Source: Thermococcus sp. P6 (lineage in GTDB: Archaea; Methanobacteriota_B; Thermococci; Thermococcales; Thermococcaceae). Taken from it: DNA of 64,000 bases. The DNA lies in assembly GCF_002214525.1 (NCBI RefSeq), contig NZ_CP015104.1, positions 496,001 to 560,000 on the forward strand. Direction: 5' to 3'. The notes beneath the pieces were generated by a model, which was given only the letters and a program-made list of their open reading frames with translations, did not search any database and was not told the origin of the DNA. Numbering within the stretch: position 1 is the first letter of the stretch; each line of letters starts with the position of its first letter. A program made the position numbers and the translations under genes. This document shows positions 1-64,000 of the stretch, one piece after another.

Positions 1-71
1 CGTCACATTGGGAGAGATTAAAGGGTAGGTTTGAAAGTAAGGCGGTTCCTAAGATCCGCCGGTCATCAGCA

Positions 72-113
72 AAAGCTTTTTAAAGCTTTGTGCATATGCA
101 CAAAAAGGAGGTG
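72..113 (+). promoter_or_regulatory. TATA region, 18-bp palindromic operator candidate and RBS
   Basis: Two copies of AAAGCTTT (72-79 and 82-89) surround the A/T-rich TATA-like core. They run into a perfect palindrome, TTTGTGCATATGCACAAA (87-104), followed by a strong ribosome binding site GGAGGTG (107-113) six bases before the ATG at 120. A palindrome between TATA box and RBS is where archaeal repressors usually bind, so it is probably an operator for the permease gene. Which regulator binds is unknown; none is encoded next to it in the window. Confidence 0.6.
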
Positions 114-119
114 TTAAGA

Positions 120-1118
120 ATGATGGAAAACATTGCCCGTCACCTGAAGAAGAACCTGCTCTGGTACTCGCTGCTCGCAATAGTGATTGGTTGGGCCTTA
201 GGAATGACTGCTCCCGGCTTTGCATCAGCCCACAAGCCTTCCCTAAGTAATTTAGCCACGGTACTGGTCTTCCTTATGATATATCCAATGATGATAAACC
301 TGAACTTTAAAGAGCTGCCCGAAGTTGTAACCCGGCCGAAACCTGTCCTCTTGAGTTTGGCATACAACTTCTTCCTAACCCCAATAATAGCTTACCTGCT
401 TGTTAAGGGATTCATTCACGATCCAAACCTCGCCCTCGGCTTCCTCCTCGTGATGCTCGTCCCGGGTTCGTCGATGAGCATTGGCTACACGGGTCTGGCT
501 GGCGGCGATCTGAAGCTTGCCACGGTAACGCTGGGAATAAACTTCCTGCTGATCCCGATCATGCTCCCCCTCTGGCTCCACATCCTCGGTGCCTCTACAG
601 TTCCAGTTCCTTTAGCCATGCTCCTCAGGACGGTCTTTCTGGTCCTGATACTCCCGATGATCCTCGGCGACCTCACAAGACGCCTGATAGTAAAAAGGAA
701 GGGTGAAAGATACTTCGTAAGCCTGAAACCGCTGTTTTCCACCGTGACGATGACCACCATGCTTCTCCTCGTTGGCCTGATATTCTTCATGAAGGCGCCG
801 CTCCTTTCGAAGAAGTGGACACTGATAGTCGATCTCGCCGTTATAAACGTGCTTTACATGGCGATTCAGCTGTTCCTCGGCACGGTTATAGACAGGGCTT
901 CCGGTCTCTCCTACGAGGAACACATGGGCATAATCTTCCTCAGCACCGGGAAGAACAACGGAACGGCTATAGCCCTGGCTACAATCGCCTTCCAGCCACT
1001 TATGGCCATTCCTGCTGCTGTGCTTCCCATATTCCAGATAATCTTCCTGATAATCTACCTGAAGATGGAGGGGATAATTAAAAGAATCTTCACTCCCAAT
1101 GAATTATCCTTTCGGTAA
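120..1118 (+). CDS. BASS/ACR3-like (SBF family) integral membrane transporter
   Basis: This 332-residue, very hydrophobic protein has about ten predicted membrane segments and the layout of the bile acid:sodium symporter (SBF/ACR3) superfamily. Family-like loops include LVMLVPGSSMSIGYTGLAGG near the middle and STGKNNGTAIALA near the C-terminal third. Archaeal members are often labelled arsenic resistance proteins, but I see no Cys of the kind used by ACR3 arsenite carriers, so the substrate is unassigned. The start at 120 follows GGAGGTG; an in-frame GTG at 90 lies inside the palindromic operator and is unlikely. The gene appears monocistronic, with its own promoter and operator. Confidence 0.75.
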   Translation: MMENIARHLKKNLLWYSLLAIVIGWALGMTAPGFASAHKPSLSNLATVLVFLMIYPMMINLNFKELPEVVTRPKPVLLSLAYNFFLTPIIAYLLVKGFIHDPNLALGFLLVMLVPGSSMSIGYTGLAGGDLKLATVTLGINFLLIPIMLPLWLHILGASTVPVPLAMLLRTVFLVLILPMILGDLTRRLIVKRKGERYFVSLKPLFSTVTMTTMLLLVGLIFFMKAPLLSKKWTLIVDLAVINVLYMAIQLFLGTVIDRASGLSYEEHMGIIFLSTGKNNGTAIALATIAFQPLMAIPAAVLPIFQIIFLIIYLKMEGIIKRIFTPNELSFR

Positions 1119-1257
1119 ACCAGTTCCTGAAGAATAACCCGACCCCAGTTTTATATGGCTCCATCCAACCTACCGGTCATTGCAAACTCCGGATGAGGGA
1201 TAACCTTATAAAGAACGATAAGATAGGCGTCTACACATTAATACCCCGGTGAAAGCC

Positions 1258-2448
1258 ATGAACGGGCTCCTCTACCTTATTGCATCCTTTATCTTTATCA
1301 TACTCCTGATAAGGCTTAAGGTTAACATCGGGCTCTCGATTTTCACGGGCTCTCTTACTCTCGGGCTGCTGTTTGGATTAGAACCAGCTGATCTCTTAAA
1401 CACCCTCTACGAGTCCATAACATCATGGGGCACCGTAAGGCTGATTTTGATAATAGTCTCAATAATGGCCCTTGCAAATGTTTTCTCCCAGATAGGCTAC
1501 TTAAAATACATGGAGAAAGCGGCTAAGGAGTTATTCCCGAGCGAAAAGTATTCTCTGGCTGCCCTTCCGGCTTTAATAGGTCTTATGCCAATGCCTGCTG
1601 GCGCCCTGGTTTCCGCCCCAATGATTGAGGGGGTTGCAGACAGGCTTGGAATTTCTCCCGAAGAGAAGACCCTCATAAACTACTGGTTCAGGCACATATG
1701 GGAGCACTCGTGGCCCATGTATCAGGCTATAATCATAGCATCGGCCATTCTCGGGCTGTCGATTAGAGAGTTCAGCAGCAAGATGTTTGCCCTCACGATC
1801 ATAATGGTTGTTGTGGGTTATCTCTTCCTTTTGAAGCCCATAGAAATCCGCGATGAGGAGAAGGGCAACAGAAAGGAGGGTTTAAAGCTCTTCCTGAAGA
1901 GCACGTACCCGATTCTCGTGATAATCACGGTCTCCATAATCCTTGGCTATGATATGGTCTATGGGGCGTTTATAGGGTTTCTATCGGCTCTGGTGCCCTA
2001 TTTCGGGAAAGTTAACAAGAAGGAGGTCGTAAAGCATGCCCTCCAGCCGGGGATAATATTCCTTCTGCTATCGGTCATGTATTTCAAGGATCTTCTGGAT
2101 GTTACCGGAGCCGTTGAAACGCTCCCAAAAACAATCCTTGGGCTCAATCTTCCCATAGTGCTTGTTATAACGATTACGCCATTCATCGTGGGTCTTATTA
2201 CGGGAATCAGCTTTGCATACGTGGGGATGACGTTTCCCCTTCTCGCCCCCTTCTTCACCGGCTTTGACAAAATCGCCCTCGCATACCTGAGCGGCTATAT
2301 GGGAATGCTCTTCAGCCCGGTACATCTGTGCCTGATCTTCTCCGCGGAGTACTACAAAGCAGAGCTCGGGGGAGTCTATAAAAAAATGCTGCTCCCTGCC
2401 TTAGTTCTCTTCCTCCTTGGAGTTGCCTACATATACCTCCTCCTTTAG
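1258..2448 (+). CDS. DUF401 family integral membrane protein
   Basis: A 396-residue polytopic membrane protein that matches the DUF401 family, an uncharacterised archaeal and bacterial group with permease-like architecture. It has roughly ten hydrophobic segments, a conserved-looking LPALIGLMPMPAGALVSAPM loop, and NYWFRHIWEHSWPMYQ at about residues 140-155, which suggest a transport pore. The start at 1258 follows GGTGA at 1248-1252, which favours it over the in-frame GTG at 1249 that is part of that RBS. A TATA-like CTTATAAAG lies at 1205-1213. The substrate cannot be read from the sequence, and it stands as a single transcription unit. Confidence 0.75.
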   Translation: MNGLLYLIASFIFIILLIRLKVNIGLSIFTGSLTLGLLFGLEPADLLNTLYESITSWGTVRLILIIVSIMALANVFSQIGYLKYMEKAAKELFPSEKYSLAALPALIGLMPMPAGALVSAPMIEGVADRLGISPEEKTLINYWFRHIWEHSWPMYQAIIIASAILGLSIREFSSKMFALTIIMVVVGYLFLLKPIEIRDEEKGNRKEGLKLFLKSTYPILVIITVSIILGYDMVYGAFIGFLSALVPYFGKVNKKEVVKHALQPGIIFLLLSVMYFKDLLDVTGAVETLPKTILGLNLPIVLVITITPFIVGLITGISFAYVGMTFPLLAPFFTGFDKIALAYLSGYMGMLFSPVHLCLIFSAEYYKAELGGVYKKMLLPALVLFLLGVAYIYLLL

Positions 2449-2539
2449 AAGCAACTCAGGTTACCTCCTTAATGGACTGACGTTAATATGAACCGAAGTG
2501 GTTATATACTTTTAAGTTAACATTAATACTGGTGATGCT

Positions 2540-3595
2540 GTGAACCCGGCGTTGCTCCTTTGGGGACAATCCTTAAACTTTTTAATCAAGGTGGTTGCCT
2601 TTGGAATGCTGGCGTACGTGTACCTGAAATATCAAAGGAAACCCGCACTTTGCTGGTCTCTCTCATGGCTGGCTGCATCCTTCTCTATTCTATCGGATAT
2701 GCTGGAAAATCCATACCTTCTCTCACTTGCAGAGGCTTTTTGGGCGACATTCCTCTTCTATGGTGTTATTGAACTTTTAAATGAGAACGGCATTCTGGCT
2801 GAAGGGTTCAAGATTGTCTCAATAGCACCGGTTATAATGTCAATCTACACGATCTTCCTCGGAAATTTCGGATACTCCTCCGACTGGTTCGTGATTTTGG
2901 GTCTTCCATATGCCTTTTCCGCACTCTTCATATTCTTCTCCGGGGTTTTACTGCTGTATGCGAGGGGGACATACGACAGCAACGCCCTGTATCTGGGGGC
3001 TGTACTCTCAATTCAGGGGTTGCACGAGCTGGATTATCCAGTGCTGAGGCAGGTGGCGTGGTTTGCCCCAATAGGCTTCACTTTAGGAGCCTTTTTAACG
3101 GTTCTCTCGGCTTACATAATGGTGAGGTTTGTTTTCACCGAGGAATTTATAAAATTTGAAAAACCTGCAGTCGAGCTCAACTTAAAGCCCGGGGTTATGA
3201 TAATAACATCGCAGGAATATCCAGGATTGAAAGAAACTTTAAGGGAAGTTCCGGTTCTGGCATTTGTGAGAAACCCCGAGGTTCCGGAAACATGGAAAAA
3301 GTTTTTTATAACAAACGCAACGGAACAGAATGCGATTTCTCCAACCAATCTGGGCAAGATGGCGGAAATGGCTTCCCGATACTTCAGAGAAGCTCATGAA
3401 AAGGGATTTGAAGGCGTCCTTCTAATAGACTGCCCGGAGTATTTAAAAACGTACAACGGCTTTAAAGCGCTGGTGAAATTCCTGGCTTCTTTAAAGGACT
3501 ACGCCACTCTTTATGAGGGGGTTCTGATTCTGGTTTTGGAGAAAGGTGCATGGGAAGAGAAAGAGCTCCACCTTCTGGAGAGCTTAATAACATAA
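2540..3595 (+). CDS. DUF835 domain membrane protein
   Basis: This 351-residue protein has an N-terminal half with about six or seven membrane segments (residues 1-200) and a soluble C-terminal domain (about 215-351) resembling DUF835, a domain mostly seen in Thermococcales and related archaea. The domain has a P-loop-NTPase-like alternation of strands and helices (LLIDCPEYLKTYNGF) but no obvious Walker A motif. The GTG start at 2540 follows GGTGATG at 2531-2537; an A/T-rich TATA (TTATATACTTTTAAG) lies about 30 bases further upstream. It is probably a membrane sensor or scaffold, but no function has been established for the family. Confidence 0.75.
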   Translation: MNPALLLWGQSLNFLIKVVAFGMLAYVYLKYQRKPALCWSLSWLAASFSILSDMLENPYLLSLAEAFWATFLFYGVIELLNENGILAEGFKIVSIAPVIMSIYTIFLGNFGYSSDWFVILGLPYAFSALFIFFSGVLLLYARGTYDSNALYLGAVLSIQGLHELDYPVLRQVAWFAPIGFTLGAFLTVLSAYIMVRFVFTEEFIKFEKPAVELNLKPGVMIITSQEYPGLKETLREVPVLAFVRNPEVPETWKKFFITNATEQNAISPTNLGKMAEMASRYFREAHEKGFEGVLLIDCPEYLKTYNGFKALVKFLASLKDYATLYEGVLILVLEKGAWEEKELHLLESLIT

Positions 3596-3613
3596 TGGTT
3601 GTGAATAGCATGG

Positions 3614-4438
3614 TTAGTTTCTTATCTCGTTCCAGATCGCCCCGAGTATAAGCAGAGCCCCCAGATATCCCCTGCCGCTTAAGACTTCTCCAATGGTTAT
3701 AAAAGCGGATATATGCCCGAATATGGGTTCAGAGGAGTATATAACGGCAGCTTTATGTGCCTTAGTCTCTTTTTGATATTTCAACTGGAGTGTGAAGGCA
3801 ATGACGGTTGCAAGAACGCCGGTGTAGAGTATGCCCATCCATGGATACGGGTTCACTGGAAGGGTGAAGCCTTCAACGGAAAGGGCATAGATGGAGGAGA
3901 GTACGAAATTCCAGAAAATCTGCCAGAATGCCAGGCTTACATGGTCCTTTTCACCGAACTTCTGGACAAGCACTATCTGGAATGCAAAAGAAAGCGCACA
4001 GAGGACGGTGAGCAGGTCTCCATAGTTAAAGTTTAAGCTCGCCCCCGAGATGAGATAGAGCCCCAGCACTGCTATTCCGAGCGAGAGAAAATCCCTCCTT
4101 CTCAACCTGTCTCCAAGCATGAAGTAGGCTATGAAAGGCGTGAAGACCACATAGAGCGAGGTTATAAAGGCCGAATTTGAGGCGCTCGTGTATTTCAGGC
4201 CAACAATTTGAAATCCATGCCCGAAGAATAGGGTAATGCCCAGGAGAGCCCCTTCCAGTAAAGTATCCTTCTTAAGGGCCCTTCCTCTGAAAATGAGGAG
4301 CATCAGGAGGGAGGCTATTCCAAAACGGTACGCTAAAAAGAGGATTGGTGGCATATAGGACAGACTGACCTTCATGGCCGGGAAGGTGAAGCCCCATATT
4401 GCCGTTATACCCAGAAGGATGAGCTCCGCCCTTTTCAT
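3614..4438 (-). CDS. EamA/DMT family transporter
   Basis: A 274-residue protein with ten predicted transmembrane segments in two five-helix halves, the classic EamA (drug/metabolite transporter) duplication. The N-terminus reads LLGITAIWGFTFPAMKVSL, the family signature, and the second half begins near LLTVLCALSFAFQIVLVQKF. DMT proteins export or exchange small metabolites such as amino acids or nucleotide sugars; the substrate is unassigned. The RBS GGGGGTGG precedes the ATG at 4438, and TATA-like GCTTATAAATC lies about 25 bases upstream in the divergent region shared with the ferredoxin gene. It is convergent with the DUF835 gene, 18 bases apart. Confidence 0.85.
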   Translation of the reverse strand: MKRAELILLGITAIWGFTFPAMKVSLSYMPPILFLAYRFGIASLLMLLIFRGRALKKDTLLEGALLGITLFFGHGFQIVGLKYTSASNSAFITSLYVVFTPFIAYFMLGDRLRRRDFLSLGIAVLGLYLISGASLNFNYGDLLTVLCALSFAFQIVLVQKFGEKDHVSLAFWQIFWNFVLSSIYALSVEGFTLPVNPYPWMGILYTGVLATVIAFTLQLKYQKETKAHKAAVIYSSEPIFGHISAFITIGEVLSGRGYLGALLILGAIWNEIRN

Positions 4439-4553
4439 GCCACCCCCTTGGTTTCTCCGATTTATAAGCGTTTGTTTTTAAAGGCAAATCTAAGCGGTTT
4501 GATCTGCATAAAGTATATATACGATGTTGTTCCAGAATCGTTGGGTGTTATAA
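4439..4553. promoter_or_regulatory. Divergent promoter region, EamA transporter / ferredoxin-AOR
   Basis: The region holds a TATA box for each direction. GTATATATAC (about 4512-4521) serves the ferredoxin gene at 4554, and GCTTATAAATC on the minus strand (about 4457-4467) serves the transporter at 4438. No long palindrome was seen between them. Confidence 0.5.
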
Positions 4554-5078
4554 ATGGATGGGGACGTGGAAAGAGTTTGGATTTTGATAACCCCCGATAA
4601 GTGCAGCGGGTGCAGGCTCTGCGAGGTCGCATGCTCGCTGGAGCATGAAGGAATCATCTGGCCAGAGGCATCCCGCATAAGGGTCTTTGAGTTCTTACCA
4701 GGGATAAACATGCCACACACATGTGTACAGTGCCCGGACTATCCATGCGTAAATTCCTGCCCCACGAACGCGCTGAGCGTTGATGAAAAAACGGGAGCCG
4801 TTTTGGTGGACGAAGATAAGTGCATAGAATGTGGAGCGTGTATAACGGCCTGCCCCGGCAGCGTCCCGAGGATTCCGGAGGGTAAGGGCAGCGTTGTCAT
4901 ATGTGACCTCTGCGGCGGAAATCCAAAGTGTGTCGAGGTTTGCCATGAGGCGGGACACGATGCTCTGAAGATCGTTAGAGGGAACTACAGATCAATCTTT
5001 AGAACGTTTGCAAAGGATCCCGTGGAAAAGAGCTTCGATCTCGCGAAGAAAGTTTACGGTGAAGAGCTTCTGAGGTGA
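4554..5078 (+). CDS. Four-cluster [4Fe-4S] ferredoxin, AOR partner subunit
   Basis: A 174-residue iron-sulfur protein with sixteen cysteines in four groups: CSGCRLCEVAC, CVQCPDYPCVNSC, CIECGACITAC and CDLCGGNPKCVEVC. That predicts four [4Fe-4S] clusters in the style of the DMSO-reductase B subunit. It sits just upstream of the tungsten oxidoreductase gene (stop at 5078, next start at 5084) and is almost certainly its electron-transfer partner. This is the arrangement described for WOR5 of Pyrococcus furiosus, where a four-cluster polyferredoxin gene adjoins the enzyme gene. There is no signal peptide, so it should be cytoplasmic. Confidence 0.9.
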   Translation: MDGDVERVWILITPDKCSGCRLCEVACSLEHEGIIWPEASRIRVFEFLPGINMPHTCVQCPDYPCVNSCPTNALSVDEKTGAVLVDEDKCIECGACITACPGSVPRIPEGKGSVVICDLCGGNPKCVEVCHEAGHDALKIVRGNYRSIFRTFAKDPVEKSFDLAKKVYGEELLR

Positions 5079-5083
5079 TGGGG

Positions 5084-6955
5084 ATGTACGGTTACGCTGG
5101 AAAGCTTCTCGATGTTGATCTTAGCAGGGAGGAGATTAAGGAGATTGAGCTCAGCAGAGAAGTTCTTGAAAAATTCTACGGTGGCAGGGGGCTTGGCACA
5201 TACTTGCTATGGAAGGAGCTTGGGGACAGATGGGAGAAGGTTGATCCCCTCGGCGAGGAGAACCTCCTGCTCGTTCTTACGGGGCCACTGACGGGCTACT
5301 ATCCGGGGATGAAGACATCTGTGGTCTCAAAATCTCCCGAGAGCAATGGAGTGGTGGGAAGTGTTTTGAGCAGCGAAGCTGGTTTGGAGCTCAAAGCCTC
5401 AGGGTACGATGGTATCATCATACGGGGAAAGGCTAAAACGCCAGTTTATCTCTTCATCCACAACGATAACGTTGAGATAAGGGATGCGAGCGATTACTGG
5501 GGAATGGGCGGTACCGAGCTTTACAGAACGCTCCTAAAAGAGGTCCACGAGGAGATAAAGAAAAAGGAAAGGCTGAAGGGAATCCCGAAGGAGCCCGCGA
5601 TGATGTACATAGGCAAAGCCGGAGAGAACAGAGTTCGCTTTGCAGCTATAATGACGAAGCTCATGCATGCCGCGGGTTACGGAGGTTACGGGGCCGTTAT
5701 GGGCAGTAAGAACCTGAAGGCGATAATCGTCAAGGGGAGTAAATCACTCCCTGAAGTTTACGACAGGGAGAGGATGAAAGCCCTCATCAGGGAATTCTGG
5801 AGGAAATCCTTCTCAGCGGTGACGTTCAGGGAGTGGGGGACAACCGAAGGAGGATACAGCGTTGGACACGACCGCTCAAGTGAGCCCATCATGAACTGGC
5901 AGAAGGAGTACCACGATGACGAGAGGATGAGCGTCGTCAACTTTGAGAACAAAGTCTGGATAAAGAAGTACTGGGCGGACTACGGCTGCCCGGTCAACTG
6001 TATGAAGATCTCCTACCTGAGGAACGGGCCCTACAAAGGCTCTGTTACCGATGGTCCCGATTATGAGCTTATGGCGTATCTGGGAACCAACCTTGGCATC
6101 TTCGAGCCCGAGAAGATCGTCTACCTCTCTTACCTCGTGGATGAGCTTGGACTGGATGGCATAAACGCCGGCAACGTGCTCGGCTTTACGGCGGAGCTCT
6201 ACCAGCGCGGGATCCTCACGGGGGAAGATCTCGGCTTTGAACTTAAATGGGGGGACGAGAAGGCCTTCGCAAGGCTCCTCGAGGTGATTATAAACCGGGA
6301 GGGAATAGGGAAGATCCTGGCAGAGGGAACCTACCGTGCAGCTAAGAGGATATCGGAAATGAAGGGCGTGGATGCGACGAAGTACGCGGTTCAGGTTAAG
6401 GGAATAGGCGTAGGTGCCCATGGGGTAAGGAGTGAGCTCGATTACACGAGGGGCGTTAGCTATGCCGTCTCCGTTCAGGGCGGGGACCACACATCGACCG
6501 CGGCCCTTCCGGCCAAGGGCTACGAGGGAGAGCTTACAAGCGCCTTCTACGACTCCGCGGTGATATGCTTCTTCGTCACGCAACCGGGCTTTGAGAACAT
6601 CCTTGAATTCGGAAACGCGGTAACCGGTTTCAACATCACCCCCGAGCGGTGGATGAACGAAATCGGACCGAGAATAATACACCTCCAGAGGATCCTGCTG
6701 CTCCTCGGTGGGCCCGACGTCCATTGGGGGCCAGAGGATGACGACAATCCCCCGAGATTCTACGAGCCCCTTCCAAACGGCCCGGTAAAGGGCAAAGCGC
6801 CGGACAGGGAAGAGCTAAGGGCAAAGGTGAGGCGATACTACGAGGAGATCGGCTACGATGAGCACGGAATCCCGAGGGAAGAGGTTCTTGAGGAGCTCGG
6901 TCTTGGCGAAGCAAAGCGCGAGGTCAGGCGCATAAGGAAACGCCTGAATCTTTAA
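5084..6955 (+). CDS. Tungsten-containing aldehyde ferredoxin oxidoreductase (WOR5-like)
   Basis: A 623-residue AOR-family enzyme that would oxidise aldehydes to acids with ferredoxin as acceptor, using a tungsten bis-pterin centre and one iron-sulfur cluster. It starts MYGYAGKLLDVDLS, as expected; the RBS GAGGTGAT at 5073-5080 favours ATG 5084 over the GTG/ATG at 5075/5078. The cluster motif reads D299-Y-G-C302-P-V-N-C306, where characterised members have C-x2-C-x3-C, and the distal ligand is C495 in DSAVICFF. The first ligand position is therefore Asp. A conserved GGDH motif near the active site is present. It is co-transcribed with the ferredoxin gene; OsmC and MoaD/ThiS genes follow. Confidence 0.92.
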   Translation: MYGYAGKLLDVDLSREEIKEIELSREVLEKFYGGRGLGTYLLWKELGDRWEKVDPLGEENLLLVLTGPLTGYYPGMKTSVVSKSPESNGVVGSVLSSEAGLELKASGYDGIIIRGKAKTPVYLFIHNDNVEIRDASDYWGMGGTELYRTLLKEVHEEIKKKERLKGIPKEPAMMYIGKAGENRVRFAAIMTKLMHAAGYGGYGAVMGSKNLKAIIVKGSKSLPEVYDRERMKALIREFWRKSFSAVTFREWGTTEGGYSVGHDRSSEPIMNWQKEYHDDERMSVVNFENKVWIKKYWADYGCPVNCMKISYLRNGPYKGSVTDGPDYELMAYLGTNLGIFEPEKIVYLSYLVDELGLDGINAGNVLGFTAELYQRGILTGEDLGFELKWGDEKAFARLLEVIINREGIGKILAEGTYRAAKRISEMKGVDATKYAVQVKGIGVGAHGVRSELDYTRGVSYAVSVQGGDHTSTAALPAKGYEGELTSAFYDSAVICFFVTQPGFENILEFGNAVTGFNITPERWMNEIGPRIIHLQRILLLLGGPDVHWGPEDDDNPPRFYEPLPNGPVKGKAPDREELRAKVRRYYEEIGYDEHGIPREEVLEELGLGEAKREVRRIRKRLNL

Positions 6956-7029
6956 CCTTTTTATCTTAACCTTAGGTTCTGGCAATTCTTTTAACCCTCG
7001 GGACCAAGTAATAAGCCGGTGAACGGCAG

Positions 7030-7467
7030 ATGCCAGACCTGAAGTTTTTGGCCGAGGGAGAAAGCCTTTCCCCCACGAAACTCAGGGTGAAGGTCAGGGA
7101 CTTTGAAGTGATAGTGGACGAACCCCCTTCACTTGGGGGAACGGACGACGGGCCCAACCCGGTGGAATACATCCTGGTGGCTCTGGCGGGCTGTTTGAAC
7201 GTCGTGGGGCACATGGTGGCAAAGGAGATGGGATTCAAGATCCACTCCATGAAAATCGAGGTTTCAGGAAACCTGAATCCGGCCAAGTTCATGGGCAAAA
7301 ACGGGGACAGAGCGGGATACAAAAAGATCAACGTCAGGTTTAAGCTGGAGACCGATGCCGATAAGGAGACCCTTAAAAAATGGCTCGGGCAGGTTGAGGA
7401 GCGCTGTCCAGTTAGCGACAACCTGGTTAACCCAACCCCCGTGGAGATCGGGTTTGAGAAGTGCTGA
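7030..7467 (+). CDS. OsmC/Ohr family protein
   Basis: A 145-residue OsmC-family protein. Family members reduce organic hydroperoxides with a pair of cysteines; here they are in LAGCLNVVGH (about residue 57) and EERCPVSDNL (about residue 129), both in the usual places. The N-terminal SPTKLRVKVRDFEVIVDEPPSLGG is typical of the family. The RBS GGTGA at 7019-7023 precedes ATG 7030, with a TATA-like TTCTTTTAACC upstream, so it is probably its own transcription unit behind the oxidoreductase. It may protect the oxygen-sensitive metalloenzyme system, but that is inference. Confidence 0.88.
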   Translation: MPDLKFLAEGESLSPTKLRVKVRDFEVIVDEPPSLGGTDDGPNPVEYILVALAGCLNVVGHMVAKEMGFKIHSMKIEVSGNLNPAKFMGKNGDRAGYKKINVRFKLETDADKETLKKWLGQVEERCPVSDNLVNPTPVEIGFEKC

Positions 7468-7535
7468 GAAACCAAAAATCTTTAAGTTTTTCCCCATCCT
7501 TTTCTTGTGAGGTCAGATTCCCGGAGGGTTGAGGG

Positions 7536-7757
7536 ATGAAGATAAAAGTTAAACTCTATGGAGAAGCCGCTTTAAAGCACGGTCCCGAAATAGAAATTGA
7601 GGTCAAAGAGGGAACTCGTGTTAGTGATGTTCTTGCAATGTTAAAACTCAGTGAAAATGACCACCATTTACTTATAAACGAAAGGAAAGTTTCAAAAGAT
7701 CATCCCTTGAATGACGGAGACGTCTTAAAGGTCCTCCCCGTTGTGTACGGGGGCTGA
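7536..7757 (+). CDS. MoaD/ThiS-like ubiquitin-fold sulfur carrier
   Basis: This 73-residue beta-grasp protein ends in Gly-Gly (VVYGG), the tail that an E1-like enzyme adenylates and thiocarboxylates in molybdopterin/tungstopterin or thiamine/tRNA thiolation pathways. Small MoaD/ThiS genes often sit close to AOR genes in Thermococcales, which suggests a role in tungstopterin synthesis; a SAMP-type role is also possible. The RBS GAGGG precedes ATG 7536. Its stop lies one base from the stop of the convergent next gene. Confidence 0.85.
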   Translation: MKIKVKLYGEAALKHGPEIEIEVKEGTRVSDVLAMLKLSENDHHLLINERKVSKDHPLNDGDVLKVLPVVYGG

Positions 7758-7758
7758 T

Positions 7759-8067
7759 TCACTCCCCGGGCACGTTTACACAGCTCATGTTCATGGACAG
7801 AAGGGTCTCGACGAAACCGCTCTCGAGATTTTTCCTTATCCTATCCGCCAGGGCTTCGAACTCCCGGGGGGTAAGGGGTCGCTTTGTTCTGAGCCACTTT
7901 ATCTTTCCATCGTTCCCGTCGAGGACGACTATCTCGCCCTCGGTGACGAGCGGCACGTAGTTGATCTTTACCCCATAGAGCTCCTCTGCGTAGGCCATCT
8001 TGGCCCTCAAGAGCTCGAGGTAAGCGGCGAGATCCTTCCCGAGTATCCTCCTCACTTCCGGTTCCAT
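7759..8067 (-). CDS. Conserved-looking hypothetical protein, 102 aa
   Basis: I do not recognise this gene. It encodes a charged, soluble 102-residue protein with a helical N-terminal half (PEVRRILGKDLAAYLELLRAK), a central beta hairpin (EIVVLDGNDGKIKWLRTKRP) and a second helix beginning TPREFEALADRI. There is no signal peptide or metal motif. The start is well supported by GGTGGGAGG immediately before ATG 8067, and a TATA-like TTAATAAATG lies about 35 bases upstream. Its third-position G/C bias fits its neighbours. Confidence 0.65.
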   Translation of the reverse strand: MEPEVRRILGKDLAAYLELLRAKMAYAEELYGVKINYVPLVTEGEIVVLDGNDGKIKWLRTKRPLTPREFEALADRIRKNLESGFVETLLSMNMSCVNVPGE

Positions 8068-8191
8068 CCTCCCACCGGGGTTGTTTCAATGCACACATTT
8101 ATTAATCTATCGGACGTTTATGGGTAATGATGTCCTTTCCCCTGCGAAAGCCTGATAAGGGAGGGGATTATATCACCGCCGGTGAATCCTG

Positions 8192-9916
8192 ATGTTCATG
8201 AAGTACGCCCACCATTTCCACGCCTACCAGCCGGGGGATGTGGTCTACGTTCTCGACGGCGACGGGAGCAGCCCCCTGGATTACGAGGAGAGGGTAAGTC
8301 CCGTTGCAATAAAGATCCGCGGGGAGGAGGTTAAGGGCAGGAACTGGACGATGGCGATGCTCCACTCCTACGAGTACATAGCGGACCTCCTCTCCCGGAT
8401 GAGGGGAATAAGCCTCGACATCGAGCCCTTCACCTTTCTCATGCTCCTCAGGCACCACCGGAGGGCCTTTGAGGAGGCCGTCGAGCTCCTTCAGAGGTTC
8501 GATCCCGTGCCAACGACACCCTTTCACCCGATAGTTCCCCATCTGGACGGTTTCGAGCAGGAAATTCTCGCACGGGTTTCCTTTGACTTCTACTCCCCGC
8601 TGATCGGGGATAGGGACGTAATCGGCTACTGGCTCCCGGAGGCGGTGATAACAAGGGATAGCGCCCGCATAGTGGAGTCCTCAACCGATAAAAAGCTGGT
8701 CTTTCTCCTCGACGAGAGGCAGCTGATCTATGACCTCCCGCAGGCCAAGTACTCCTGCAACCGCTACGGGGGAGCGTTCGTCTTCGGCCGGGAGTGGGGC
8801 ATAAGCGACGCTTTCGCCTTCAACACCCTCGACGTGGAGGGATTGATCTCTGCTGTCCTCTCACGCCGGGATAATTTCAAGGAGGACACTGGAGTTCCCT
8901 ACCTTATCTTCACGGCCAGCGATCTGGAGAGCCTCCTCGGGAACCCGGCCCAGCTCGACCGTTTCGTAAGCTGGATGGAGGGGCTTGAGCAGGAGGGCGT
9001 TGAAAGGATCTCGGCCATGGAGTTCGTGAAGAAGAAACTCTCCGGCGAGTTCAGGCCCCTTGAGGGCGAGTGCTCCTTCGAGATGGGGGTAAAGGATTAC
9101 TCCTCTTGGAGCGACTACTTCGACCTCAGCACCGACGGCAGGACCGGAGACATGAGGTGGCTCGGCTATCGCAGGGATGATGGAAGGGTCTTTTCCCGGG
9201 AGGTGAAGGGCAGGAAAATTTCCCAGCTCTGGAAGGTGGCCTTCACCCGCCTCTTCGAGGAGCTCAACAGGACCGTTAGACTGGGGGTTCTGAGGGGACT
9301 CGAGGAGCTTAACGCCGATGCCCGGGAGTTCCTTGTGCGCTACGCGAGGATATTCTTCCGGGACTACTACGATTACTTCGGCATGGAAACGTCACAGGAT
9401 TACGTTCTCGAGCCAGCCCGCGGGGAGAGAAAGGCCCTGAGGCTCGGAAGGGTTTACTACCTGATGCTGCTCGCCAACCACTCCTGTCCGCGCTTCTGGG
9501 AGAACCTCGACACGAGGGTGGCCTTCGGCAACGTCTCGGTCATGGCAAAGGCCCTCATAGAGCTGATGGACTACTTCGACGGCCATGAAATTCAGAGTCT
9601 CTTCGTGGACGCCTACCTGAGACTGCTGAACTTCGAGGGGCTCTACTACCTCTGGGACCTCGGAAGGATGCCCTCGCTTGAGGGCTGGGAAACGGAAGAA
9701 GATGCCTGGCTGGACGCCCTTAGACCAGAGGTCCCCGGAAACGGTTACAACGTGGTGACGAGGGCGGCCCTCTACACCGGGAGGAGGGCCCTTAAGGGAG
9801 AGCTGAGGGGCCTGATCGAGTCCTACAACCTCGAATGGGCGGTGGCTGATACGGGCCACATCCCCGGGGAGATGCACGGCGAGTGGGAGAACAGGGAATG
9901 GTGCGAGCACAGGTGA
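8192..9916 (+). CDS. Glycoside hydrolase family 57 protein
   Basis: A 574-residue GH57-family protein. The family contains thermophilic amylases, amylopullulanases and branching enzymes that use a retaining mechanism. Visible motifs are HFHAYQP at residues 8-14 (family region 1) and GYWLPE with Glu150 as likely nucleophile (region 3). The acid/base is probably Asp244 in TASDLESLLG, though this region is degenerate relative to the classic motif, so the activity is uncertain. There is no signal peptide, implying an intracellular enzyme. GGTGA at 8181-8185 supports ATG 8192. Confidence 0.82.
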   Translation: MFMKYAHHFHAYQPGDVVYVLDGDGSSPLDYEERVSPVAIKIRGEEVKGRNWTMAMLHSYEYIADLLSRMRGISLDIEPFTFLMLLRHHRRAFEEAVELLQRFDPVPTTPFHPIVPHLDGFEQEILARVSFDFYSPLIGDRDVIGYWLPEAVITRDSARIVESSTDKKLVFLLDERQLIYDLPQAKYSCNRYGGAFVFGREWGISDAFAFNTLDVEGLISAVLSRRDNFKEDTGVPYLIFTASDLESLLGNPAQLDRFVSWMEGLEQEGVERISAMEFVKKKLSGEFRPLEGECSFEMGVKDYSSWSDYFDLSTDGRTGDMRWLGYRRDDGRVFSREVKGRKISQLWKVAFTRLFEELNRTVRLGVLRGLEELNADAREFLVRYARIFFRDYYDYFGMETSQDYVLEPARGERKALRLGRVYYLMLLANHSCPRFWENLDTRVAFGNVSVMAKALIELMDYFDGHEIQSLFVDAYLRLLNFEGLYYLWDLGRMPSLEGWETEEDAWLDALRPEVPGNGYNVVTRAALYTGRRALKGELRGLIESYNLEWAVADTGHIPGEMHGEWENREWCEHR

Positions 9917-9949
9917 GGCCCTTCTCTTCCAGTTCTTTTTTGCCGACGG

Positions 9950-11308
9950 TCAACCCTTCAGGTTCCACTTCTCCCTGCTGAGGAAGAGGTAGGCATCCTC
10001 CTCAAGTTCCTTCGGGACGTAATCCAGCAGGATCTCAGCCCTCGCGATGCTCTCCCTCAGGTTCTTTCCAAGGGCGACCTGTCCCCTCTCCAGAAGCCCG
10101 GCGATGACGTCCACCACGTTCTCCCTCACGGCCTTTTCCGCGAAGAGCCTCTTTCCGACGATCCACACCCGATCGTTCTTCCGGTAAAAGTCCCACCCCT
10201 GCTCTGTGAAGAACTCCGGCCCGGGTTTTAGTTTAATCCTCTCCCTTTCTCGCCTGTCGATCTCGAGCATTATGAAGGCCCTATCCCTTCTGCCGAAGTC
10301 CCATCCCAGAACGTTGAAGCCTTCCTTCGAAAGGGCCCTCTCGAGGCCACGGGCACTCCTGAGGAGCTGGGGGAAGAGGACGTCATCAACGAGCCCGGGT
10401 TCGTTGAAGAGCAGGGTTACGAGGTGGGTTCCCTTCCTTCTGAGCTCGGAGAGGTAACTTCCCTTCGGTCTTTCTCGCGGGAAGAAGAAGCTTTCCGAGG
10501 GACTCTCGAGGAACAGTGGAGCTTTGAAGTAAAAACTTCCGTAGCGCTCCCATCCAAGGTTTGAGGCCACGTTCCTCCGGGGATCAACGGGGTCTATCAC
10601 CACCAGAGGTCTGTCAGCTTCCCTCTCTACCGTCTCCATGGCCAGTCTGTACTCCCGGGCCAGCCATTTCCCGGGGTCGATTACCTTCTTCCGCAACATG
10701 AAATCGGCCTTTTCAAGGACCTCGAGGAAGGACCCGTACTCTATGATGAGAACCTCTGCAAGATAGCCCGAGAAACCCCTCACGTAGACCTCGCTACCGT
10801 AGGCGTTTATCCCCTTTAAGAACTTCTTCAGGAGCCTAACCTCGTCGTTTCTGCCCTTCAGGTTTTCGATCACCCACCCGGTGTGGAGTATGGAGCGATC
10901 AACAGCAGTTCTAACCTCCTTCCAGTTGCTCACCTCGTAGCAGGGGACGAGGTCGACGCTTACGCCTCTGTAGCTTGCCCTCACGTAGGGATGCTCCGCG
11001 TAGGAGACCTCGTAATCATCAAGTTTTCCGGCTATCGCCTTTACGAGTTCAAAGCCATCCTCCCTGAGCTTCGACACGGGCGTATCCGGTGGAAAGGCGA
11101 GAAAAAGATCAACGTCGTGGTCCCCGGCCAGGTAGGTGTCCTTGGCGAGTGAGCCGACGAAGTGGGGCTTTGCGTTTAGACCGAGTTCCTCGATGGTCTC
11201 CCACGCTATCGATTCCAGTTCCCCCATAATTCCCTCTACGAAGGCCCTCTCCTCCACGGTGGGCCGTATTCTCGAGAGAACTTCCTTGACGATCTCCTCC
11301 GGATCCAT
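9950..11308 (-). CDS. cca: CCA-adding enzyme (archaeal class I tRNA nucleotidyltransferase)
   Basis: A 452-residue archaeal class I CCA enzyme, which adds or repairs CCA at tRNA 3' ends. The nucleotidyltransferase signature is FVGSLAKDTYLAGDHDVDLFLAF near residue 50, with the GS and D-x-D catalytic elements. The length fits the family. The ATG at 11308 has GGAGTGA upstream at a good distance; an in-frame GTG at 11317 overlaps the thpR stop and is less likely. It is transcribed with thpR, a common archaeal pairing. Confidence 0.92.
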   Translation of the reverse strand: MDPEEIVKEVLSRIRPTVEERAFVEGIMGELESIAWETIEELGLNAKPHFVGSLAKDTYLAGDHDVDLFLAFPPDTPVSKLREDGFELVKAIAGKLDDYEVSYAEHPYVRASYRGVSVDLVPCYEVSNWKEVRTAVDRSILHTGWVIENLKGRNDEVRLLKKFLKGINAYGSEVYVRGFSGYLAEVLIIEYGSFLEVLEKADFMLRKKVIDPGKWLAREYRLAMETVEREADRPLVVIDPVDPRRNVASNLGWERYGSFYFKAPLFLESPSESFFFPRERPKGSYLSELRRKGTHLVTLLFNEPGLVDDVLFPQLLRSARGLERALSKEGFNVLGWDFGRRDRAFIMLEIDRRERERIKLKPGPEFFTEQGWDFYRKNDRVWIVGKRLFAEKAVRENVVDVIAGLLERGQVALGKNLRESIARAEILLDYVPKELEEDAYLFLSREKWNLKG

Positions 11309-11313
11309 TTCCC

Positions 11314-11868
11314 TCACTCCGCCAGCTCGAACCTTGCCATCGTCTCGTAGATCGGTCCCCTCGGCGTAAGGGTGCTCCTCTTCAGCTCTATCGCCTCAAC
11401 GGTGAACTCCCCGAAGTCTTCGTTCGCGAGATCCCTGAGGGCCATCGCAAGCTCGAGCTTATCCTTCACGAACTTCACCCTGCCGATGGTTACGTGGGCC
11501 ACGAAGTTTTTCTCCCTTTTGAAGCCCAGTTTTCTCATCTCCCGCTCCACGTCCCTGGCTATAGCGTTTATTCCCCCGTCATTCTCTATTCCCGCCCAGA
11601 TCACCCTCACGTAATTCGGGTTCGGGAAGACGCCTATCCCCTTAACCCGGACGCGGTGCTTTTTGTGCTTCTTCGCTATCCCCTCAAGGGCTTCCATGAC
11701 GTCCCTCGCCCGTGCGTCGTCTATCTCACCGAGGAACTTAAGGGTCACGTGAAAGTTCTCCCTCTCGACGAACTTTATCTTTGCCGCCTTCGTTCCGATC
11801 CTCTGCTGGGCCCTGACAAGGTTATCCCTGACTTCGTCACTCACTTCTATGGCTATGAAGGCTCTCAT
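11314..11868 (-). CDS. thpR: RNA 2',3'-cyclic phosphodiesterase
   Basis: A 184-residue member of the LigT/2H phosphoesterase family that hydrolyses 2',3'-cyclic phosphates at RNA ends. Both catalytic H-x-T/S tetrapeptides are present: HVTLKFLG starting at His40 and HVTIGRVK near residue 126. The RBS GGTGGTGGT lies directly before ATG 11868. It is followed immediately by cca, so the pair acts on tRNA/RNA ends. The first part of this gene and its leader exist again as a decayed copy at 12623-12769. Confidence 0.93.
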
Positions 11869-11940
11869 ACCACCACCGGAATAGTTCCCCCGGGAGTGGT
11901 TAAAAGGGTTTTCTGCCTACGCCCCGGTTCATCAACGGGG
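11788..11940 (-). repeat. Copy 1 of a duplicated thpR 5'-end segment
   Basis: This segment covers the first 27 codons of thpR plus about 72 bases upstream. It aligns with 12623-12769 over its whole length in the same orientation, with identical stretches such as CGATCCTCTGCTGG and ATCAACGGGG. By eye identity is about 80 percent with small indels. Copy 1 is functional; copy 2 is not. Confidence 0.85.
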
Positions 11941-11943
11941 TAG

Positions 11944-12552
11944 TTAAATAAACAGCTTAAGAATTGTTCCTACCAAGGGGACCGCAAGGTTGTCATCTAA
12001 AAATGCCTGATATTCCGCCAGCGTTAGTATGATTCCCCAAACCACTTTCAGGGGCCAGGAAAACTCCGGAAGGACCAACGCGGATATCAAAAGGGTTGAG
12101 AGAAAATAACCCAGACTACCGCTCCAGTGTTTTTTTAATTTCACATTATGGCCGTTTCTTCTAAAATAAGCGAATCTAATCACGCCGGTAACACCGTCAC
12201 TTATTGCCATGGCCAGCAGAATCGCCGTTGCATAGCTCTTAGGGAGGGCAAAAACCACTAAAGATGCCGAAAATGCGAAAAAAACTTCTCCATAGTTTGA
12301 TTTTATTTGATACCATCCAAGTTTGTTCTTTTTTATGTGAAATATCAGCTGGACCAACCCAAAAATAAACGCTGCGGGAGAAAATACCTCTCTGGGGATC
12401 TGGTCAAAATAGTACAGGATTGCTGCAGGAACGATGCTAAAATGGATTATTTTCCTGTTTATCCACGCATACTCTTCCCCCAGATACCTCGTAAAATATA
12501 TTGAGGCCAAGATTGGAAGTGCTGCCAGAATAACCGCCGTGATTATATCCAT
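11944..12552 (-). CDS. Dolichol kinase / phosphatidate cytidylyltransferase-like membrane protein
   Basis: A 202-residue protein with about six membrane segments that resembles the CTP-dependent polyprenol/dolichol kinase (SEC59) and CDP-diglyceride synthase superfamily. Recognisable elements are RKIIHFS near the N-terminus, SDGVTGVIR in the middle, KHWSGSLGYF, and DDNLAVPLVG at the C-terminus. It could phosphorylate a polyprenol used as glycan carrier. The ATG at 12552 follows GGGGGGCAGGTC, and TATA-like CTTTAAATG lies about 35 bases upstream; an ATG at 12579 is too close to that box. It is more A/T-rich than its neighbours and flanked by the two copies of the thpR segment, a sign of insertion. 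Confidence 0.72.
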   Translation of the reverse strand: MDIITAVILAALPILASIYFTRYLGEEYAWINRKIIHFSIVPAAILYYFDQIPREVFSPAAFIFGLVQLIFHIKKNKLGWYQIKSNYGEVFFAFSASLVVFALPKSYATAILLAMAISDGVTGVIRFAYFRRNGHNVKLKKHWSGSLGYFLSTLLISALVLPEFSWPLKVVWGIILTLAEYQAFLDDNLAVPLVGTILKLFI

Positions 12553-12622
12553 GACCTGCCCCCCGTAATAGAGGGTCATTATTCATTTAAAGATTTCCCT
12601 CTCAAAGAACCCTATCCCCGGT

Positions 12623-12769
12623 CTTCGTTTCGATCCTCTGCTGGACCCTGAAGGGATCATCGGGATTCGTCGCTCACTTCTATGGCCATGAAGGCTCTCA
12701 CACCACGGGATAGTTCCTCCGAGGGTTGTTAAAAGGATTTTTGCCTACGGCTTCAGGTCATCAACGGGG
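12623..12769 (-). repeat. Copy 2 of the duplicated thpR 5'-end segment (decayed)
   Basis: A degenerate second copy of 11788-11940. It includes the remnant of the thpR start (TATGGCCATGAAGGC on the plus strand) and the leader, but no open thpR frame. Its right end overlaps the last eight or so codons of the ABC ATPase gene (12745-12769), so the leader of the real thpR probably derives from what was once the end of this ATPase gene. Confidence 0.85.
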
Positions 12770-13359
12770 ATGCAGTTCAGACTGTCTACCGGTCTCCGGG
12801 AGGTTACGAGAACCGCACCATCCTTAGTGAGCTCTCGGATAATGGTCTTAACAACGTCCTCTCCTCCCTCGTCGATTCCTATAACCGGATCGTCGAGGAG
12901 TGTCAGCTTCCTCTCGAGAACGTAGGCCGTCAGAAGCTGGACCTTTCTCCGCTGTCCCTGAGAGAGCTCCTTTATCGGGCGGTTGTAGAGATGTTCAAGC
13001 CCCAAAAATTCCAGACCTCTGGAGATCCTCTCTTCGTCCGGTTTCTCACCGTAGATGTCCGAGATCATGTTTACATAGTCCTTCACCCTCAGCTCGATCG
13101 GGAGGGATATCTCCTCGGGAAGGAAAAACACCTCCCTCATAACCGGCTTTCCCCTCCCCGGCTTCTTCCTGAGTATCCTGACCTCCCCTGAGAAGGGTTC
13201 CCTGAGTCCTGCAATAGTTTTCAGAAAGGTTGTTTTGCCCGTCCCGTTTTCTCCGTAAACGATTGCATGTTCTCCTTCCCTTAACCTCAGAGAGGCCTTT
13301 AAAAGGGGCCTATCGTACCCGCAGACTAGTTCCCTTATAACAAGTACCTCATTACTCAA
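12745..13359 (-). CDS. ABC transporter ATP-binding protein
   Basis: A 204-residue ABC ATPase with Walker A YGENGTGKTT (about residues 35-44), signature LSQGQRRKV and Walker B LTLLDDPVIGID. It powers the transporter formed with the membrane proteins upstream. The start appears to be TTG 13359, overlapping the stop of the previous gene, with GGGAGGGATGAGGA as RBS; the nearby ATG at 13352 is out of frame. The Walker B region has Pro in place of the usual Glu after the Asp pair (DDPV), which could lower ATP hydrolysis. Last gene of a four-gene operon. Confidence 0.88.
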   Translation of the reverse strand: MSNEVLVIRELVCGYDRPLLKASLRLREGEHAIVYGENGTGKTTFLKTIAGLREPFSGEVRILRKKPGRGKPVMREVFFLPEEISLPIELRVKDYVNMISDIYGEKPDEERISRGLEFLGLEHLYNRPIKELSQGQRRKVQLLTAYVLERKLTLLDDPVIGIDEGGEDVVKTIIRELTKDGAVLVTSRRPVDSLNCIPVDDLKP

Positions 13360-13756
13360 TCCTCATCCCTCCCACTCCCGCAACGTCCTCTGGCAGAGCT
13401 ATGAGATGAAGGAGGAAGGGGAACGCTATGAGGGAATCGTAGCAGACTACCAGCAATCCGATCGATCCAAGAACCTCAGCCGGGAGGATGGCGGAGAGGA
13501 ACACCATCCCCGGAGAGACTTCCTTTTCCACGGTGATCTCAAAAAACCGCCCTTCTCTAAAGCTGAACCCATCATCGGGAAGAAGAACAACGTGCAGAAA
13601 CTCATGAACGGCGAATGTTAGGGGCAGGAGTGATGCCGAAGCTACCAGTCTGAGACCCAGAGCTGGCCATACGAATAGGAATGGAAGGGCCCCCAAGAGC
13701 GGAACCCAGAGCAGTCGTGTGAACAGGACTTTGGGTATTACTTCGGATTTTTTCAT
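13352..13756 (-). CDS. Membrane zincin-like protein with HExxH motif
   Basis: A 134-residue protein with about four hydrophobic segments and the motif FAVHEFLHVVLLPDD, an HExxH zinc-binding signature placed at a membrane boundary. This resembles the DUF3267 putative zincin peptidases. It may be an integral membrane metalloprotease, or a non-catalytic relative. ATG 13756 overlaps the upstream stop as ATGA and has GGAGGAAGAGG as RBS, so translation is coupled. Its position inside an ABC operon suggests it processes or handles the exported substrate (inference). Confidence 0.62.
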   Translation of the reverse strand: MKKSEVIPKVLFTRLLWVPLLGALPFLFVWPALGLRLVASASLLPLTFAVHEFLHVVLLPDDGFSFREGRFFEITVEKEVSPGMVFLSAILPAEVLGSIGLLVVCYDSLIAFPFLLHLIALPEDVAGVGGMRIE

Positions 13757-14829
13757 ATCCTCTTCCTCCATGCATCGATATCGTAAAGTGAAACCGAGAC
13801 AAAGAACCCCAGAGAAACCACGACATACAACGGAACATCCGGAAGTAGATGCACCAGTACGAGATAGGAAAGGTAGGAGTAGCCCGTCAGGCGTGAATCA
13901 GAGCCAGATGGAAGCGCAACGTTAGATAATGCTCCGAGTACACCGAACTTTATGGCATTTTCCATGGAGATCGACAGATGGTTGAGGAACGTTAGACTTA
14001 AGGACACGGGAATCGCAACCGCCATGGCCAGAGCAAATCCGGCAGTCCTCCTGATTATGGGGGAGCCAACCATAGCCCTCAGATAATCAACGCTTGATTC
14101 ACCGTTTCTCATACCATAAACAGCCATATAGGGCAGGGAGATGGAAACTATGGTGAATGCCATGAAACCAACGTAATGGAGGGGCTCGAAGTCGGGGTTC
14201 AGAAAGATTACACTACCATCCGAGATAAAGACGCTCATCTCCCCGGGATAAGCAGTATCGAAGGCGTAGACGACCCCCATTAAAGGAACCACATACCTCA
14301 GGTTTATCTCAAAGCCCCTGAATGTTATCCTCGCCGGCATGCCCGTTATTAACCACTTAAATCCATGGATAAGGTACGGAACGGTCAACGCAACGAAGCT
14401 CTGGGCCCTGAGGTCGCCGCAGCCAGCGGGTATGAAGACGAGGGAGAGGGGGAAAGTCACCAACGCCAGTCTCGAACCTGCGGAGAGGAGGGAGACGAGC
14501 CCTATGGAAAGGAGGGCCAGAAAGACCGGCAGGAATCCCTTCAGTGAGAGAAGGAGTGGAAGAACGAGGGGGATAAGACCCAGAGCCGTGAGCAGGGCCA
14601 TTCTTTCCATCGAGGCCGGAAGGTTCAGGAGATGGGCATGAATTCTTAGAGTTCTCTTAGGGTCGATGAGGTTCATAACAGCCTGGGAGATTATGATAAC
14701 AGCAAGGAGCACGTAGAGATCCATTCCATCTCCCCGCGGGAGTTTAAACTTCACAAGTGAGATTAAAACTACGAGAAAAACGTACGCACGACTTCTTATC
14801 AGGGTCTTAAAATAAAAGTAGGGGAGCAT
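13753..14829 (-). CDS. Polytopic membrane protein, probable ABC permease
   Basis: A 358-residue protein with about ten hydrophobic segments and no named family that I recognise. Its position directly before the zincin and ATPase genes in one operon makes it the likely membrane component of the transporter. There is an N-terminal stretch MLPYFYFKTLIRSRAY of the kind seen in ABC-2 type exporters. ATG 14829 with GTGAGGG upstream is preferred over TTG 14835. The substrate is unknown. Confidence 0.6.
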   Translation of the reverse strand: MLPYFYFKTLIRSRAYVFLVVLISLVKFKLPRGDGMDLYVLLAVIIISQAVMNLIDPKRTLRIHAHLLNLPASMERMALLTALGLIPLVLPLLLSLKGFLPVFLALLSIGLVSLLSAGSRLALVTFPLSLVFIPAGCGDLRAQSFVALTVPYLIHGFKWLITGMPARITFRGFEINLRYVVPLMGVVYAFDTAYPGEMSVFISDGSVIFLNPDFEPLHYVGFMAFTIVSISLPYMAVYGMRNGESSVDYLRAMVGSPIIRRTAGFALAMAVAIPVSLSLTFLNHLSISMENAIKFGVLGALSNVALPSGSDSRLTGYSYLSYLVLVHLLPDVPLYVVVSLGFFVSVSLYDIDAWRKRI

Positions 14830-14838
14830 ATCCAACCC

Positions 14839-15291
14839 TCACAAGAGGGACAGCAGTGTTTTGACGATGGCGGCACATACGCACCTAATTTCAAAGAGCG
14901 TCCACGAGAGTCTTACGTTAGTTCCGCACTCCTTCACCGGATTCGGAGAGCAGACCACTTTCTTGCAGTAGCCGCAGGCTCCTCCGTAGAGCAGGAGGAC
15001 GGTGATCGCCAGAACCACTATTATGACTACCGGTCCAGCGTAGTAATAAGCTGGATTTCCCCTTTTACGGGCCAGACTTTCACCGGCGTAGGCGATGACA
15101 ACCCCGATGGTCCCGCCAATGAGGAGCGCCACCAATCCGTTCACCCTGTAACCACCGCTAACCACCTCGGTCCACGGAAGCCCTATTCCATTCATCCTCA
15201 GGTAGGCACTGACCACGCTGAAGGCGGCGAAGCTCAGGAGGCCGGTTAGAGCGTAGTAGGCCGTTCTTACCACCGGACTCTGCCGCTTCAT
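14839..15291 (-). CDS. Small membrane protein with a Cys-rich C-terminal region
   Basis: A 150-residue protein with three or four membrane segments. After the third segment comes a short region with seven cysteines (ACGYCKKVVC, then ECG, then RCVC) and a final hydrophobic helix. No family recognised. The Cys cluster could bind metal or form disulfides outside the cell. It opens the operon 14839-12745: GGGTGCGGGA is the RBS and AAATTTATAGG (about 15325-15335, minus strand) the TATA box. Confidence 0.6.
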   Translation of the reverse strand: MKRQSPVVRTAYYALTGLLSFAAFSVVSAYLRMNGIGLPWTEVVSGGYRVNGLVALLIGGTIGVVIAYAGESLARKRGNPAYYYAGPVVIIVVLAITVLLLYGGACGYCKKVVCSPNPVKECGTNVRLSWTLFEIRCVCAAIVKTLLSLL

Positions 15292-15455
15292 TCCCGCACC
15301 CCCAGATAGTTTGACGATTGATCCTATAAATTTTTTCCTTCATTGAGCATAAACATCCATACTACTTTTTACTTACGTATGACCTAATCCTGATCCAGAA
15401 TTGGATAGTTGATAGAAAAAGATAAAATTTTATACGTAAATAAAGAGTAAAAAGC

Positions 15456-15917
15456 TCACTCCCTCACGACAACCGGGAACTCCTCCCACGGGAAGACTAT
15501 CCACTTGTCGGTCCTGAATACGTAGAAGTCCGGAACAACCGAAGTCCACGGCTTCATGCTGAGGCAGGCGATCTTTATCTCGCTTGCTCCAGCCTTCTCG
15601 ACCTCCTCCCTCACGACCTCCAGCGTCTTTCCGGTGTCGCTCACGTCATCCACTATAACGACCCTTTTTCCCTCCAGCGAGCCGTGGAGCGGGATCGTTA
15701 TCACCGGCTTCTCCATCCTCTCCTCGATGTCCCTGTAGAACTTCACGTCTATCACCTTAACCTCGACGTCCCCCAGTATGTGGCTCAACCTGACCGCAGG
15801 TATTAGGCCTCCCCTCGCAATGCCGACTATTACATCAGGCCTGTAATCCCTCAGCTTATCGGCCAGTGAAAAGATTGCCCTGTCCACCTGCCACCACGTG
15901 AGGTAAACCTTGTCCAT
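15456..15917 (-). CDS. Purine phosphoribosyltransferase (Gpt-like)
   Basis: A 153-residue type I phosphoribosyltransferase. The PRPP-binding motif is VVIVDDVSDTGKTL at about residues 86-99, preceded by the PPi loop VGIARGGLIPAV. It resembles archaeal xanthine/hypoxanthine/guanine salvage enzymes; which base is preferred is not evident. GGGTGTTGGA precedes ATG 15917, and TATA-like CCTTAAACC is about 30 bases upstream. T-rich runs follow the stop on the minus strand, consistent with archaeal termination. Confidence 0.88.
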   Translation of the reverse strand: MDKVYLTWWQVDRAIFSLADKLRDYRPDVIVGIARGGLIPAVRLSHILGDVEVKVIDVKFYRDIEERMEKPVITIPLHGSLEGKRVVIVDDVSDTGKTLEVVREEVEKAGASEIKIACLSMKPWTSVVPDFYVFRTDKWIVFPWEEFPVVVRE

Positions 15918-16038
15918 TCCAACACCCCCAATAGCCCGGTTTAAGGAAATACCCTAAAGGCTCCTGAATGATGGAGAGAAGTTAAAGCTTCGGTTTTAAA
16001 AAGCCTCCGTTGGCAGAAAGATGTTAAAAACAAAAACG

Positions 16039-20184
<4,146 letters not shown>

Positions 20185-20312
20185 CTATCGGGTACATCCC
20201 CTACATATACCTTACCCTTCCCATCTTCGCCGGGATGACGAATTCATGGGGCAACCTTTGATAGGTGGGTGAGGGTGTAGAAAAGGGAGATGTCGGATAA
20301 TTTATCCAGATT

Positions 20313-20747
20313 TCAAAGGCCTTCGTATATGAGTTTGAGCCTGTAGGCGTGCTTTAGTTCTTCTCCGGCCATCATTTTGAAGATGTGCATCAAAGAACCG
20401 TCCAAAATGCCGGCGAGCCTCGTGTAGAGCTCGTAAGCATGCCTCTCCCGGATCAGGGCCTCGAGGACAAGTTCCTCAAGCCCTTCCGGTTCCGCCCGCT
20501 CATCCCCCAGCAGAGGCTCGAGGGAGAGGCTTTCGAGGTAGTCTATGACGGTTGTTCCCTTCAGGGCCCCTCCGAAGAGCATCCCCTCGAGGGTCTTCCG
20601 GTGCCTTAACTCCTCCTCGGCCATAAGCTGGAACGTTTCAACCAGCTCCGGTCTTTCAAAGGTTGCGAAGGTTTCTCCAAGCTTGTGAAGGTTGTAAAGC
20701 TCGTTTTCCTGCCATATGAGTTTTTTCAAGAGCTCTTCGAGTTTCAT
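20313..20747 (-). CDS. Ferritin-like / rubrerythrin-type diiron protein
   Basis: A 144-residue four-helix protein with two E...ExxH-type repeats: AEEELRHRK near residue 45 and AGEELKHAY near residue 128, plus Glu14 and ERHAYEL near residue 100. These match the diiron ligands of ferritin-like proteins. A peroxide-scavenging or iron-handling role is likely. No rubredoxin domain is present. ATG 20747 overlaps the preceding stop (ATGA), with GGAGG upstream, so it is coupled to the HAD gene. Confidence 0.82.
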   Translation of the reverse strand: MKLEELLKKLIWQENELYNLHKLGETFATFERPELVETFQLMAEEELRHRKTLEGMLFGGALKGTTVIDYLESLSLEPLLGDERAEPEGLEELVLEALIRERHAYELYTRLAGILDGSLMHIFKMMAGEELKHAYRLKLIYEGL

Positions 20748-21568
20748 TCGGGTTCCTCCGCGAGGGTTTTCAGGTAGTCGAGAAGCTCCCCAACGCTCGG
20801 CAAAACCAGATCCGGCTTTATCCCGGTTTTCTCAACGTCCGCAAGGGTGTTCACTCCCGTCAGAACCATCACCGCCTTCATGCCGAAGCGTCTGGCGAAA
20901 AGGATGTCGGTGTCGAGCCTGTCGCCCACCATCCAGATCTCTTCCCTCCCCTTCGAGTTTAGCACGCTCCTGAGGACCTCGTATGCCGGTTCGTTGGGCT
21001 TTCCTATTATGAGGGGTTCCACCCCCGTTGAGGCCTTCAGGGCGGCTATTATCGAGCCAGCCCCCGGGAGAATGCCTTCTTCGGCAGGATAGGTCGTGTC
21101 CGGGTTCGTCCCTATGAACTTCGCCCCGTTCCTTATCGCCAGACAGCCGTACTTCAGTTTCTCGTAGGTCAGTTCTGGATCGAGACCCACCACGACGTAG
21201 TTTACGTCCCTCCAGAGGCCATTTCTGGCGTCTTCAAGACTTATGATGCCCCAGCCAAGTTTTTCCATCTCCCTGTGGAGCCCTTCACCACCGATGACGA
21301 AGACCTTCCCGGGCCGTAGGTGCCTCTCCATGTACAGCCTCGTCGCCAGACCCGAGGTGATTATGATGTCCCCGGGGACCTCTATGCCCATCCTTTCGAG
21401 CTTTTCCCTGTACATCCGGGCATCCCTTGTGGAGTTGTTCGTGAGAAAGATGAAGGGAATGCCCTTTTCTCTGAGGAAACTTACGAGCTCCTTGGCTCCT
21501 TCAACCGGCTCGTTTCCGCGGTAGAGAACGCCGTCCATGTCGAAGACGATACCGATATCCTTCAGCAT
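20744..21568 (-). CDS. HAD-superfamily phosphatase, NagD/PGP-like (subfamily IIA)
   Basis: A 274-residue HAD phosphatase. Motif I is FDMDGVLYRG (Asp nucleophile near residue 10), motif II FLTNNST, and motif IV VGDRLDTD. It resembles 4-nitrophenylphosphatase/NagD and phosphoglycolate or sugar-phosphate phosphatases; the substrate is not determined. No Shine-Dalgarno is visible before ATG 21568, while a TATA box (CTTTTAAACC, about 21588-21597) lies about 25 bases upstream, so this mRNA is probably leaderless. Confidence 0.88.
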   Translation of the reverse strand: MLKDIGIVFDMDGVLYRGNEPVEGAKELVSFLREKGIPFIFLTNNSTRDARMYREKLERMGIEVPGDIIITSGLATRLYMERHLRPGKVFVIGGEGLHREMEKLGWGIISLEDARNGLWRDVNYVVVGLDPELTYEKLKYGCLAIRNGAKFIGTNPDTTYPAEEGILPGAGSIIAALKASTGVEPLIIGKPNEPAYEVLRSVLNSKGREEIWMVGDRLDTDILFARRFGMKAVMVLTGVNTLADVEKTGIKPDLVLPSVGELLDYLKTLAEEPE

Positions 21569-21598
21569 GGGAAAAGAATTGGGTGAAGGTTTAAAAGT

Positions 21599-22192
21599 TC
21601 ATTGCTCCGCGTTGAATTCCACGTTGACTATGACTTTATCGGTCTGGCACTCGTTTCCCGCTTCCCGGGAAAACTTAACCGTCACCGAGACCCTGAGAAT
21701 TTCGTCCTCCTTCATGGGCTCCGTCAGGAGTTCTACCTCCGTTCCGTTCAGCTCCCTTAGGCTCTTCCCCTTTACGGAATCGATGCTCCACGAATCGTTG
21801 CCCAGATAGACCTTAAGTTCCTCAATCGTCAGATAACCGCTCAGCTCTCCGACGTTGGGGGTGTTATCCACTTCCTCTTCCGCCGAGCTCATGCCGTCCT
21901 CGAGGTCCTCGATGTCGAAAACCATCGCCAGCCTTGAAACGTCCACCTCACCGCGGTTCTTGACGTAAAAGGTGAACGTCCTTTCGTCCCCGGGCTTTAG
22001 GTCCGAAAATTCGAAAAGCTTCAGGTCGTCGTAGAACCTGTTTCCGTCCTTGCTTATCCCTATGTCGAACTCCCCGGAGCCGAACTCGTTGCCCTGAGAT
22101 TTAGCAACGTCCGTGAAGATCGATCTCGCCGGGGCTGAGAGCACCAGCAGAGTCGCGAGGATGCCAACTGCTACAACTGTCTCGTATCTCAT
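21599..22192 (-). CDS. TasA/CalY-like secreted protein
   Basis: A 197-residue protein with an N-terminal signal peptide (about residues 5-24) followed by FTDVAKSQGNEFGSGEFDIG, the pattern after the cleavage site in TasA/camelysin (CalY) proteins, which have SipW-type signal peptides. The rest is a beta-rich domain. TasA homologues assemble into biofilm filaments in bacteria and bundling pili in some archaea, so a surface fibre subunit is plausible. Two N-glycosylation sequons (NDS, NGT) are present. GGGTGATG precedes ATG 22192; TATA AATTTATAAATA is about 45 bases upstream. No dedicated signal peptidase is adjacent. Confidence 0.8.
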   Translation of the reverse strand: MRYETVVAVGILATLLVLSAPARSIFTDVAKSQGNEFGSGEFDIGISKDGNRFYDDLKLFEFSDLKPGDERTFTFYVKNRGEVDVSRLAMVFDIEDLEDGMSSAEEEVDNTPNVGELSGYLTIEELKVYLGNDSWSIDSVKGKSLRELNGTEVELLTEPMKEDEILRVSVTVKFSREAGNECQTDKVIVNVEFNAEQ

Positions 22193-22388
22193 ATAGCATC
22201 ACCCAAGGAAGTAATTCAAGAGAAGTACCATTTTTTATTTATAAATTTTTCTAAAGAAAGTAATAATCAAGCTCAAAACATTAGGAGCAAATGAATACTA
22301 AGCTACAGAATAAAATATGTAGATCAATAAAAACCCTCAAATGGCGAAGTACAAAAAGAACTGCTAAAATCTCCAAATTCACTCATAA

Positions 22389-23372
22389 TCATCTGACGTT
22401 CACGTTGAGCTTCAGACTCTGTATGGTGCCGTTTATGGCCTCGAGGATAAGGTTCCTCGCCTCGGTTTCCGCGTAGTTGCCGTCCGCAGGGGCAGGGGGG
22501 AGTTCGGGCAGGTCATCCTTGAAGAGCAGGAACCACAGCTGCCACCTTCCGGGTTTCTCTATGCTGAAGGTGTAATTGGTCTCCCACTGGGGAGTCCAGT
22601 TGCCCTCAACATTCACAGGAACGGGGGGGAGGGTGACGTTGAGCGTGTCCATCAGGTACATGCTGTGGATGTGAGTTTGATTGGTGCTGGAATCATAGGT
22701 CAGGTTGACGAGCCATATCTGGACGTAGTAGGTAACGTTTCTATATTCGTGGTTGACTATGCCGATGATTACCGTTCCGTTCTCCCCGGCGAAGAGCTCC
22801 GTCGGATAATCGGCGGCCTTTCCTCCCGGGCCGAGGATGTAAAATTCGGTGAACTTTTCCCCGGGTTTTGGATGGGTTATGACATACCCAAGCGTGGCTA
22901 TTGAAGAGAGGATGGCTATGATGAGAACCACCGTTAGAGCTTTGTCAAGCCTGCTTGATTTCTCCCATTCGAGCTCCTCTTTTATTCTCTCGAGGCTTAT
23001 CCCCGGAATCCATGGGTTAACGGCGCTGGCCCTTCTATAAATCCCGGCGATGGAGAAAAGGATGTTAAAGGCCGTTAAACTGACGAGAATGGGCGTTAGC
23101 CTTATCCCCCAGGGGGTGTAGTTAAGGGCAAGGCCTATGAGGGGAACTATGGCAATGCTGAGGCCAAAACTCAGGGCGAGCCTCTCGATGTTGTCGAGCT
23201 CCTTCCTCTCGGGAAAGAGGGCGGTTATAAAGGCATAGCCCGGAAAGAAGAGGACGAAGGCCAGTCCGAGGACTTTTCTAAATAAGTTGTCAGGGTATAG
23301 GAGAATGAGAAGATCTAGGATGATTGAGAGCAAGATGATGGTTATTAAATCCCAGTAATCCCTGAGTTCCAT
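22389..23372 (-). CDS. DUF1616 membrane glycoprotein
   Basis: A 327-residue DUF1616 protein. Four membrane segments occupy residues 8-110, a fifth lies near 138-162, and an extracellular C-terminal domain of about 160 residues follows. The outer domain has about eight N-x-S/T sequons (NGT, NVT, NLT, NQT, NVT, NWT, NYT, NGT), which predict heavy N-glycosylation. Family function is unknown; members occur near surface-layer and glycan genes in archaea. The RBS GGTGGTCAC precedes ATG 23372. Confidence 0.8.
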   Translation of the reverse strand: MELRDYWDLITIILLSIILDLLILLYPDNLFRKVLGLAFVLFFPGYAFITALFPERKELDNIERLALSFGLSIAIVPLIGLALNYTPWGIRLTPILVSLTAFNILFSIAGIYRRASAVNPWIPGISLERIKEELEWEKSSRLDKALTVVLIIAILSSIATLGYVITHPKPGEKFTEFYILGPGGKAADYPTELFAGENGTVIIGIVNHEYRNVTYYVQIWLVNLTYDSSTNQTHIHSMYLMDTLNVTLPPVPVNVEGNWTPQWETNYTFSIEKPGRWQLWFLLFKDDLPELPPAPADGNYAETEARNLILEAINGTIQSLKLNVNVR

Positions 23373-23403
23373 GTGACCACCATCACTGAAAGGAGGAGTG
23401 ACT

Positions 23404-23592
23404 TTAAATTCTTTTGCCCCCTTTCAGTTTCCGGGCCCTTTCTTTTATCCTCAGGTATTCTTCCTTTGACAGGGGAAAGTTCACTGCGTTTTCAAGGAGG
23501 GCATTTATGAACTCCGCCTGCCGTCTGCTCCAGATTTCATTCGGGGTTTTCCTGAGCCACTCCAAGTAGAGCTTTATGAATTCAAAGCTCAC
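23404..23592 (-). CDS. Small helical protein, 62 aa
   Basis: A 62-residue basic, helix-rich protein of no family I recognise (starts MSFEFIKLYLEWLRKTP, ends LKGGKRI). The GTG start at 23592 overlaps the stop of the membrane gene before it (GTGA), with GGGCGGGTGA acting as RBS, so translation is coupled. Last gene of a three-gene leftward operon; presumably a cytoplasmic partner of the membrane proteins. Confidence 0.55.
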   Translation of the reverse strand: MSFEFIKLYLEWLRKTPNEIWSRRQAEFINALLENAVNFPLSKEEYLRIKERARKLKGGKRI

Positions 23593-23831
23593 CCGCCCAG
23601 AACCTCGTAGACCTTCTTCATGACTATTATGGCGAAGATGACCAGCAAGAGCTCCACGAGGGGCTTCAGGTTCTCCTTCTGCTCCCTGCTGAGGAAGAGG
23701 TTTCCGACTTCAAGGGTCATGAGAAGGCCTATAAGGGTTAGCGTGAGAAATACGTCGACGCTTTTCACAGCCAGAGCAGAGATAAGAACCCATGAGGAGA
23801 GGAAAAGCAATATGTAGTCCTCTACATCCAT
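23589..23831 (-). CDS. Small two- or three-segment membrane protein, 80 aa
   Basis: An 80-residue protein starting MDVEDYILLFLSSW with three hydrophobic segments separated by a charged loop (LSREQKENLKP). The ATG at 23831 overlaps the end of the preceding gene by ten bases. A longer in-frame extension to 23960 would lie wholly inside the preceding gene and looks non-coding. Function unknown; the neighbourhood suggests a complex with the 253-residue protein. Confidence 0.6.
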   Translation of the reverse strand: MDVEDYILLFLSSWVLISALAVKSVDVFLTLTLIGLLMTLEVGNLFLSREQKENLKPLVELLLVIFAIIVMKKVYEVLGG

Positions 23832-24583
23832 TTCGCAATGCCCCCAAGCTTCCTGGCCTTTATTTCTATGCCGTAGTCCTTTATAGAAAACTCCTCGCTC
23901 TCTATGACTTCTCCGGTCGCTTTTGCAAGGGCCAGAAGGATGGAGGAACACACGGGGCATGCGGTCTGGTTACAGCCCTCCACGTTTTTCCTGCATACAT
24001 TCATGTTTGTAGGCTTTACAACTATCCTAAACCCTCCTCCCTCTTCCTCATCTATAACCACTCCTCTGGCGAGATCGAATGCCCTTAAAACCGATGAGGC
24101 AACGCTTTCAACCGCTTTGTGGCCGCTACCATCGAGTGGAGCCTCGAAGTGCTCCTCAAACTTTTTGACCAGATCTGCTCCTGCTGGTCTTATCCGAAGG
24201 CCCATCTGCCTTTCATTGGCCACATTGGTGAGGAAGACCGTCTCCTCATCCATTCTTCCGAGGTCGAGGTCGAACTCTCTATGGAGTGGGATGAACGTCC
24301 CTCCCTCCGGCATGTTCTCATAGGGTGGTATGTATAAAGCGTTCCCCTCAAGGCCCAGGTCCCTTACCATATCCCGGAGCATTTCAGCATAGGGAAAAAC
24401 TAGGTTATCAAGGGCCTCTCTCCTTATGTATTCCTTTGATTTAAACGTTAGTATTACAAAACCCAGAAAAAGGCCCGCAAATCCGAGGTTAACCAAACTC
24501 TGGTTGGAATTTATCGCCCCGTAGATAAGCAGAGAAACCCCAATGCCACCCAGAGAAGCGCTTGCTATCTTCTCCACTTCCAT
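23822..24583 (-). CDS. Membrane-anchored protein with a four-Cys C-terminal motif
   Basis: A 253-residue protein with two N-terminal membrane helices (about residues 8-50) and a soluble cytoplasmic domain. Near the C-terminus is CRKNVEGCNQTACPVCSS, four cysteines with spacing suitable for an iron-sulfur cluster or zinc. Conserved-looking loops include YIPPYENMPEGGTFIPL. I do not recognise a named family. ATG 24583 follows GGGGGAGAATT; a start at 24631 would overlap the divergent promoter. It faces the MoxR-type operon and is probably co-regulated with it. Confidence 0.65.
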   Translation of the reverse strand: MEVEKIASASLGGIGVSLLIYGAINSNQSLVNLGFAGLFLGFVILTFKSKEYIRREALDNLVFPYAEMLRDMVRDLGLEGNALYIPPYENMPEGGTFIPLHREFDLDLGRMDEETVFLTNVANERQMGLRIRPAGADLVKKFEEHFEAPLDGSGHKAVESVASSVLRAFDLARGVVIDEEEGGGFRIVVKPTNMNVCRKNVEGCNQTACPVCSSILLALAKATGEVIESEEFSIKDYGIEIKARKLGGIAKWM

Positions 24584-24652
24584 AATTCTCCCCCAGTCAT
24601 TTGAAACCATTAACTTTAAAATGTTTATCATGGTCTTTTGAACTTGAGGAAA
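24584..24652. promoter_or_regulatory. Divergent promoter for the two surface-protein operons
   Basis: A single A/T-rich core (ACTTTAAAATG, about 24612-24623) reads as a TATA box on both strands, about 30-35 bases from the start at 24583 and about 35 from the start at 24653. A shared core suggests that the two operons compete for, or share, one promoter. Confidence 0.45.
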
Positions 24653-26497
24653 ATGAATAGGAGTATTGTTCCAATCATTCTCATACTTTTGGCCTTCAGC
24701 AGCTTTGGATCAGCCATGGAAAGGCATTTTGAATATGAAAAGGCCTATGAGAACGACAGGGGGATCTACATCTACTCCCAGGTTATTCTCTTCTATTCAG
24801 AAATGACCCTTGACAGGATAATCGCGGAGGACAACCAAAGCCTCTATTATGCCAATAATGTTGAAACAGAGCTCAACCTAACCCGGGAGGAGATAGAATT
24901 CTACAGGTCGTTTGGAATAAGGGCAAAGGTTGAAGATTATCTACCCACCTTCCTTGATCTCGGGAGGGGAATTAAGAGGATAGCCCTCGGCCAAAACCTC
25001 TTTCTGGAAAACATAGAGGAAGTTAGAGAGACTGGTGATTATCAGGCCTACATCAACGCGAGCTTAGGTCTGGAAATGATGGGCGAGGGAATTTCCAAAG
25101 CCGAGGGGGCCCTCACTAATATCGAGAATTTTGAGTTCGTTGACGAGGACAACAGCACCTTAAGGCTTGACACCTCATCCCTCAGGGAAAAGCTGGAGAA
25201 GATCAAGAAGATGTATTCCGGTTATGAGAGGGTTTTGAGCACCTATAAAGTTTTGCCTCCTGATTTCTTCCTTCTATACGCCTCCAACCTTAACCCCTTT
25301 GTCCAAGAAAACGTCACCTTTTACGGTTATGCACCCAACTTCACCACCGTCAACCTTCACATTGGAAACCTGACAGTTGTCCTTAATGTTAAGAACGATC
25401 GATTTTCCTTTGTCTATTCCTTCGATAGGATTGGTAACTACGAGGTCTTTGCAACCGGCATTAGGAACGGGAGCCTTGAGAGGTCCAACACTTTAAAAAT
25501 AAGCGTTTTGAGGATCCCCACACGGATAATCCTTTCCTCAGGTGAGAGTGCGTACATCAACCAGAGCGTGAATGTAAGGGGTGTTTTGCTGGATCATTAT
25601 GGAAACGCATTGGGCGGGGAAGAGCTTTTCGTTGAGTATGATCAGGGAAAGTTCAGGGTTTCAACCCTCGAGAACGGGGCTTTTTCCTTCAACGTTACCG
25701 CCCGTGAAAGCGGGAAAAAACTTCTGAACGTCAGCTATGCCGGGAGTGATGTCTATGCCGGAAGTTCGGCCTTTCTGAGCCTTACCTTCCTCAAGTATCC
25801 CGTTAGAATTGAGATAAAGACCGATAAAGAGAGCTTCAAGGTTGGGGAGGAGGTTAAGATACGCGGAACCGTTAGCGGGGTCAGAAGGGAGATTCCGGTT
25901 ATAGTTTACGTCGATGGCAAACCCCACGCAGAAGTTCATACAATGGGGGACTTTGAGGTTGACGTTGTCTTCAACGAAACCGGGGACCATGGGGTCTATG
26001 CCATCTTTCCGGGCGATGATTACTATGAGAGGGCCAGATCAAATACGATAACCCTTAAAATCGTAAGCTTTTCCCTTTTTGAGACCTTCCTAATCATTCT
26101 CATCGTAGCCCTCCTATTCGGGATAGCGTTCTTAGGTTACAGGCTCTACAGGAGGGCCCATAGAGGGATGAGCGATGAGGAGTTCGTAGCCCTCCTGAAG
26201 GCAATGGAGGAGGCTAAAAAGGATAAAGACGTTAGAAAGTTCAGGTCCCTAAGGGAGATGTACAGGGAGATTTACCACAAGCTCATCAGGCACTACGGCC
26301 TAAAGACCAGCTTAACGCCAAGGGAGCTCGTGAGCAGGTTGAAGGGGGAGAGCTTCGCCTACCATCTGGAAAAGATCACCACCATTTACGAGAGGCACTT
26401 CTATGGAAAGAAAATCCTCAGGAGAAGAGAAGTCTTGGAGTACCTCAGACACGTGGCCGGTTTCATAGTGTCTTTCATAGTGGGGGAGGAGCTATGA
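24653..26497 (+). CDS. Surface-anchored Ig-like protein with DUF4129-type C-terminus
   Basis: A 614-residue protein: signal peptide, a helical extracellular region (to about residue 200), at least two Ig/CARDB-like beta domains (about 290-470), a transmembrane helix near 475-500, and a cytoplasmic helical tail (GMSDEEFVALLKAMEEA to the end) resembling DUF4129. There are about twelve N-glycosylation sequons outside the membrane. DUF4129 proteins occur next to MoxR and DUF58 genes, as here. ATG 24653 follows TTGAGG; a TTG at 24638 is less likely. First gene of a five-gene operon. Confidence 0.75.
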   Translation: MNRSIVPIILILLAFSSFGSAMERHFEYEKAYENDRGIYIYSQVILFYSEMTLDRIIAEDNQSLYYANNVETELNLTREEIEFYRSFGIRAKVEDYLPTFLDLGRGIKRIALGQNLFLENIEEVRETGDYQAYINASLGLEMMGEGISKAEGALTNIENFEFVDEDNSTLRLDTSSLREKLEKIKKMYSGYERVLSTYKVLPPDFFLLYASNLNPFVQENVTFYGYAPNFTTVNLHIGNLTVVLNVKNDRFSFVYSFDRIGNYEVFATGIRNGSLERSNTLKISVLRIPTRIILSSGESAYINQSVNVRGVLLDHYGNALGGEELFVEYDQGKFRVSTLENGAFSFNVTARESGKKLLNVSYAGSDVYAGSSAFLSLTFLKYPVRIEIKTDKESFKVGEEVKIRGTVSGVRREIPVIVYVDGKPHAEVHTMGDFEVDVVFNETGDHGVYAIFPGDDYYERARSNTITLKIVSFSLFETFLIILIVALLFGIAFLGYRLYRRAHRGMSDEEFVALLKAMEEAKKDKDVRKFRSLREMYREIYHKLIRHYGLKTSLTPRELVSRLKGESFAYHLEKITTIYERHFYGKKILRRREVLEYLRHVAGFIVSFIVGEEL

Positions 26498-27504
26498 GGA
26501 GGGCGGTTTATGCGATAATGATTGCATTCGGGATTTTCATCCTCGTGATGCCACTGAGCGTTCCGGTATTCTACACCAGTGCGGATTTTAGCCTTTTCAA
26601 TACCGGATGGAACGGGGCTTCCAGCTTCGGGAAATTGCTCTACGAAGAAGCAGACGTCATACCCGTGATAACCCCCTTCAACTCCTTCGGCATAGGTGAG
26701 AGGACGGGCACTCTTTTAATTCTCGGGCCTGATCTTGGGTATTCTTCCGCTGAAATCGAGGAGGTAAAGAGGTTTTTAGATAACGGGGGAACCCTCGTTC
26801 TTATAGACGACTTTGGAACCGGAAACGATATTTTGAAAGGCCTGAACGTAACGGCCCGGTTTAGCGGCCTTCAACCTCTGGATGTGTTCTACTCGAAGAA
26901 CTACAACTTCCCGGAGCTCGTCAGGATAACCGATCCTCAGCTTGGCGTTGGGGTAGATAAGCTGATCCTCAACGTACCTTCCGTGATAGTGGGAGCGGAG
27001 GGCTCGATATACACGAGCAAAGTGGCCATTCTGGGAAACAATCCGAGGCAACTCCCGGTGATGAGCGAGCTCAGCTATGGCAACGGGAAGATAATCCTCT
27101 TCTCAGACCCGAGCGTTTTCATAAACGACATGTTCGATAGGAACGAACCGTTCATAAGGAACTTCGCAGGGTACATAAAATCTGATGTGGTTTACGTTGA
27201 TGAGGCCCATCACTCGAACTTCAACCCCTACGCCATGGGGACCGTCGTGATAAGAAGGAGCTTTGACAGGATGAAGGCCTTCTATGTGATACTGGGGGTG
27301 GCCGTTTTAGCCATAATCGTTGAGAGCGGCCTTGCTCTGGAGGGGGCGAAGAGATTTTTAAACCTCCTGCTGGGCAAGATTCTTAAGGAAGAAGGGAAAA
27401 GTCTGGATGAGGTTGTAGAAGAGCTGAAAAAAGAGGGTTATGATGAAAAGATCCTCAGGAAGATCGTAAAAGAGATGAAAACCGGTAAAAAACTGGGTGG
27501 TTAA
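26494..27504 (+). CDS. DUF4350 domain membrane protein
   Basis: A 336-residue protein with an N-terminal membrane anchor, a GATase/Rossmann-like extracytoplasmic domain typical of DUF4350 (ILGPDLGYSSAEIEEVKRFLDNGGTL), and a second membrane helix near residue 265 followed by a short cytoplasmic helical tail (EEGKSLDEVVEELKKEGYDEKI). DUF4350 is a usual partner of DUF4129, MoxR and DUF58. The start overlaps the preceding stop (ATGA). Confidence 0.8.
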   Translation: MRRAVYAIMIAFGIFILVMPLSVPVFYTSADFSLFNTGWNGASSFGKLLYEEADVIPVITPFNSFGIGERTGTLLILGPDLGYSSAEIEEVKRFLDNGGTLVLIDDFGTGNDILKGLNVTARFSGLQPLDVFYSKNYNFPELVRITDPQLGVGVDKLILNVPSVIVGAEGSIYTSKVAILGNNPRQLPVMSELSYGNGKIILFSDPSVFINDMFDRNEPFIRNFAGYIKSDVVYVDEAHHSNFNPYAMGTVVIRRSFDRMKAFYVILGVAVLAIIVESGLALEGAKRFLNLLLGKILKEEGKSLDEVVEELKKEGYDEKILRKIVKEMKTGKKLGG

Positions 27505-27505
27505 A

Positions 27506-28435
27506 ATGAATGGCAAAGAGTTCCTTGAAAAGCTTAAAGCTGAAATTCACAACGCCGTTGTTGGAAAGGACGAGGTTATAGAGCTTTTAGCAGTTGCACT
27601 TCTGGCTAGAGGGCATGTGATTCTGGAAGGTATACCCGGGGTCGCCAAGACCACCATAGCGAAGAGCTTTGCACAGGCTATTGGGCTCGAATTCTCGAGG
27701 ATCCAGCTCACTCCGGACCTTCTTCCGGCGGATATAGTTGGAACGGTCTACTACGATCAAAGAACTGGCCAGTTCAGGATAAAGAAGGGGCCAATATTCG
27801 CCAACGTCGTTCTGGCGGATGAGATAAACAGGGCCCAGCCGAAAACCCAGAGTGCTTTGCTCGAGGCCATGCAGGAAGGGCAGGTGACCATAGAGGGGAG
27901 AACACTTCCGCTACCAGAGCCTTTCCTCGTTATAGCAACCAAAAATCCCCTTGAGTTCGAAGGGGTTTACAATTTGCCAGAGGCACAGGTAGACAGGTTC
28001 ATGATGAACATAAAGGTCGGCTATCCGGATAGGGATGAGGAGCTCACCATGTTGCTCAGGAAGGACAGGGGGGAGTTTAGAGACGTGAAGCAGATCTTCA
28101 CCCCAAGCCAGATAGTGGCCATGATGGCACAGGTGAGGAAGGTAAAGACAAGCGAGGAGGTTTTGAGCTACCTCCACGAGATAATCACAAGAACCAGAAA
28201 GGATGAGAGGCTTCTCGTTGGAGCGTCCCCAAGGGCGGCCGAACATCTCCTTTACGCTGCCAAGGCCCTCGCCTTTCTGAGGGGCAGGGATTATACCCTA
28301 CCGGACGATGTGAAGGAGATGGCCGTGAGCGTTCTATCACACAGGCTTTTGATCAGGGCGGAGTACGAGCTTGAGGGGCTCAAAAGCGAGGACGTTGTAA
28401 GGGAGATCCTCGATGAGGTAGAGGTGCCAATATGA
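27506..28435 (+). CDS. MoxR family AAA+ ATPase
   Basis: A 309-residue MoxR ATPase. Walker A is GIPGVAKTT, Walker B VVLADEINRAQPKTQSALLEAMQEG, and the sensor region IATKNPLEFEGVYNLPEAQVDRF follows. MoxR proteins act as chaperones that help assemble or activate partner complexes, often with von Willebrand factor A domain proteins. GGGTGG precedes ATG 27506, one base after the preceding stop; a GTG at 27497 is part of that RBS. Confidence 0.93.
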   Translation: MNGKEFLEKLKAEIHNAVVGKDEVIELLAVALLARGHVILEGIPGVAKTTIAKSFAQAIGLEFSRIQLTPDLLPADIVGTVYYDQRTGQFRIKKGPIFANVVLADEINRAQPKTQSALLEAMQEGQVTIEGRTLPLPEPFLVIATKNPLEFEGVYNLPEAQVDRFMMNIKVGYPDRDEELTMLLRKDRGEFRDVKQIFTPSQIVAMMAQVRKVKTSEEVLSYLHEIITRTRKDERLLVGASPRAAEHLLYAAKALAFLRGRDYTLPDDVKEMAVSVLSHRLLIRAEYELEGLKSEDVVREILDEVEVPI

Positions 28436-29721
28436 AAAGGGAGGACCTTCTCTGGACGCTTTCCGGGGTGAGCTTCGCCCATGGCTACCTTGCCTCGAAC
28501 GTTTTCAGCGCCCTTTTTGGTCTGGGCCTTGCATTATACATTTTAAACGCAAGGAAGTTCGAGCCAAAGCTGGAAGTTAAGGTGGACTTTCCGGAGTCTG
28601 CCGAGGAGGGAAAACGGACGAAGGCAGTTGTGAAGGTTAAGAATCACGGAAGCGATGTGAAGATTAAATTTAAGTGTTCCAATCCGGCCATTAAGGTAGA
28701 AAATGACGGAAAGCTGATTCTGAAGGCCGGCGAGGAGAAGTTCATCGAGCTAAGCTTAACACCCAGGAAGAGGGGGGATCACGAGGTTTCACTTGGGCTG
28801 GAGGTTTACGACCCCAACGAGCTCTACTTTGAGGAGATTGATCTTGGAAGGAAAAAGCTCAGCGTGGTGCCTTCAGTGAACTCTATAAGGGAAGCGGCAA
28901 AGGAGGACTACAACTTAAGATTGGGTGAGATCTACAGAAAGAGCATCTTTCTGGGAATGGAAACGATAGAGCTCGAGGGCCTGAGGGAGTACCTGCCCGG
29001 GGATGACTTCAGAAGGATAGACTGGAAGGCAACTTCCCGCATCGGGGAGCTCATAGTTAGGGTCTTCATGAAGGAATGGGAGGGGAACGTCTACCTTGTT
29101 CTGGACTCAACGAGGGAGATGCGCAAGGGGCTGAGGAAGGCCAAGATAGATTATGCCTCAACCTTGGTCCTTCATCTCGCCACCGTACTTTTGAAGAAGA
29201 ACTACACGGTGGGGCTCATCGTATACACCGAGAACAACGTCAGAATCGTGAGGCCCTCTAAGGGCAGGGAACAGCTGAACAGGATAAGAAACGCGGTGAA
29301 GTTTAAACCCGAAAGGGGACTTAAGAGCCTGAAGAGTGACCTGGGCATAGAGTTCACCGGGAAGGGAAGGAGGTTCATGGAGAAGATCTTTCCAAGAAAA
29401 AGAAGGGGGCCAAGCGAGGCCCTCCTCGGTATCAAGGAACCCTCCTATCTCATACTCATAACGGATCTGATGGGGCACACTTCACTCCTCTACCGCCTGA
29501 CCTTAATGCTGAGGAAGAAGCACAGAATGATTATACTCTCCCCGAATCCGGTGCTCTTCTACGATGGGGAGCTCGATAAGGAAACCCTTAGGATCCTTTA
29601 TAGAAGGTACCTCGAGAGGGAGGAGACCGTTAAGAAGTTCAACACCATCGTGCCCACGATAGATCTAGGACCGGGTGACTATTTGAGGGAGATCATGAAG
29701 GAGCTGGAGATGGGAAGATGA
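28432..29721 (+). CDS. DUF58 protein with vWA-like fold
   Basis: A 429-residue DUF58 protein. It has two N-terminal hydrophobic segments, a beta-rich middle region (about 45-150), the family signature YLPGDDFRRIDWKATSR at about residues 185-201, and a vWA-like C-terminal domain starting YLVLDSTREM with a degenerate MIDAS (DSTRE). It partners MoxR. The start overlaps the MoxR stop (ATGA), indicating coupled translation. Confidence 0.9.
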   Translation: MKREDLLWTLSGVSFAHGYLASNVFSALFGLGLALYILNARKFEPKLEVKVDFPESAEEGKRTKAVVKVKNHGSDVKIKFKCSNPAIKVENDGKLILKAGEEKFIELSLTPRKRGDHEVSLGLEVYDPNELYFEEIDLGRKKLSVVPSVNSIREAAKEDYNLRLGEIYRKSIFLGMETIELEGLREYLPGDDFRRIDWKATSRIGELIVRVFMKEWEGNVYLVLDSTREMRKGLRKAKIDYASTLVLHLATVLLKKNYTVGLIVYTENNVRIVRPSKGREQLNRIRNAVKFKPERGLKSLKSDLGIEFTGKGRRFMEKIFPRKRRGPSEALLGIKEPSYLILITDLMGHTSLLYRLTLMLRKKHRMIILSPNPVLFYDGELDKETLRILYRRYLEREETVKKFNTIVPTIDLGPGDYLREIMKELEMGR

Positions 29722-30170
29722 TATGGGGGATAATAGCGATAATAGCCGGCCTAATATTGAGGGCAAAGGCCGTCGTTTTGATACCCTTCGTCTATCTGCT
29801 GGCCCGGAAGGATAAGGACCTCGGGCTTATCGCCTACTTCTTCTATACCGTTGCCCTGATAGGTGAGGTAACCGTTTCGGATCTTCTCTCGCTCGGGGCA
29901 TTGAAAGCGTTTCTACTGGGTGCCTTTCCAGCGCTTATGGTTCTGAGGGAGATCCTAACGGGGAAGGTTACGGTAAGCAAAATCAAAAGATCCCTCGACC
30001 CGGTAGTGATCTCCTTCGTGGTGATCCTCCTGAGTTTGGGGGCCTTTTTGAAGGTTGAGTACAGCTACATCTATACCGCAGAAAATCAGGTGGCCATTAT
30101 GACCGGACTTACGTTGCTTTTTGTCTTATTGATGCTGAGAGATCTCAGGAAGGTGGACATGTTTAAGTGA
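29718..30170 (+). CDS. Small polytopic membrane protein, last gene of MoxR operon
   Basis: A 150-residue hydrophobic protein with four or five membrane segments and short charged loops (LARKDKDLG, KIKRSLDP). I recognise no family. The start overlaps the DUF58 stop (ATGA), so it belongs to the operon and is presumably a membrane partner. Confidence 0.65.
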   Translation: MIWGIIAIIAGLILRAKAVVLIPFVYLLARKDKDLGLIAYFFYTVALIGEVTVSDLLSLGALKAFLLGAFPALMVLREILTGKVTVSKIKRSLDPVVISFVVILLSLGAFLKVEYSYIYTAENQVAIMTGLTLLFVLLMLRDLRKVDMFK

Positions 30171-30244
30171 AAAGGACCCTGTTGGTATAATAAAAGCTTA
30201 AATTATTCAAAGAATACAAAATGTGAGTAAAGGGGGTATACGGG
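30171..30244 (+). promoter_or_regulatory. Promoter of the AglB gene
   Basis: Seventy-four bases between the MoxR operon and aglB hold a TATA-like AAGCTTAAATTATT (about 30191-30204) about 45 bases before GTG 30245, and a GGGGG stretch acting as weak RBS. Confidence 0.45.
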
Positions 30245-32536
30245 GTGGAAAAATTAAAGCCGGAGAGTATATTTAGGCCCAAAATGGCCCTTCCCTTGAT
30301 AGCGACAATCGCCCTTATCTTCAGGCTGATTCCTCTAAGGTTCAAGTATATGCTCGGCTATGATCCCTACTTTCACCTTGCATACATCAGGGAGGCGCTC
30401 AAAGCGGGCGAGTGGTTCAACTTCCTGACGATAGCCGGCGGTCCATGGGGTTATCAGGTGCACAACTTCCACCCCCTCGGTCTCTGGATGACTCCGGCTT
30501 ACGTTTACAAACTTTTGAGCATCTTCGGGGTTTCCCTCTACGATGCTTTCAGAATAACTCCGGTGATTTTCGGCGTTCTAACTGTGATCTTCTTCTACCT
30601 CGCCCTTCTGAAGCTCTACGATGAAAAGAGGGCCTTTTTTGCCTCCCTTTTCCTCGCGGTCAGCTTTGGGCACGTCTTCAGGTCGATGGCCAACTATTAC
30701 AGGGGAGACAACTACATGCTTTTCCTCTATTCATTGGCCCTGCTCGGAACGGCCCTGGCCCTAAAAACCCGTCGCAGCAGGAGATACAGAAAACTGGCCT
30801 TCTACCTCGTCCCGGCCCTCGCGAGCGGTTTCGCTTCGATCTTCTGGCAGGCTTACTATCCGATATTCATCTTTCTCCTTGCGAATTCTCTCTTCTTAGC
30901 GGTGGGGGCATTCCTTCTGAAGAAAGATAAGTATATGCTCGATTCCCTATGTTTAGCACTATCGACGGCCCTCGGGGCGCTGATGGCCAACTACCTCGCC
31001 GGAAGCTTCGGCTACGGAATGCTCGGTTACAACCGGTGGCTCGGTAAAAAGGTTGCAGAAAAGCTTTCCCTCGAGTTTGGACTTATAAAGGACGTCTATC
31101 TCCTGGTTCACCTGAAGTACCTCCTCCCGCTGGGCTTAGCCTTCATAGTCCTGCTCCTGATCCTCGGAAGGTTCGTCAAAAGCGGGAAGGTCAGACTCGG
31201 AATCCTTTCCGTTCTAGCCCTTCTCGGAGTTTTAATAATCTTCGCAAGGTTTGAAGCTCTAAAGGATCTCTCCACGGGTTTCGGGATATTCAAAGAGGCT
31301 CCAATCCAGGAGACCCGGCCTTCAGGCTTTTCCGACCTCTGGGGGGCCTTTTCGATAGGTTTATTCTTGGCTCCCCTCTTCTTCCTGAGGTTTACCCCCC
31401 GGAAGGTTAAAGTTTACGACTTCCTCCTCCTCGGCCTCATAATCCCAAGCATTTACATGATAAAAACATGGACGAGGTTCCTATTCATAGGTTCGATGGG
31501 AATTGCTCTGATGGCCGGTATCGGACTGATGGAGCTTTATGAACTCCCGAAGTTGGAAGGGAGGAAGGGGATGGCGCTAACGCTTGTACTCCTCGTTCTC
31601 CTGCCCATTACCGATGCTTCCCTCGGGTTCCAGAGGGCCTGGGAGGAGAGGCCTCGCATGAACGGGGCATGGGAAAACGCTCTGGTATGGCTCGAAAATA
31701 ACTCCAACGGGAACGACATAGTCATGGCTTGGTGGGATTACGGCCACTGGGTGACCTACTACTCCAGAAGAAGCCCGGTAGCCCAGGGGAGCCCGAATAG
31801 GGGTGTTGCCAGATACTACATTGGTAGGCTCGACGAAAACTGGGCAGGGGGGCTTGGGGTGGACTACGTCATCGTCTCCTACTACGATTTCCTCAAGTTC
31901 GGGGCGATAGTTGAGACCGCAAATGTAAAAGGGGATTACGGCATGGTCGTGCTTCCGCTCCTTTCATCCTCCGGGGCATTCATATTCCAGAAGGAGGGTT
32001 ACAGCATCGTGGCGAAGCCCGGTGAAACGTGGGAGGTCCTGATAAACGTCAACGGGCAGACCTTAGCTCCGGTGGAGGCCTATATCGAGTACGGGGAAAA
32101 GGTTGAGAGGCTCAACACGGGGCCTTCGAAGTTCGATGCCTACGTCTACATGAACCTCAACTATGGGTACGCCGTTCTCATGAACGGGGAAGCCTTCAAC
32201 ACAACCCTTGCGAGGCTTTTCATAAAACCCGAGGAACCCTATGAGCTCGCCTACTCGGACGGTGGGATCGTTAAGATACTCAGGCTCAGGCATCCTAACG
32301 TTATAGTTAAAAAGACCGGGGGAAAGGTCCTCCTCGAGTTCGAGAACGCAACCGGAACCGGGCTGGGGATATGGGGCTACCTTGACAACGGAACACAGGT
32401 CTTCAAAAAATGGTACCCCGTTAAAGGCCTCGAAGAGTTCGAGCTGCCGGGCAACATGAACGGGAGCGTCGTGGTTCGCTATACCTACGTTCAGGGGAAG
32501 AAGGTCCTTGACAGGGGAATCTTCAGAATGCCCTGA
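30245..32536 (+). CDS. aglB: Oligosaccharyltransferase AglB (STT3 family, short type)
   Basis: A 763-residue GT-C enzyme that transfers lipid-linked glycan to Asn of N-x-S/T sequons on the outside of the membrane. The first acidic motif is GYDPYFH (Asp40), the second lies in YYRGDNY near residue 155, and the catalytic-domain signature WWDYG is at residues 496-500. About 12-13 membrane segments occupy the first 450 residues; a beta-rich C-terminal domain follows. Its length matches the short archaeal AglB type rather than the 950-residue form. It starts at GTG 30245. It heads the glycan region, and several secreted proteins here carry many sequons. Confidence 0.92.
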   Translation: MEKLKPESIFRPKMALPLIATIALIFRLIPLRFKYMLGYDPYFHLAYIREALKAGEWFNFLTIAGGPWGYQVHNFHPLGLWMTPAYVYKLLSIFGVSLYDAFRITPVIFGVLTVIFFYLALLKLYDEKRAFFASLFLAVSFGHVFRSMANYYRGDNYMLFLYSLALLGTALALKTRRSRRYRKLAFYLVPALASGFASIFWQAYYPIFIFLLANSLFLAVGAFLLKKDKYMLDSLCLALSTALGALMANYLAGSFGYGMLGYNRWLGKKVAEKLSLEFGLIKDVYLLVHLKYLLPLGLAFIVLLLILGRFVKSGKVRLGILSVLALLGVLIIFARFEALKDLSTGFGIFKEAPIQETRPSGFSDLWGAFSIGLFLAPLFFLRFTPRKVKVYDFLLLGLIIPSIYMIKTWTRFLFIGSMGIALMAGIGLMELYELPKLEGRKGMALTLVLLVLLPITDASLGFQRAWEERPRMNGAWENALVWLENNSNGNDIVMAWWDYGHWVTYYSRRSPVAQGSPNRGVARYYIGRLDENWAGGLGVDYVIVSYYDFLKFGAIVETANVKGDYGMVVLPLLSSSGAFIFQKEGYSIVAKPGETWEVLINVNGQTLAPVEAYIEYGEKVERLNTGPSKFDAYVYMNLNYGYAVLMNGEAFNTTLARLFIKPEEPYELAYSDGGIVKILRLRHPNVIVKKTGGKVLLEFENATGTGLGIWGYLDNGTQVFKKWYPVKGLEEFELPGNMNGSVVVRYTYVQGKKVLDRGIFRMP

Positions 32537-32825
32537 GTCTTTGCGATCCATTGAATCTTCAGCTGAAGCCATTGGTTACATGAAAGTGAGCCGGTGAGAA
32601 GGTATGGAACGGGTTATGTCCGTGAAACACCAAACATCTTTGAAAATCCATCAGGAAAATTTGAGGAAAAATTTTATAACAGGACCAATTAAAATGGCAA
32701 CAGCATATATGGAGATAATAGAGGGGGAACCACGGTGGAGAAGAGCAACGTTCTGATACTCATCCCGGCCTACAACGAGGGGTTGACCATTTGTTTCGCC
32801 GCTTTAAAAGATACGGTGGGGTTCT
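32537..32825 (+). promoter_or_regulatory. Intergenic region: promoter and GT2 remnant
   Basis: This 289-base stretch carries TATA-like AAATTTTATAAC (about 32669-32680), a 12-base palindrome CTTCAGCTGAAG just after aglB, and from 32735 a 34-codon remnant of a glycosyltransferase. It probably drives the glycosyltransferase genes that follow. Confidence 0.45.
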
Positions 32826-32839
32826 ATGCAGGAGATTGA
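32735..32839 (+). pseudogene. N-terminal remnant of a GT2 glycosyltransferase
   Basis: A GTG-initiated frame of 34 codons begins VEKSNVLILIPAYNEGLTI, the nucleotide-binding start of a family 2 glycosyltransferase, and then loses similarity before stopping at 32837-32839. The intact GT2 gene starts inside its tail (32826) in another frame. The remainder of the original gene is missing, so this is a truncated relic, perhaps left by recombination with the gene downstream. Confidence 0.75.
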
Positions 32840-33737
32840 ACCATTGGACGTTACCATAATAATCCCAACCCTAAACGAAGAGGGTGGCATAGGGAGGGTT
32901 ATAGACGCCTTTAAGGAGCTGGGATATCATAACATCCTAGTTATAGACGGAAACAGCACGGACAGGACCAGAGAGATAGCGAGGGAAAAGGGTGCAAAGG
33001 TGGTTGTACAGAGTGGCAGGGGTAAGGGGCAGGCTGTCGCCGAGGCCTTTTCCATGATCGAAAGCGATGTTGCCGTTCTGATAGATGGGGATGGAACCTA
33101 CGATCCAAGGGACATAGAGAAAATGCTGGAACCAATACGGAGGGGCATGGCGGAACACGTTATAGGGAACAGGTTGCTCAATTATGAAAAAGGAGCTTTC
33201 ACGCGACTGAACCTGTTCGGGAACAGGGTACTTAACTGGCTCTTCCGCTTTCTTTACGGGGTTGAGCTCCACGATATACTCTCAGGATACCGGGCCCTTA
33301 AGAAGGAGGTCTATAAAAGCGTGAACCTTCTAAAGCCCGGGTTCGAGGTTGAGACGGAGCTGACGGTGGAAACGCTGACGAACGGTTTTAGGATCGTCGA
33401 GGTTCCCATAAACTACTACAGAAGGAATGGAAACACGAAGCTAAACCCCATCGGTGATGGTCTCGGAATAGGGCGGGCCATAATAGAACTCCTCGTCAGG
33501 TACAATCCGGCGAAGTACCTATACCTTCTTGGGATCGTTTTCATGGTTTTGGGGCTGCTTACCGGATCCTACGTTGTTTACGAGTGGTTTCACCGCATCC
33601 CCCACGACCTCCTCGCGATAGTCACCGCAATACTCGTGCTCGGTGGCGTGCAGTTCCTCGCCATCGGCTTCGTCATGAGCTACATGTTCAAAGTGATGGT
33701 CGAGCTGAAGAAGAGTTTGAGAGAGGGGAGAAAATAA
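32826..33737 (+). CDS. Family 2 glycosyltransferase (dolichol-phosphate sugar synthase-like)
   Basis: A 303-residue GT2 protein: a GT-A catalytic domain (DVTIIIPTLNEEGGIGRVID, acidic motif LIDGDGTYD near residue 95, and LSGYRALKKEVYKS) followed by two C-terminal membrane helices (about 232-290). This layout fits polyprenyl-phosphate glycosyltransferases, which charge the lipid carrier with a single hexose. GGTGGGG precedes ATG 32826. It lies between aglB and further glycosyltransferase genes. Confidence 0.85.
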   Translation: MQEIEPLDVTIIIPTLNEEGGIGRVIDAFKELGYHNILVIDGNSTDRTREIAREKGAKVVVQSGRGKGQAVAEAFSMIESDVAVLIDGDGTYDPRDIEKMLEPIRRGMAEHVIGNRLLNYEKGAFTRLNLFGNRVLNWLFRFLYGVELHDILSGYRALKKEVYKSVNLLKPGFEVETELTVETLTNGFRIVEVPINYYRRNGNTKLNPIGDGLGIGRAIIELLVRYNPAKYLYLLGIVFMVLGLLTGSYVVYEWFHRIPHDLLAIVTAILVLGGVQFLAIGFVMSYMFKVMVELKKSLREGRK

Positions 33738-33749
33738 ACTGGTGATTAC

Positions 33750-34898
33750 ATGACAAAAAACATTCTGATCATCTCCCCGCATACAAAAGTTAAGCTAAAC
33801 ACGACTCCCACGGAAGGTGTAGAGGGTAGGATATCGGCTATAGTGGGGGGTCTATTGAACAAGGGCCACGTTATAATCATCGAACCTTCTGATCTGAGAG
33901 AAACCGGCGAACAATCTTGTGAGAGGCACTATTTTTATGCCTTTGATTTTGTGAAAATAAAAAACATGCGTCTGGGTTCGTATTTCTTATCTTTGAATCC
34001 CTATTACCAGTTAACACTTTTTAAAGTTCTCAAGAAATATAAGCCTTCCATTGTGCTGATAAGTCAACCATGGGGTTTATTCTTTACGTGGATAGCAGTT
34101 AAGAAAATATTCAATTATAATTCCCCACTCGTTCACGATTCGCATAATGTGGAGAGCAAGTATGCGGAAATTATCATGAGAGATAAACATATTCCCAAAA
34201 TTATTAAACTGTTCTATGCTCTAACGATAAAGTGGATTGAAAAAACAGCTCTGAGATACGCTGACCTAACGTTGGCCATAAGCCGAGATAACAAAAAGGT
34301 GTTTGTAGAAGAATATAGAGCATATCCTGAGAAGATAAAAGTCGTCCCCCCAGTTACTAATGTGAAAATTACAGGGGACAAAAACAAATTGAAAAAGAAT
34401 AAGCATCAAATATGGGCAGTATTCCATGGTATATACAGAACTGTGCAGAACAGGGAAGCAATTGAGATCATCCTAAACAAAATAGCACCGCAATGCTCGA
34501 AGTATAAGACCTTAAAGTTTATCATATTTGGGAAAGGCGTCCCCAAAACGAGTAAAGGAAATGTAGAAACCCTTGGATTTGTTGATGATGTTCATGGCAT
34601 CCTTAAAAAGTGTGACATTGCGGTTGTCCCGTTGATCAGTGGGGAGGGTGTTAAACTTAAAATGCTTGATTACATGGCTGCTGGTTTACCAATAGTGACA
34701 ACTAAAATAGGGGCTGAAGGGTTGGATCTTGTAAATGGCAAGCATGCCATAATAATTGATGACGTGAACGATGAGTTCATAAGATCCATCGAGTATCTAA
34801 TCGAAAACCCAAAAATACGTAAGAAACTTGGACATAACACGAGAAAATTATTCAAGAAACGGTATTATACGGTGAGTAAGAATGAGAAAGGGTCATAG
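33750..34898 (+). CDS. Family 4 (GT-B) glycosyltransferase
   Basis: A 382-residue GT-B enzyme. The C-terminal Rossmann domain shows VVPLISGEGVKLKMLDYMAAGLP, typical of GT4, and GFVDDVHGILKKCD upstream. It would extend a lipid-linked glycan on the cytoplasmic face. GGTGA precedes ATG 33750. The gene is clearly more A/T-rich than aglB and the GT2 before it; this marks the start of a foreign-looking island that continues to 37971. Confidence 0.85.
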   Translation: MTKNILIISPHTKVKLNTTPTEGVEGRISAIVGGLLNKGHVIIIEPSDLRETGEQSCERHYFYAFDFVKIKNMRLGSYFLSLNPYYQLTLFKVLKKYKPSIVLISQPWGLFFTWIAVKKIFNYNSPLVHDSHNVESKYAEIIMRDKHIPKIIKLFYALTIKWIEKTALRYADLTLAISRDNKKVFVEEYRAYPEKIKVVPPVTNVKITGDKNKLKKNKHQIWAVFHGIYRTVQNREAIEIILNKIAPQCSKYKTLKFIIFGKGVPKTSKGNVETLGFVDDVHGILKKCDIAVVPLISGEGVKLKMLDYMAAGLPIVTTKIGAEGLDLVNGKHAIIIDDVNDEFIRSIEYLIENPKIRKKLGHNTRKLFKKRYYTVSKNEKGS

Positions 34899-36459
34899 AA
34901 TACTGGGGTTATTATTATTTCAGATAGCCGCGTTAACAGCTTGGACTTACGTCTTTAGGGAATACTACATAATTTACCATCATCTTAGGGTATATTATTC
35001 TATTTCCCTTTTGTTTTTATTGATTAGTTTAATCCTATCGGTTAGTAACCACAAAACCCTCCCGGTACTGGGATGTACTCTTGGGGTATCCCTTTTCATT
35101 GCCGTTCCTTTAGCGTTTTATCCTTCTATTGTTAACAATCCCGACGTAATAAAAATGTTAAAACTCACAGCTCTTATCACTCATGGAGATTTTGAACTTG
35201 CAAAAAATATTGATTATAGTGCATTTCCCGGGTTTTCATACATTTTTGGCACGGCCAGCATAATTGTAGGGGCCAAATTGGACATACTGTTTGCATCCGT
35301 TTTATATATTCTCCTAGCTGCCATCCTTCTATTGTCAGTAATTGTACTAGGTAAGAACTCGAAATGGATAAGTATATACCTTTTGATTGTATTCTCAGAA
35401 GGATTTATCTACTCTTTCAACTACTTATCCCCTCAATTATTAGGGCAGATATTGTTCATCTTAGGAGTAAGTATAATGATAAAATTTAAGGGAGCTGAAG
35501 AGAGAGAGTATCTCATTCTTCTGCTTATACTCTACGGAGGATTGCTACTAACACATCCTGAAAGCACTTTGATGCTACTGTCCGCTTTTCTATGCTACTC
35601 TTTGGGCACAGTTCTGGCTAATAGAAACCTGAGAGGTGTCAACAGTGTCATAACACAGGTTTTAACGTTCTTCGTAATGTTGATAACGTATGTTGTGTTT
35701 TTTGCCTCTATGCATGGCCCAGCATATATACTAAAAGCACCGATAGTTCATATTGGGTACTTCTTTAGGTTATTTTTAAATCTACTTAATTCTGAAAATT
35801 CGAAAATTGTTACGTCATCCTTAATAAAACCAGAGGTCGTTTATATGTTTGAAAAAGTTAATATCTTGTATAATGGGGCATTGCTAATATTTACCATTTA
35901 TCTTTTGGTAAAATATAAAAAAGAGCTTTTTACGTATGGAGCTTTGTTGTTTTCTTTTTTCATATCTTCGGGAATATTTCTGGTCATATTTGGGCCATCA
36001 TTTAGTGAGTTTGTTGGCAGGCCTGCTTTTGGAGTTTCTTTGGTCGTGGGGATTTTAACTGCAAAATACTTGAGAGACAAGAGAGATATAGAAAAAAGTG
36101 TTTCTGTTCTGTTCCTTGCTGTTTTGGTTTTGTTTTCTTTTCCTGCCCGTGTAAGTCCTCAGGAGTGGAACGTTCATGTAGAAAACTACTATCCACCAAT
36201 CGAGTTTATAGATGTACACAAATTTCCAAAGACAAATAGTGATGACACATATTATTTTTTATACCCCAATGTTGGCACTTCTCTAAATCAATCAAAGTAT
36301 ATAATACTTCCAATTGGTCAAAAAATATATAAGAAGGGGATGAGTTCCTTCTTTGGATGGGACGCAAATAGGGTTATGTATGATATTTTTCAAAAAGGGA
36401 GGCATAAAGGGACGATTTACTCAAATGATCTATCTGTAGTGTTATGGAATGGAGAATGA
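34882..36459 (+). CDS. Large polytopic membrane protein (GT-C or polymerase-like)
   Basis: A 525-residue protein with about twelve membrane segments and a short C-terminal soluble tail. A loop before the third helix pair (TALITHGDFELAKNIDYSAFPGFSYIF) resembles the acceptor loop of GT-C glycosyltransferases, but no confident family match is possible by eye. The start overlaps the previous gene by 17 bases and has GGTGA upstream, so they are co-translated. Strongly A/T-rich. It could add a sugar outside the membrane or polymerise glycan repeats. Confidence 0.6.
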   Translation: MRKGHRILGLLLFQIAALTAWTYVFREYYIIYHHLRVYYSISLLFLLISLILSVSNHKTLPVLGCTLGVSLFIAVPLAFYPSIVNNPDVIKMLKLTALITHGDFELAKNIDYSAFPGFSYIFGTASIIVGAKLDILFASVLYILLAAILLLSVIVLGKNSKWISIYLLIVFSEGFIYSFNYLSPQLLGQILFILGVSIMIKFKGAEEREYLILLLILYGGLLLTHPESTLMLLSAFLCYSLGTVLANRNLRGVNSVITQVLTFFVMLITYVVFFASMHGPAYILKAPIVHIGYFFRLFLNLLNSENSKIVTSSLIKPEVVYMFEKVNILYNGALLIFTIYLLVKYKKELFTYGALLFSFFISSGIFLVIFGPSFSEFVGRPAFGVSLVVGILTAKYLRDKRDIEKSVSVLFLAVLVLFSFPARVSPQEWNVHVENYYPPIEFIDVHKFPKTNSDDTYYFLYPNVGTSLNQSKYIILPIGQKIYKKGMSSFFGWDANRVMYDIFQKGRHKGTIYSNDLSVVLWNGE

Positions 36460-36546
36460 ATTCAAGCAAGCTGGAAGTCCTAAGGCACAGAAGCTTGACA
36501 GAAAGATTTTAAACCCACAAAAGATATTACATAAGGTGGAATCTCT

Positions 36547-37971
36547 ATGAAATCCCCTAAGATAATTGTTATAGGCCTTGATGGTGCTAACAAGCAAACA
36601 GCGAGCTTGGTTGGGGTGGATGCAGGATTACATGATTTTATCTCAACGATTCCTCCTTACACCCCACCATCATGGACGTCGATATTAACCGGGGTAAACC
36701 CGGCCAAACATGGGATAATTGGATGGCAAAAAGTGGATAAAACCAGTAACAAGATCAAACTAGCAAATTCAAGGGATGTAAAATACCCCCGGCTCTCGGA
36801 GATTCTCGAAAGTTTTAATTTGAAGAGCGTCCTAATAAACCTTCCAATGACTTACCCCTTTGATGGGATTAAAAGGAAGGAGAATACCATCATTGTCTCC
36901 GATTGGGCATCGCCCAGGCAGACCATATTTCCAAAAAAACTTGACGAGAAGTATAAAGAGTACCTAATAGAACCTCCACACGAGTTGGCAAAGTACGATA
37001 AAAAAGAGTACCCAAAACGCTTAAAGAAATACACTGAGACAAAGCTCGGTTTATATTACGATCTCTTAGAAAGGGGGGAATGGGATTTATACTTCATTGT
37101 CTTTAGCGAGACGGACTGGTTCTCCCACATATTCCCTCAGATTCTTGAAGGCAAGGACGTTCATATTGTCAAACCAGTATTCAAGCTGATAAAAAAGTTT
37201 ATAGATGAAGTGAAGTCAACTGCCGATTTTCTATTCATCGTTAGCGATCACGGTTTTGAAGTTAAGGATAGGATTTTTTACGTGAATGAGGCTTTAGCAG
37301 AGAATGGACTGATCAAGTACAGCAAAACCAAGGTCAAACTCGTTGATCTTGTCAAGAAAACAATACCCCAAAGTGTGTTAAATAAAATTATTGAAAAAAC
37401 AGGAGCGTCTGCAAGTTCTATTAGTTATATAAGCCAAACAGCAGATGCATTTATGGTTGAGCCACCTAACTGGGGGATTTATGTCAGGAATCAAGATAAA
37501 CTCGAGGAAGTGAAGGATGCCCTAGGAAAGTACGATGAAGTTTTGGATGTGATTGAGTTTAGCACAATTCATAATGGGCCTTATTTAGGTAGTATGCCAG
37601 AGCTGGTAGTGATACCACAAAAAGGAGTCGAGTTTTCTCATGAACTAAAAGGAAGAATAACTGAGAAGACTTACAAAGGGGATCATGAGATACACGGTGT
37701 ATTTTCGGCATATGGTGAAAATATAAAAGATCAAATTGAGTTTGAGAAGTCTCCAAGAGTTTACGACATTGCCCCAACCATACTCCACATTTTCGGCCTA
37801 CCGATTCCAAATGACATGGATGGCAGAGTATTAATGGAAATTTTTAAGGAAGATAATCAATTTGCAAAAAGAAAGCCAAAATACGTTGATCCCAGCTATT
37901 ACGAGAAAAAGGGGGGTGATGAAAAGCTCAGAAAAGCGATTAAAAACCTTAAACTAAAAGGGAAAATCTAA
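36547..37971 (+). CDS. Alkaline-phosphatase-superfamily phosphodiesterase
   Basis: A 474-residue protein of the type I phosphodiesterase/nucleotide pyrophosphatase branch. Metal-binding and nucleophile elements are IGLDGAN (Asp), PPYTPPSWTSILTG (Thr nucleophile region), VSDHGFEV (Asp-His) and GDHEIHGVF (His). No signal peptide, so it acts in the cytoplasm or on membrane-facing substrates. Its own TATA (GATTTTAAACCC, about 36504) and AAGGTGG precede ATG 36547. The last 70 residues are almost the same as those of the AP protein at 57395. Confidence 0.82.
   Translation: MKSPKIIVIGLDGANKQTASLVGVDAGLHDFISTIPPYTPPSWTSILTGVNPAKHGIIGWQKVDKTSNKIKLANSRDVKYPRLSEILESFNLKSVLINLPMTYPFDGIKRKENTIIVSDWASPRQTIFPKKLDEKYKEYLIEPPHELAKYDKKEYPKRLKKYTETKLGLYYDLLERGEWDLYFIVFSETDWFSHIFPQILEGKDVHIVKPVFKLIKKFIDEVKSTADFLFIVSDHGFEVKDRIFYVNEALAENGLIKYSKTKVKLVDLVKKTIPQSVLNKIIEKTGASASSISYISQTADAFMVEPPNWGIYVRNQDKLEEVKDALGKYDEVLDVIEFSTIHNGPYLGSMPELVVIPQKGVEFSHELKGRITEKTYKGDHEIHGVFSAYGENIKDQIEFEKSPRVYDIAPTILHIFGLPIPNDMDGRVLMEIFKEDNQFAKRKPKYVDPSYYEKKGGDEKLRKAIKNLKLKGKI
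37761..37971 (+). repeat. Direct repeat A: 3' end of AP-superfamily gene
   Basis: This 211-base segment, from PTILHIFGLPIPNDMDG to the stop, is highly similar at DNA level to 58774-58981 in the same orientation. Long identical runs such as CTCCACATTTTCGGCCT and CCGATTCCAAATGACATGGA are seen. It brackets about 21 kb with its partner. Confidence 0.85.
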
Positions 37972-39494
37972 ACAAATCTTCCCAATATTTTCTTTATCAA
38001 TCCAAGGTCAACCCCGGTTCTCCTCTCTATCGCCAGTAGCAGCTCAACATCCTCCCTGTCAACGCTCCTGCTTAGCAGAACCAGAAGGAAGTAAACTACA
38101 AGAAACCCCACCAGAATAGGGAGGGCATAGAATATGTTTGCAACGTGCAATTTAAGCACCTTGATGATCCCGAGCAGGGCAAAGCTGATAGCCAGCAGTT
38201 TAACGTAATTCAGGCTGAAGGGATGGATTTTGGTCTTCTGATATAGCCTGAAGGATTTCAAAACGTTGGCCACGAAGTAGGATACTGCAGTGGCAGTTGC
38301 GGCCCCCTCGATACCGTAAGGAGGTATTAAAGCAGCGTTCAGAAGGACGTTCACCAGCGCGGAAAGGGCGTTTGAATACATATCAAAATCATTCTCCCCA
38401 ACAACTACAAGACTCATCCCGTTCAGCCCGAGAAACGTGTGGAACATGAAACCCAGAGATAGGATCTGAAGCGCTGCAGATGCAGAAACATACCTTTCCC
38501 CGAAGAGAAACGCTATCGTTGCCTCTGGAAATAAAAACATCAGGGCGAAAATGGGCAGGGTTAGAAGGAAGATCCACTTGGTCAGAACCTGATAAACCCT
38601 CTTCAGCTCCCCAATCTTCCCATGAGCGTAAAGAGCTGTGGCCAGAGGAGGATAGATGAAACCGGCGGAATATAAAAACACCGGTAAGAGTCTCGCAAGG
38701 GGGGATGCCGCATTATAGAGCCCTACAACCTCCGATGTTTTGTAATAACCCAGCATGAGGGTATCCGTCCAGCTCATGATGGTCCACAGGATCCCGCTGA
38801 ACATCAGGGGAATGGAAAACCTTACGAGCTTCTTTCCGAGCTTAAAATCAGGGGATGCCGGTTTGATAAGCCCGATTCTTAACGTATCGAAGGTTAGAAA
38901 AAGCAGGGTTAATCCCTGGGCCATTACGTATGTTATGAAGACGTAGTAAAATTCAAGTTTTAAGAGGACAGCAATCCCAACGAAGGAAAACCAGAGAAGG
39001 GGGTAAGCTATGTTCTGAAAGTAAACCTTCTCCCTAACCCTCCCGAAGCCCCTCGAGATCGAGATCAGGATAGCTATCAGGGAAGAGAAGGGGAGGGCTA
39101 AAATCATAACCCGGAGGGCTTTTACCAGTCTATCCTCGTGGAAGAGCACGGATATGTTCCCGGCGAAGAGGAAGATAACGAAAGCTGTAACCACCGCAGT
39201 TATCCCCGTTATGAAGATGGCCGTTGGGATTATCCTCTCAACCTTCTCAGGTTCGCGCTCTCTGTAGAACGCAATCTCCCTTGGAATAGCGTTTGGAAAG
39301 CCGAGCGTGGCCACGGTAAGGGCGATGCTCAGGACCGTTAACGCCAGATTGAAAACCCCGTACTCCGAGGTTGGAAAACCCCTCGCTATGACTGCCCTGC
39401 TCAAAAAGCCGAAGAGCATCGAAATCAAAGTTCCGGCAAAGACTATTCCGGTCCCCCTTGCCATCCTGTGCAACGTTTGAGATGTCCCGGTCAT
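37968..39494 (-). CDS. Polysaccharide/lipid-linked oligosaccharide flippase (MOP superfamily)
   Basis: A 508-residue protein with about 14 membrane segments and the Wzx/RfbX arrangement (GTGIVFAGTLISMLFGFLSR near the start, FGFPTSEYG-like loop ARGFPTSEYGVFNL). It would flip lipid-linked glycans across the membrane for AglB. AAGGTGAAA precedes ATG 39494, and a TATA-like ATTATATTG lies about 40 bases upstream. Its stop overlaps the stop of the convergent AP gene. Confidence 0.9.
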   Translation of the reverse strand: MTGTSQTLHRMARGTGIVFAGTLISMLFGFLSRAVIARGFPTSEYGVFNLALTVLSIALTVATLGFPNAIPREIAFYREREPEKVERIIPTAIFITGITAVVTAFVIFLFAGNISVLFHEDRLVKALRVMILALPFSSLIAILISISRGFGRVREKVYFQNIAYPLLWFSFVGIAVLLKLEFYYVFITYVMAQGLTLLFLTFDTLRIGLIKPASPDFKLGKKLVRFSIPLMFSGILWTIMSWTDTLMLGYYKTSEVVGLYNAASPLARLLPVFLYSAGFIYPPLATALYAHGKIGELKRVYQVLTKWIFLLTLPIFALMFLFPEATIAFLFGERYVSASAALQILSLGFMFHTFLGLNGMSLVVVGENDFDMYSNALSALVNVLLNAALIPPYGIEGAATATAVSYFVANVLKSFRLYQKTKIHPFSLNYVKLLAISFALLGIIKVLKLHVANIFYALPILVGFLVVYFLLVLLSRSVDREDVELLLAIERRTGVDLGLIKKILGRFV

Positions 39495-39804
39495 GGGAGT
39501 TTCACCTTTTGACTTTGACTCATTCGACTTTTCAATATAATTCCCGATTTAACCCACTCAAATCCCGTGTTATGCTGCCCTGAAATTCTAAGCAGGCCCT
39601 GAATGCCCACAGGCTTCACCCGGTACTTTAGTTGAGCCCCGGGTTAATAACTTTTTGTTAATGATCTCGCTATCCCCTGCTTGTTCCGCTCAGCTTTCAC
39701 AGGATTGTCTCTTTCAAACGGCAACCTTTTGTGATTCCAGCCTCTTCCACTAAAAGCCCAACACGATGTATTATCACAGGAACTGGCCCGATCGGTTGGA
39801 GGTC
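39495..39804. other. 310-base region without a recognised gene
   Basis: It contains the flippase promoter (about 39530-39542, minus strand) and an inverted repeat ACCCGG...CCGGGT (about 39618-39643), followed on the minus strand by no strong T-run. Reading on from the TauE stop, the same frame stays open for 35 more codons, with no similarity that I recognise. It may hold transposon or gene debris, but I cannot name any. No tRNA, CRISPR or C/D box pair seen. Confidence 0.4.
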
Positions 39805-40548
39805 TCACCAACCAGCCCACTGGAGGAGTATAACAATCCCGATCAGGAGGATAAGGACGTTGATAACTCTCTTCAGCTTATCCCGGTCAGCCCTTCTGTT
39901 GATATGGGTTCCCAGATAAACGCCCGGGACGGTGCCGAGGATAAGGAAGGCCGCCAGGGAGTAATCCACGCTTCCGAGGAGGAAGTGGTTGAGAAAGCTC
40001 ATGGAGGAGAGTGCGAGGCCGTAGACAATCGCAACGCCAACAACGTCCTTTGGATCTATCCTCGCAACGTTCACAAGGGCGAAGCTCACTATAACCCCAG
40101 CCCCGACAGAGGTGAACTGAACCGCCAGACCGACGATGAAGCCAAGGAGATAAACGTGGGCCCACCTCGGCCTCAGTGAAACTTTTAACTCGCCCTTCAG
40201 GAGGCTTAAAAGCGAACTGGCAACGAGGATAACACCGAGAAATAAGGTGAGGTATTCGTTGAGAACCCCTCTATCGATTTCCCTGAGCAGAAAAGTCCCG
40301 AGGATTATAGCAGGCAGGCTTCCGGCAATCAGGCGGAGGGCTATGTCGTACCTTATACCGCTCTTTTTACGAAAAAATAGCCCGAAAGTTCTGGTTACGG
40401 TGGCGTAGAGCAGGTCCGTCCCCACGGCGGTGAGGGGCTCAACGCCGAGGAAAATAAGGGAGGGAGTCATCAGGGACCCGCCGCCGATCCCGGTCAGGCC
40501 GATGAGGAGACCTACGAGAAAGCCCAGCCCCACGAGGGTTAGCTCCAT
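39805..40548 (-). CDS. TauE/SafE family membrane permease
   Basis: A 247-residue protein with about eight membrane segments in two repeats, starting LTLVGLGFLVGLLIGLTGIGGGSLMTPSLIFLG, the TauE/SafE hallmark. Members move sulfite, sulfoacetate, taurine-derived or other sulfur-containing anions. Placement behind apsK, AP, DHH and sat genes suggests transport of sulfate, sulfite or another oxidised sulfur compound. GGGGGAGAG precedes ATG 40548, 14 bases after apsK. Last gene of the operon. Confidence 0.88.
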   Translation of the reverse strand: MELTLVGLGFLVGLLIGLTGIGGGSLMTPSLIFLGVEPLTAVGTDLLYATVTRTFGLFFRKKSGIRYDIALRLIAGSLPAIILGTFLLREIDRGVLNEYLTLFLGVILVASSLLSLLKGELKVSLRPRWAHVYLLGFIVGLAVQFTSVGAGVIVSFALVNVARIDPKDVVGVAIVYGLALSSMSFLNHFLLGSVDYSLAAFLILGTVPGVYLGTHINRRADRDKLKRVINVLILLIGIVILLQWAGW

Positions 40549-40562
40549 GGATTCTCTCCCCC

Positions 40563-41087
40563 TCAGGGCAGATAACCCAGCTCCCTGGCCTTCCTCAAAA
40601 CGGCCTCCACTTCTTCCTCTGGCGTCATTTTCGAGGAATCGATAACCACTTCCGGATTTTCGGGTTCTTCATAGACCCCATCGTAGCCCGTAAGTCCCTT
40701 TATCTCACCCCTTAAAGCCCTAGCATAGAGCCCCTTTGGATCCCTTTGAATCCTCACCTCGAGGGGAGCGTAGAGGTAGACCTCGATGAAGTTCCCTATT
40801 TCCTTCCTCGCATACTCACGGACGGCTCTGTAGGGTGAGATCAGAGAGACTATCGCTATCACCCCGTTCCTGCTCAGGAGCTTTGCCATGTGGATGACAA
40901 TCCTGTTGTGCATCTCCCTCGCTTCCTTTGAAAAGCCCAGCTCCGGGTAGAGGGTCTTCCTTATGGTGTCCCCGTCGAGTATCTCGACGCGATGACCCAT
41001 TTCCCTAAGCTTCCTCGCGAGCTTTACGGCAAGGGTCGTCTTCCCGGCACCACTCGGGCCCGTGAGCCATACCGTGAAACCCTCCAT
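40563..41087 (-). CDS. cysC: Adenylylsulfate kinase
   Basis: A 174-residue APS kinase: ATP + APS to PAPS. Walker A is GPSGAGKT at residues 10-17; the APS-binding region VSLISPYRAVREYAR and the LYARALRGEIKGLTGYDGVYEEP lid segment match the family. GAGGTGATAG precedes ATG 41087. With sat in the same operon it makes PAPS, the universal sulfate donor. Confidence 0.95.
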   Translation of the reverse strand: MEGFTVWLTGPSGAGKTTLAVKLARKLREMGHRVEILDGDTIRKTLYPELGFSKEAREMHNRIVIHMAKLLSRNGVIAIVSLISPYRAVREYARKEIGNFIEVYLYAPLEVRIQRDPKGLYARALRGEIKGLTGYDGVYEEPENPEVVIDSSKMTPEEEVEAVLRKARELGYLP

Positions 41088-41112
41088 TCTATCACCTCTG
41101 ATTTCTCAGGAG

Positions 41113-42543
41113 TTAGAGTATGCTCTTCCCGTGCATTTCCGGGAGGGGCTCCTCAATCCCGAAGAGCCTGAGCATCGTCGGGGCGAAGTCGTAGATGGAC
41201 AACCTCGTGGCCCTGCTCTCGTCGAAGCCCGGCAGGTACATCGAGAAGACCCCGAACTCGGAGTGGTTCGCATCGTCCGGCCCCGTGTCGTTCTCGGGAA
41301 GGTAGTTGCCCGGATGTCCGACCGTTCCGGCGGCCCTCCAGTTGAGGTTGTCGAAGTAGACCATTATGTCCGGCCTGTTCCCCCTCGTTACGGGGTATAT
41401 CTCCTCTGGATAGAAGACCTTCGTGTCCCACTTCTCTCCATTCGGGCCGCGTATCGACTTTATAAGCTCTGCCACCTCGTCCCTCACCTTCTCAAACCGG
41501 GAAAGCGGCACTTTACCGGATTTCTCCCTGCCGAGCACGTTCAGGAAGACGCGCGAGTAGTAGCCTCCCCATCCCCATGCCGTTGTGTCCTTCCAGTCAA
41601 CCTCAAGGCTCTCGAAACGCTTTACCTTCCCGTCGTGCAGAACTTCCGGGTTCCTTACCTTCAGCAGGCCTTCCTCGGCAAGCCACTGGTTCACCGCGAA
41701 GTTGCCGTGCATGGCCTTGATGCCGTGATCCGAGACTATGAAGACGGCCGTCTCCTCGAGGTCCACGAGCTTCAGCGTCTCCCCGATCTCCCTGTCGAGG
41801 AGCTTCCAGTAGTCCCTGATGACGTTCTCGTATCGATTTCCCTTTCCGGGGTAGAGGTGGTGGTTCTCATCGAAGTACCTCCAGAAGGCATGGTGAACCC
41901 TGTCAAGGCCTATCTCAACGAAGTGGAAGTAATCCCAGTCCTTTTCCTGCAGGAGGTAGCGGATGACCTCGAACCTCTTCTCCGTCATCTCCCAGAGGCC
42001 CTCCTTCACCTCATCCTTCGCCTCCTTCCTGAAGGGAACGTCGAAGATGTACTCGCCGACGAGCCTCTCTATCTCGCCCTTCAGCTCCTTTGGGTAGGTG
42101 TAGTCAACGCTGGCATCGGGAGTTATGAAACAGCTCACGAGGTGCCCCTTTATGGGCTTCGGCGGGTAGGTGGGTGGCACGCCCACGATTATGGACTCCT
42201 TCCCCCGCTCGCCGAGGTGGTCCCAGAGGGTCTTCTCCTTCACCTTCCTGCTGTGGGCTATCCAGTAGTCGGTGTAAGAATTTCCCCTCCTGTGCCTGAA
42301 CCCGTAAAGGCCGAGCTCGCCGGGCGTTTTGCCCGTGACCATCACCATCCACATGGGAATTGTTATCGCCGGGATTCCCGTCCGCATCGGACCGTGGACT
42401 GACCTTTCGATGAGCCTTCTCATGTTTGGAATTTCTTCGTAGAAGCGGTTGAACATCAGCTCCGGAGGTGCCGAGTCGAGCCCCATGACGAGAACCCTCT
42501 TCGTCCCCTCGATTCCTTCCCGAACCTTCCTTTCAAACTCCAT
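41113..42543 (-). CDS. AP-superfamily phosphodiesterase in sulfate operon
   Basis: A 476-residue protein of the same broad family as the genes at 36547 and 57395 but without their shared tail. Metal-site elements: VMGLDSAPP, PAITIPMWMVMVTGKTPGE, IVSDHGIKAMHG and GHPGNYLPEND. It may act as phosphodiesterase, nucleotide pyrophosphatase or sulfatase-like hydrolase; its operon points to PAPS or sulfate-ester metabolism. ATG 42543 is preferred (GAGGTGA upstream) over GTG 42552, which overlaps the DHH stop. Confidence 0.82.
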   Translation of the reverse strand: MEFERKVREGIEGTKRVLVMGLDSAPPELMFNRFYEEIPNMRRLIERSVHGPMRTGIPAITIPMWMVMVTGKTPGELGLYGFRHRRGNSYTDYWIAHSRKVKEKTLWDHLGERGKESIIVGVPPTYPPKPIKGHLVSCFITPDASVDYTYPKELKGEIERLVGEYIFDVPFRKEAKDEVKEGLWEMTEKRFEVIRYLLQEKDWDYFHFVEIGLDRVHHAFWRYFDENHHLYPGKGNRYENVIRDYWKLLDREIGETLKLVDLEETAVFIVSDHGIKAMHGNFAVNQWLAEEGLLKVRNPEVLHDGKVKRFESLEVDWKDTTAWGWGGYYSRVFLNVLGREKSGKVPLSRFEKVRDEVAELIKSIRGPNGEKWDTKVFYPEEIYPVTRGNRPDIMVYFDNLNWRAAGTVGHPGNYLPENDTGPDDANHSEFGVFSMYLPGFDESRATRLSIYDFAPTMLRLFGIEEPLPEMHGKSIL

Positions 42544-42548
42544 CCTCC

Positions 42549-43484
42549 TCACCTCACGTATTCCTCGATGATTGAGAGCACATCGCTGATTCTATCCCTA
42601 TCGCAGATGCATCCCAGAACCTCCCCCTTTCCGCCGGCGTTGACACCGAGGGCCTTAACGCGCTCAATGACCTCGCCCATCCCAATCCTTCCGGCTTCTT
42701 CCCCCGATATCCTGAAGTAGACCTGAGCCTTCCCATGGAAGTTTTCGTTAACCACAAGGGCCCCCCGGTAGTTCATCTCCCAGACGAGCCGACGAGCCAC
42801 CTTCGAGATGATGTTAAAGGGACTCTCGAAGTGAACTATGGCAAAGCCGTTTCTCTCTTCGGCCTCTGAGATGGCATCCTCGATGGCTTCCCCTATTGCC
42901 CGGGCCTTCTGCACCCACGGATCGTAGTCGAGGAGCTCCTTTGCCTCCTTCCTGAGGAGTATCCCAACGGCTTCCTCAACGCCCTCCCTGTCCATTGAGA
43001 TGTAGTTGGAATCGATGAGCTCCACCATCCTTAAAGCCTCCCCCTCTGTCACTCCTTCCTTTTCAAGGAGCTCCCTGACCTTTTCCAGCTCAAAGGCCCT
43101 TTCTCCGACATCCCCAACGGCACCGAGGGCGCTCCAGACGTTCCATATTCCAAAGTGCTCCGAGATGACGAGAGAGCAGGAGGGGTAGTACTTTCCGCCG
43201 AGAGAGGGGTTTATCTGCCTCACCTTGGGGTTCCTGATCCTTGGCTGGATGTGGTGATCCATGAAGATAACTTCCTTCCCGATTCCCTCCACCTCATGGG
43301 GCAGGTTCAGATCGAGAACGTAGATCCGTTCGGCCCTTTCAATGGCCCTCTTTATCCTCCCATCGAAGCGGAACTCCCCTATGGGCGGGGTTAAATTCTC
43401 GAATTCTTCCAGATTAAGGGCCTTAACGAGTAGAGCGGCCGAAGTCACGCCGTCAGTGTCCCAGTGGTGGATCAATACATCCAT
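42549..43484 (-). CDS. DHH-family phosphoesterase
   Basis: A 311-residue DHH protein. Motif I is HHWDTDGVTSAALL (Asp9 and Asp11), and the family triad DHH is in VIFMDHHIQPR. A C-terminal DHHA1-type region ends with NAGGKGEVLGC. DHH proteins include RecJ-like nucleases and NrnA, which also dephosphorylates pAp, the by-product of PAPS use. In this operon a pAp phosphatase role is attractive. ATG 43484 follows GGTGAGGTTGGG; upstream codons to 43523 overlap vapC and look non-coding. Confidence 0.85.
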   Translation of the reverse strand: MDVLIHHWDTDGVTSAALLVKALNLEEFENLTPPIGEFRFDGRIKRAIERAERIYVLDLNLPHEVEGIGKEVIFMDHHIQPRIRNPKVRQINPSLGGKYYPSCSLVISEHFGIWNVWSALGAVGDVGERAFELEKVRELLEKEGVTEGEALRMVELIDSNYISMDREGVEEAVGILLRKEAKELLDYDPWVQKARAIGEAIEDAISEAEERNGFAIVHFESPFNIISKVARRLVWEMNYRGALVVNENFHGKAQVYFRISGEEAGRIGMGEVIERVKALGVNAGGKGEVLGCICDRDRISDVLSIIEEYVR

Positions 43485-43494
43485 TTGCCCAACC

Positions 43495-43929
43495 TCACCC
43501 AAGTGTCTTCTCCAGCTCTTCAAATTCTTCTAAAAGGTAAAATGCCTTGACATTGTACTTTCTCGCACTCTCGACTTGGAATCTATCGTTTGATACCAGA
43601 ATACCGTTTGTGGAATGGGAGACTGCAATGTAAAACGAATCTATAGCCCGACACCCGGTCTGAAAGGCGATCTCAAAAGAAACTTCTCTAAGTTTACTTA
43701 TCTCAGAGATTTCCACGTTCTCAATAATCAGTTCGTATAACCTACTGGCCTCCTCTCTCGGCATCCTTCTGATCAATTGGCCAATAAGTTCTATTTTAAA
43801 AACATCGGGCTCTATGATCGGAATGTTCTTCTCTTGAACTTTCCTAAAAAATGTTTTAGCCAGAGATGTTCTGGCTTTCTCGTACTCAAAAATTGCATCA
43901 ATAAACACAGAGGTGTCTACAACGATCAT
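43495..43929 (-). CDS. PIN-domain protein, VapC-like toxin
   Basis: A 144-residue PIN-domain RNase. Acidic residues are in VDTSVFID (Asp5), [10 protein letters not shown] and [11 protein letters not shown] (Asp near residue 97), with a final Asp in LVSNDRF. PIN toxins cut RNA and are kept silent by a small antitoxin, here the DUF104-like gene whose stop overlaps this start (ATGA). The pair lies inside the sulfate operon and is slightly more A/T-rich than its neighbours. Confidence 0.88.
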
Positions 43930-44105
43930 CGCCTCTCCTCCAGAAACTCCTTCAGCGCGTCCTTTTTCACTTTCCTGCTGAAATTTTCTATGATCTCCGC
44001 TATCCCCATCTTGATTACCACTTTCCCGTGAACGCCCTCCTTGAGTTTCACCTTTTTAAGGGGCTTAAACACCCCCCTTTCGTACACAACTTCAATCTCC
44101 TCCAT
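43926..44105 (-). CDS. DUF104-family antitoxin, 59 aa
   Basis: A 59-residue protein read on the minus strand, starting [20 protein letters not shown] and containing [12 protein letters not shown]. This matches the AF2212/DUF104 antitoxin family: a beta-hairpin N-terminus, then a helical toxin-binding tail ([21 protein letters not shown]). Its TGA overlaps the PIN-toxin ATG, the usual order of antitoxin before toxin. A weak TATA may lie in the 47 bases after sat. Confidence 0.85.
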
Positions 44106-44152
44106 ATTTCCTCACCAACTGGAAATTTGTAAAAGGAAATATAACCCTTCTC

Positions 44153-45292
44153 CTAACCCACGAAGGGGTTCTCGAAGCTCCTCACGACCTCGAAGACCTC
44201 GGGGCGCATCATGTATTCCGGAGGTTTTTCGCCGTTCATTATCATCCTTCTAAGCTTTGTGCCGCTTATGTGGACGTGGAACTCCTCATCGTGGGGGCAG
44301 ATCTTTGCGTTGACCATTCCACCGCATTTCCTGCAGTAGAAGGACTCGCGGATGAACATGGGCGTTATCCCGAGGTCCGGGAACTCCTCAAAGAGATCCC
44401 ACGCCTCGTAGGGCCCGTAGTAATCCCCAACACCGGCATGGTCCCTTCCCACTATGAAGTGCGTTGCCCCAAAGTTCTTCCTCATTATCGCGTGGTGTAC
44501 TGCTTCCCTCGGCCCGGCGTAGCGCATCTCGTAGCGGACCGTTGCTAAGGTTGCCGCGTCCTTGGGGTAGTAATGTCTGAAAAGGGTCTCGTAGGCTTTT
44601 ATTATGACCTCATCCCTGTAGTCGCCCTTCTTCTTCCTTCCAAGGACCGGGTTGATGAAGAGGCCGTCAACGAAGGTTAGCGCGGCTTTCTGAACGTATT
44701 CATGGCCCATGTGGGGCACGTTCCTCGTCTGGAAGGCCACTACACTCCTCCACCCGCGTTCCTTAAAGAGAACCCTCGTTTCGACCGGCCTGAGGGTGTA
44801 CTCCGCAAAGGGATTCGGAAGCTCGTCCAAAAGTTCGATCTCACCGCCTATCAGATAATCGCCCATCTCCATAAGGCGGGCCACGCCGGGATGGGCCCTA
44901 TCGGTGGTTTTGAACACGTGCCGGGCAAACTCCTTCTTATCGTAGGTGTATATCTCCTCCACGTGCATCCTCGCCACTAGAAGATCACCGTGGTAGAGGA
45001 GGACCGCATCGCCCTCGTCAAAGGTTCTGTCCCTGATGTCGAGTACTATCGGGATCGTCCACGGGGTGTCGTCGCTCAGGCGCATATGCTCGAGAACGCT
45101 CTCGAAATCATCCCTGTTAAGAAAGCCCTTTAGAGGGGAATAAACGCCATGGGCTATGTTCTCGAGGTCTATCGCCCTGCCGTGATCGATCTGGACTCTG
45201 GGATATTCCTCCTGCTCGCTCAGGATCCTCTCGCGTGTTTTCCTCGCCACCGTCCTCCTGACGAGCCTGCCTCCGTGTGGCTTTGAGACCAT
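44153..45292 (-). CDS. sat: Sulfate adenylyltransferase (ATP sulfurylase)
   Basis: A 379-residue ATP sulfurylase: ATP + sulfate to APS + PPi. The nucleotide-binding motif QTRNVPHMGHE (QxRN and HxGH) and GRDHAGVGDYYGPYEA are both present. A zinc site is likely in CRKCGGMVNAKICPHDEEFHVH. AAGGTGATACC precedes ATG 45292, 16 bases after the RHH gene. Confidence 0.95.
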   Translation of the reverse strand: MVSKPHGGRLVRRTVARKTRERILSEQEEYPRVQIDHGRAIDLENIAHGVYSPLKGFLNRDDFESVLEHMRLSDDTPWTIPIVLDIRDRTFDEGDAVLLYHGDLLVARMHVEEIYTYDKKEFARHVFKTTDRAHPGVARLMEMGDYLIGGEIELLDELPNPFAEYTLRPVETRVLFKERGWRSVVAFQTRNVPHMGHEYVQKAALTFVDGLFINPVLGRKKKGDYRDEVIIKAYETLFRHYYPKDAATLATVRYEMRYAGPREAVHHAIMRKNFGATHFIVGRDHAGVGDYYGPYEAWDLFEEFPDLGITPMFIRESFYCRKCGGMVNAKICPHDEEFHVHISGTKLRRMIMNGEKPPEYMMRPEVFEVVRSFENPFVG

Positions 45293-45308
45293 GGTATCAC
45301 CTTAAGGA

Positions 45309-45536
45309 TCAGTCGAGATAGCCAAGGGCGCGGAGCCTTTCCTTGACCTTCTCCTCCTCCTCTTCGCTGAAGACCTCTTCCTTCTCCTCCTCTTCGAGGC
45401 TCGCCAGAACCTCCCTCAGAACGTAGGTTACGTAGTCCGAAACTGAAGTGAACCCGGTGCCTTCGATTCTCTTCTTTATCTTCTCATAGAGCGGCTTCGG
45501 TATGGAAACTGTCGTGTACTTCTTTTCATCCGCCAT
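45309..45536 (-). CDS. Ribbon-helix-helix (CopG-like) regulator
   Basis: A 75-residue protein with a CopG/MetJ-type ribbon-helix-helix fold: strand KKYTTVSIPKPLYEKI, then helices KRIEGTGFTSVSDYVTYVLREVL. A very acidic tail follows (EEEEKEEVFSEEEEE). It is the first gene of the sulfate operon and likely autoregulates through the A/T palindrome at 45558-45577. AAGGAGGTGAG precedes ATG 45536. Confidence 0.85.
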   Translation of the reverse strand: MADEKKYTTVSIPKPLYEKIKKRIEGTGFTSVSDYVTYVLREVLASLEEEEKEEVFSEEEEEKVKERLRALGYLD

Positions 45537-45557
45537 CTTCTCACCTCCTTAATGTGG

Positions 45558-45588
45558 TTTAATTATATTTAATTAAAATTATAAAGCT
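45558..45588 (-). promoter_or_regulatory. Operator and TATA box of the sulfate operon
   Basis: A perfect inverted repeat, TTTAATTA-TATT-TAATTAAA (45558-45577), lies just downstream of TATA-like CTTTATAATT (about 45579-45588, minus strand). Arms of 8 bp with a 4-base spacer, next to a ribbon-helix-helix gene, fit an autoregulatory operator. The TATA box overlaps the stop codon and last codons of the TctA-like gene. Confidence 0.65.
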
Positions 45589-46742
45589 TTCGGGCCTATG
45601 ATTATGGGTAGCATCAGCACGCCCATGCAGGCGGTTCTCTTAACCCCGAGGAGGGGGGCCGAGAGGCCGACGAGCGAGGAGACACCCAAAAGAAGCACTC
45701 CCAAGAGCCCATCGAGAAGAAAAGAACCGGTGAAGAGCAACACCAGAACCGCGAGGTTCAGCTTCCTGTAGCTGAAGTTCTCGAGCAACCCTGCCACGAA
45801 CCGGGAAAGGGGCAGGCCGTAGAGGTTGACAAGGCCGGCAACTGCAAAGGAAGAAACCAGCAGGATTAGAAACTCCCACCGGCTTATGGGGAAGTAGTGT
45901 TCTCCCATCAAAGCCAGTATCCCGTTCCTCGTTCTCCCCGTGAGGTAGAAGTTCTCCAGTCCAAAGACGAAGTTCGCGGTGTTTACGGAGAAGACTATGG
46001 TTAAAAAGGGCCTCTCCCCCTTCGTGAAGAAGGTCCCAACAAGGGCCGCCTGAGAGGGGGTAAAGGCCGGAAGCATGGAAGATAGCATCCCGAAGAACGT
46101 GCCGGCGAGGGAGAAACGGACCAGTTCCGGGGTTTCCATGTTTATCCCCTCATCCCCCGCCCGAACCCTGCCCTCGTTCCTCAGGGATAGCAGAATCACG
46201 GGGACACCGAAGAGGCCGACGAAGAGGTGATAGAAAGGTTCCCTGAGGGGAAAGAGCTCGCTGACGATTCCAAGCGCCCCCGCCATCAGAAAGACCAGCA
46301 GGGCGTATAGTTTTTTTATTCCGCTCTCTGTGAGGATTATGAGGAGCGCGAGGAAGACCACCGCGATCCTTCCCATGAGGGGATTATAATGCGGGGCCAG
46401 GGCGGAATAGAGGGGGAAGAGGGCCGTGGAAAAAATCACGGCCAGCAGGCTCGCCTTCAGGGAGATGTTAACTACCTCGAGGCCTTTTCCTTCCATCGCC
46501 AGCCTGTGGGCCGGGAGGATGGCGAGGGCCGTCCCCTCCTCCGGAACCCCGAAAAAGGTGGATGGGAATGCATCAAGGAAGGTATGGGTCAGACCCATGG
46601 CGTAGATCAGGAGGACGAAGGAAAGGCCCCTCAGGGGCAGGTCCACGCCCTCGAGTATCGAAGCCAGGGTGTTCGCATGGAGGGCCGGTGTCAAACCCGT
46701 CACGGTTCCCCCGAGGACTCCAAGGATGAGCTCCTTTATCAC
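45579..46742 (-). CDS. TctA-like tripartite-transporter membrane protein
   Basis: A 387-residue protein with about eleven membrane segments. The start LILGVLGGTVTGLTPALHANTLA resembles TctA (DUF112), whose motif GxxxGxxPG/H lies in the first helix, and MLSSMLPAFTPSQAALV in the second half repeats it. TctA proteins import carboxylates with TctB and a binding protein; neither partner is seen nearby, as in many archaeal orphan members. The GTG start overlaps the stop of the preceding gene (GTGA). Confidence 0.8.
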   Translation of the reverse strand: MIKELILGVLGGTVTGLTPALHANTLASILEGVDLPLRGLSFVLLIYAMGLTHTFLDAFPSTFFGVPEEGTALAILPAHRLAMEGKGLEVVNISLKASLLAVIFSTALFPLYSALAPHYNPLMGRIAVVFLALLIILTESGIKKLYALLVFLMAGALGIVSELFPLREPFYHLFVGLFGVPVILLSLRNEGRVRAGDEGINMETPELVRFSLAGTFFGMLSSMLPAFTPSQAALVGTFFTKGERPFLTIVFSVNTANFVFGLENFYLTGRTRNGILALMGEHYFPISRWEFLILLVSSFAVAGLVNLYGLPLSRFVAGLLENFSYRKLNLAVLVLLFTGSFLLDGLLGVLLLGVSSLVGLSAPLLGVKRTACMGVLMLPIIIGPKAL

Positions 46743-47908
46743 TTTACCACCACGTCTTCACGTGAATAGACCTCAAAGGCCCCCATTCCCCTGTAGGTGG
46801 TGTGGTAACCGAAGGCAACCACATGCTCCCCTTCCCTCAGGGTTACGCCGAGGGACTTCCTCAGCTTTAGAAGAACCCAGCAGCTTCCATCCGTCACGTT
46901 CGCCAGTCCGAAGCCGTTTGCGTAAACCTTAACCCACTCGACGTTTCCCTCTATTTTCGAGGGTCCCTTCACGGGCCTGCAGATGGTGTTGTTCAGTCTT
47001 TCCCTCGGAGTTGAGACCTCGCAGTTCAGGCAGTAGAGGGAATTTTCCCTCCTTATCGCCTGGAACTTAATCGAATCCCCTACATGAGCGAAAAAGCCGT
47101 ACAGGGGAAGGGAAGTGCAGTTGAGCTTGAGATACCTTTTGTTGGACTTCGAGACGAGGCACTCGCCGTAGGCTATCTCTCCCACGCTCTCCTCTCCGAT
47201 GGGCCTCTTTACGGCCTTTCCGAGAACCTCAACGTCCCGTCGGTCCTCCACGTAAACCGTGAGGGTGGAGTAAAGCCTCACTATGCCGAGAACCCTCACG
47301 TAATCTCCGGGCTTTAATTTCATCCCGTAGGGCAGGTAGACCTTTACGGGCTCGCCGTTCCAGATCGTGGCCGGGTTTCCTCCGTAGATGACGGAACCCT
47401 CTATCCGGAGGGGCATCCCATCTTCAGGGGTGTTCCTGAAATCAATCACCGTGTAGTTCACGACGTAGAGCTTTCCCCTGTAGAAGAGGCCCATAGCTCG
47501 CAGGTATTCCCCCTTCGAGACGTTCAGGCATGGATACATGTAGACCCTCTCAGGGGTTAAAAGTCGGCAGTCGCTCCAGTACGCTCCCTCGATCGCTTCC
47601 AGCGGAAGAAATTCCGGCGATGTCTCGTTGATCTCAAGAAGCTTCAAGCGATCTTTTTCCGGATCTTCGACCTTTCCAAGTATCCTGTAAGCCTTTCCAA
47701 CTTCCATGCCTCCGAAGACCGCCACGCTCGCGCTTCCGTTGTAGAGGACGGAGAAATCCCCGCTGGAATAGACGCACAGACCCTGGAACTCCACGAGATC
47801 TCCCTTTCCGGCGTTTTCAAGGGGAACGGCGTTGGTCTGACTGCCCATGTAGTAAAGGGCCGAAATGGAAGCCAGGGCCATGAGGACGATCAGAACCTTT
47901 TCCCTCAT
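46739..47908 (-). CDS. Secreted OB-fold-like repeat protein
   Basis: A 389-residue protein with an N-terminal signal/anchor (residues 4-20) and no other membrane helix. The rest is beta-rich, with repeated elements resembling OB folds (GDLVEFQGLCVYSSG, GYHTTYRG) in three or four units. It has about seven N-glycosylation sequons and about nine cysteines outside. I recognise no characterised homologue. It overlaps the TctA gene by four bases, so the two are translated together and may form a surface transport unit. A TATA box AATTTATATTGG is about 32 bases before ATG 47908, and no RBS is seen, so the mRNA may be short-leadered. Confidence 0.6.
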   Translation of the reverse strand: MREKVLIVLMALASISALYYMGSQTNAVPLENAGKGDLVEFQGLCVYSSGDFSVLYNGSASVAVFGGMEVGKAYRILGKVEDPEKDRLKLLEINETSPEFLPLEAIEGAYWSDCRLLTPERVYMYPCLNVSKGEYLRAMGLFYRGKLYVVNYTVIDFRNTPEDGMPLRIEGSVIYGGNPATIWNGEPVKVYLPYGMKLKPGDYVRVLGIVRLYSTLTVYVEDRRDVEVLGKAVKRPIGEESVGEIAYGECLVSKSNKRYLKLNCTSLPLYGFFAHVGDSIKFQAIRRENSLYCLNCEVSTPRERLNNTICRPVKGPSKIEGNVEWVKVYANGFGLANVTDGSCWVLLKLRKSLGVTLREGEHVVAFGYHTTYRGMGAFEVYSREDVVVK

Positions 47909-48194
47909 GCTGATCGAAAGAGTTTAATTTTTCTCCAATATAAATTTTACGATTTTAAGATGTTTAAAACAAGCATGATTTTATAGTAGATTTCCAACCG
48001 GTAAATCCATGCTGGATTTAACTAATTGAGGATAAAACAAGGGCGGATAAAACAGGAAAACGACACCAATATCACAAGAAGAAGGATGCTTAAATGTCTT
48101 TTAAAAACTTAGACGTGGGCGTTTGAAGGCGTATTAAGGCTTCTGCTACCGGGTCTGGGGAAAGAAACAAAAACAATACCCAAAATTTTCCTCT
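47909..48194. other. 286-base A/T-rich intergenic region
   Basis: It holds the promoter of the 47908 gene at its left and a poly-T terminator of the dehydrogenase operon at its right (48161-48177). No gene, RNA or repeat was recognised between them. Confidence 0.5.
48161..48178 (-). terminator. T-rich terminator of the sugar-nucleotide operon
   Basis: The minus strand reads TATTGTTTTTGTTTCTTT just downstream of the dehydrogenase stop (48195). Runs of T without a stem are typical archaeal termination signals. Confidence 0.5.
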
Positions 48195-49547
48195 TCACGG
48201 GTTTCTGACCCTACCAACTCTGAAATATCCAAAACCCAGTTTTTCGACCTCTTCTGGATCCAAAACGTTCCTGCCGTCCACTATTACTTTACTCCTCATC
48301 TCAGCCGACATCCTGTTAAGGTCGAGTTTTTTGAATTCCCTGTGGTCCGCGGTGATTACCACGACATCCACGCCTTTGAAATCCTCCTTCCATGTGGCAC
48401 CAAAGCGCTCCGCATCTTCGGGGGTGCACAGGGGATCGTAGGCATAAACACTGGCACCCCATTCCTTAAGTTCCTGGATAATAGGTTTAGCTGCTGCTTT
48501 CATGAACTCCCTAACGCCGCCCCTGAACGTCAATCCAAGAACAAGAACGTTGCTTCCCTTTACCGGCCTTCCAGCTTCGTTCAGGCCTTTTATTACAAGC
48601 TCAACGATGTGATGGGGCATTGAATCGTTTATTTCCCTGGCGGTCTTTGTCAGCCTTGGATTGGTTCTTCCGGCGAGGTTAATGACGAACCATGGATAGA
48701 CGGGTATGCAGTGACCACCAACCCCCGCCCCCGGCATGTGCAGATGGCAGTAGGGCTGGGTGTTTGCGGCTTTGAAGACCTCCAAAGCGTCCAAACCGTG
48801 CTCCTCACACCAGAGGGCAAGTTCGTTGGCCAGAGCTATGTTAACGTCTCTGTAAATTCCCTCAAAGACCTTTACGGCCTCGGCGGCTTTTATAGAACTC
48901 ATCGGGATGACTCCCTTTCTGTTTATGGTTTCATAAATCCCGATCAGGGCTTCAAGTGTTCTTTCATCGCTCGCCCCCACTATCTTCGGGTACTGGCCGG
49001 TTATATCCCTGATTGCCGTCCCGGTCATCGTCCTCTCCGGAGCGTGTCCGAGTCCAAATTCTCCTATTTTGAGACCGCTCTCCTCGAGTATTGGAATAAT
49101 GCTTTCCGTCGTTCCGGGGGGCATCGTGGCCTCCGTGATGACCACATCCCCTTTCTCCAGCCCCTGAGAAATCTTATGGGCTACATCGTAAACAGGATCG
49201 AGCTTTAAGTTCCCCCTCTCATCCGTCAGGGTCGGTACGAGGATCACCATCACGTCCGCCTTTCTGGCGGCCTCCACTCCGTCGGTGGTGGCACTCAGGC
49301 GACCTTCCTCGACGTTCTTCTTTAAAAGCTCGTCCAGCCCGGGCTCTTCCTTAACATGGTTCTCTCCTCTGTTGATCATCTCAACTACGTTCTCATTGAT
49401 GTCAACCCCAATGACCTTAGCCCCATGCTCCGCAAAAACCGCGGCGAGGGGCAGGCCCATCTTGCCCAGTCCGTAGACCGCTACGGTTACCCTTCCCTTT
49501 TCAATGGCGTTTCTGACTTTTTCCCTGTCCAGTCCGAGTAGCTTCAT
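48195..49547 (-). CDS. UDP-N-acetylhexosamine 6-dehydrogenase (WecC/WbpA-like)
   Basis: A 450-residue UDP-sugar dehydrogenase that oxidises C6 of UDP-GlcNAc or UDP-ManNAc to the uronic acid in two NAD-dependent steps. Rossmann motif VAVYGLGKMGLPLA and catalytic Cys in GVGGHCIPVYP are present. Whether it is WbpA-type (GlcNAc) or WecC-type (ManNAc) cannot be told by eye; its operon favours the former. ATG 49547 has GTGTGATC upstream; GTG 49556 overlaps the previous stop. Last gene of the operon. Confidence 0.9.
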   Translation of the reverse strand: MKLLGLDREKVRNAIEKGRVTVAVYGLGKMGLPLAAVFAEHGAKVIGVDINENVVEMINRGENHVKEEPGLDELLKKNVEEGRLSATTDGVEAARKADVMVILVPTLTDERGNLKLDPVYDVAHKISQGLEKGDVVITEATMPPGTTESIIPILEESGLKIGEFGLGHAPERTMTGTAIRDITGQYPKIVGASDERTLEALIGIYETINRKGVIPMSSIKAAEAVKVFEGIYRDVNIALANELALWCEEHGLDALEVFKAANTQPYCHLHMPGAGVGGHCIPVYPWFVINLAGRTNPRLTKTAREINDSMPHHIVELVIKGLNEAGRPVKGSNVLVLGLTFRGGVREFMKAAAKPIIQELKEWGASVYAYDPLCTPEDAERFGATWKEDFKGVDVVVITADHREFKKLDLNRMSAEMRSKVIVDGRNVLDPEEVEKLGFGYFRVGRVRNP

Positions 49548-49552
49548 TTCGA

Positions 49553-50497
49553 TCACACTCTCACAACTTCATCTCTTTTAGCGCTTTCCAAGGCTTTCAC
49601 GGCAACTTCAAGCGCATGCAACCCATCTTCTCCCGACACCAGAGGTTTCGCTCCTTTTTCAACGCACTCAACAAAATGCTCAAGCTCAAGCCTCAGGGGT
49701 TCTTTCTTTTGAATCTTGGCCTCTCTGACCCATTCGCTATTGTATACCTTAAGGCTTTGCTCTATGTAATCAAGCTGTGCTATCCCCTCGGTGCCAACGA
49801 CTGTTAGGGTTCTGGTTTTGTGAGGGGTTAAACGGTTGGTTTCTATAATCCCATCAACCCCGTTCTCAAAGCCGAGCAGGATCAGTGCGTAGTCCTCCAC
49901 TTTGGCAGGATGCTTAACGTTCCTTGCTTTTGCGTAAACTTCCTTAACCCGGGAGTTCGAGATGAAGCTCATCACGTCTATGTCGTGAACCGCCAGGTCA
50001 ACTATCACCCCAACGTCCGCTATTCTCGTGACCATCGGGCCAACCCTCTTGGCGTTCATAGTGACTACCCTACCAAGGATCCCATCCTCAAGAACCTCCT
50101 TCAGCTTCAGAACGCCCGGGTTGAACCTCTCCACGTGCCCGACCATCAGGGTGACGTTGTTCCTCTTGGCTGCGGATATAATTTCCTTGGCACTTTCAAT
50201 GCTCTCGGCTATGGGCTTTTCCACCAGAACACTGGCGCCGTTCTCAATAAACTCCATGGCAACCTGCCTGTGAAGGGAAGTCGGGACGGCTATGCTGACC
50301 GCGTCAACCGTACCTATTAAATCCCTGTAGTCACCGAAAGCATCCGTCTTAAATTTGGAAGCCATCTCCTTAGCCCTCTCAACGTTGGCATCAGCAACAC
50401 CAACAAACTCTACCTTTCCTTCCCTTGACAGCTCAGAGTAAATCCTTGCGTGATGTCTTCCCATGTTTCCAACGCCAACAACACCTACACGGAGCAT
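49553..50497 (-). CDS. Gfo/Idh/MocA oxidoreductase (WbpB-like)
   Basis: A 314-residue NAD-dependent oxidoreductase, starting [19 protein letters not shown] (Rossmann), with the VEKPIAES motif near residue 95 typical of Gfo/Idh/MocA proteins. It likely oxidises C3 of UDP-GlcNAcA to the 3-keto sugar (WbpB role) ahead of the aminotransferase. ATG 50497 follows GGGTGATC; the upstream GTG 50506 is part of the RBS overlap with the MNT gene. Confidence 0.85.
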
Positions 50498-50502
50498 TTT
50501 GA

Positions 50503-50901
50503 TCACCCGGCCATCATCCAGTACCGCTCTTTTCTCAATCCCTTTTTCTTAAGTTCTTCAAATTTCCTCTTTGCAAATTTATAAAATCCATCATCATGGA
50601 GCACCTTCCCGTACTTCATCGCATCCAGGGCGGAAGGTGAGAGGTTTTCCATTGCCCTCAAAAACTCCTTTCTCGTGTACGCTATTATGTCCACGGGAAG
50701 AAATTCCTCGTTTAGCCTGTAAAGTTCCCTAGTTCTCCTGAGAGGATTCCCCTTTAGTCTATCAGAGACCACGATTATGTCGAAATCACTCGCCAGATTA
50801 TAATCTCCTCTGGCGTAGGAGCCGAAGAGGATTACCGTAGCTTCACCCCCCAGATAATCGACAAGCCTTTGAACAAAACCATTAAGTTCTTCCAAGTTCA
50901 T
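50503..50901 (-). CDS. MNT-type nucleotidyltransferase (HEPN partner)
   Basis: A 132-residue minimal nucleotidyltransferase with [19 protein letters not shown] (GSxARG and SDxD) and a third Asp in [11 protein letters not shown] proteins pair with HEPN proteins in toxin-antitoxin-like modules, in which the MNT adds AMP to its partner. It overlaps the HEPN gene by 20 bases; GAGGGTC precedes ATG 50901. Confidence 0.85.
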
Positions 50902-51295
50902 CTTTAAGACCCTCAACAAACTTGATGATCGTTTCAGCATAGGAAACGAGTTCTCTGGCTATTTCTTCGGAGTAGTATTCATAGGGGGAGCCCTCGGGAT
51001 ACGCATCCGGATAACGAGGAGTTATGTAGTTCCTATCCAGTTCCATCGCACGGTATAGAATCGTTTTTGGAATGCCAAACCCCCTGTCTTTCAGTTCCCG
51101 AAAAAGCCGGGTTATGGAATGTCCCACTGGGGCAAGGCCTAAACCCCGTAAAATGGCCTTGACAGCCAATTCCCCCGCTTGCTGGGATTTAAAGCTGGCC
51201 CACTCATAGTATCCCTGTTGCAGATCCAGATAAGCAGACTTCAACGTTCTTCTGGCTTCCTTCATCCATCTCTCATATTCGCTTTCCTTGAACAT
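50882..51295 (-). CDS. HEPN-domain protein (COG2250-like)
   Basis: A 137-residue helical HEPN protein with LQQGYYEWASFKSQQAGELAVKAIL and DRNYITPRYPDAYPEG, typical of the COG2250 branch. The RX4-6H ribonuclease motif of toxin-type HEPN proteins is not visible, so it may not cut RNA. It pairs with the MNT gene. The pair is inserted between the aminotransferase and oxidoreductase genes. GGTGACGGTT precedes ATG 51295. Confidence 0.82.
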   Translation of the reverse strand: MFKESEYERWMKEARRTLKSAYLDLQQGYYEWASFKSQQAGELAVKAILRGLGLAPVGHSITRLFRELKDRGFGIPKTILYRAMELDRNYITPRYPDAYPEGSPYEYYSEEIARELVSYAETIIKFVEGLKDELGRT

Positions 51296-51309
51296 AACCG
51301 TCACCGTTT

Positions 51310-52407
51310 CTACGAATAGCCGATCTCTTTAAGTGTCCGCGTTATATAAGCGATCTCTTCCCTTCCAACGGCCGGATGTACGGGCAGGCTCAGCACTTTC
51401 TTCGCGGCTTCAATTGAGTTCGGACAGCAGTCTTTTGGATAGCCAAGCTTCTGGTAGAATGGCTGATGGTGAACAGGGATTGGATAGTGCACGGCCGTTC
51501 CGATTCCCCTTTCCCTCAGCGTTTCCATGAGTTCATTCCTCCCCACGGGGAAATCCTCCACCTTTATAACGTACTGGTGAAAGACGTGCTTAACCCTCTT
51601 ATCCACGTACGGAGGGATTAGGCCATCGATCTCCCTTATTCCTTCCGTCAGAGCCCTGGCGTTCTCTATTCTCCTCTCGTTCCATTTATCCAGTTTTTTA
51701 AGCTGGACTCTGCCGATAGCTGCAGCTATGTTGGTCATCCTGAGGTTGTACCCGAGCTCCACGTGGAGGTACTTCTCGGCCTGTCCATGGTTCCTTATGA
51801 GTTTGGCCCTGTTGGCAAGCTCCTCGTCACTGGTAACCACCATTCCTCCCTCACCAGTCGTTATGTTCTTTGTTGGATAGAAGCTGAAGGCGGCTATATC
51901 ACCGAAGGTTCCGACTTTCTGGCCCTCAAACTCCGCCCCATGGGCCTGGGCACAGTCCTCAATGAGGTAAAGTCCGTGATCCTCCGCAATCTCCTTAAAA
52001 GCCTTCATATCGGCCGGCTGGCCGTAGAGGTGAACAACCACTATAGCTTTGGTCCTCTCATTGATCTTCTCCAGAACATCGTTTGGATCAAGGTTGTAAG
52101 TTTTAGGATCGATGTCCGCAAAAACCGGCTTTGCACCTTGAAAGAGTATTGAGTTGACAGAGGCTATGAACGTGAAGGGGGTGGTTATGACCTCATCCCC
52201 GGCCTTGATCCTAAGGGCCTTCAATGCAACGTCCAGAGCTGCCGTTCCGTTGGCAACTGCTATCCCGTACTTCACCCCCAGATAACTCGAGAATTCCTTT
52301 TCAAATGCCTCAACTTCCTTTCCATGGGCAAGCATTCCACTTTTCAAAACTTCAACAACGGCTTTAATTTCTTCATCCCCGATCAGAGGTTTGGCTATTG
52401 GAATCAT
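51310..52407 (-). CDS. DegT/DnrJ/EryC1/StrS aminotransferase (WbpE-like)
   Basis: A 365-residue sugar aminotransferase. PLP-binding Lys is in FSFYPTKNITTGEGG (about residue 185), with the substrate-side EDCAQAHGA upstream. It would transfer an amino group to the 3-keto UDP-sugar. GGGGAGGG precedes ATG 52407. It is the second gene of the leftward operon. Confidence 0.9.
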   Translation of the reverse strand: MIPIAKPLIGDEEIKAVVEVLKSGMLAHGKEVEAFEKEFSSYLGVKYGIAVANGTAALDVALKALRIKAGDEVITTPFTFIASVNSILFQGAKPVFADIDPKTYNLDPNDVLEKINERTKAIVVVHLYGQPADMKAFKEIAEDHGLYLIEDCAQAHGAEFEGQKVGTFGDIAAFSFYPTKNITTGEGGMVVTSDEELANRAKLIRNHGQAEKYLHVELGYNLRMTNIAAAIGRVQLKKLDKWNERRIENARALTEGIREIDGLIPPYVDKRVKHVFHQYVIKVEDFPVGRNELMETLRERGIGTAVHYPIPVHHQPFYQKLGYPKDCCPNSIEAAKKVLSLPVHPAVGREEIAYITRTLKEIGYS

Positions 52408-52429
52408 CTTCAACCCTCCCCTTAAATTT

Positions 52430-53044
52430 TCACAGATCCTTTTCCTTTAAATACCTCTCGTAGTCTTCCTTGTCAACTTTAACCTCCCGGCCACAGTGGG
52501 AACATCTAAAAATCACGTGATTCTCATCTTCCCCGACCTTTTCCTTCAGTGGCCTTCCGCAGTAGCAGACGAAACCCTTTAACCTCGCCGGGTTTCCGAA
52601 GACAAGCCCAAAGGGTGGAACGTCCCTGGTTACAACAGCCCCTGCTCCGACCATGGCATATTCACCAATCGTTACCCCGCAGACTATCGTCGCATGGGCC
52701 CCTATTGAGGCGCCTTTTTTAACCAGAGTCGGAACCACTTCCCATTCCTCGTTAAATGCTCTTGGATAGAGGTCGTTCGTGAAGGTCATGTGCGGGCCGA
52801 GAAAAACGTCATCCTCAACCTTAACACCGTGATAAACGCTCACCCCGTTCTGAATCTTCACGTTGTTGCCGATCTCAACATCAACGTCTATGTAAACGTC
52901 CTTGCCGATGTTGCAGTTCTTTCCTATCCTCGCCCCCTTTCTTACGTGGGCGAAGTGCCAAATCCTCGTCCCCTCCCCTATTTCGGCACCTTCCTCCACG
53001 ACCGCAAGGGGATGAACGAAATACTTTTTAGGTTCCTCGGCCAT
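52430..53044 (-). CDS. Left-handed beta-helix acetyltransferase (WbpD-like) with zinc ribbon
   Basis: A 204-residue hexapeptide-repeat acyltransferase: [24 protein letters not shown] begins the helix, and [23 protein letters not shown] closes it. A C-terminal ribbon (CYCGRP, then CSHCGR) of four Cys follows, an addition seen in archaeal and some bacterial family members. It likely N-acetylates the 3-amino group of UDP-GlcNAc3NA. TCGGTG precedes ATG 53044; TTG 53062 is less likely. First gene of the operon, divergent from the GT2 gene. Confidence 0.85.
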
Positions 53045-53102
53045 TGGTAACACCGATACCAATAGAATTCCCTAGGATATAAACGTTACTCAGGGTGGAA
53101 CC
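53045..53102. promoter_or_regulatory. Divergent promoter of the sugar-nucleotide and glycosyltransferase operons
   Basis: This 58-base gap between ATG 53044 (leftward) and ATG 53103 (rightward) includes GATATAAACG (about 53079), a TATA-like core near both starts. Shared control of the two operons is likely. Confidence 0.45.
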
Positions 53103-54074
53103 ATGGAACCATTCGTCACAGTCATCATTCCGGCTTACAATGAGGAGAAGTACATCAGAAAGTGTCTGGAAGAGTGGGTCAATCAGGAATACCCCAGGGA
53201 CAGGTATGAAATACTCGTTTACGACGGCATGAGCACCGATGGGACCGCAAAGATAGTTAAAGAGTTCGAGAGAAACTACCCGGCCTTGGTGTCTTACCGG
53301 ATTAATCCAAAGAGGAGACAGGTTTACGCTTTTAACATGGGGATCGAAGAGGGCCGGGGAGAACTGTTCGTGATCTTCGGCGCCCACGCCTATCCTGAAA
53401 GGGACTTTCTAAGGAAGAGCGTTGAGACGTTCCTGGAGGTTAGAAAAAGGGAGCCAAAACTTGCCGGGGTTGGGGGGAGGATAATAAAGCTCTTTGAGAA
53501 CCGTCTGGCCAAGTTCGTGGCGCTGATATACTCCTCCCCCCTCTCCGGCGCGAGCAGCTTCTGGTACGAGGAGAAGCCCCATTTTGCAAAAACCGTCGCT
53601 TTCGCCCTTTACGACAGAGGCGTAGCAAAGGAGATCGGCGGTTTCGATGAGGATATGATCGTAGGCAATGACTTTGAATTCAATTTAAGGATAAACAGAA
53701 ACGGATACAGGTTGTATTTCGATCCGGGTATCAAGAGCTACTATTACGCACGTTCCACATGGAAGGGTTTCCTAAAGCAGACTTTCAATTACGGGGCCGT
53801 TAAGGCTGTGGCAATCAGGAAAGGCCATTTCTCCTTTTTATGGCTGTTCCCCCTTGCCTTCCTCGGGCTGGAACTGCTCCTTCCCTTTGTGAAATCCTTA
53901 CCATGGGTCTTCCTCGGTTACTGGATGCTTACGCTCGTGGAAGCCCTTAGACTCGCCCTAAAAAGGGAGAACGCGGATGCACTGGCCCTACCTCCTGTCA
54001 TGTTCCTTTTCCATAACTTAATAAGTCTTGGATTCGTGGCGGGATTGTTGTTCGGGAAAAAGGCGTTCAGGTGA
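53103..54074 (+). CDS. Family 2 glycosyltransferase, ExoA-like
   Basis: A 323-residue GT2 protein: PFVTVIIPAYNEEKYIRKCLE, the VYDGMSTDGT strand, FVIFGAHAYPERDF where the acidic DxD-like motif would be, and GGFDEDMIVGNDFEFNLR near residue 180, followed by two or three C-terminal membrane segments. In ExoA-type proteins the motif usually contains Asp before A-H; here Gly stands there, which is a family variation worth noting. GGGTGG precedes ATG 53103. Confidence 0.85.
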   Translation: MEPFVTVIIPAYNEEKYIRKCLEEWVNQEYPRDRYEILVYDGMSTDGTAKIVKEFERNYPALVSYRINPKRRQVYAFNMGIEEGRGELFVIFGAHAYPERDFLRKSVETFLEVRKREPKLAGVGGRIIKLFENRLAKFVALIYSSPLSGASSFWYEEKPHFAKTVAFALYDRGVAKEIGGFDEDMIVGNDFEFNLRINRNGYRLYFDPGIKSYYYARSTWKGFLKQTFNYGAVKAVAIRKGHFSFLWLFPLAFLGLELLLPFVKSLPWVFLGYWMLTLVEALRLALKRENADALALPPVMFLFHNLISLGFVAGLLFGKKAFR

Positions 54075-54078
54075 TTGA

Positions 54079-55167
54079 ATGAGGGTGGCAATGATCGTAA
54101 CGAACCCGTTCAAGCCCGATCCGAGGGTTTACAAAGAAGCCAGAAGTCTTGTTAAACACGGCCATGAGGTCTACGTTATCGCCTGGGACCGGGAGGGAAA
54201 ATACCCAAGGGAAGAGGAGTTAGACGGAATAAAAGTGATCAGGATCCGCATCAGCTCCAGATACAGAGATTTTCTGGATTTTCTGCTTAAGGTACCCCTG
54301 TTCTATCTCAAAGTGCTCGGAATCCTTTTAAGGGAAGATTTTGATGTTGTACATACTCATGATTTTGACACGGCATTGTTAGGTCTTTTAATAAAGAAAC
54401 TCAAGGGCACCAAATGGGTTTATGATATCCACGACCTTTATGAGAGTTTAGTCGAACAGGAAAACCCAAGGATGGCTAAAATTATCCAAAAGCTCGAAAA
54501 TGGGATCATCAACATGCCGGATCATGCAATTGTTGTCAATGACGCATTCATAAAGCTCATAAGAGAAAAGGGAAGATCCAAACCGATTTCGGTTGTTATG
54601 AACACGATATCACCAATAGAAATAGAAAGCAAAAAATCCAACAAGTTCACAATTTTTTACGGCGGCGTCTTATCTGCCGGGAGGTTTATCACTGAAATGA
54701 TCGAAATTGCAAAAGAACTGGGGATACGCCTCAAGATTGCAGGATTTGGAAAATTAGAGAGTGAAATAAAAAAGCAGTGCCGGGAGAATTGTTTGTTCCT
54801 TGGATACCTCCCACACAGAAAAGCACTTGAAGAGTTGTCCAAATCACATGCAACCTTTGCCATCTATAGCCCCAAACTACTTAACAATCGCCTTGCAACA
54901 CCAAACAAACTGTTTGAAGCTATGTGCCTGAAAGTTCCGACAATTGTATTAAAAGAGGCCGTTATGGGTAACATAGTGGAGGAATACCGGTGTGGAGTCA
55001 CAGTTGAATACAACAAAGAGGACGTCAAAGAGAAGGTAATTTACCTCATGGAAAATCCAAAGTTGATTAAAAAGATGGGTCATAACGGAAGAAAGGGAGT
55101 TTTAAAAGAATATAACTGGGAGAACATGGAAAGGAAACTTGTAAAATTATACGGGGGATTAAAATGA
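54079..55167 (+). CDS. Family 4 (GT-B) glycosyltransferase
   Basis: A 362-residue GT-B enzyme, with N-terminal FKPDPRVYKEARSLVKHGHEV and C-terminal NNRLATPNKLFEAMCLKVP. Its DNA shifts from G/C-rich at the 5' end to A/T-rich after about 54350, suggesting a mosaic gene. GGTGATTGA precedes ATG 54079; it overlaps the epimerase gene by 4 bases. Confidence 0.88.
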   Translation: MRVAMIVTNPFKPDPRVYKEARSLVKHGHEVYVIAWDREGKYPREEELDGIKVIRIRISSRYRDFLDFLLKVPLFYLKVLGILLREDFDVVHTHDFDTALLGLLIKKLKGTKWVYDIHDLYESLVEQENPRMAKIIQKLENGIINMPDHAIVVNDAFIKLIREKGRSKPISVVMNTISPIEIESKKSNKFTIFYGGVLSAGRFITEMIEIAKELGIRLKIAGFGKLESEIKKQCRENCLFLGYLPHRKALEELSKSHATFAIYSPKLLNNRLATPNKLFEAMCLKVPTIVLKEAVMGNIVEEYRCGVTVEYNKEDVKEKVIYLMENPKLIKKMGHNGRKGVLKEYNWENMERKLVKLYGGLK

Positions 55168-56240
55168 AGGTTGTCACGGTTGTTGGTGCTCGGCCTCAGT
55201 TCATTAAAATGGCTCCAGTCTCAAGAGAGTTCAGAAAAATTGGAATAGAGGAGGTTGTGATTCACACGGGCCAGCATTACGATTATGAAATGAACAAGAT
55301 ATTCTTCGAACAGTTAAACATTCCAGAACCGGATTACAATCTTGGAGTCGGTTCCGGAACTCACGGTTACCAGACAGGAGAAATGCTTAAGAGGATTGAA
55401 GAAGTCCTGCTCAAAGAAAAACCTGACTTGGTTCTGGTTTATGGTGACACCAACTCAACGCTGGCCGGTGCTCTGGCTGGAGTAAAACTCCACATTAAGG
55501 TCGCTCACGTTGAAGCCGGTTTGAGGAGCTTCGACAGGAGAATGCCCGAGGAAGTCAACCGGGTTTTGACGGACCACGTTAGCGATTACCTCTTCGCTCC
55601 CACGGAAACCGCAGTAAAGAACCTGTACAACGAGGGGATACGGGAGGAAGTTTACCTGACGGGGGATGTCATGCTGGATGCGTTGCTTTACAACGTTAGA
55701 ATCGCCGAGAGGAAATTGAAAATATTAGACGAATTAGGGTTAAAACCAAAGAAATATTACCTTGCGACCGTTCACCGGGCTGAAAACACGGACAATAGAA
55801 GAAATTTGGAGAACATAATAAACGCATTCATTAAATCTAACGATTTAATAGTCTTTCCAGCCCATCCGAGGACCATGAAGGCTCTGAAGAATTATGGTTT
55901 GTATGAGAAGCTTGAGAGTGCTGGGAACGTGCTTTTGATTAAGCCTGTTGGATATCTGGACATGCTCATGCTTGAGAAGAATGCAAGGAAGATTTTAACG
56001 GATTCCGGTGGCGTGCAGAAAGAAGCCTACTTTTTGAGGGTTCCCTGCATTACTTTAAGGGAGAAGACGGAATGGGTGGAGACGGTTGAGGATGGGTGGA
56101 ACGTTCTGGTCGGGGCTGATGAGGAGAAGATACTTAATGCAATTAAGGAATTCGAGCCGGATGGTGGAACCTACACTCACAAGTTCGGAGACGGAAAAGC
56201 AAGTGAAAAAATCGCGAAGATTTTGAATGGTGGTGTTTAA
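55164..56240 (+). CDS. UDP-N-acetylglucosamine 2-epimerase (WecB/WbpI-like)
   Basis: A 358-residue non-hydrolysing UDP-GlcNAc 2-epimerase, starting VVTVVGARPQFIKMAPVSRE, with VYGDTNSTLAGA, HVEAGLRSFDRRMPEEVNR and TDSGGVQKEAY as the active-site motifs. It could make UDP-ManNAc, or act on UDP-GlcNAc3NAcA in the WbpI role to give the manno sugar. ATGA overlap with the GT4 gene before; TAATG overlap with the gene after. Confidence 0.92.
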   Translation: MKVVTVVGARPQFIKMAPVSREFRKIGIEEVVIHTGQHYDYEMNKIFFEQLNIPEPDYNLGVGSGTHGYQTGEMLKRIEEVLLKEKPDLVLVYGDTNSTLAGALAGVKLHIKVAHVEAGLRSFDRRMPEEVNRVLTDHVSDYLFAPTETAVKNLYNEGIREEVYLTGDVMLDALLYNVRIAERKLKILDELGLKPKKYYLATVHRAENTDNRRNLENIINAFIKSNDLIVFPAHPRTMKALKNYGLYEKLESAGNVLLIKPVGYLDMLMLEKNARKILTDSGGVQKEAYFLRVPCITLREKTEWVETVEDGWNVLVGADEEKILNAIKEFEPDGGTYTHKFGDGKASEKIAKILNGGV

Positions 56241-57388
56241 TGAAGTTCAAAGATAAAACCCTCCTGATACTCACAAACTCGTATCCGGACGAGGATAATA
56301 CATATTACGGTGGGATATTTGTAAAAGAGCAGGTAGAATATTTAAAGGATTATTTTAAAGAGGTTTATATTATCTCCCCCCAGCCTTACGGAGGGAGAAG
56401 AGGACTTCGAGACTACGAGTATGACAACGTCCGCGCGTATTACCCGAGGTTCTTTCACTTACCGGTGGAGTACTTTAGAAGACGGTTGGGTGATAATTTC
56501 TTCAAGGCTGCTCTGAAGGTTATCAATCGGGAGGGACTTACGTTTGATCTTGTTCATGCTCATTTTACGTGGCCAAGCGGGTATGCTGGGGTAAAACTTG
56601 GGGAGAGGTTTAACGTTCCAGTAGTAATAACAATTCATGAAAATAGGGACTGGCTCTTAAGAGAGTATAACTCAAAAAATCGAAAAATTCATTGGACATG
56701 GGAGAATGCTGACGCGTTAATAAGGGTTAACAAAAGGGATATTACTCTTTTAAAGGAGTTTAATCCAAACGTGTTTTTTGTTCCCAATGGGTTTAGTCCA
56801 GAGAGACTCAAGACAATTAAAAAAGAAAGTGCAAGAGAATCTTTGGGATTGCCTAAAGACAATAAAATTCTGTTCAGTTTGGGGGTATTAATAGAACGTA
56901 AGGGTTTCAACTATTTAATCCAAGCAATGTCGGAAGTCCTAAAGCAAAGGAAGGATGTCCTGTGCTTTATAGGTGGAAGCGGGCCTTTGAAAGGCAAACT
57001 TCAGAAGCAGATTAACGAACTTGGTCTTCAAAACCACGTCAAACTTCTCGGATTCGTTCCCGATGATGAGCTATACCTCTGGATGAATTCTGCTGACGTT
57101 TTCGTTCTTCCAAGCTCGAGTGAGGGTAACCCCACGGTGATGTTCGAAGCCCTTGGTGTGGGCTTACCGTTCGTCGGAACTACCGTTGGTGGGGTTCCCG
57201 AGATCATAACTTCCGAGGATTATGGCCTGCTCTGTCCTCCAAGGGATTCAAAATGTTTAGCAGAAAAGATTTTAATTGCTTTAGAAAAAGACTGGGACAG
57301 GGGGAAGATAAGAAAATACGCGGAAAAATTCACATGGGAGAACATTGTTGACCAAATTTTAAAAATATATGCAAAAATCATTGGGTGA
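56240..57388 (+). CDS. Family 4 (GT-B) glycosyltransferase
   Basis: A 382-residue GT4 enzyme. Motifs: NSYPDEDNTYYGGIFVKEQ near the start, LVHAHFTWPSGYAGV, LFSLGVLIERKGFNYLI and LPSSSEGNPTVMFEALGVGLP. It adds a sugar to a lipid-linked glycan. It starts one base before the preceding stop (TAATG). The middle part is A/T-rich. Confidence 0.9.
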   Translation: MKFKDKTLLILTNSYPDEDNTYYGGIFVKEQVEYLKDYFKEVYIISPQPYGGRRGLRDYEYDNVRAYYPRFFHLPVEYFRRRLGDNFFKAALKVINREGLTFDLVHAHFTWPSGYAGVKLGERFNVPVVITIHENRDWLLREYNSKNRKIHWTWENADALIRVNKRDITLLKEFNPNVFFVPNGFSPERLKTIKKESARESLGLPKDNKILFSLGVLIERKGFNYLIQAMSEVLKQRKDVLCFIGGSGPLKGKLQKQINELGLQNHVKLLGFVPDDELYLWMNSADVFVLPSSSEGNPTVMFEALGVGLPFVGTTVGGVPEIITSEDYGLLCPPRDSKCLAEKILIALEKDWDRGKIRKYAEKFTWENIVDQILKIYAKIIG

Positions 57389-57394
57389 AGGCAC

Positions 57395-58981
57395 ATGGCT
57401 AATGTAAAGATAGTGACAATTGGTCTGGATGGAGCCACATGGGATGTTATTCTGCCCTTTGTTAGAGAGGGAAAGCTCCCCACGTTCAAGGAACTTCTCA
57501 AAGGAAGTTCTTGGGGAATTTTAAAAAGCACTTTGCCTCCCGTTACTGTGCCTGCCTGGCCGGCGTTTGCCACGGGTAAGAACCCTGCAAAGTTTGGGAT
57601 ATACAACTTCCTGATCGTTGATACCAAAACTGCTAAAGTCAGGATCGTGAAATCCTCAGATGTAAAATCCAAGAAGATATGGGATTACCTTGGTTTTTAC
57701 GGTAAAAAATCAATGATCATTAACCATCCTGTCACATACCCTCCCCAAAAAATCAATGGCGTAATGGTCTCTGGGATGCTGACTCCTCCCAGGGCCAATG
57801 ATTACACGTCTCCTCCTGAGATCTCGAAAGAACTGGAAAAACTTGGGTACATCATAGAACCCAATCCCGAGGTTGTAAAAACCAAATGGGATACTGAAGA
57901 ATTCATAGACGAAATTATCAGTACAATAAATAAAAGGACAAGAGCAGTTGTTCATTTAATGAAAACACGACCCTGGGACTTTTTCTTTGTTTTGTTCAGG
58001 GGTACCGACGTGGTTCAACATAAACAATTTCAGAATAAAGAAAAGCTTCTCAAGGTGTACATGGAAATAGATAAAAGCTTAGCCACCATATTAAAGAGCA
58101 TTCCAAAAGACACATTTGTTATTTTGATGTCTGACCATGGATTTTGTGAGTTCAAAAAGTGTTTCAACATAACCAAATTGCTCTATGAGACGGGGTATGT
58201 TAAGGTCAAAAGAAAAGAAAAAACAGGGAAGAATTCAAGAAGCTCAATATTGATGAAATTAGGGATCAGCCAAGCATTTATTCTCAGTATGTTAAGGAAA
58301 CTCCATTTGGAATGGATACGTAAATACATTCCAGTAAGCCTTAAATCAAGATTGCCTTCCTCCACTGTAGAAATTGATCTTAAAGAAAGTCTTGTTTATC
58401 CCGGTATTTTGTTTACTGGAGCTTCGCAATATCTCTCAATTAACCGTGATAAAGTTAAAGATGAAGAGGAATATTTAAACCTTCGAAATGAATTGATATC
58501 AAAGCTTTTAAGCCTAAAAGATCCGAAAACCGGAGAACGTGTTGTTGAAGAGGCTTATAAAAAAGAAGATATATACTCTGGGCCCTATTTGGATGAGGCA
58601 CCAGACATTGTGTTTCTGCTGAAAAAGGGTTATGGTCTTTCAACATCCGTTGATCTCAATGCACCTGTGATAGAAGAAATTCATTCCCCGTTTGGAACTC
58701 ATCATATAGATGGTATCTTTCTCGCTTATGGTCCGGGAGTTAAGAGGGGTCACAAAATAGAAAACGCAAAAATCTATGACATTACCCCAACTATACTCCA
58801 CATTTTCGGCCTGCCGATTCCAAATGACATGGATGGGAGGATTTTAGTGGAAATTTTTGAAGAGGGTTCAGAATTTGTGAAAAGGAAACCAAAATACGTT
58901 GATCCGAGCTATTACGAGAAAAAAGATGATGAAAATCTTAAGAGGGCGATTAAAAGCCTTAAACTGAAAGGAAAAATTTAG
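57395..58981 (+). CDS. Alkaline-phosphatase-superfamily phosphodiesterase (paralogue of 36547 gene)
   Basis: A 528-residue AP-superfamily protein: TIGLDGATWD, PPVTVPAWPAFATGKNPAKFG (Thr nucleophile region), LMSDHGFCEF and FGTHHIDGIF. It closes a glycosyltransferase operon, just as the 36547 gene closes another, and shares a C-terminal tail of about 70 residues with it. GGGTGAAGG precedes ATG 57395. Strongly A/T-rich. The role is perhaps phosphodiester modification of glycan or lipid carrier (inference). Confidence 0.85.
   Translation: MANVKIVTIGLDGATWDVILPFVREGKLPTFKELLKGSSWGILKSTLPPVTVPAWPAFATGKNPAKFGIYNFLIVDTKTAKVRIVKSSDVKSKKIWDYLGFYGKKSMIINHPVTYPPQKINGVMVSGMLTPPRANDYTSPPEISKELEKLGYIIEPNPEVVKTKWDTEEFIDEIISTINKRTRAVVHLMKTRPWDFFFVLFRGTDVVQHKQFQNKEKLLKVYMEIDKSLATILKSIPKDTFVILMSDHGFCEFKKCFNITKLLYETGYVKVKRKEKTGKNSRSSILMKLGISQAFILSMLRKLHLEWIRKYIPVSLKSRLPSSTVEIDLKESLVYPGILFTGASQYLSINRDKVKDEEEYLNLRNELISKLLSLKDPKTGERVVEEAYKKEDIYSGPYLDEAPDIVFLLKKGYGLSTSVDLNAPVIEEIHSPFGTHHIDGIFLAYGPGVKRGHKIENAKIYDITPTILHIFGLPIPNDMDGRILVEIFEEGSEFVKRKPKYVDPSYYEKKDDENLKRAIKSLKLKGKI
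58774..58981 (+). repeat. Direct repeat B: 3' end of AP-superfamily gene
   Basis: This 208-base segment is closely similar to 37761-37971 in the same orientation; it encodes the shared tail ending KSLKLKGKI. Similarity is far higher than over the rest of the two genes, which suggests recent gene conversion or duplication of the end alone. Confidence 0.85.
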
Positions 58982-59066
58982 ACAGGTTTTCTAAGATCTG
59001 TTTCATACTAATATCACCCTAATTTTTCCCTTCCGGCCAAGAGCACCTTCATACCAACCCCTAAGC

Positions 59067-60062
59067 TCAATCCCCCCTCTGTATCTTCGCATGCCCCCCG
59101 ACCAAACTCTTCTTTAACTCCAGATTCCTTATTTCACATTTTTCATCGATTATTGAACGCCATATGGTTGAACCCTTTATCACCGTGGTATTGAATATGA
59201 TGGAGTCACTCACGTCAGAGTTCTCAATTACACAGTTCTCCCCGATGTAAGCATAGGGCCCAACTATTGACCGCCCAAGGATCTTAGCACCCTTTTTAAT
59301 CACCACCGGCGGGATTATCTTGGAGTAAGGGCTTATCTGAATCTCCTCAATTTTGCTCTCCTTAAGCAGGGTCTTCATGGCCCCGAGGTAGCTATCGGCC
59401 GAGCCGATGTCGTACCAGTAATCATCGAACCTGTATGCGTGGATCTCAACACCCTTCTTCAACAACCACTCTATGAAATAACCCGGGGAATCCCTGTTAC
59501 CATTCTCGAGGTACTCCTCAACTTTCCCCATCACATCCCCCGGAAAGGCATAAACTCCCGTGCTTATTAAGGTGGATTTTGGTTGCAGGGGTTTCTCCTG
59601 TAAATCAATGACCCTATCTCCCTCAAGGAGCACGACACCGTAGCGCTTTGCGAGCTCAAAGTCGCCGACGTCATAGACGGCTATCAAAGGCTTTCCGGTG
59701 TAACGCCTCAAAAAGTCCTGCAGGGAAAAGGAGAACAGGTTGTCCCCGGCAACTATTAGGTAATCATCAACACCAAGCTCCGATACAGCGTATTTAATGG
59801 CCCCCATGGTGCCCAGCTTTTCTTCTTCACTCATCGTCTCCTCCACAATGAGTTCAGCATTGTTCTTTTCAGCCCAGTCCCTGAAATGCTTCTCAAAGAA
59901 CTTGTTGGTGGACACGTAAACCTCAAGACCCAGATCCCTCGTTTTTTCAAGGATGTAATCGATGATATACCTATCCCCAACAGGTAAAAGCGGCTTTGGC
60001 CTGGCCTTTGTGATCGGCCACAAACGAGTGGCATAGCCGCCGGCCATTATCAAAACTTTCAT
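59067..60062 (-). CDS. Sugar-1-phosphate nucleotidyltransferase with beta-helix tail
   Basis: A 331-residue enzyme: MAGGYATRLWPITKARPKPLLPVG is the pyrophosphorylase signature, the metal-binding Asp is in IVAGDNLF, and hexapeptide repeats (GRSIVGPYAYIGENCVIENSDVSD) form the C-terminus. It activates a hexose-1-phosphate (glucose, mannose or GlcNAc type) to an NDP-sugar. GGGGGAATGCC precedes ATG 60062; TATA-like GGTTAAATAG is about 35 bases upstream. Confidence 0.88.
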   Translation of the reverse strand: MKVLIMAGGYATRLWPITKARPKPLLPVGDRYIIDYILEKTRDLGLEVYVSTNKFFEKHFRDWAEKNNAELIVEETMSEEEKLGTMGAIKYAVSELGVDDYLIVAGDNLFSFSLQDFLRRYTGKPLIAVYDVGDFELAKRYGVVLLEGDRVIDLQEKPLQPKSTLISTGVYAFPGDVMGKVEEYLENGNRDSPGYFIEWLLKKGVEIHAYRFDDYWYDIGSADSYLGAMKTLLKESKIEEIQISPYSKIIPPVVIKKGAKILGRSIVGPYAYIGENCVIENSDVSDSIIFNTTVIKGSTIWRSIIDEKCEIRNLELKKSLVGGHAKIQRGD

Positions 60063-60194
60063 GGCATTCCCCCGGATTCTGACTGTTGAAAAGCTATTTA
60101 ACCCTATCGGCGGGAAGTCCCTTCCAAAAAGGGAGGGGATGAGAGCCGAAAAGATTATATGGTTCTCTGCTAAAAAACACGTGGAGCAGGTGAA

Positions 60195-61325
60195 ATGCTG
60201 AGCTACAGATACCGCTTATATCCATCAAAAACAATCCAGACAAGGCTGAATGAGCAGCTTGGACTATGCAGATGGCTCTACAACAGATTATTGTATGAAC
60301 TAAATAAGGCAAGGAAACAAGGGAGAAAAATTACCCAGAAGGACACCCAATCCCGGATCGTGGAATTAAAGAAAGAGGAGAAACCAGAGCTGAAAAAAGT
60401 TTATTCCAAGGTTCTGCAGATGGTGAATTATCAGCTCTGGTCGAACATCAAAGCGTTATCCAGATTGAAGAAGAATGGAAAGAAGATCGGTAAGCTCCGC
60501 TATAAAACCGGAAATTCCTTCAAGACTCTTAACTTCAATCAATCAGGATTTAAAATTGAAAATAATAAATTGATTCTTTCCAAGGTAAGAGCAATTCCCA
60601 TCAAAGTTCATCGCAAAATTGAAGGTAAGATTAAAGGGGTGATAATAAAAAGAGAAAAATCCGGGAAGTGGTATGCTATTTTCCAGGTAGAGGATGAACC
60701 CAAACCATTACCGAAAACCGGTAAAGCTATTGGAATTGACGTTGGCTTAAGATACTTCTCAACAGATTCTGACGGGAGACAAATTGAGAACCCACGATTT
60801 TACGAGAAAACCCTGAAAAGGATAAGAAAACTCCAGAAAGACTTATCAAGGAAAAAGAAGGGCTCCAAAAATTGGGAGAAATGCAGAATCAAGCTTGCTA
60901 AAACCTATGAGAAGCTTGTAAATCAGCGTGATGATTTCCTCCACAAGCTTTCAAGATTTTACGTGAATAATTACGACGTCATAGTAGTTGAGAATCTGAA
61001 AATAAGGAACATGGTTAAAAACCATCGGTTAAGCTCTAAGATACTGGATGCCTCCTGGGGCAAATTCCTTCAGATGCTGTCCTACAAGGCTGAGAGAGCT
61101 GGTAGGATACTTCTGAAGGTGAACCCGAGGGACACTTCAGAAGGATTAACATTCGACGATCCTTGCAGAGACTTTATTTCAGCTAATAGAATACTGGCAA
61201 GGGGGCTGGGACGGCCCTTTCAGCCTGTGGAGGGGAGACCTCTACTCCTCGTTACTGCTCTGGCAGTGATTGAGGGGCAAGTTTCCTCAATGAAGCAGGA
61301 AGCCCCTTGCGTAAGCGAGGGGTAG
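60195..61325 (+). CDS. tnpB: TnpB (IS605 OrfB) lacking its zinc ribbon
   Basis: A 376-residue RuvC-type RNA-guided nuclease of the TnpB family. The N-terminal helix-turn-helix region LSYRYRLYPSKTIQTRLNEQ and the RuvC residues are present: Asp in IGIDVGLRYFS, Glu in VVENLKIRNM, and Asp in CRDFISANRIL. Between KVNPRDTSE and GLTFDD the two CxxC pairs of the zinc ribbon are missing, a deletion of about 25-30 residues relative to usual members. The gene is otherwise open. GGAGCAGGTGAA precedes ATG 60195. Confidence 0.88.
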   Translation: MLSYRYRLYPSKTIQTRLNEQLGLCRWLYNRLLYELNKARKQGRKITQKDTQSRIVELKKEEKPELKKVYSKVLQMVNYQLWSNIKALSRLKKNGKKIGKLRYKTGNSFKTLNFNQSGFKIENNKLILSKVRAIPIKVHRKIEGKIKGVIIKREKSGKWYAIFQVEDEPKPLPKTGKAIGIDVGLRYFSTDSDGRQIENPRFYEKTLKRIRKLQKDLSRKKKGSKNWEKCRIKLAKTYEKLVNQRDDFLHKLSRFYVNNYDVIVVENLKIRNMVKNHRLSSKILDASWGKFLQMLSYKAERAGRILLKVNPRDTSEGLTFDDPCRDFISANRILARGLGRPFQPVEGRPLLLVTALAVIEGQVSSMKQEAPCVSEG

Positions 61326-61328
61326 TTC
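61303..61328 (+). ncRNA. Candidate 3' scaffold of an omegaRNA at the element's right end
   Basis: In TnpB systems the guide RNA comes from the 3' end of the gene and the right end of the element. Here a stem CCCCTTGC-GTAA-GCGAGGGG closes the coding region and lies just before the element boundary, which is where the scaffold would end and the guide begin. Expression is not shown, so only the stem is supported. Confidence 0.4.
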
Positions 61329-61360
61329 ACATTCTTTGTCATAGTAATCTTGGTGGTAAA

Positions 61361-61396
61361 ATGAAAATCATAGTAACCTCGGTGGTGATAAAATGA
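61361..61396 (+). CDS. 11-codon leader ORF overlapping the epimerase start
   Basis: A GGTGGT RBS followed by ATG starts a frame of 11 codons, MKIIVTSVVIK, whose TGA overlaps the ATG of the next gene (ATGA). The leader and the true start are near-copies (GGTGGT...AAAATGAAAATC...GTAAC), so this looks like a tandem duplication of the gene's own start. It would force translational coupling. Confidence 0.45.
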   Translation: MKIIVTSVVIK

Positions 61397-62346
61397 AAAT
61401 CCTCGTAACGGGCGGTGCTGGCTTCATAGGTTCTCACCTCGTCGACAGACTTATGGAAGAGGGCCACGAGGTCAGGGTTCTTGACGATTTAAGTGCGGGA
61501 GATATGAAGAACGTTGAAAGATGGCTTGGCAACGGGAACTTTGAATTCATTAAGGGGGATATGAGGGATCCTGAAATCGTGAGAAAGAGCATCCGAGGGG
61601 TGGATGCCGTTTTCCACCTCGCGGCAAATCCCGAGGTGAGGATCGGGTCCCAAAGCCCTCAGCTCTTATACGAAACCAACGTATTAATCACCTACAATTT
61701 GCTCGAGGCGATGAGAAAAGAGGGGGTTAAGATACTAACCTTCACTTCCTCATCAACGGTCTATGGCGACGCCAAGAAACTCCCCACTCCAGAGGATTAC
61801 GCACCCCTAGAGCCGATAAGCGTCTACGGCGGTGCAAAGCTCGCCGCAGAGGCGTTGATAAGCGGTTACGCCCACACCTTCGGCTTCAGGGCCCTCGTGT
61901 TCCGCCTTGCCAACATAATAGGGGAGCGCTCAAACCACGGGGTTATATACGACTTCATCAACAAGCTCCGCAGAAACCCTGAGGAGCTTGAGATTCTGGG
62001 CGACGGAACGCAGAGGAAGAGTTACCTCCACGTGAGCGATACCGTCGAGGGCATGCTCCACATCTTCGAGCACTTCAGAAAAGGCGGGAGAACCTTCGAC
62101 GTCTACAACCTCGGCAACGAGGACTGGATAACGGTTACGGAGATAGCGGAGCTGGTGAGCGAGGCGATGGGACTCAGGCCGAAGTTCCGCTTCACCGGTG
62201 GCGTCGACGGCGGAAGGGGATGGAAAGGTGACGTCAAGATTATGCTCTTAAGCATAGAGAAGGCAAAAGAAACCGGCTGGAGGCCGAGGATGAACAGCTA
62301 CGAAGCCGTGAGGAGAACCCTCAGGGAGCTCCTGAAAAGCGTTTGA
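61393..62346 (+). CDS. NAD-dependent UDP-glucose 4-epimerase-like protein
   Basis: A 317-residue extended short-chain dehydrogenase. NAD motif VTGGAGFIGSHLVDRL, catalytic SSSTVYG and YGGAK (Tyr-x3-Lys) are present. It probably interconverts UDP-glucose/galactose or their N-acetyl forms for glycan synthesis. GGTGGTGATAAA precedes ATG 61393. It sits beside the IS element and before tRNA genes. Confidence 0.88.
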   Translation: MKILVTGGAGFIGSHLVDRLMEEGHEVRVLDDLSAGDMKNVERWLGNGNFEFIKGDMRDPEIVRKSIRGVDAVFHLAANPEVRIGSQSPQLLYETNVLITYNLLEAMRKEGVKILTFTSSSTVYGDAKKLPTPEDYAPLEPISVYGGAKLAAEALISGYAHTFGFRALVFRLANIIGERSNHGVIYDFINKLRRNPEELEILGDGTQRKSYLHVSDTVEGMLHIFEHFRKGGRTFDVYNLGNEDWITVTEIAELVSEAMGLRPKFRFTGGVDGGRGWKGDVKIMLLSIEKAKETGWRPRMNSYEAVRRTLRELLKSV

Positions 62347-62359
62347 GGAGGCACCAAAA

Positions 62360-62371
62360 ACTTTTTAAACC
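62360..62371 (+). promoter_or_regulatory. TATA box of the tRNA pair
   Basis: ACTTTTTAAACC lies about 30 bases before the mature 5' end of tRNA-Glu, the expected place for an archaeal tRNA promoter. Confidence 0.6.
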
Positions 62372-62396
62372 CTCCAGGCTCTCTAATCTCGGACGC

Positions 62397-62474
62397 GCCC
62401 CGGTGGTGTAGCCCGGTCAATCATGCGGGACTCTCGATCCCGCGACCCGGGTTCAAATCCCGGCCGGGGCACCA
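62397..62474 (+). tRNA. tRNA-Glu (anticodon CTC)
   Basis: The cloverleaf folds with acceptor GCCCCGG/CCGGGGC, anticodon stem CGGGA/TCCCG and loop CTCTCGA (anticodon CTC), and a T arm GGGTTCAAATCCC-like. The discriminator is A, and CCA is encoded (62472-62474). No intron. Reads GAG. Confidence 0.95.
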
Positions 62475-62482
62475 ATTCTTAA

Positions 62483-62560
62483 GGGCCCGTGGCTCAGCCT
62501 GGTCAGAGCGCCCGCCTGATAAGCGGGAGGTCCGGGGTTCGAAGCCCCGCGGGCCCACCA
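62483..62560 (+). tRNA. tRNA-Ile (anticodon GAT)
   Basis: Acceptor GGGCCCG/CGGGCCC, anticodon stem CCCGC/GCGGG with loop CTGATAA (anticodon GAT), T arm with GGGGTTCGAAGCCCC. Discriminator A and encoded CCA. It is 8 bases after tRNA-Glu and probably co-transcribed with it. Reads ATC. Confidence 0.95.
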
Positions 62561-62585
62561 GCCCCTTGTTCAATCTTCAGCACAT

Positions 62586-63662
62586 TCATGAAAAAATTTT
62601 CATCATTATGTCAACATTTTTAAATCCCGAGCCCGTTAGGGGCATGAGCACCCGGGCTTCCTCCTCAAAAAACCCTTTCTTTAAAAGCTTTTTAAATGCA
62701 GCAAATGCCACTGCGGAAGTTGATTCCACCAAAAAGCCCATTGAAAGCAGTTCCTCCCATGCATCTCTGGTCTCCCTCTCGTTCACCGATACCACGGTGC
62801 CTCTCGTCTCCCTGATCGCCCTCTTCATCTGCACCTTCCTTGGAGGTTCTGGAATGGCAATTCCTTCCGCAAGCGTGTTCTTCTCATTGCCCCTTTCCAT
62901 TAAACTTTCAAAACCTTCTGCCTGAACTGCTATAAGCTTCGGGATTCTCTTTAATTTCCCAAGCCTCTGAAGTTCTCTAAACCCCTTGTGTGCGCCCAAA
63001 AGCAAAGTGCCACTTCCCGCAGGGATAATCGCATAATCGAATTCCCCGCCTTCTTCAAATGCCTCATATGCAAAGGTTTTGGTTCCATCCAGAAAATACG
63101 GGTTGTACCAGTGAGACACGTAAACCCCTTCCCTGAATTCCTTAGCCCTCTCATGTGCCTCCATTCTGGAACCATCCACTTCATGGATCTCCGCTTTCAA
63201 GAGCCTCAGGAGTTTCTTTTTACCTTCACTCGTGCTCTTGGGTATGAAGACGTGCACTTTGATTCCTTCGCTTCTTCCAAAGAGGGCAAGGCTTATTGCA
63301 GCATTTCCGGATGAGTCGAGGCTGACCTCCTTTATCCCCTCCTCCTTCAGCTTTGCGATGGTTACGTAGGTCCCCCTGTCCTTGAATGAACCGCTGGGCA
63401 TCAGGTATTCAAGCTTGAAGGCGACCCTGACCCATTTGAATGTCCTTTCTGTAATGGGCGTTATTGGAGGGGTAAGGGAGGGTGCAAACTCCTCTTTCAT
63501 TGCCAGAAGGTTTAGATATCTTCTGATATCCACATGCTCTTTCTTCAGGAGACTCTCGAAAGGTTCTTCGAATTCGTGGATGACATCAAGGATTCCCCCG
63601 CAATCGCACTTCAGGCGGAAAACATCCGGATAGGTCGCATTGCAAATCTGACACTTCAACAT
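62586..63662 (-). CDS. Threonine synthase family PLP protein
   Basis: A 358-residue PLP enzyme with an N-terminal zinc ribbon (CQIC...CDCGG), PLP-binding Lys in LMPSGSFKDRGT (about residue 95), the SSGNAAISLALF phosphate/cofactor loop and LMPLTGSGFKN near the end. It resembles threonine synthase (O-phosphohomoserine to threonine); related cysteate or cysteine synthases in archaea share the fold, so the exact reaction is not certain. Start at ATG 63662; TATA TTTTTAAATAC is about 35 bases upstream. Confidence 0.85.
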   Translation of the reverse strand: MLKCQICNATYPDVFRLKCDCGGILDVIHEFEEPFESLLKKEHVDIRRYLNLLAMKEEFAPSLTPPITPITERTFKWVRVAFKLEYLMPSGSFKDRGTYVTIAKLKEEGIKEVSLDSSGNAAISLALFGRSEGIKVHVFIPKSTSEGKKKLLRLLKAEIHEVDGSRMEAHERAKEFREGVYVSHWYNPYFLDGTKTFAYEAFEEGGEFDYAIIPAGSGTLLLGAHKGFRELQRLGKLKRIPKLIAVQAEGFESLMERGNEKNTLAEGIAIPEPPRKVQMKRAIRETRGTVVSVNERETRDAWEELLSMGFLVESTSAVAFAAFKKLLKKGFFEEEARVLMPLTGSGFKNVDIMMKIFS

Positions 63663-63789
63663 ATCCCATCGGGAGAGAGAACTACTTCAAAGTATTTAAA
63701 AATTGGGATTCTCCCGGGCATACTGTCAGGATAAGCAGTAGGGCGTTAGGTTTAAGTTTCTAACAATACTTCAGAAAAAGAGGGAGAAC

Positions 63790-64000
63790 ATGAAGGCTAA
63801 AACCATTATTTACTGGATAATTTCAGCCTTAAAACCTTTTCGTAGGAACAAAATCCCGGTAGAAAAGAAAATCAGGGCAATTATACTTGCGAGGCCTCAG
63901 TTACAGGCAAGCCGGAAGAATACTGGAAATCAGCCACACAACACTGAAAGGTTCAAAAACTCGCAGAAGCGGAGGCTGGTTCAGGACTGTTAAGGAGCAA
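63790..64000 (+). pseudogene. Frameshifted IS6-like transposase, cut by the window end
   Basis: The frame beginning MKAKTIIYWIISALKPFRRNKIP and KKIRAIIL reads like the N-terminus of an IS6-family (ISPfu-type) transposase. After IIL the frame changes to give RGLSYRQAGRILEISHTTL, and it changes again to give VQKLAEAEAGSGLL, so at least two frameshifts break it. AGGGAGAAC precedes the ATG. The rest lies beyond 64000. Confidence 0.7.

Follow-up and report, generated by a model that had tools for sequence, protein, structure and literature searches.

Analysis of a 64,000-nucleotide stretch of the Thermococcus sp. P6 genome (hereafter, the window) points to a four-gene operon that on balance probably encodes a dedicated pathway for making and secreting a membrane-derived, Cys-rich peptide, with a TMcin-like organisation and a putative role in antagonism of close relatives. 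ORF calls and translations place four ORFs on the minus strand at positions 12745-15291, encoding a Cys-rich transmembrane (TM) protein that we treat as the precursor, a polytopic permease, a membrane protein with an HExxH motif, and an ABC ATPase (Table 1). The precursor and permease genes are separated by a 3-nt gap, and the HExxH and ATPase genes overlap by 8 nt. The HExxH gene overlaps the permease gene by 4 nt when it is started at Met6, or by 19 nt with the longest ORF; its relatives begin at the position of the window Met6, corresponding to a protein of 134 aa. A TATA-like AAAAATTTATA is located upstream of the first operon gene, and similar A/T-rich boxes are found at most of the other loci. 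The original prediction had described four tightly coupled genes, and its ORFs, junctions, HExxH motif (HEFLH) and DDPV motif were all confirmed. Chance does not account for the arrangement, as it recurs intact and in unchanged gene order at seven loci in other Thermococcaceae.

Table 1. Features of the operon and its surroundings in the window
Feature	Positions	Strand	Description
Precursor-like Cys-rich TM protein	15291-14839	-	150 aa; heads the operon; ORF and translation
Cys-rich C-terminal segment GGACGYCKKVVCSPNPVKECGTNVRLSWTLFEIRCVCAAIVKTLLSLL	14839..14985	-	Putatively released part (TM3 included or not)
Polytopic permease	14835-13753	-	360 aa; ~12 helical segments; TTG start
HExxH membrane protein, 4 TM	13771-13352 (longest ORF); 13756-13352 (from Met6)	-	139 aa (longest ORF); 134 aa (from Met6)
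ABC ATPase	13359-12745	-	204 aa; TTG start; Pfam ABC_tran 5e-23
TATA-like archaeal promoter (AAAAAATTTATAGG) and leader	15292..15345	-	Upstream of the precursor gene; sequence
Inserted segment	11869..15455	.	Operon and unrelated membrane gene; flank comparison

The intact operon, in the order precursor, permease, HExxH protein and ATPase in every case, was found in 8 of 94 Thermococcaceae genomes, spanning four GTDB genera. A single HExxH query identified only two more genomes among the 94 of the family, both with the full operon; sub-threshold DUF3267 matches led to two further operons of a different subtype, and a five-row precursor profile added three more operons and two remnants. Profiles of the precursor, permease and protease, run against the phylum's full set of 115 genomes, agree on the eight intact operons and revealed no intact partial gene sets, the permease profile matching only the eight operons and one decayed copy. 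Two weak matches to the HExxH profile, in genomes G052 and G084, were rejected as relatives once their loci had been read. The window operon and those of genomes G071 and G049 form type A, and the other five form type B. Decayed single pieces are present in three further genomes, two of which (G008 and G009) hold precursor N-termini. The third (G012, genus g3) holds a decayed permease fragment (locus L113, 4137-4859) with 91% identity to the permease of G071; the other three operon genes are gone there, pointing to a recent transfer between genera followed by quick loss. Single-sequence scans of wider genome contigs gave no match to the HExxH protein or the Cys-rich C-terminus, and nothing related to the window HExxH protein, to a type B precursor or permease, or to the operon DNA turned up in a plasmid collection.

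In the window, the operon is part of an insert between a 2'-5' RNA ligase-like gene (11314-11868) and a phosphoribosyltransferase gene (15456-15917). At least nine Thermococcus genomes have no insert at this hot spot, with about 40 bp separating the flanking genes, and in others the site is occupied by different cargo. A degenerate direct repeat of ~130-150 bp, corresponding to the start region of the RNA ligase-like gene, is found at 11788-11940 and 12623-12769. Its copies, which are 73-93% identical in three blocks, flank a membrane-protein gene (11944-12579), and the second copy stands between that gene and the operon, suggesting serial insertions at the hot spot, as if the membrane-protein gene had been inserted along with a copy of its own target. 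This gene was considered as a part of the operon and rejected, as it is absent from all other loci read. Taken together, the patchy presence in 8 of 94 genomes, the three decayed remnants and the empty sites are what would be expected of an accessory locus for competition. Beyond the phosphoribosyltransferase gene, the window also contains a ribonucleotide reductase ORF (16039-20121, 1360 aa) with an apparent intein (CVDGNARI ... VHNTG).

The HEFLH motif of the window HExxH protein is located in TM2. The original prediction had proposed conservation of this motif as a check, and HExxH is indeed invariant in all eight operons, within a TM helix of a protein with about four TM segments. The candidate third zinc ligand is the Asp in PEDVAG of TM4; by eye, all eight proteins have a distal Asp close to where the last helix ends, in a region where types A and B align ambiguously. 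The window protein matched Pfam DUF3267 (PF11667) with E=2.9e-4 and a score of 21.6 bits, below the Pfam gathering threshold of 27.1. Searched singly, all scored weakly: four of the eight operon proteins matched DUF3267 and five matched Peptidase_M50 (PF02163), the best E being about 1e-4. The features held in common with these two families are the HExxH within a TM helix, the four TM segments and the distal acidic residue. In contrast to classical site-2 proteases (S2P), the operon protein is very short (134-142 aa) and has neither the PDZ region nor the pair of gating helices. The best match of the type A protease profile was to TmcP, the protease of the TMcin pathway (hhalign, 79.5% probability over 88 columns, 31% identity), in an alignment that reaches the distal P-x-D region; control profiles (permease, precursor, TmcC and TmcE) all gave values below 1% against the protease. 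The next matches to the protease profile outside the operons, phylum-wide, were mostly classical S2Ps. Most Thermococcales DUF3267 proteins are longer than the operon protease and score low against it, and the neighbourhoods of non-operon DUF3267 genes were read at a subset of loci. These sequence comparisons identify the HExxH protein as a putative S2P/DUF3267-like protease, closest to TmcP.

The precursor contains TM1 (residues 6-33), a beta-hairpin (41-50), TM2 (52-77) and TM3 (85-110), with a C-terminal segment, residues about 103-150, that harbors six cysteines. Homologues are encoded in all seven other intact operons. AlphaFold2 (AF2) modelling with the eight sequences gave a pLDDT of about 80 for the TM1-hairpin-TM2-TM3 region and below 50 for the Cys region, and the charge distribution weakly fits an orientation with the N-terminus inside and the C-terminus outside. 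Pfam searches with the precursors returned scattered weak hits only. In most pairwise comparisons conservation is highest in the Cys-rich C-terminus, although the N-terminus diverges. Specifically, the C-terminal ~45 residues of type A show 81-90% amino acid identity between loci, compared to 58-64% for the precursor N-terminus and 38-62% for the permease, protease and ATPase. The type B C-terminus has the same ACG..C....C...C...C.C pattern as type A. The pattern is reversed in the sole close pair of operons (L061 6525-6977 and L085 2318-2770), with 14 nonsynonymous and 2 synonymous changes in the Cys segment and a ratio of 72:64 for the remaining three genes (Fisher p=0.008). This sequence-level excess of amino acid change in the Cys segment alone, as in diversifying toxins, is suggestive and comes from one pair. 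The conservation across types A and B, combined with the changes in the close pair, therefore argues that the C-terminus is a functional product and not a loop of a transporter subunit, and the probable role of the Cys-rich protein is that of substrate, not of accessory subunit.

The extent of the conserved region bears on what might be released. In type B the conserved block begins in the outer half of TM3, and a peak of conservation from there onwards, rather than from the TM3 start, would suit an alternative that we consider unlikely, in which the protease cuts TM3 at its outer end and just a soluble, Cys-rich peptide of 35-47 residues is secreted, whether as a signal or as a toxin resembling halocin or SdpC, outside any TMcin-type pathway, the membrane part staying behind, perhaps for immunity. 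Such release has precedent in halocin C8 and SdpC, which are C-terminal Cys-containing peptides released from larger precursors. However, some conservation persists in the first half of TM3, none of the eight precursors matched NCBIfam, where a halocin-type model would appear, and a peptide that is already outside would not need an ABC pair. Moreover, S2P-type proteases make their cuts in the membrane or close to it, and in the case of TmcP the leader is taken off N-terminal to the TM helix (PMC13252029).

An as yet unseen short precursor had been expected in the original prediction. None is encoded at the eight loci, and the Cys-rich membrane protein is itself the likely precursor. The broader proposal of peptide maturation and export is supported by the retained HExxH motif, the strict linkage to the ABC pair and the peptide-like Cys C-terminus; what it does not need is a separate short precursor. 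The YydFGHIJ (epipeptide EPE) system of Bacillus subtilis likewise has a membrane zinc protease and an ABC pair together with a small gene product. A signal or pheromone exporter of this kind is nevertheless highly improbable, given that a radical SAM epimerase and a short soluble precursor are absent at all eight operon loci.

The permease has 9-12 hydrophobic segments by sequence and about 12 helices in a low-confidence AF2 model. In keeping with the original prediction, for which a match to a characterised transporter family would have counted as contrary evidence, it matches no characterised transporter family and has no match in Pfam or NCBIfam. PDB sequence searches gave no match, and fold searches with the precursor and permease AF2 models, the latter a poor model, found none. 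The ATPase of the window contains Walker A (GENGTGKTT), LSQGQ and Walker B (LLDDP, in LLDDPVIGID) motifs, and LSQGQ and DDP are invariant in all eight operons. In all eight, however, the catalytic Glu is replaced by Asp (DDP versus DE(P/S) in TmcB) and the H-loop His by Arg, unlike in bacterial TmcB (n=3 in the motif table), where the usual Glu and H-loop His are kept. Thus, the energetics of transport must differ. The joint change of E to D and H to R, present in every copy, provides a clean natural case for asking how an exporter is powered.

Altered catalytic residues in the ABC subunits are also compatible with there being no peptide pathway at all, the Cys-rich protein instead belonging permanently to a transporter or sensor as one of its subunits, with the HExxH protein as its regulator, in a metal or redox function or in resistance to a rival's peptide. 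Three TM helices could make a stable subunit and the cysteines could bind metal. We nonetheless find this explanation distinctly unlikely, as the close-pair diversification is limited to the Cys segment, the distribution is patchy and mobile with decay, and the HExxH motif is strictly kept in a protein that matches a peptide-processing protease.

On the favored reading, that of a secreted membrane-derived peptide, the 150-aa protein would enter the membrane so that the N-terminus stays inside the cell and the Cys-rich C-terminus is exposed on the outer face, and its cysteines may form disulfides there. The two N-terminal helices and the beta-hairpin, by their likeness to TmcE, would constitute a built-in escort, and the peptide part would consist of TM3 and the Cys-rich segment. 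The S2P-like HExxH protein would cut between TM2 and TM3 or inside TM3, and the permease with two ABC subunits would extract and export the product. Judging from the models and the bacterial analogy, a fusion of escort and precursor in one protein appears to be the simplest reading. The product would have antimicrobial action, its putative use being most likely the killing or inhibition of close relatives. A separate immunity gene was not recognised, and the data speak neither for nor against immunity as the main role, which the original prediction had also raised.

The original prediction held that such a system was not described for these archaea. Consistent with this, the literature searched contained no archaeal description, but the same logic has been described in bacteria (PMC12328743, PMC13252029). 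We tentatively raise the possibility that the operon represents the first archaeal membrane-embedded peptide-weapon pathway, in which a six-Cys TM-helix peptide with a fused escort is matured by an S2P, exported by a non-canonical ABC system and used in warfare among hyperthermophilic Thermococcales. If true, membrane-embedded peptide biosynthesis would extend to a second domain of life, and the Thermococcales, in genera amenable to genetics, would gain a candidate peptide for antagonism.

Compared to halocin C8 and the archaeocins, the operon is similarly archaeal and similarly encodes a larger precursor with a Cys-rich C-terminal segment; it differs in that TM3 runs straight into the Cys segment and in that the protease and ABC pair are encoded in the same operon. 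The TMcin pathway, tmcABCPE, which yields a TM-helix bacteriocin that is secreted, pore-forming and antimicrobial, is known from Staphylococcus aureus G1905 and other Gram-positives, to which its reports are confined (Nat Commun 2025 and bioRxiv 2026; PMC12328743, PMC13252029). In that pathway TmcE, a protein whose two TM helices are separated by a beta-sheet, is required for cleavage by TmcP and is proposed to remain with the product (PMC13252029). A TMcin-type plasmid cluster of Paraclostridium (L092 8496-10910) encodes two HExxH membrane proteins, one of them fused to a PqqD-like domain, and includes a thioredoxin-like gene.

As judged from sequence, the archaeal pathway would work like TMcin, and we do not place it as a member because the precursor showed no homology to TmcA (hhalign, 0.7%; shuffled-alignment test, p 0.14-0.83) and the ATPase departs from the canonical form. 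Comparisons of the precursor with TmcE and of the permease with TmcC also gave no significant sequence similarity. Further differences are that the operon is archaeal and without a DsbA gene, that the 2-TM element and the precursor are one polypeptide, that there are six cysteines rather than two, that the gene order is precursor-permease-protease-ATPase and that the permease is about 100 aa shorter. The list of parts nevertheless fits the TMcin pathway. Both have a 4-TM S2P/DUF3267-like HExxH protease, an ABC ATPase with a single-chain permease, and an accessory, mobile locus. In the operon, TM3 and six cysteines would, by sequence, correspond to the TMcin precursor TM helix with its extracellular Cys-containing C-terminus, the permease with its probable 12 or so TM segments may correspond to TmcC, and the predicted 2-TM element with a small beta structure may correspond to TmcE. 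The N-terminal half of the precursor was modelled by AF2 as TM, beta-hairpin, TM, which resembles the published description of TmcE; with TM3 added, the modelled order of elements is that published for TmcE plus TmcA (PMC13252029). These parallel archaeal parts would offer a test of the TmcE escort, which may be either a self-standing component or a module open to fusion with its cargo.
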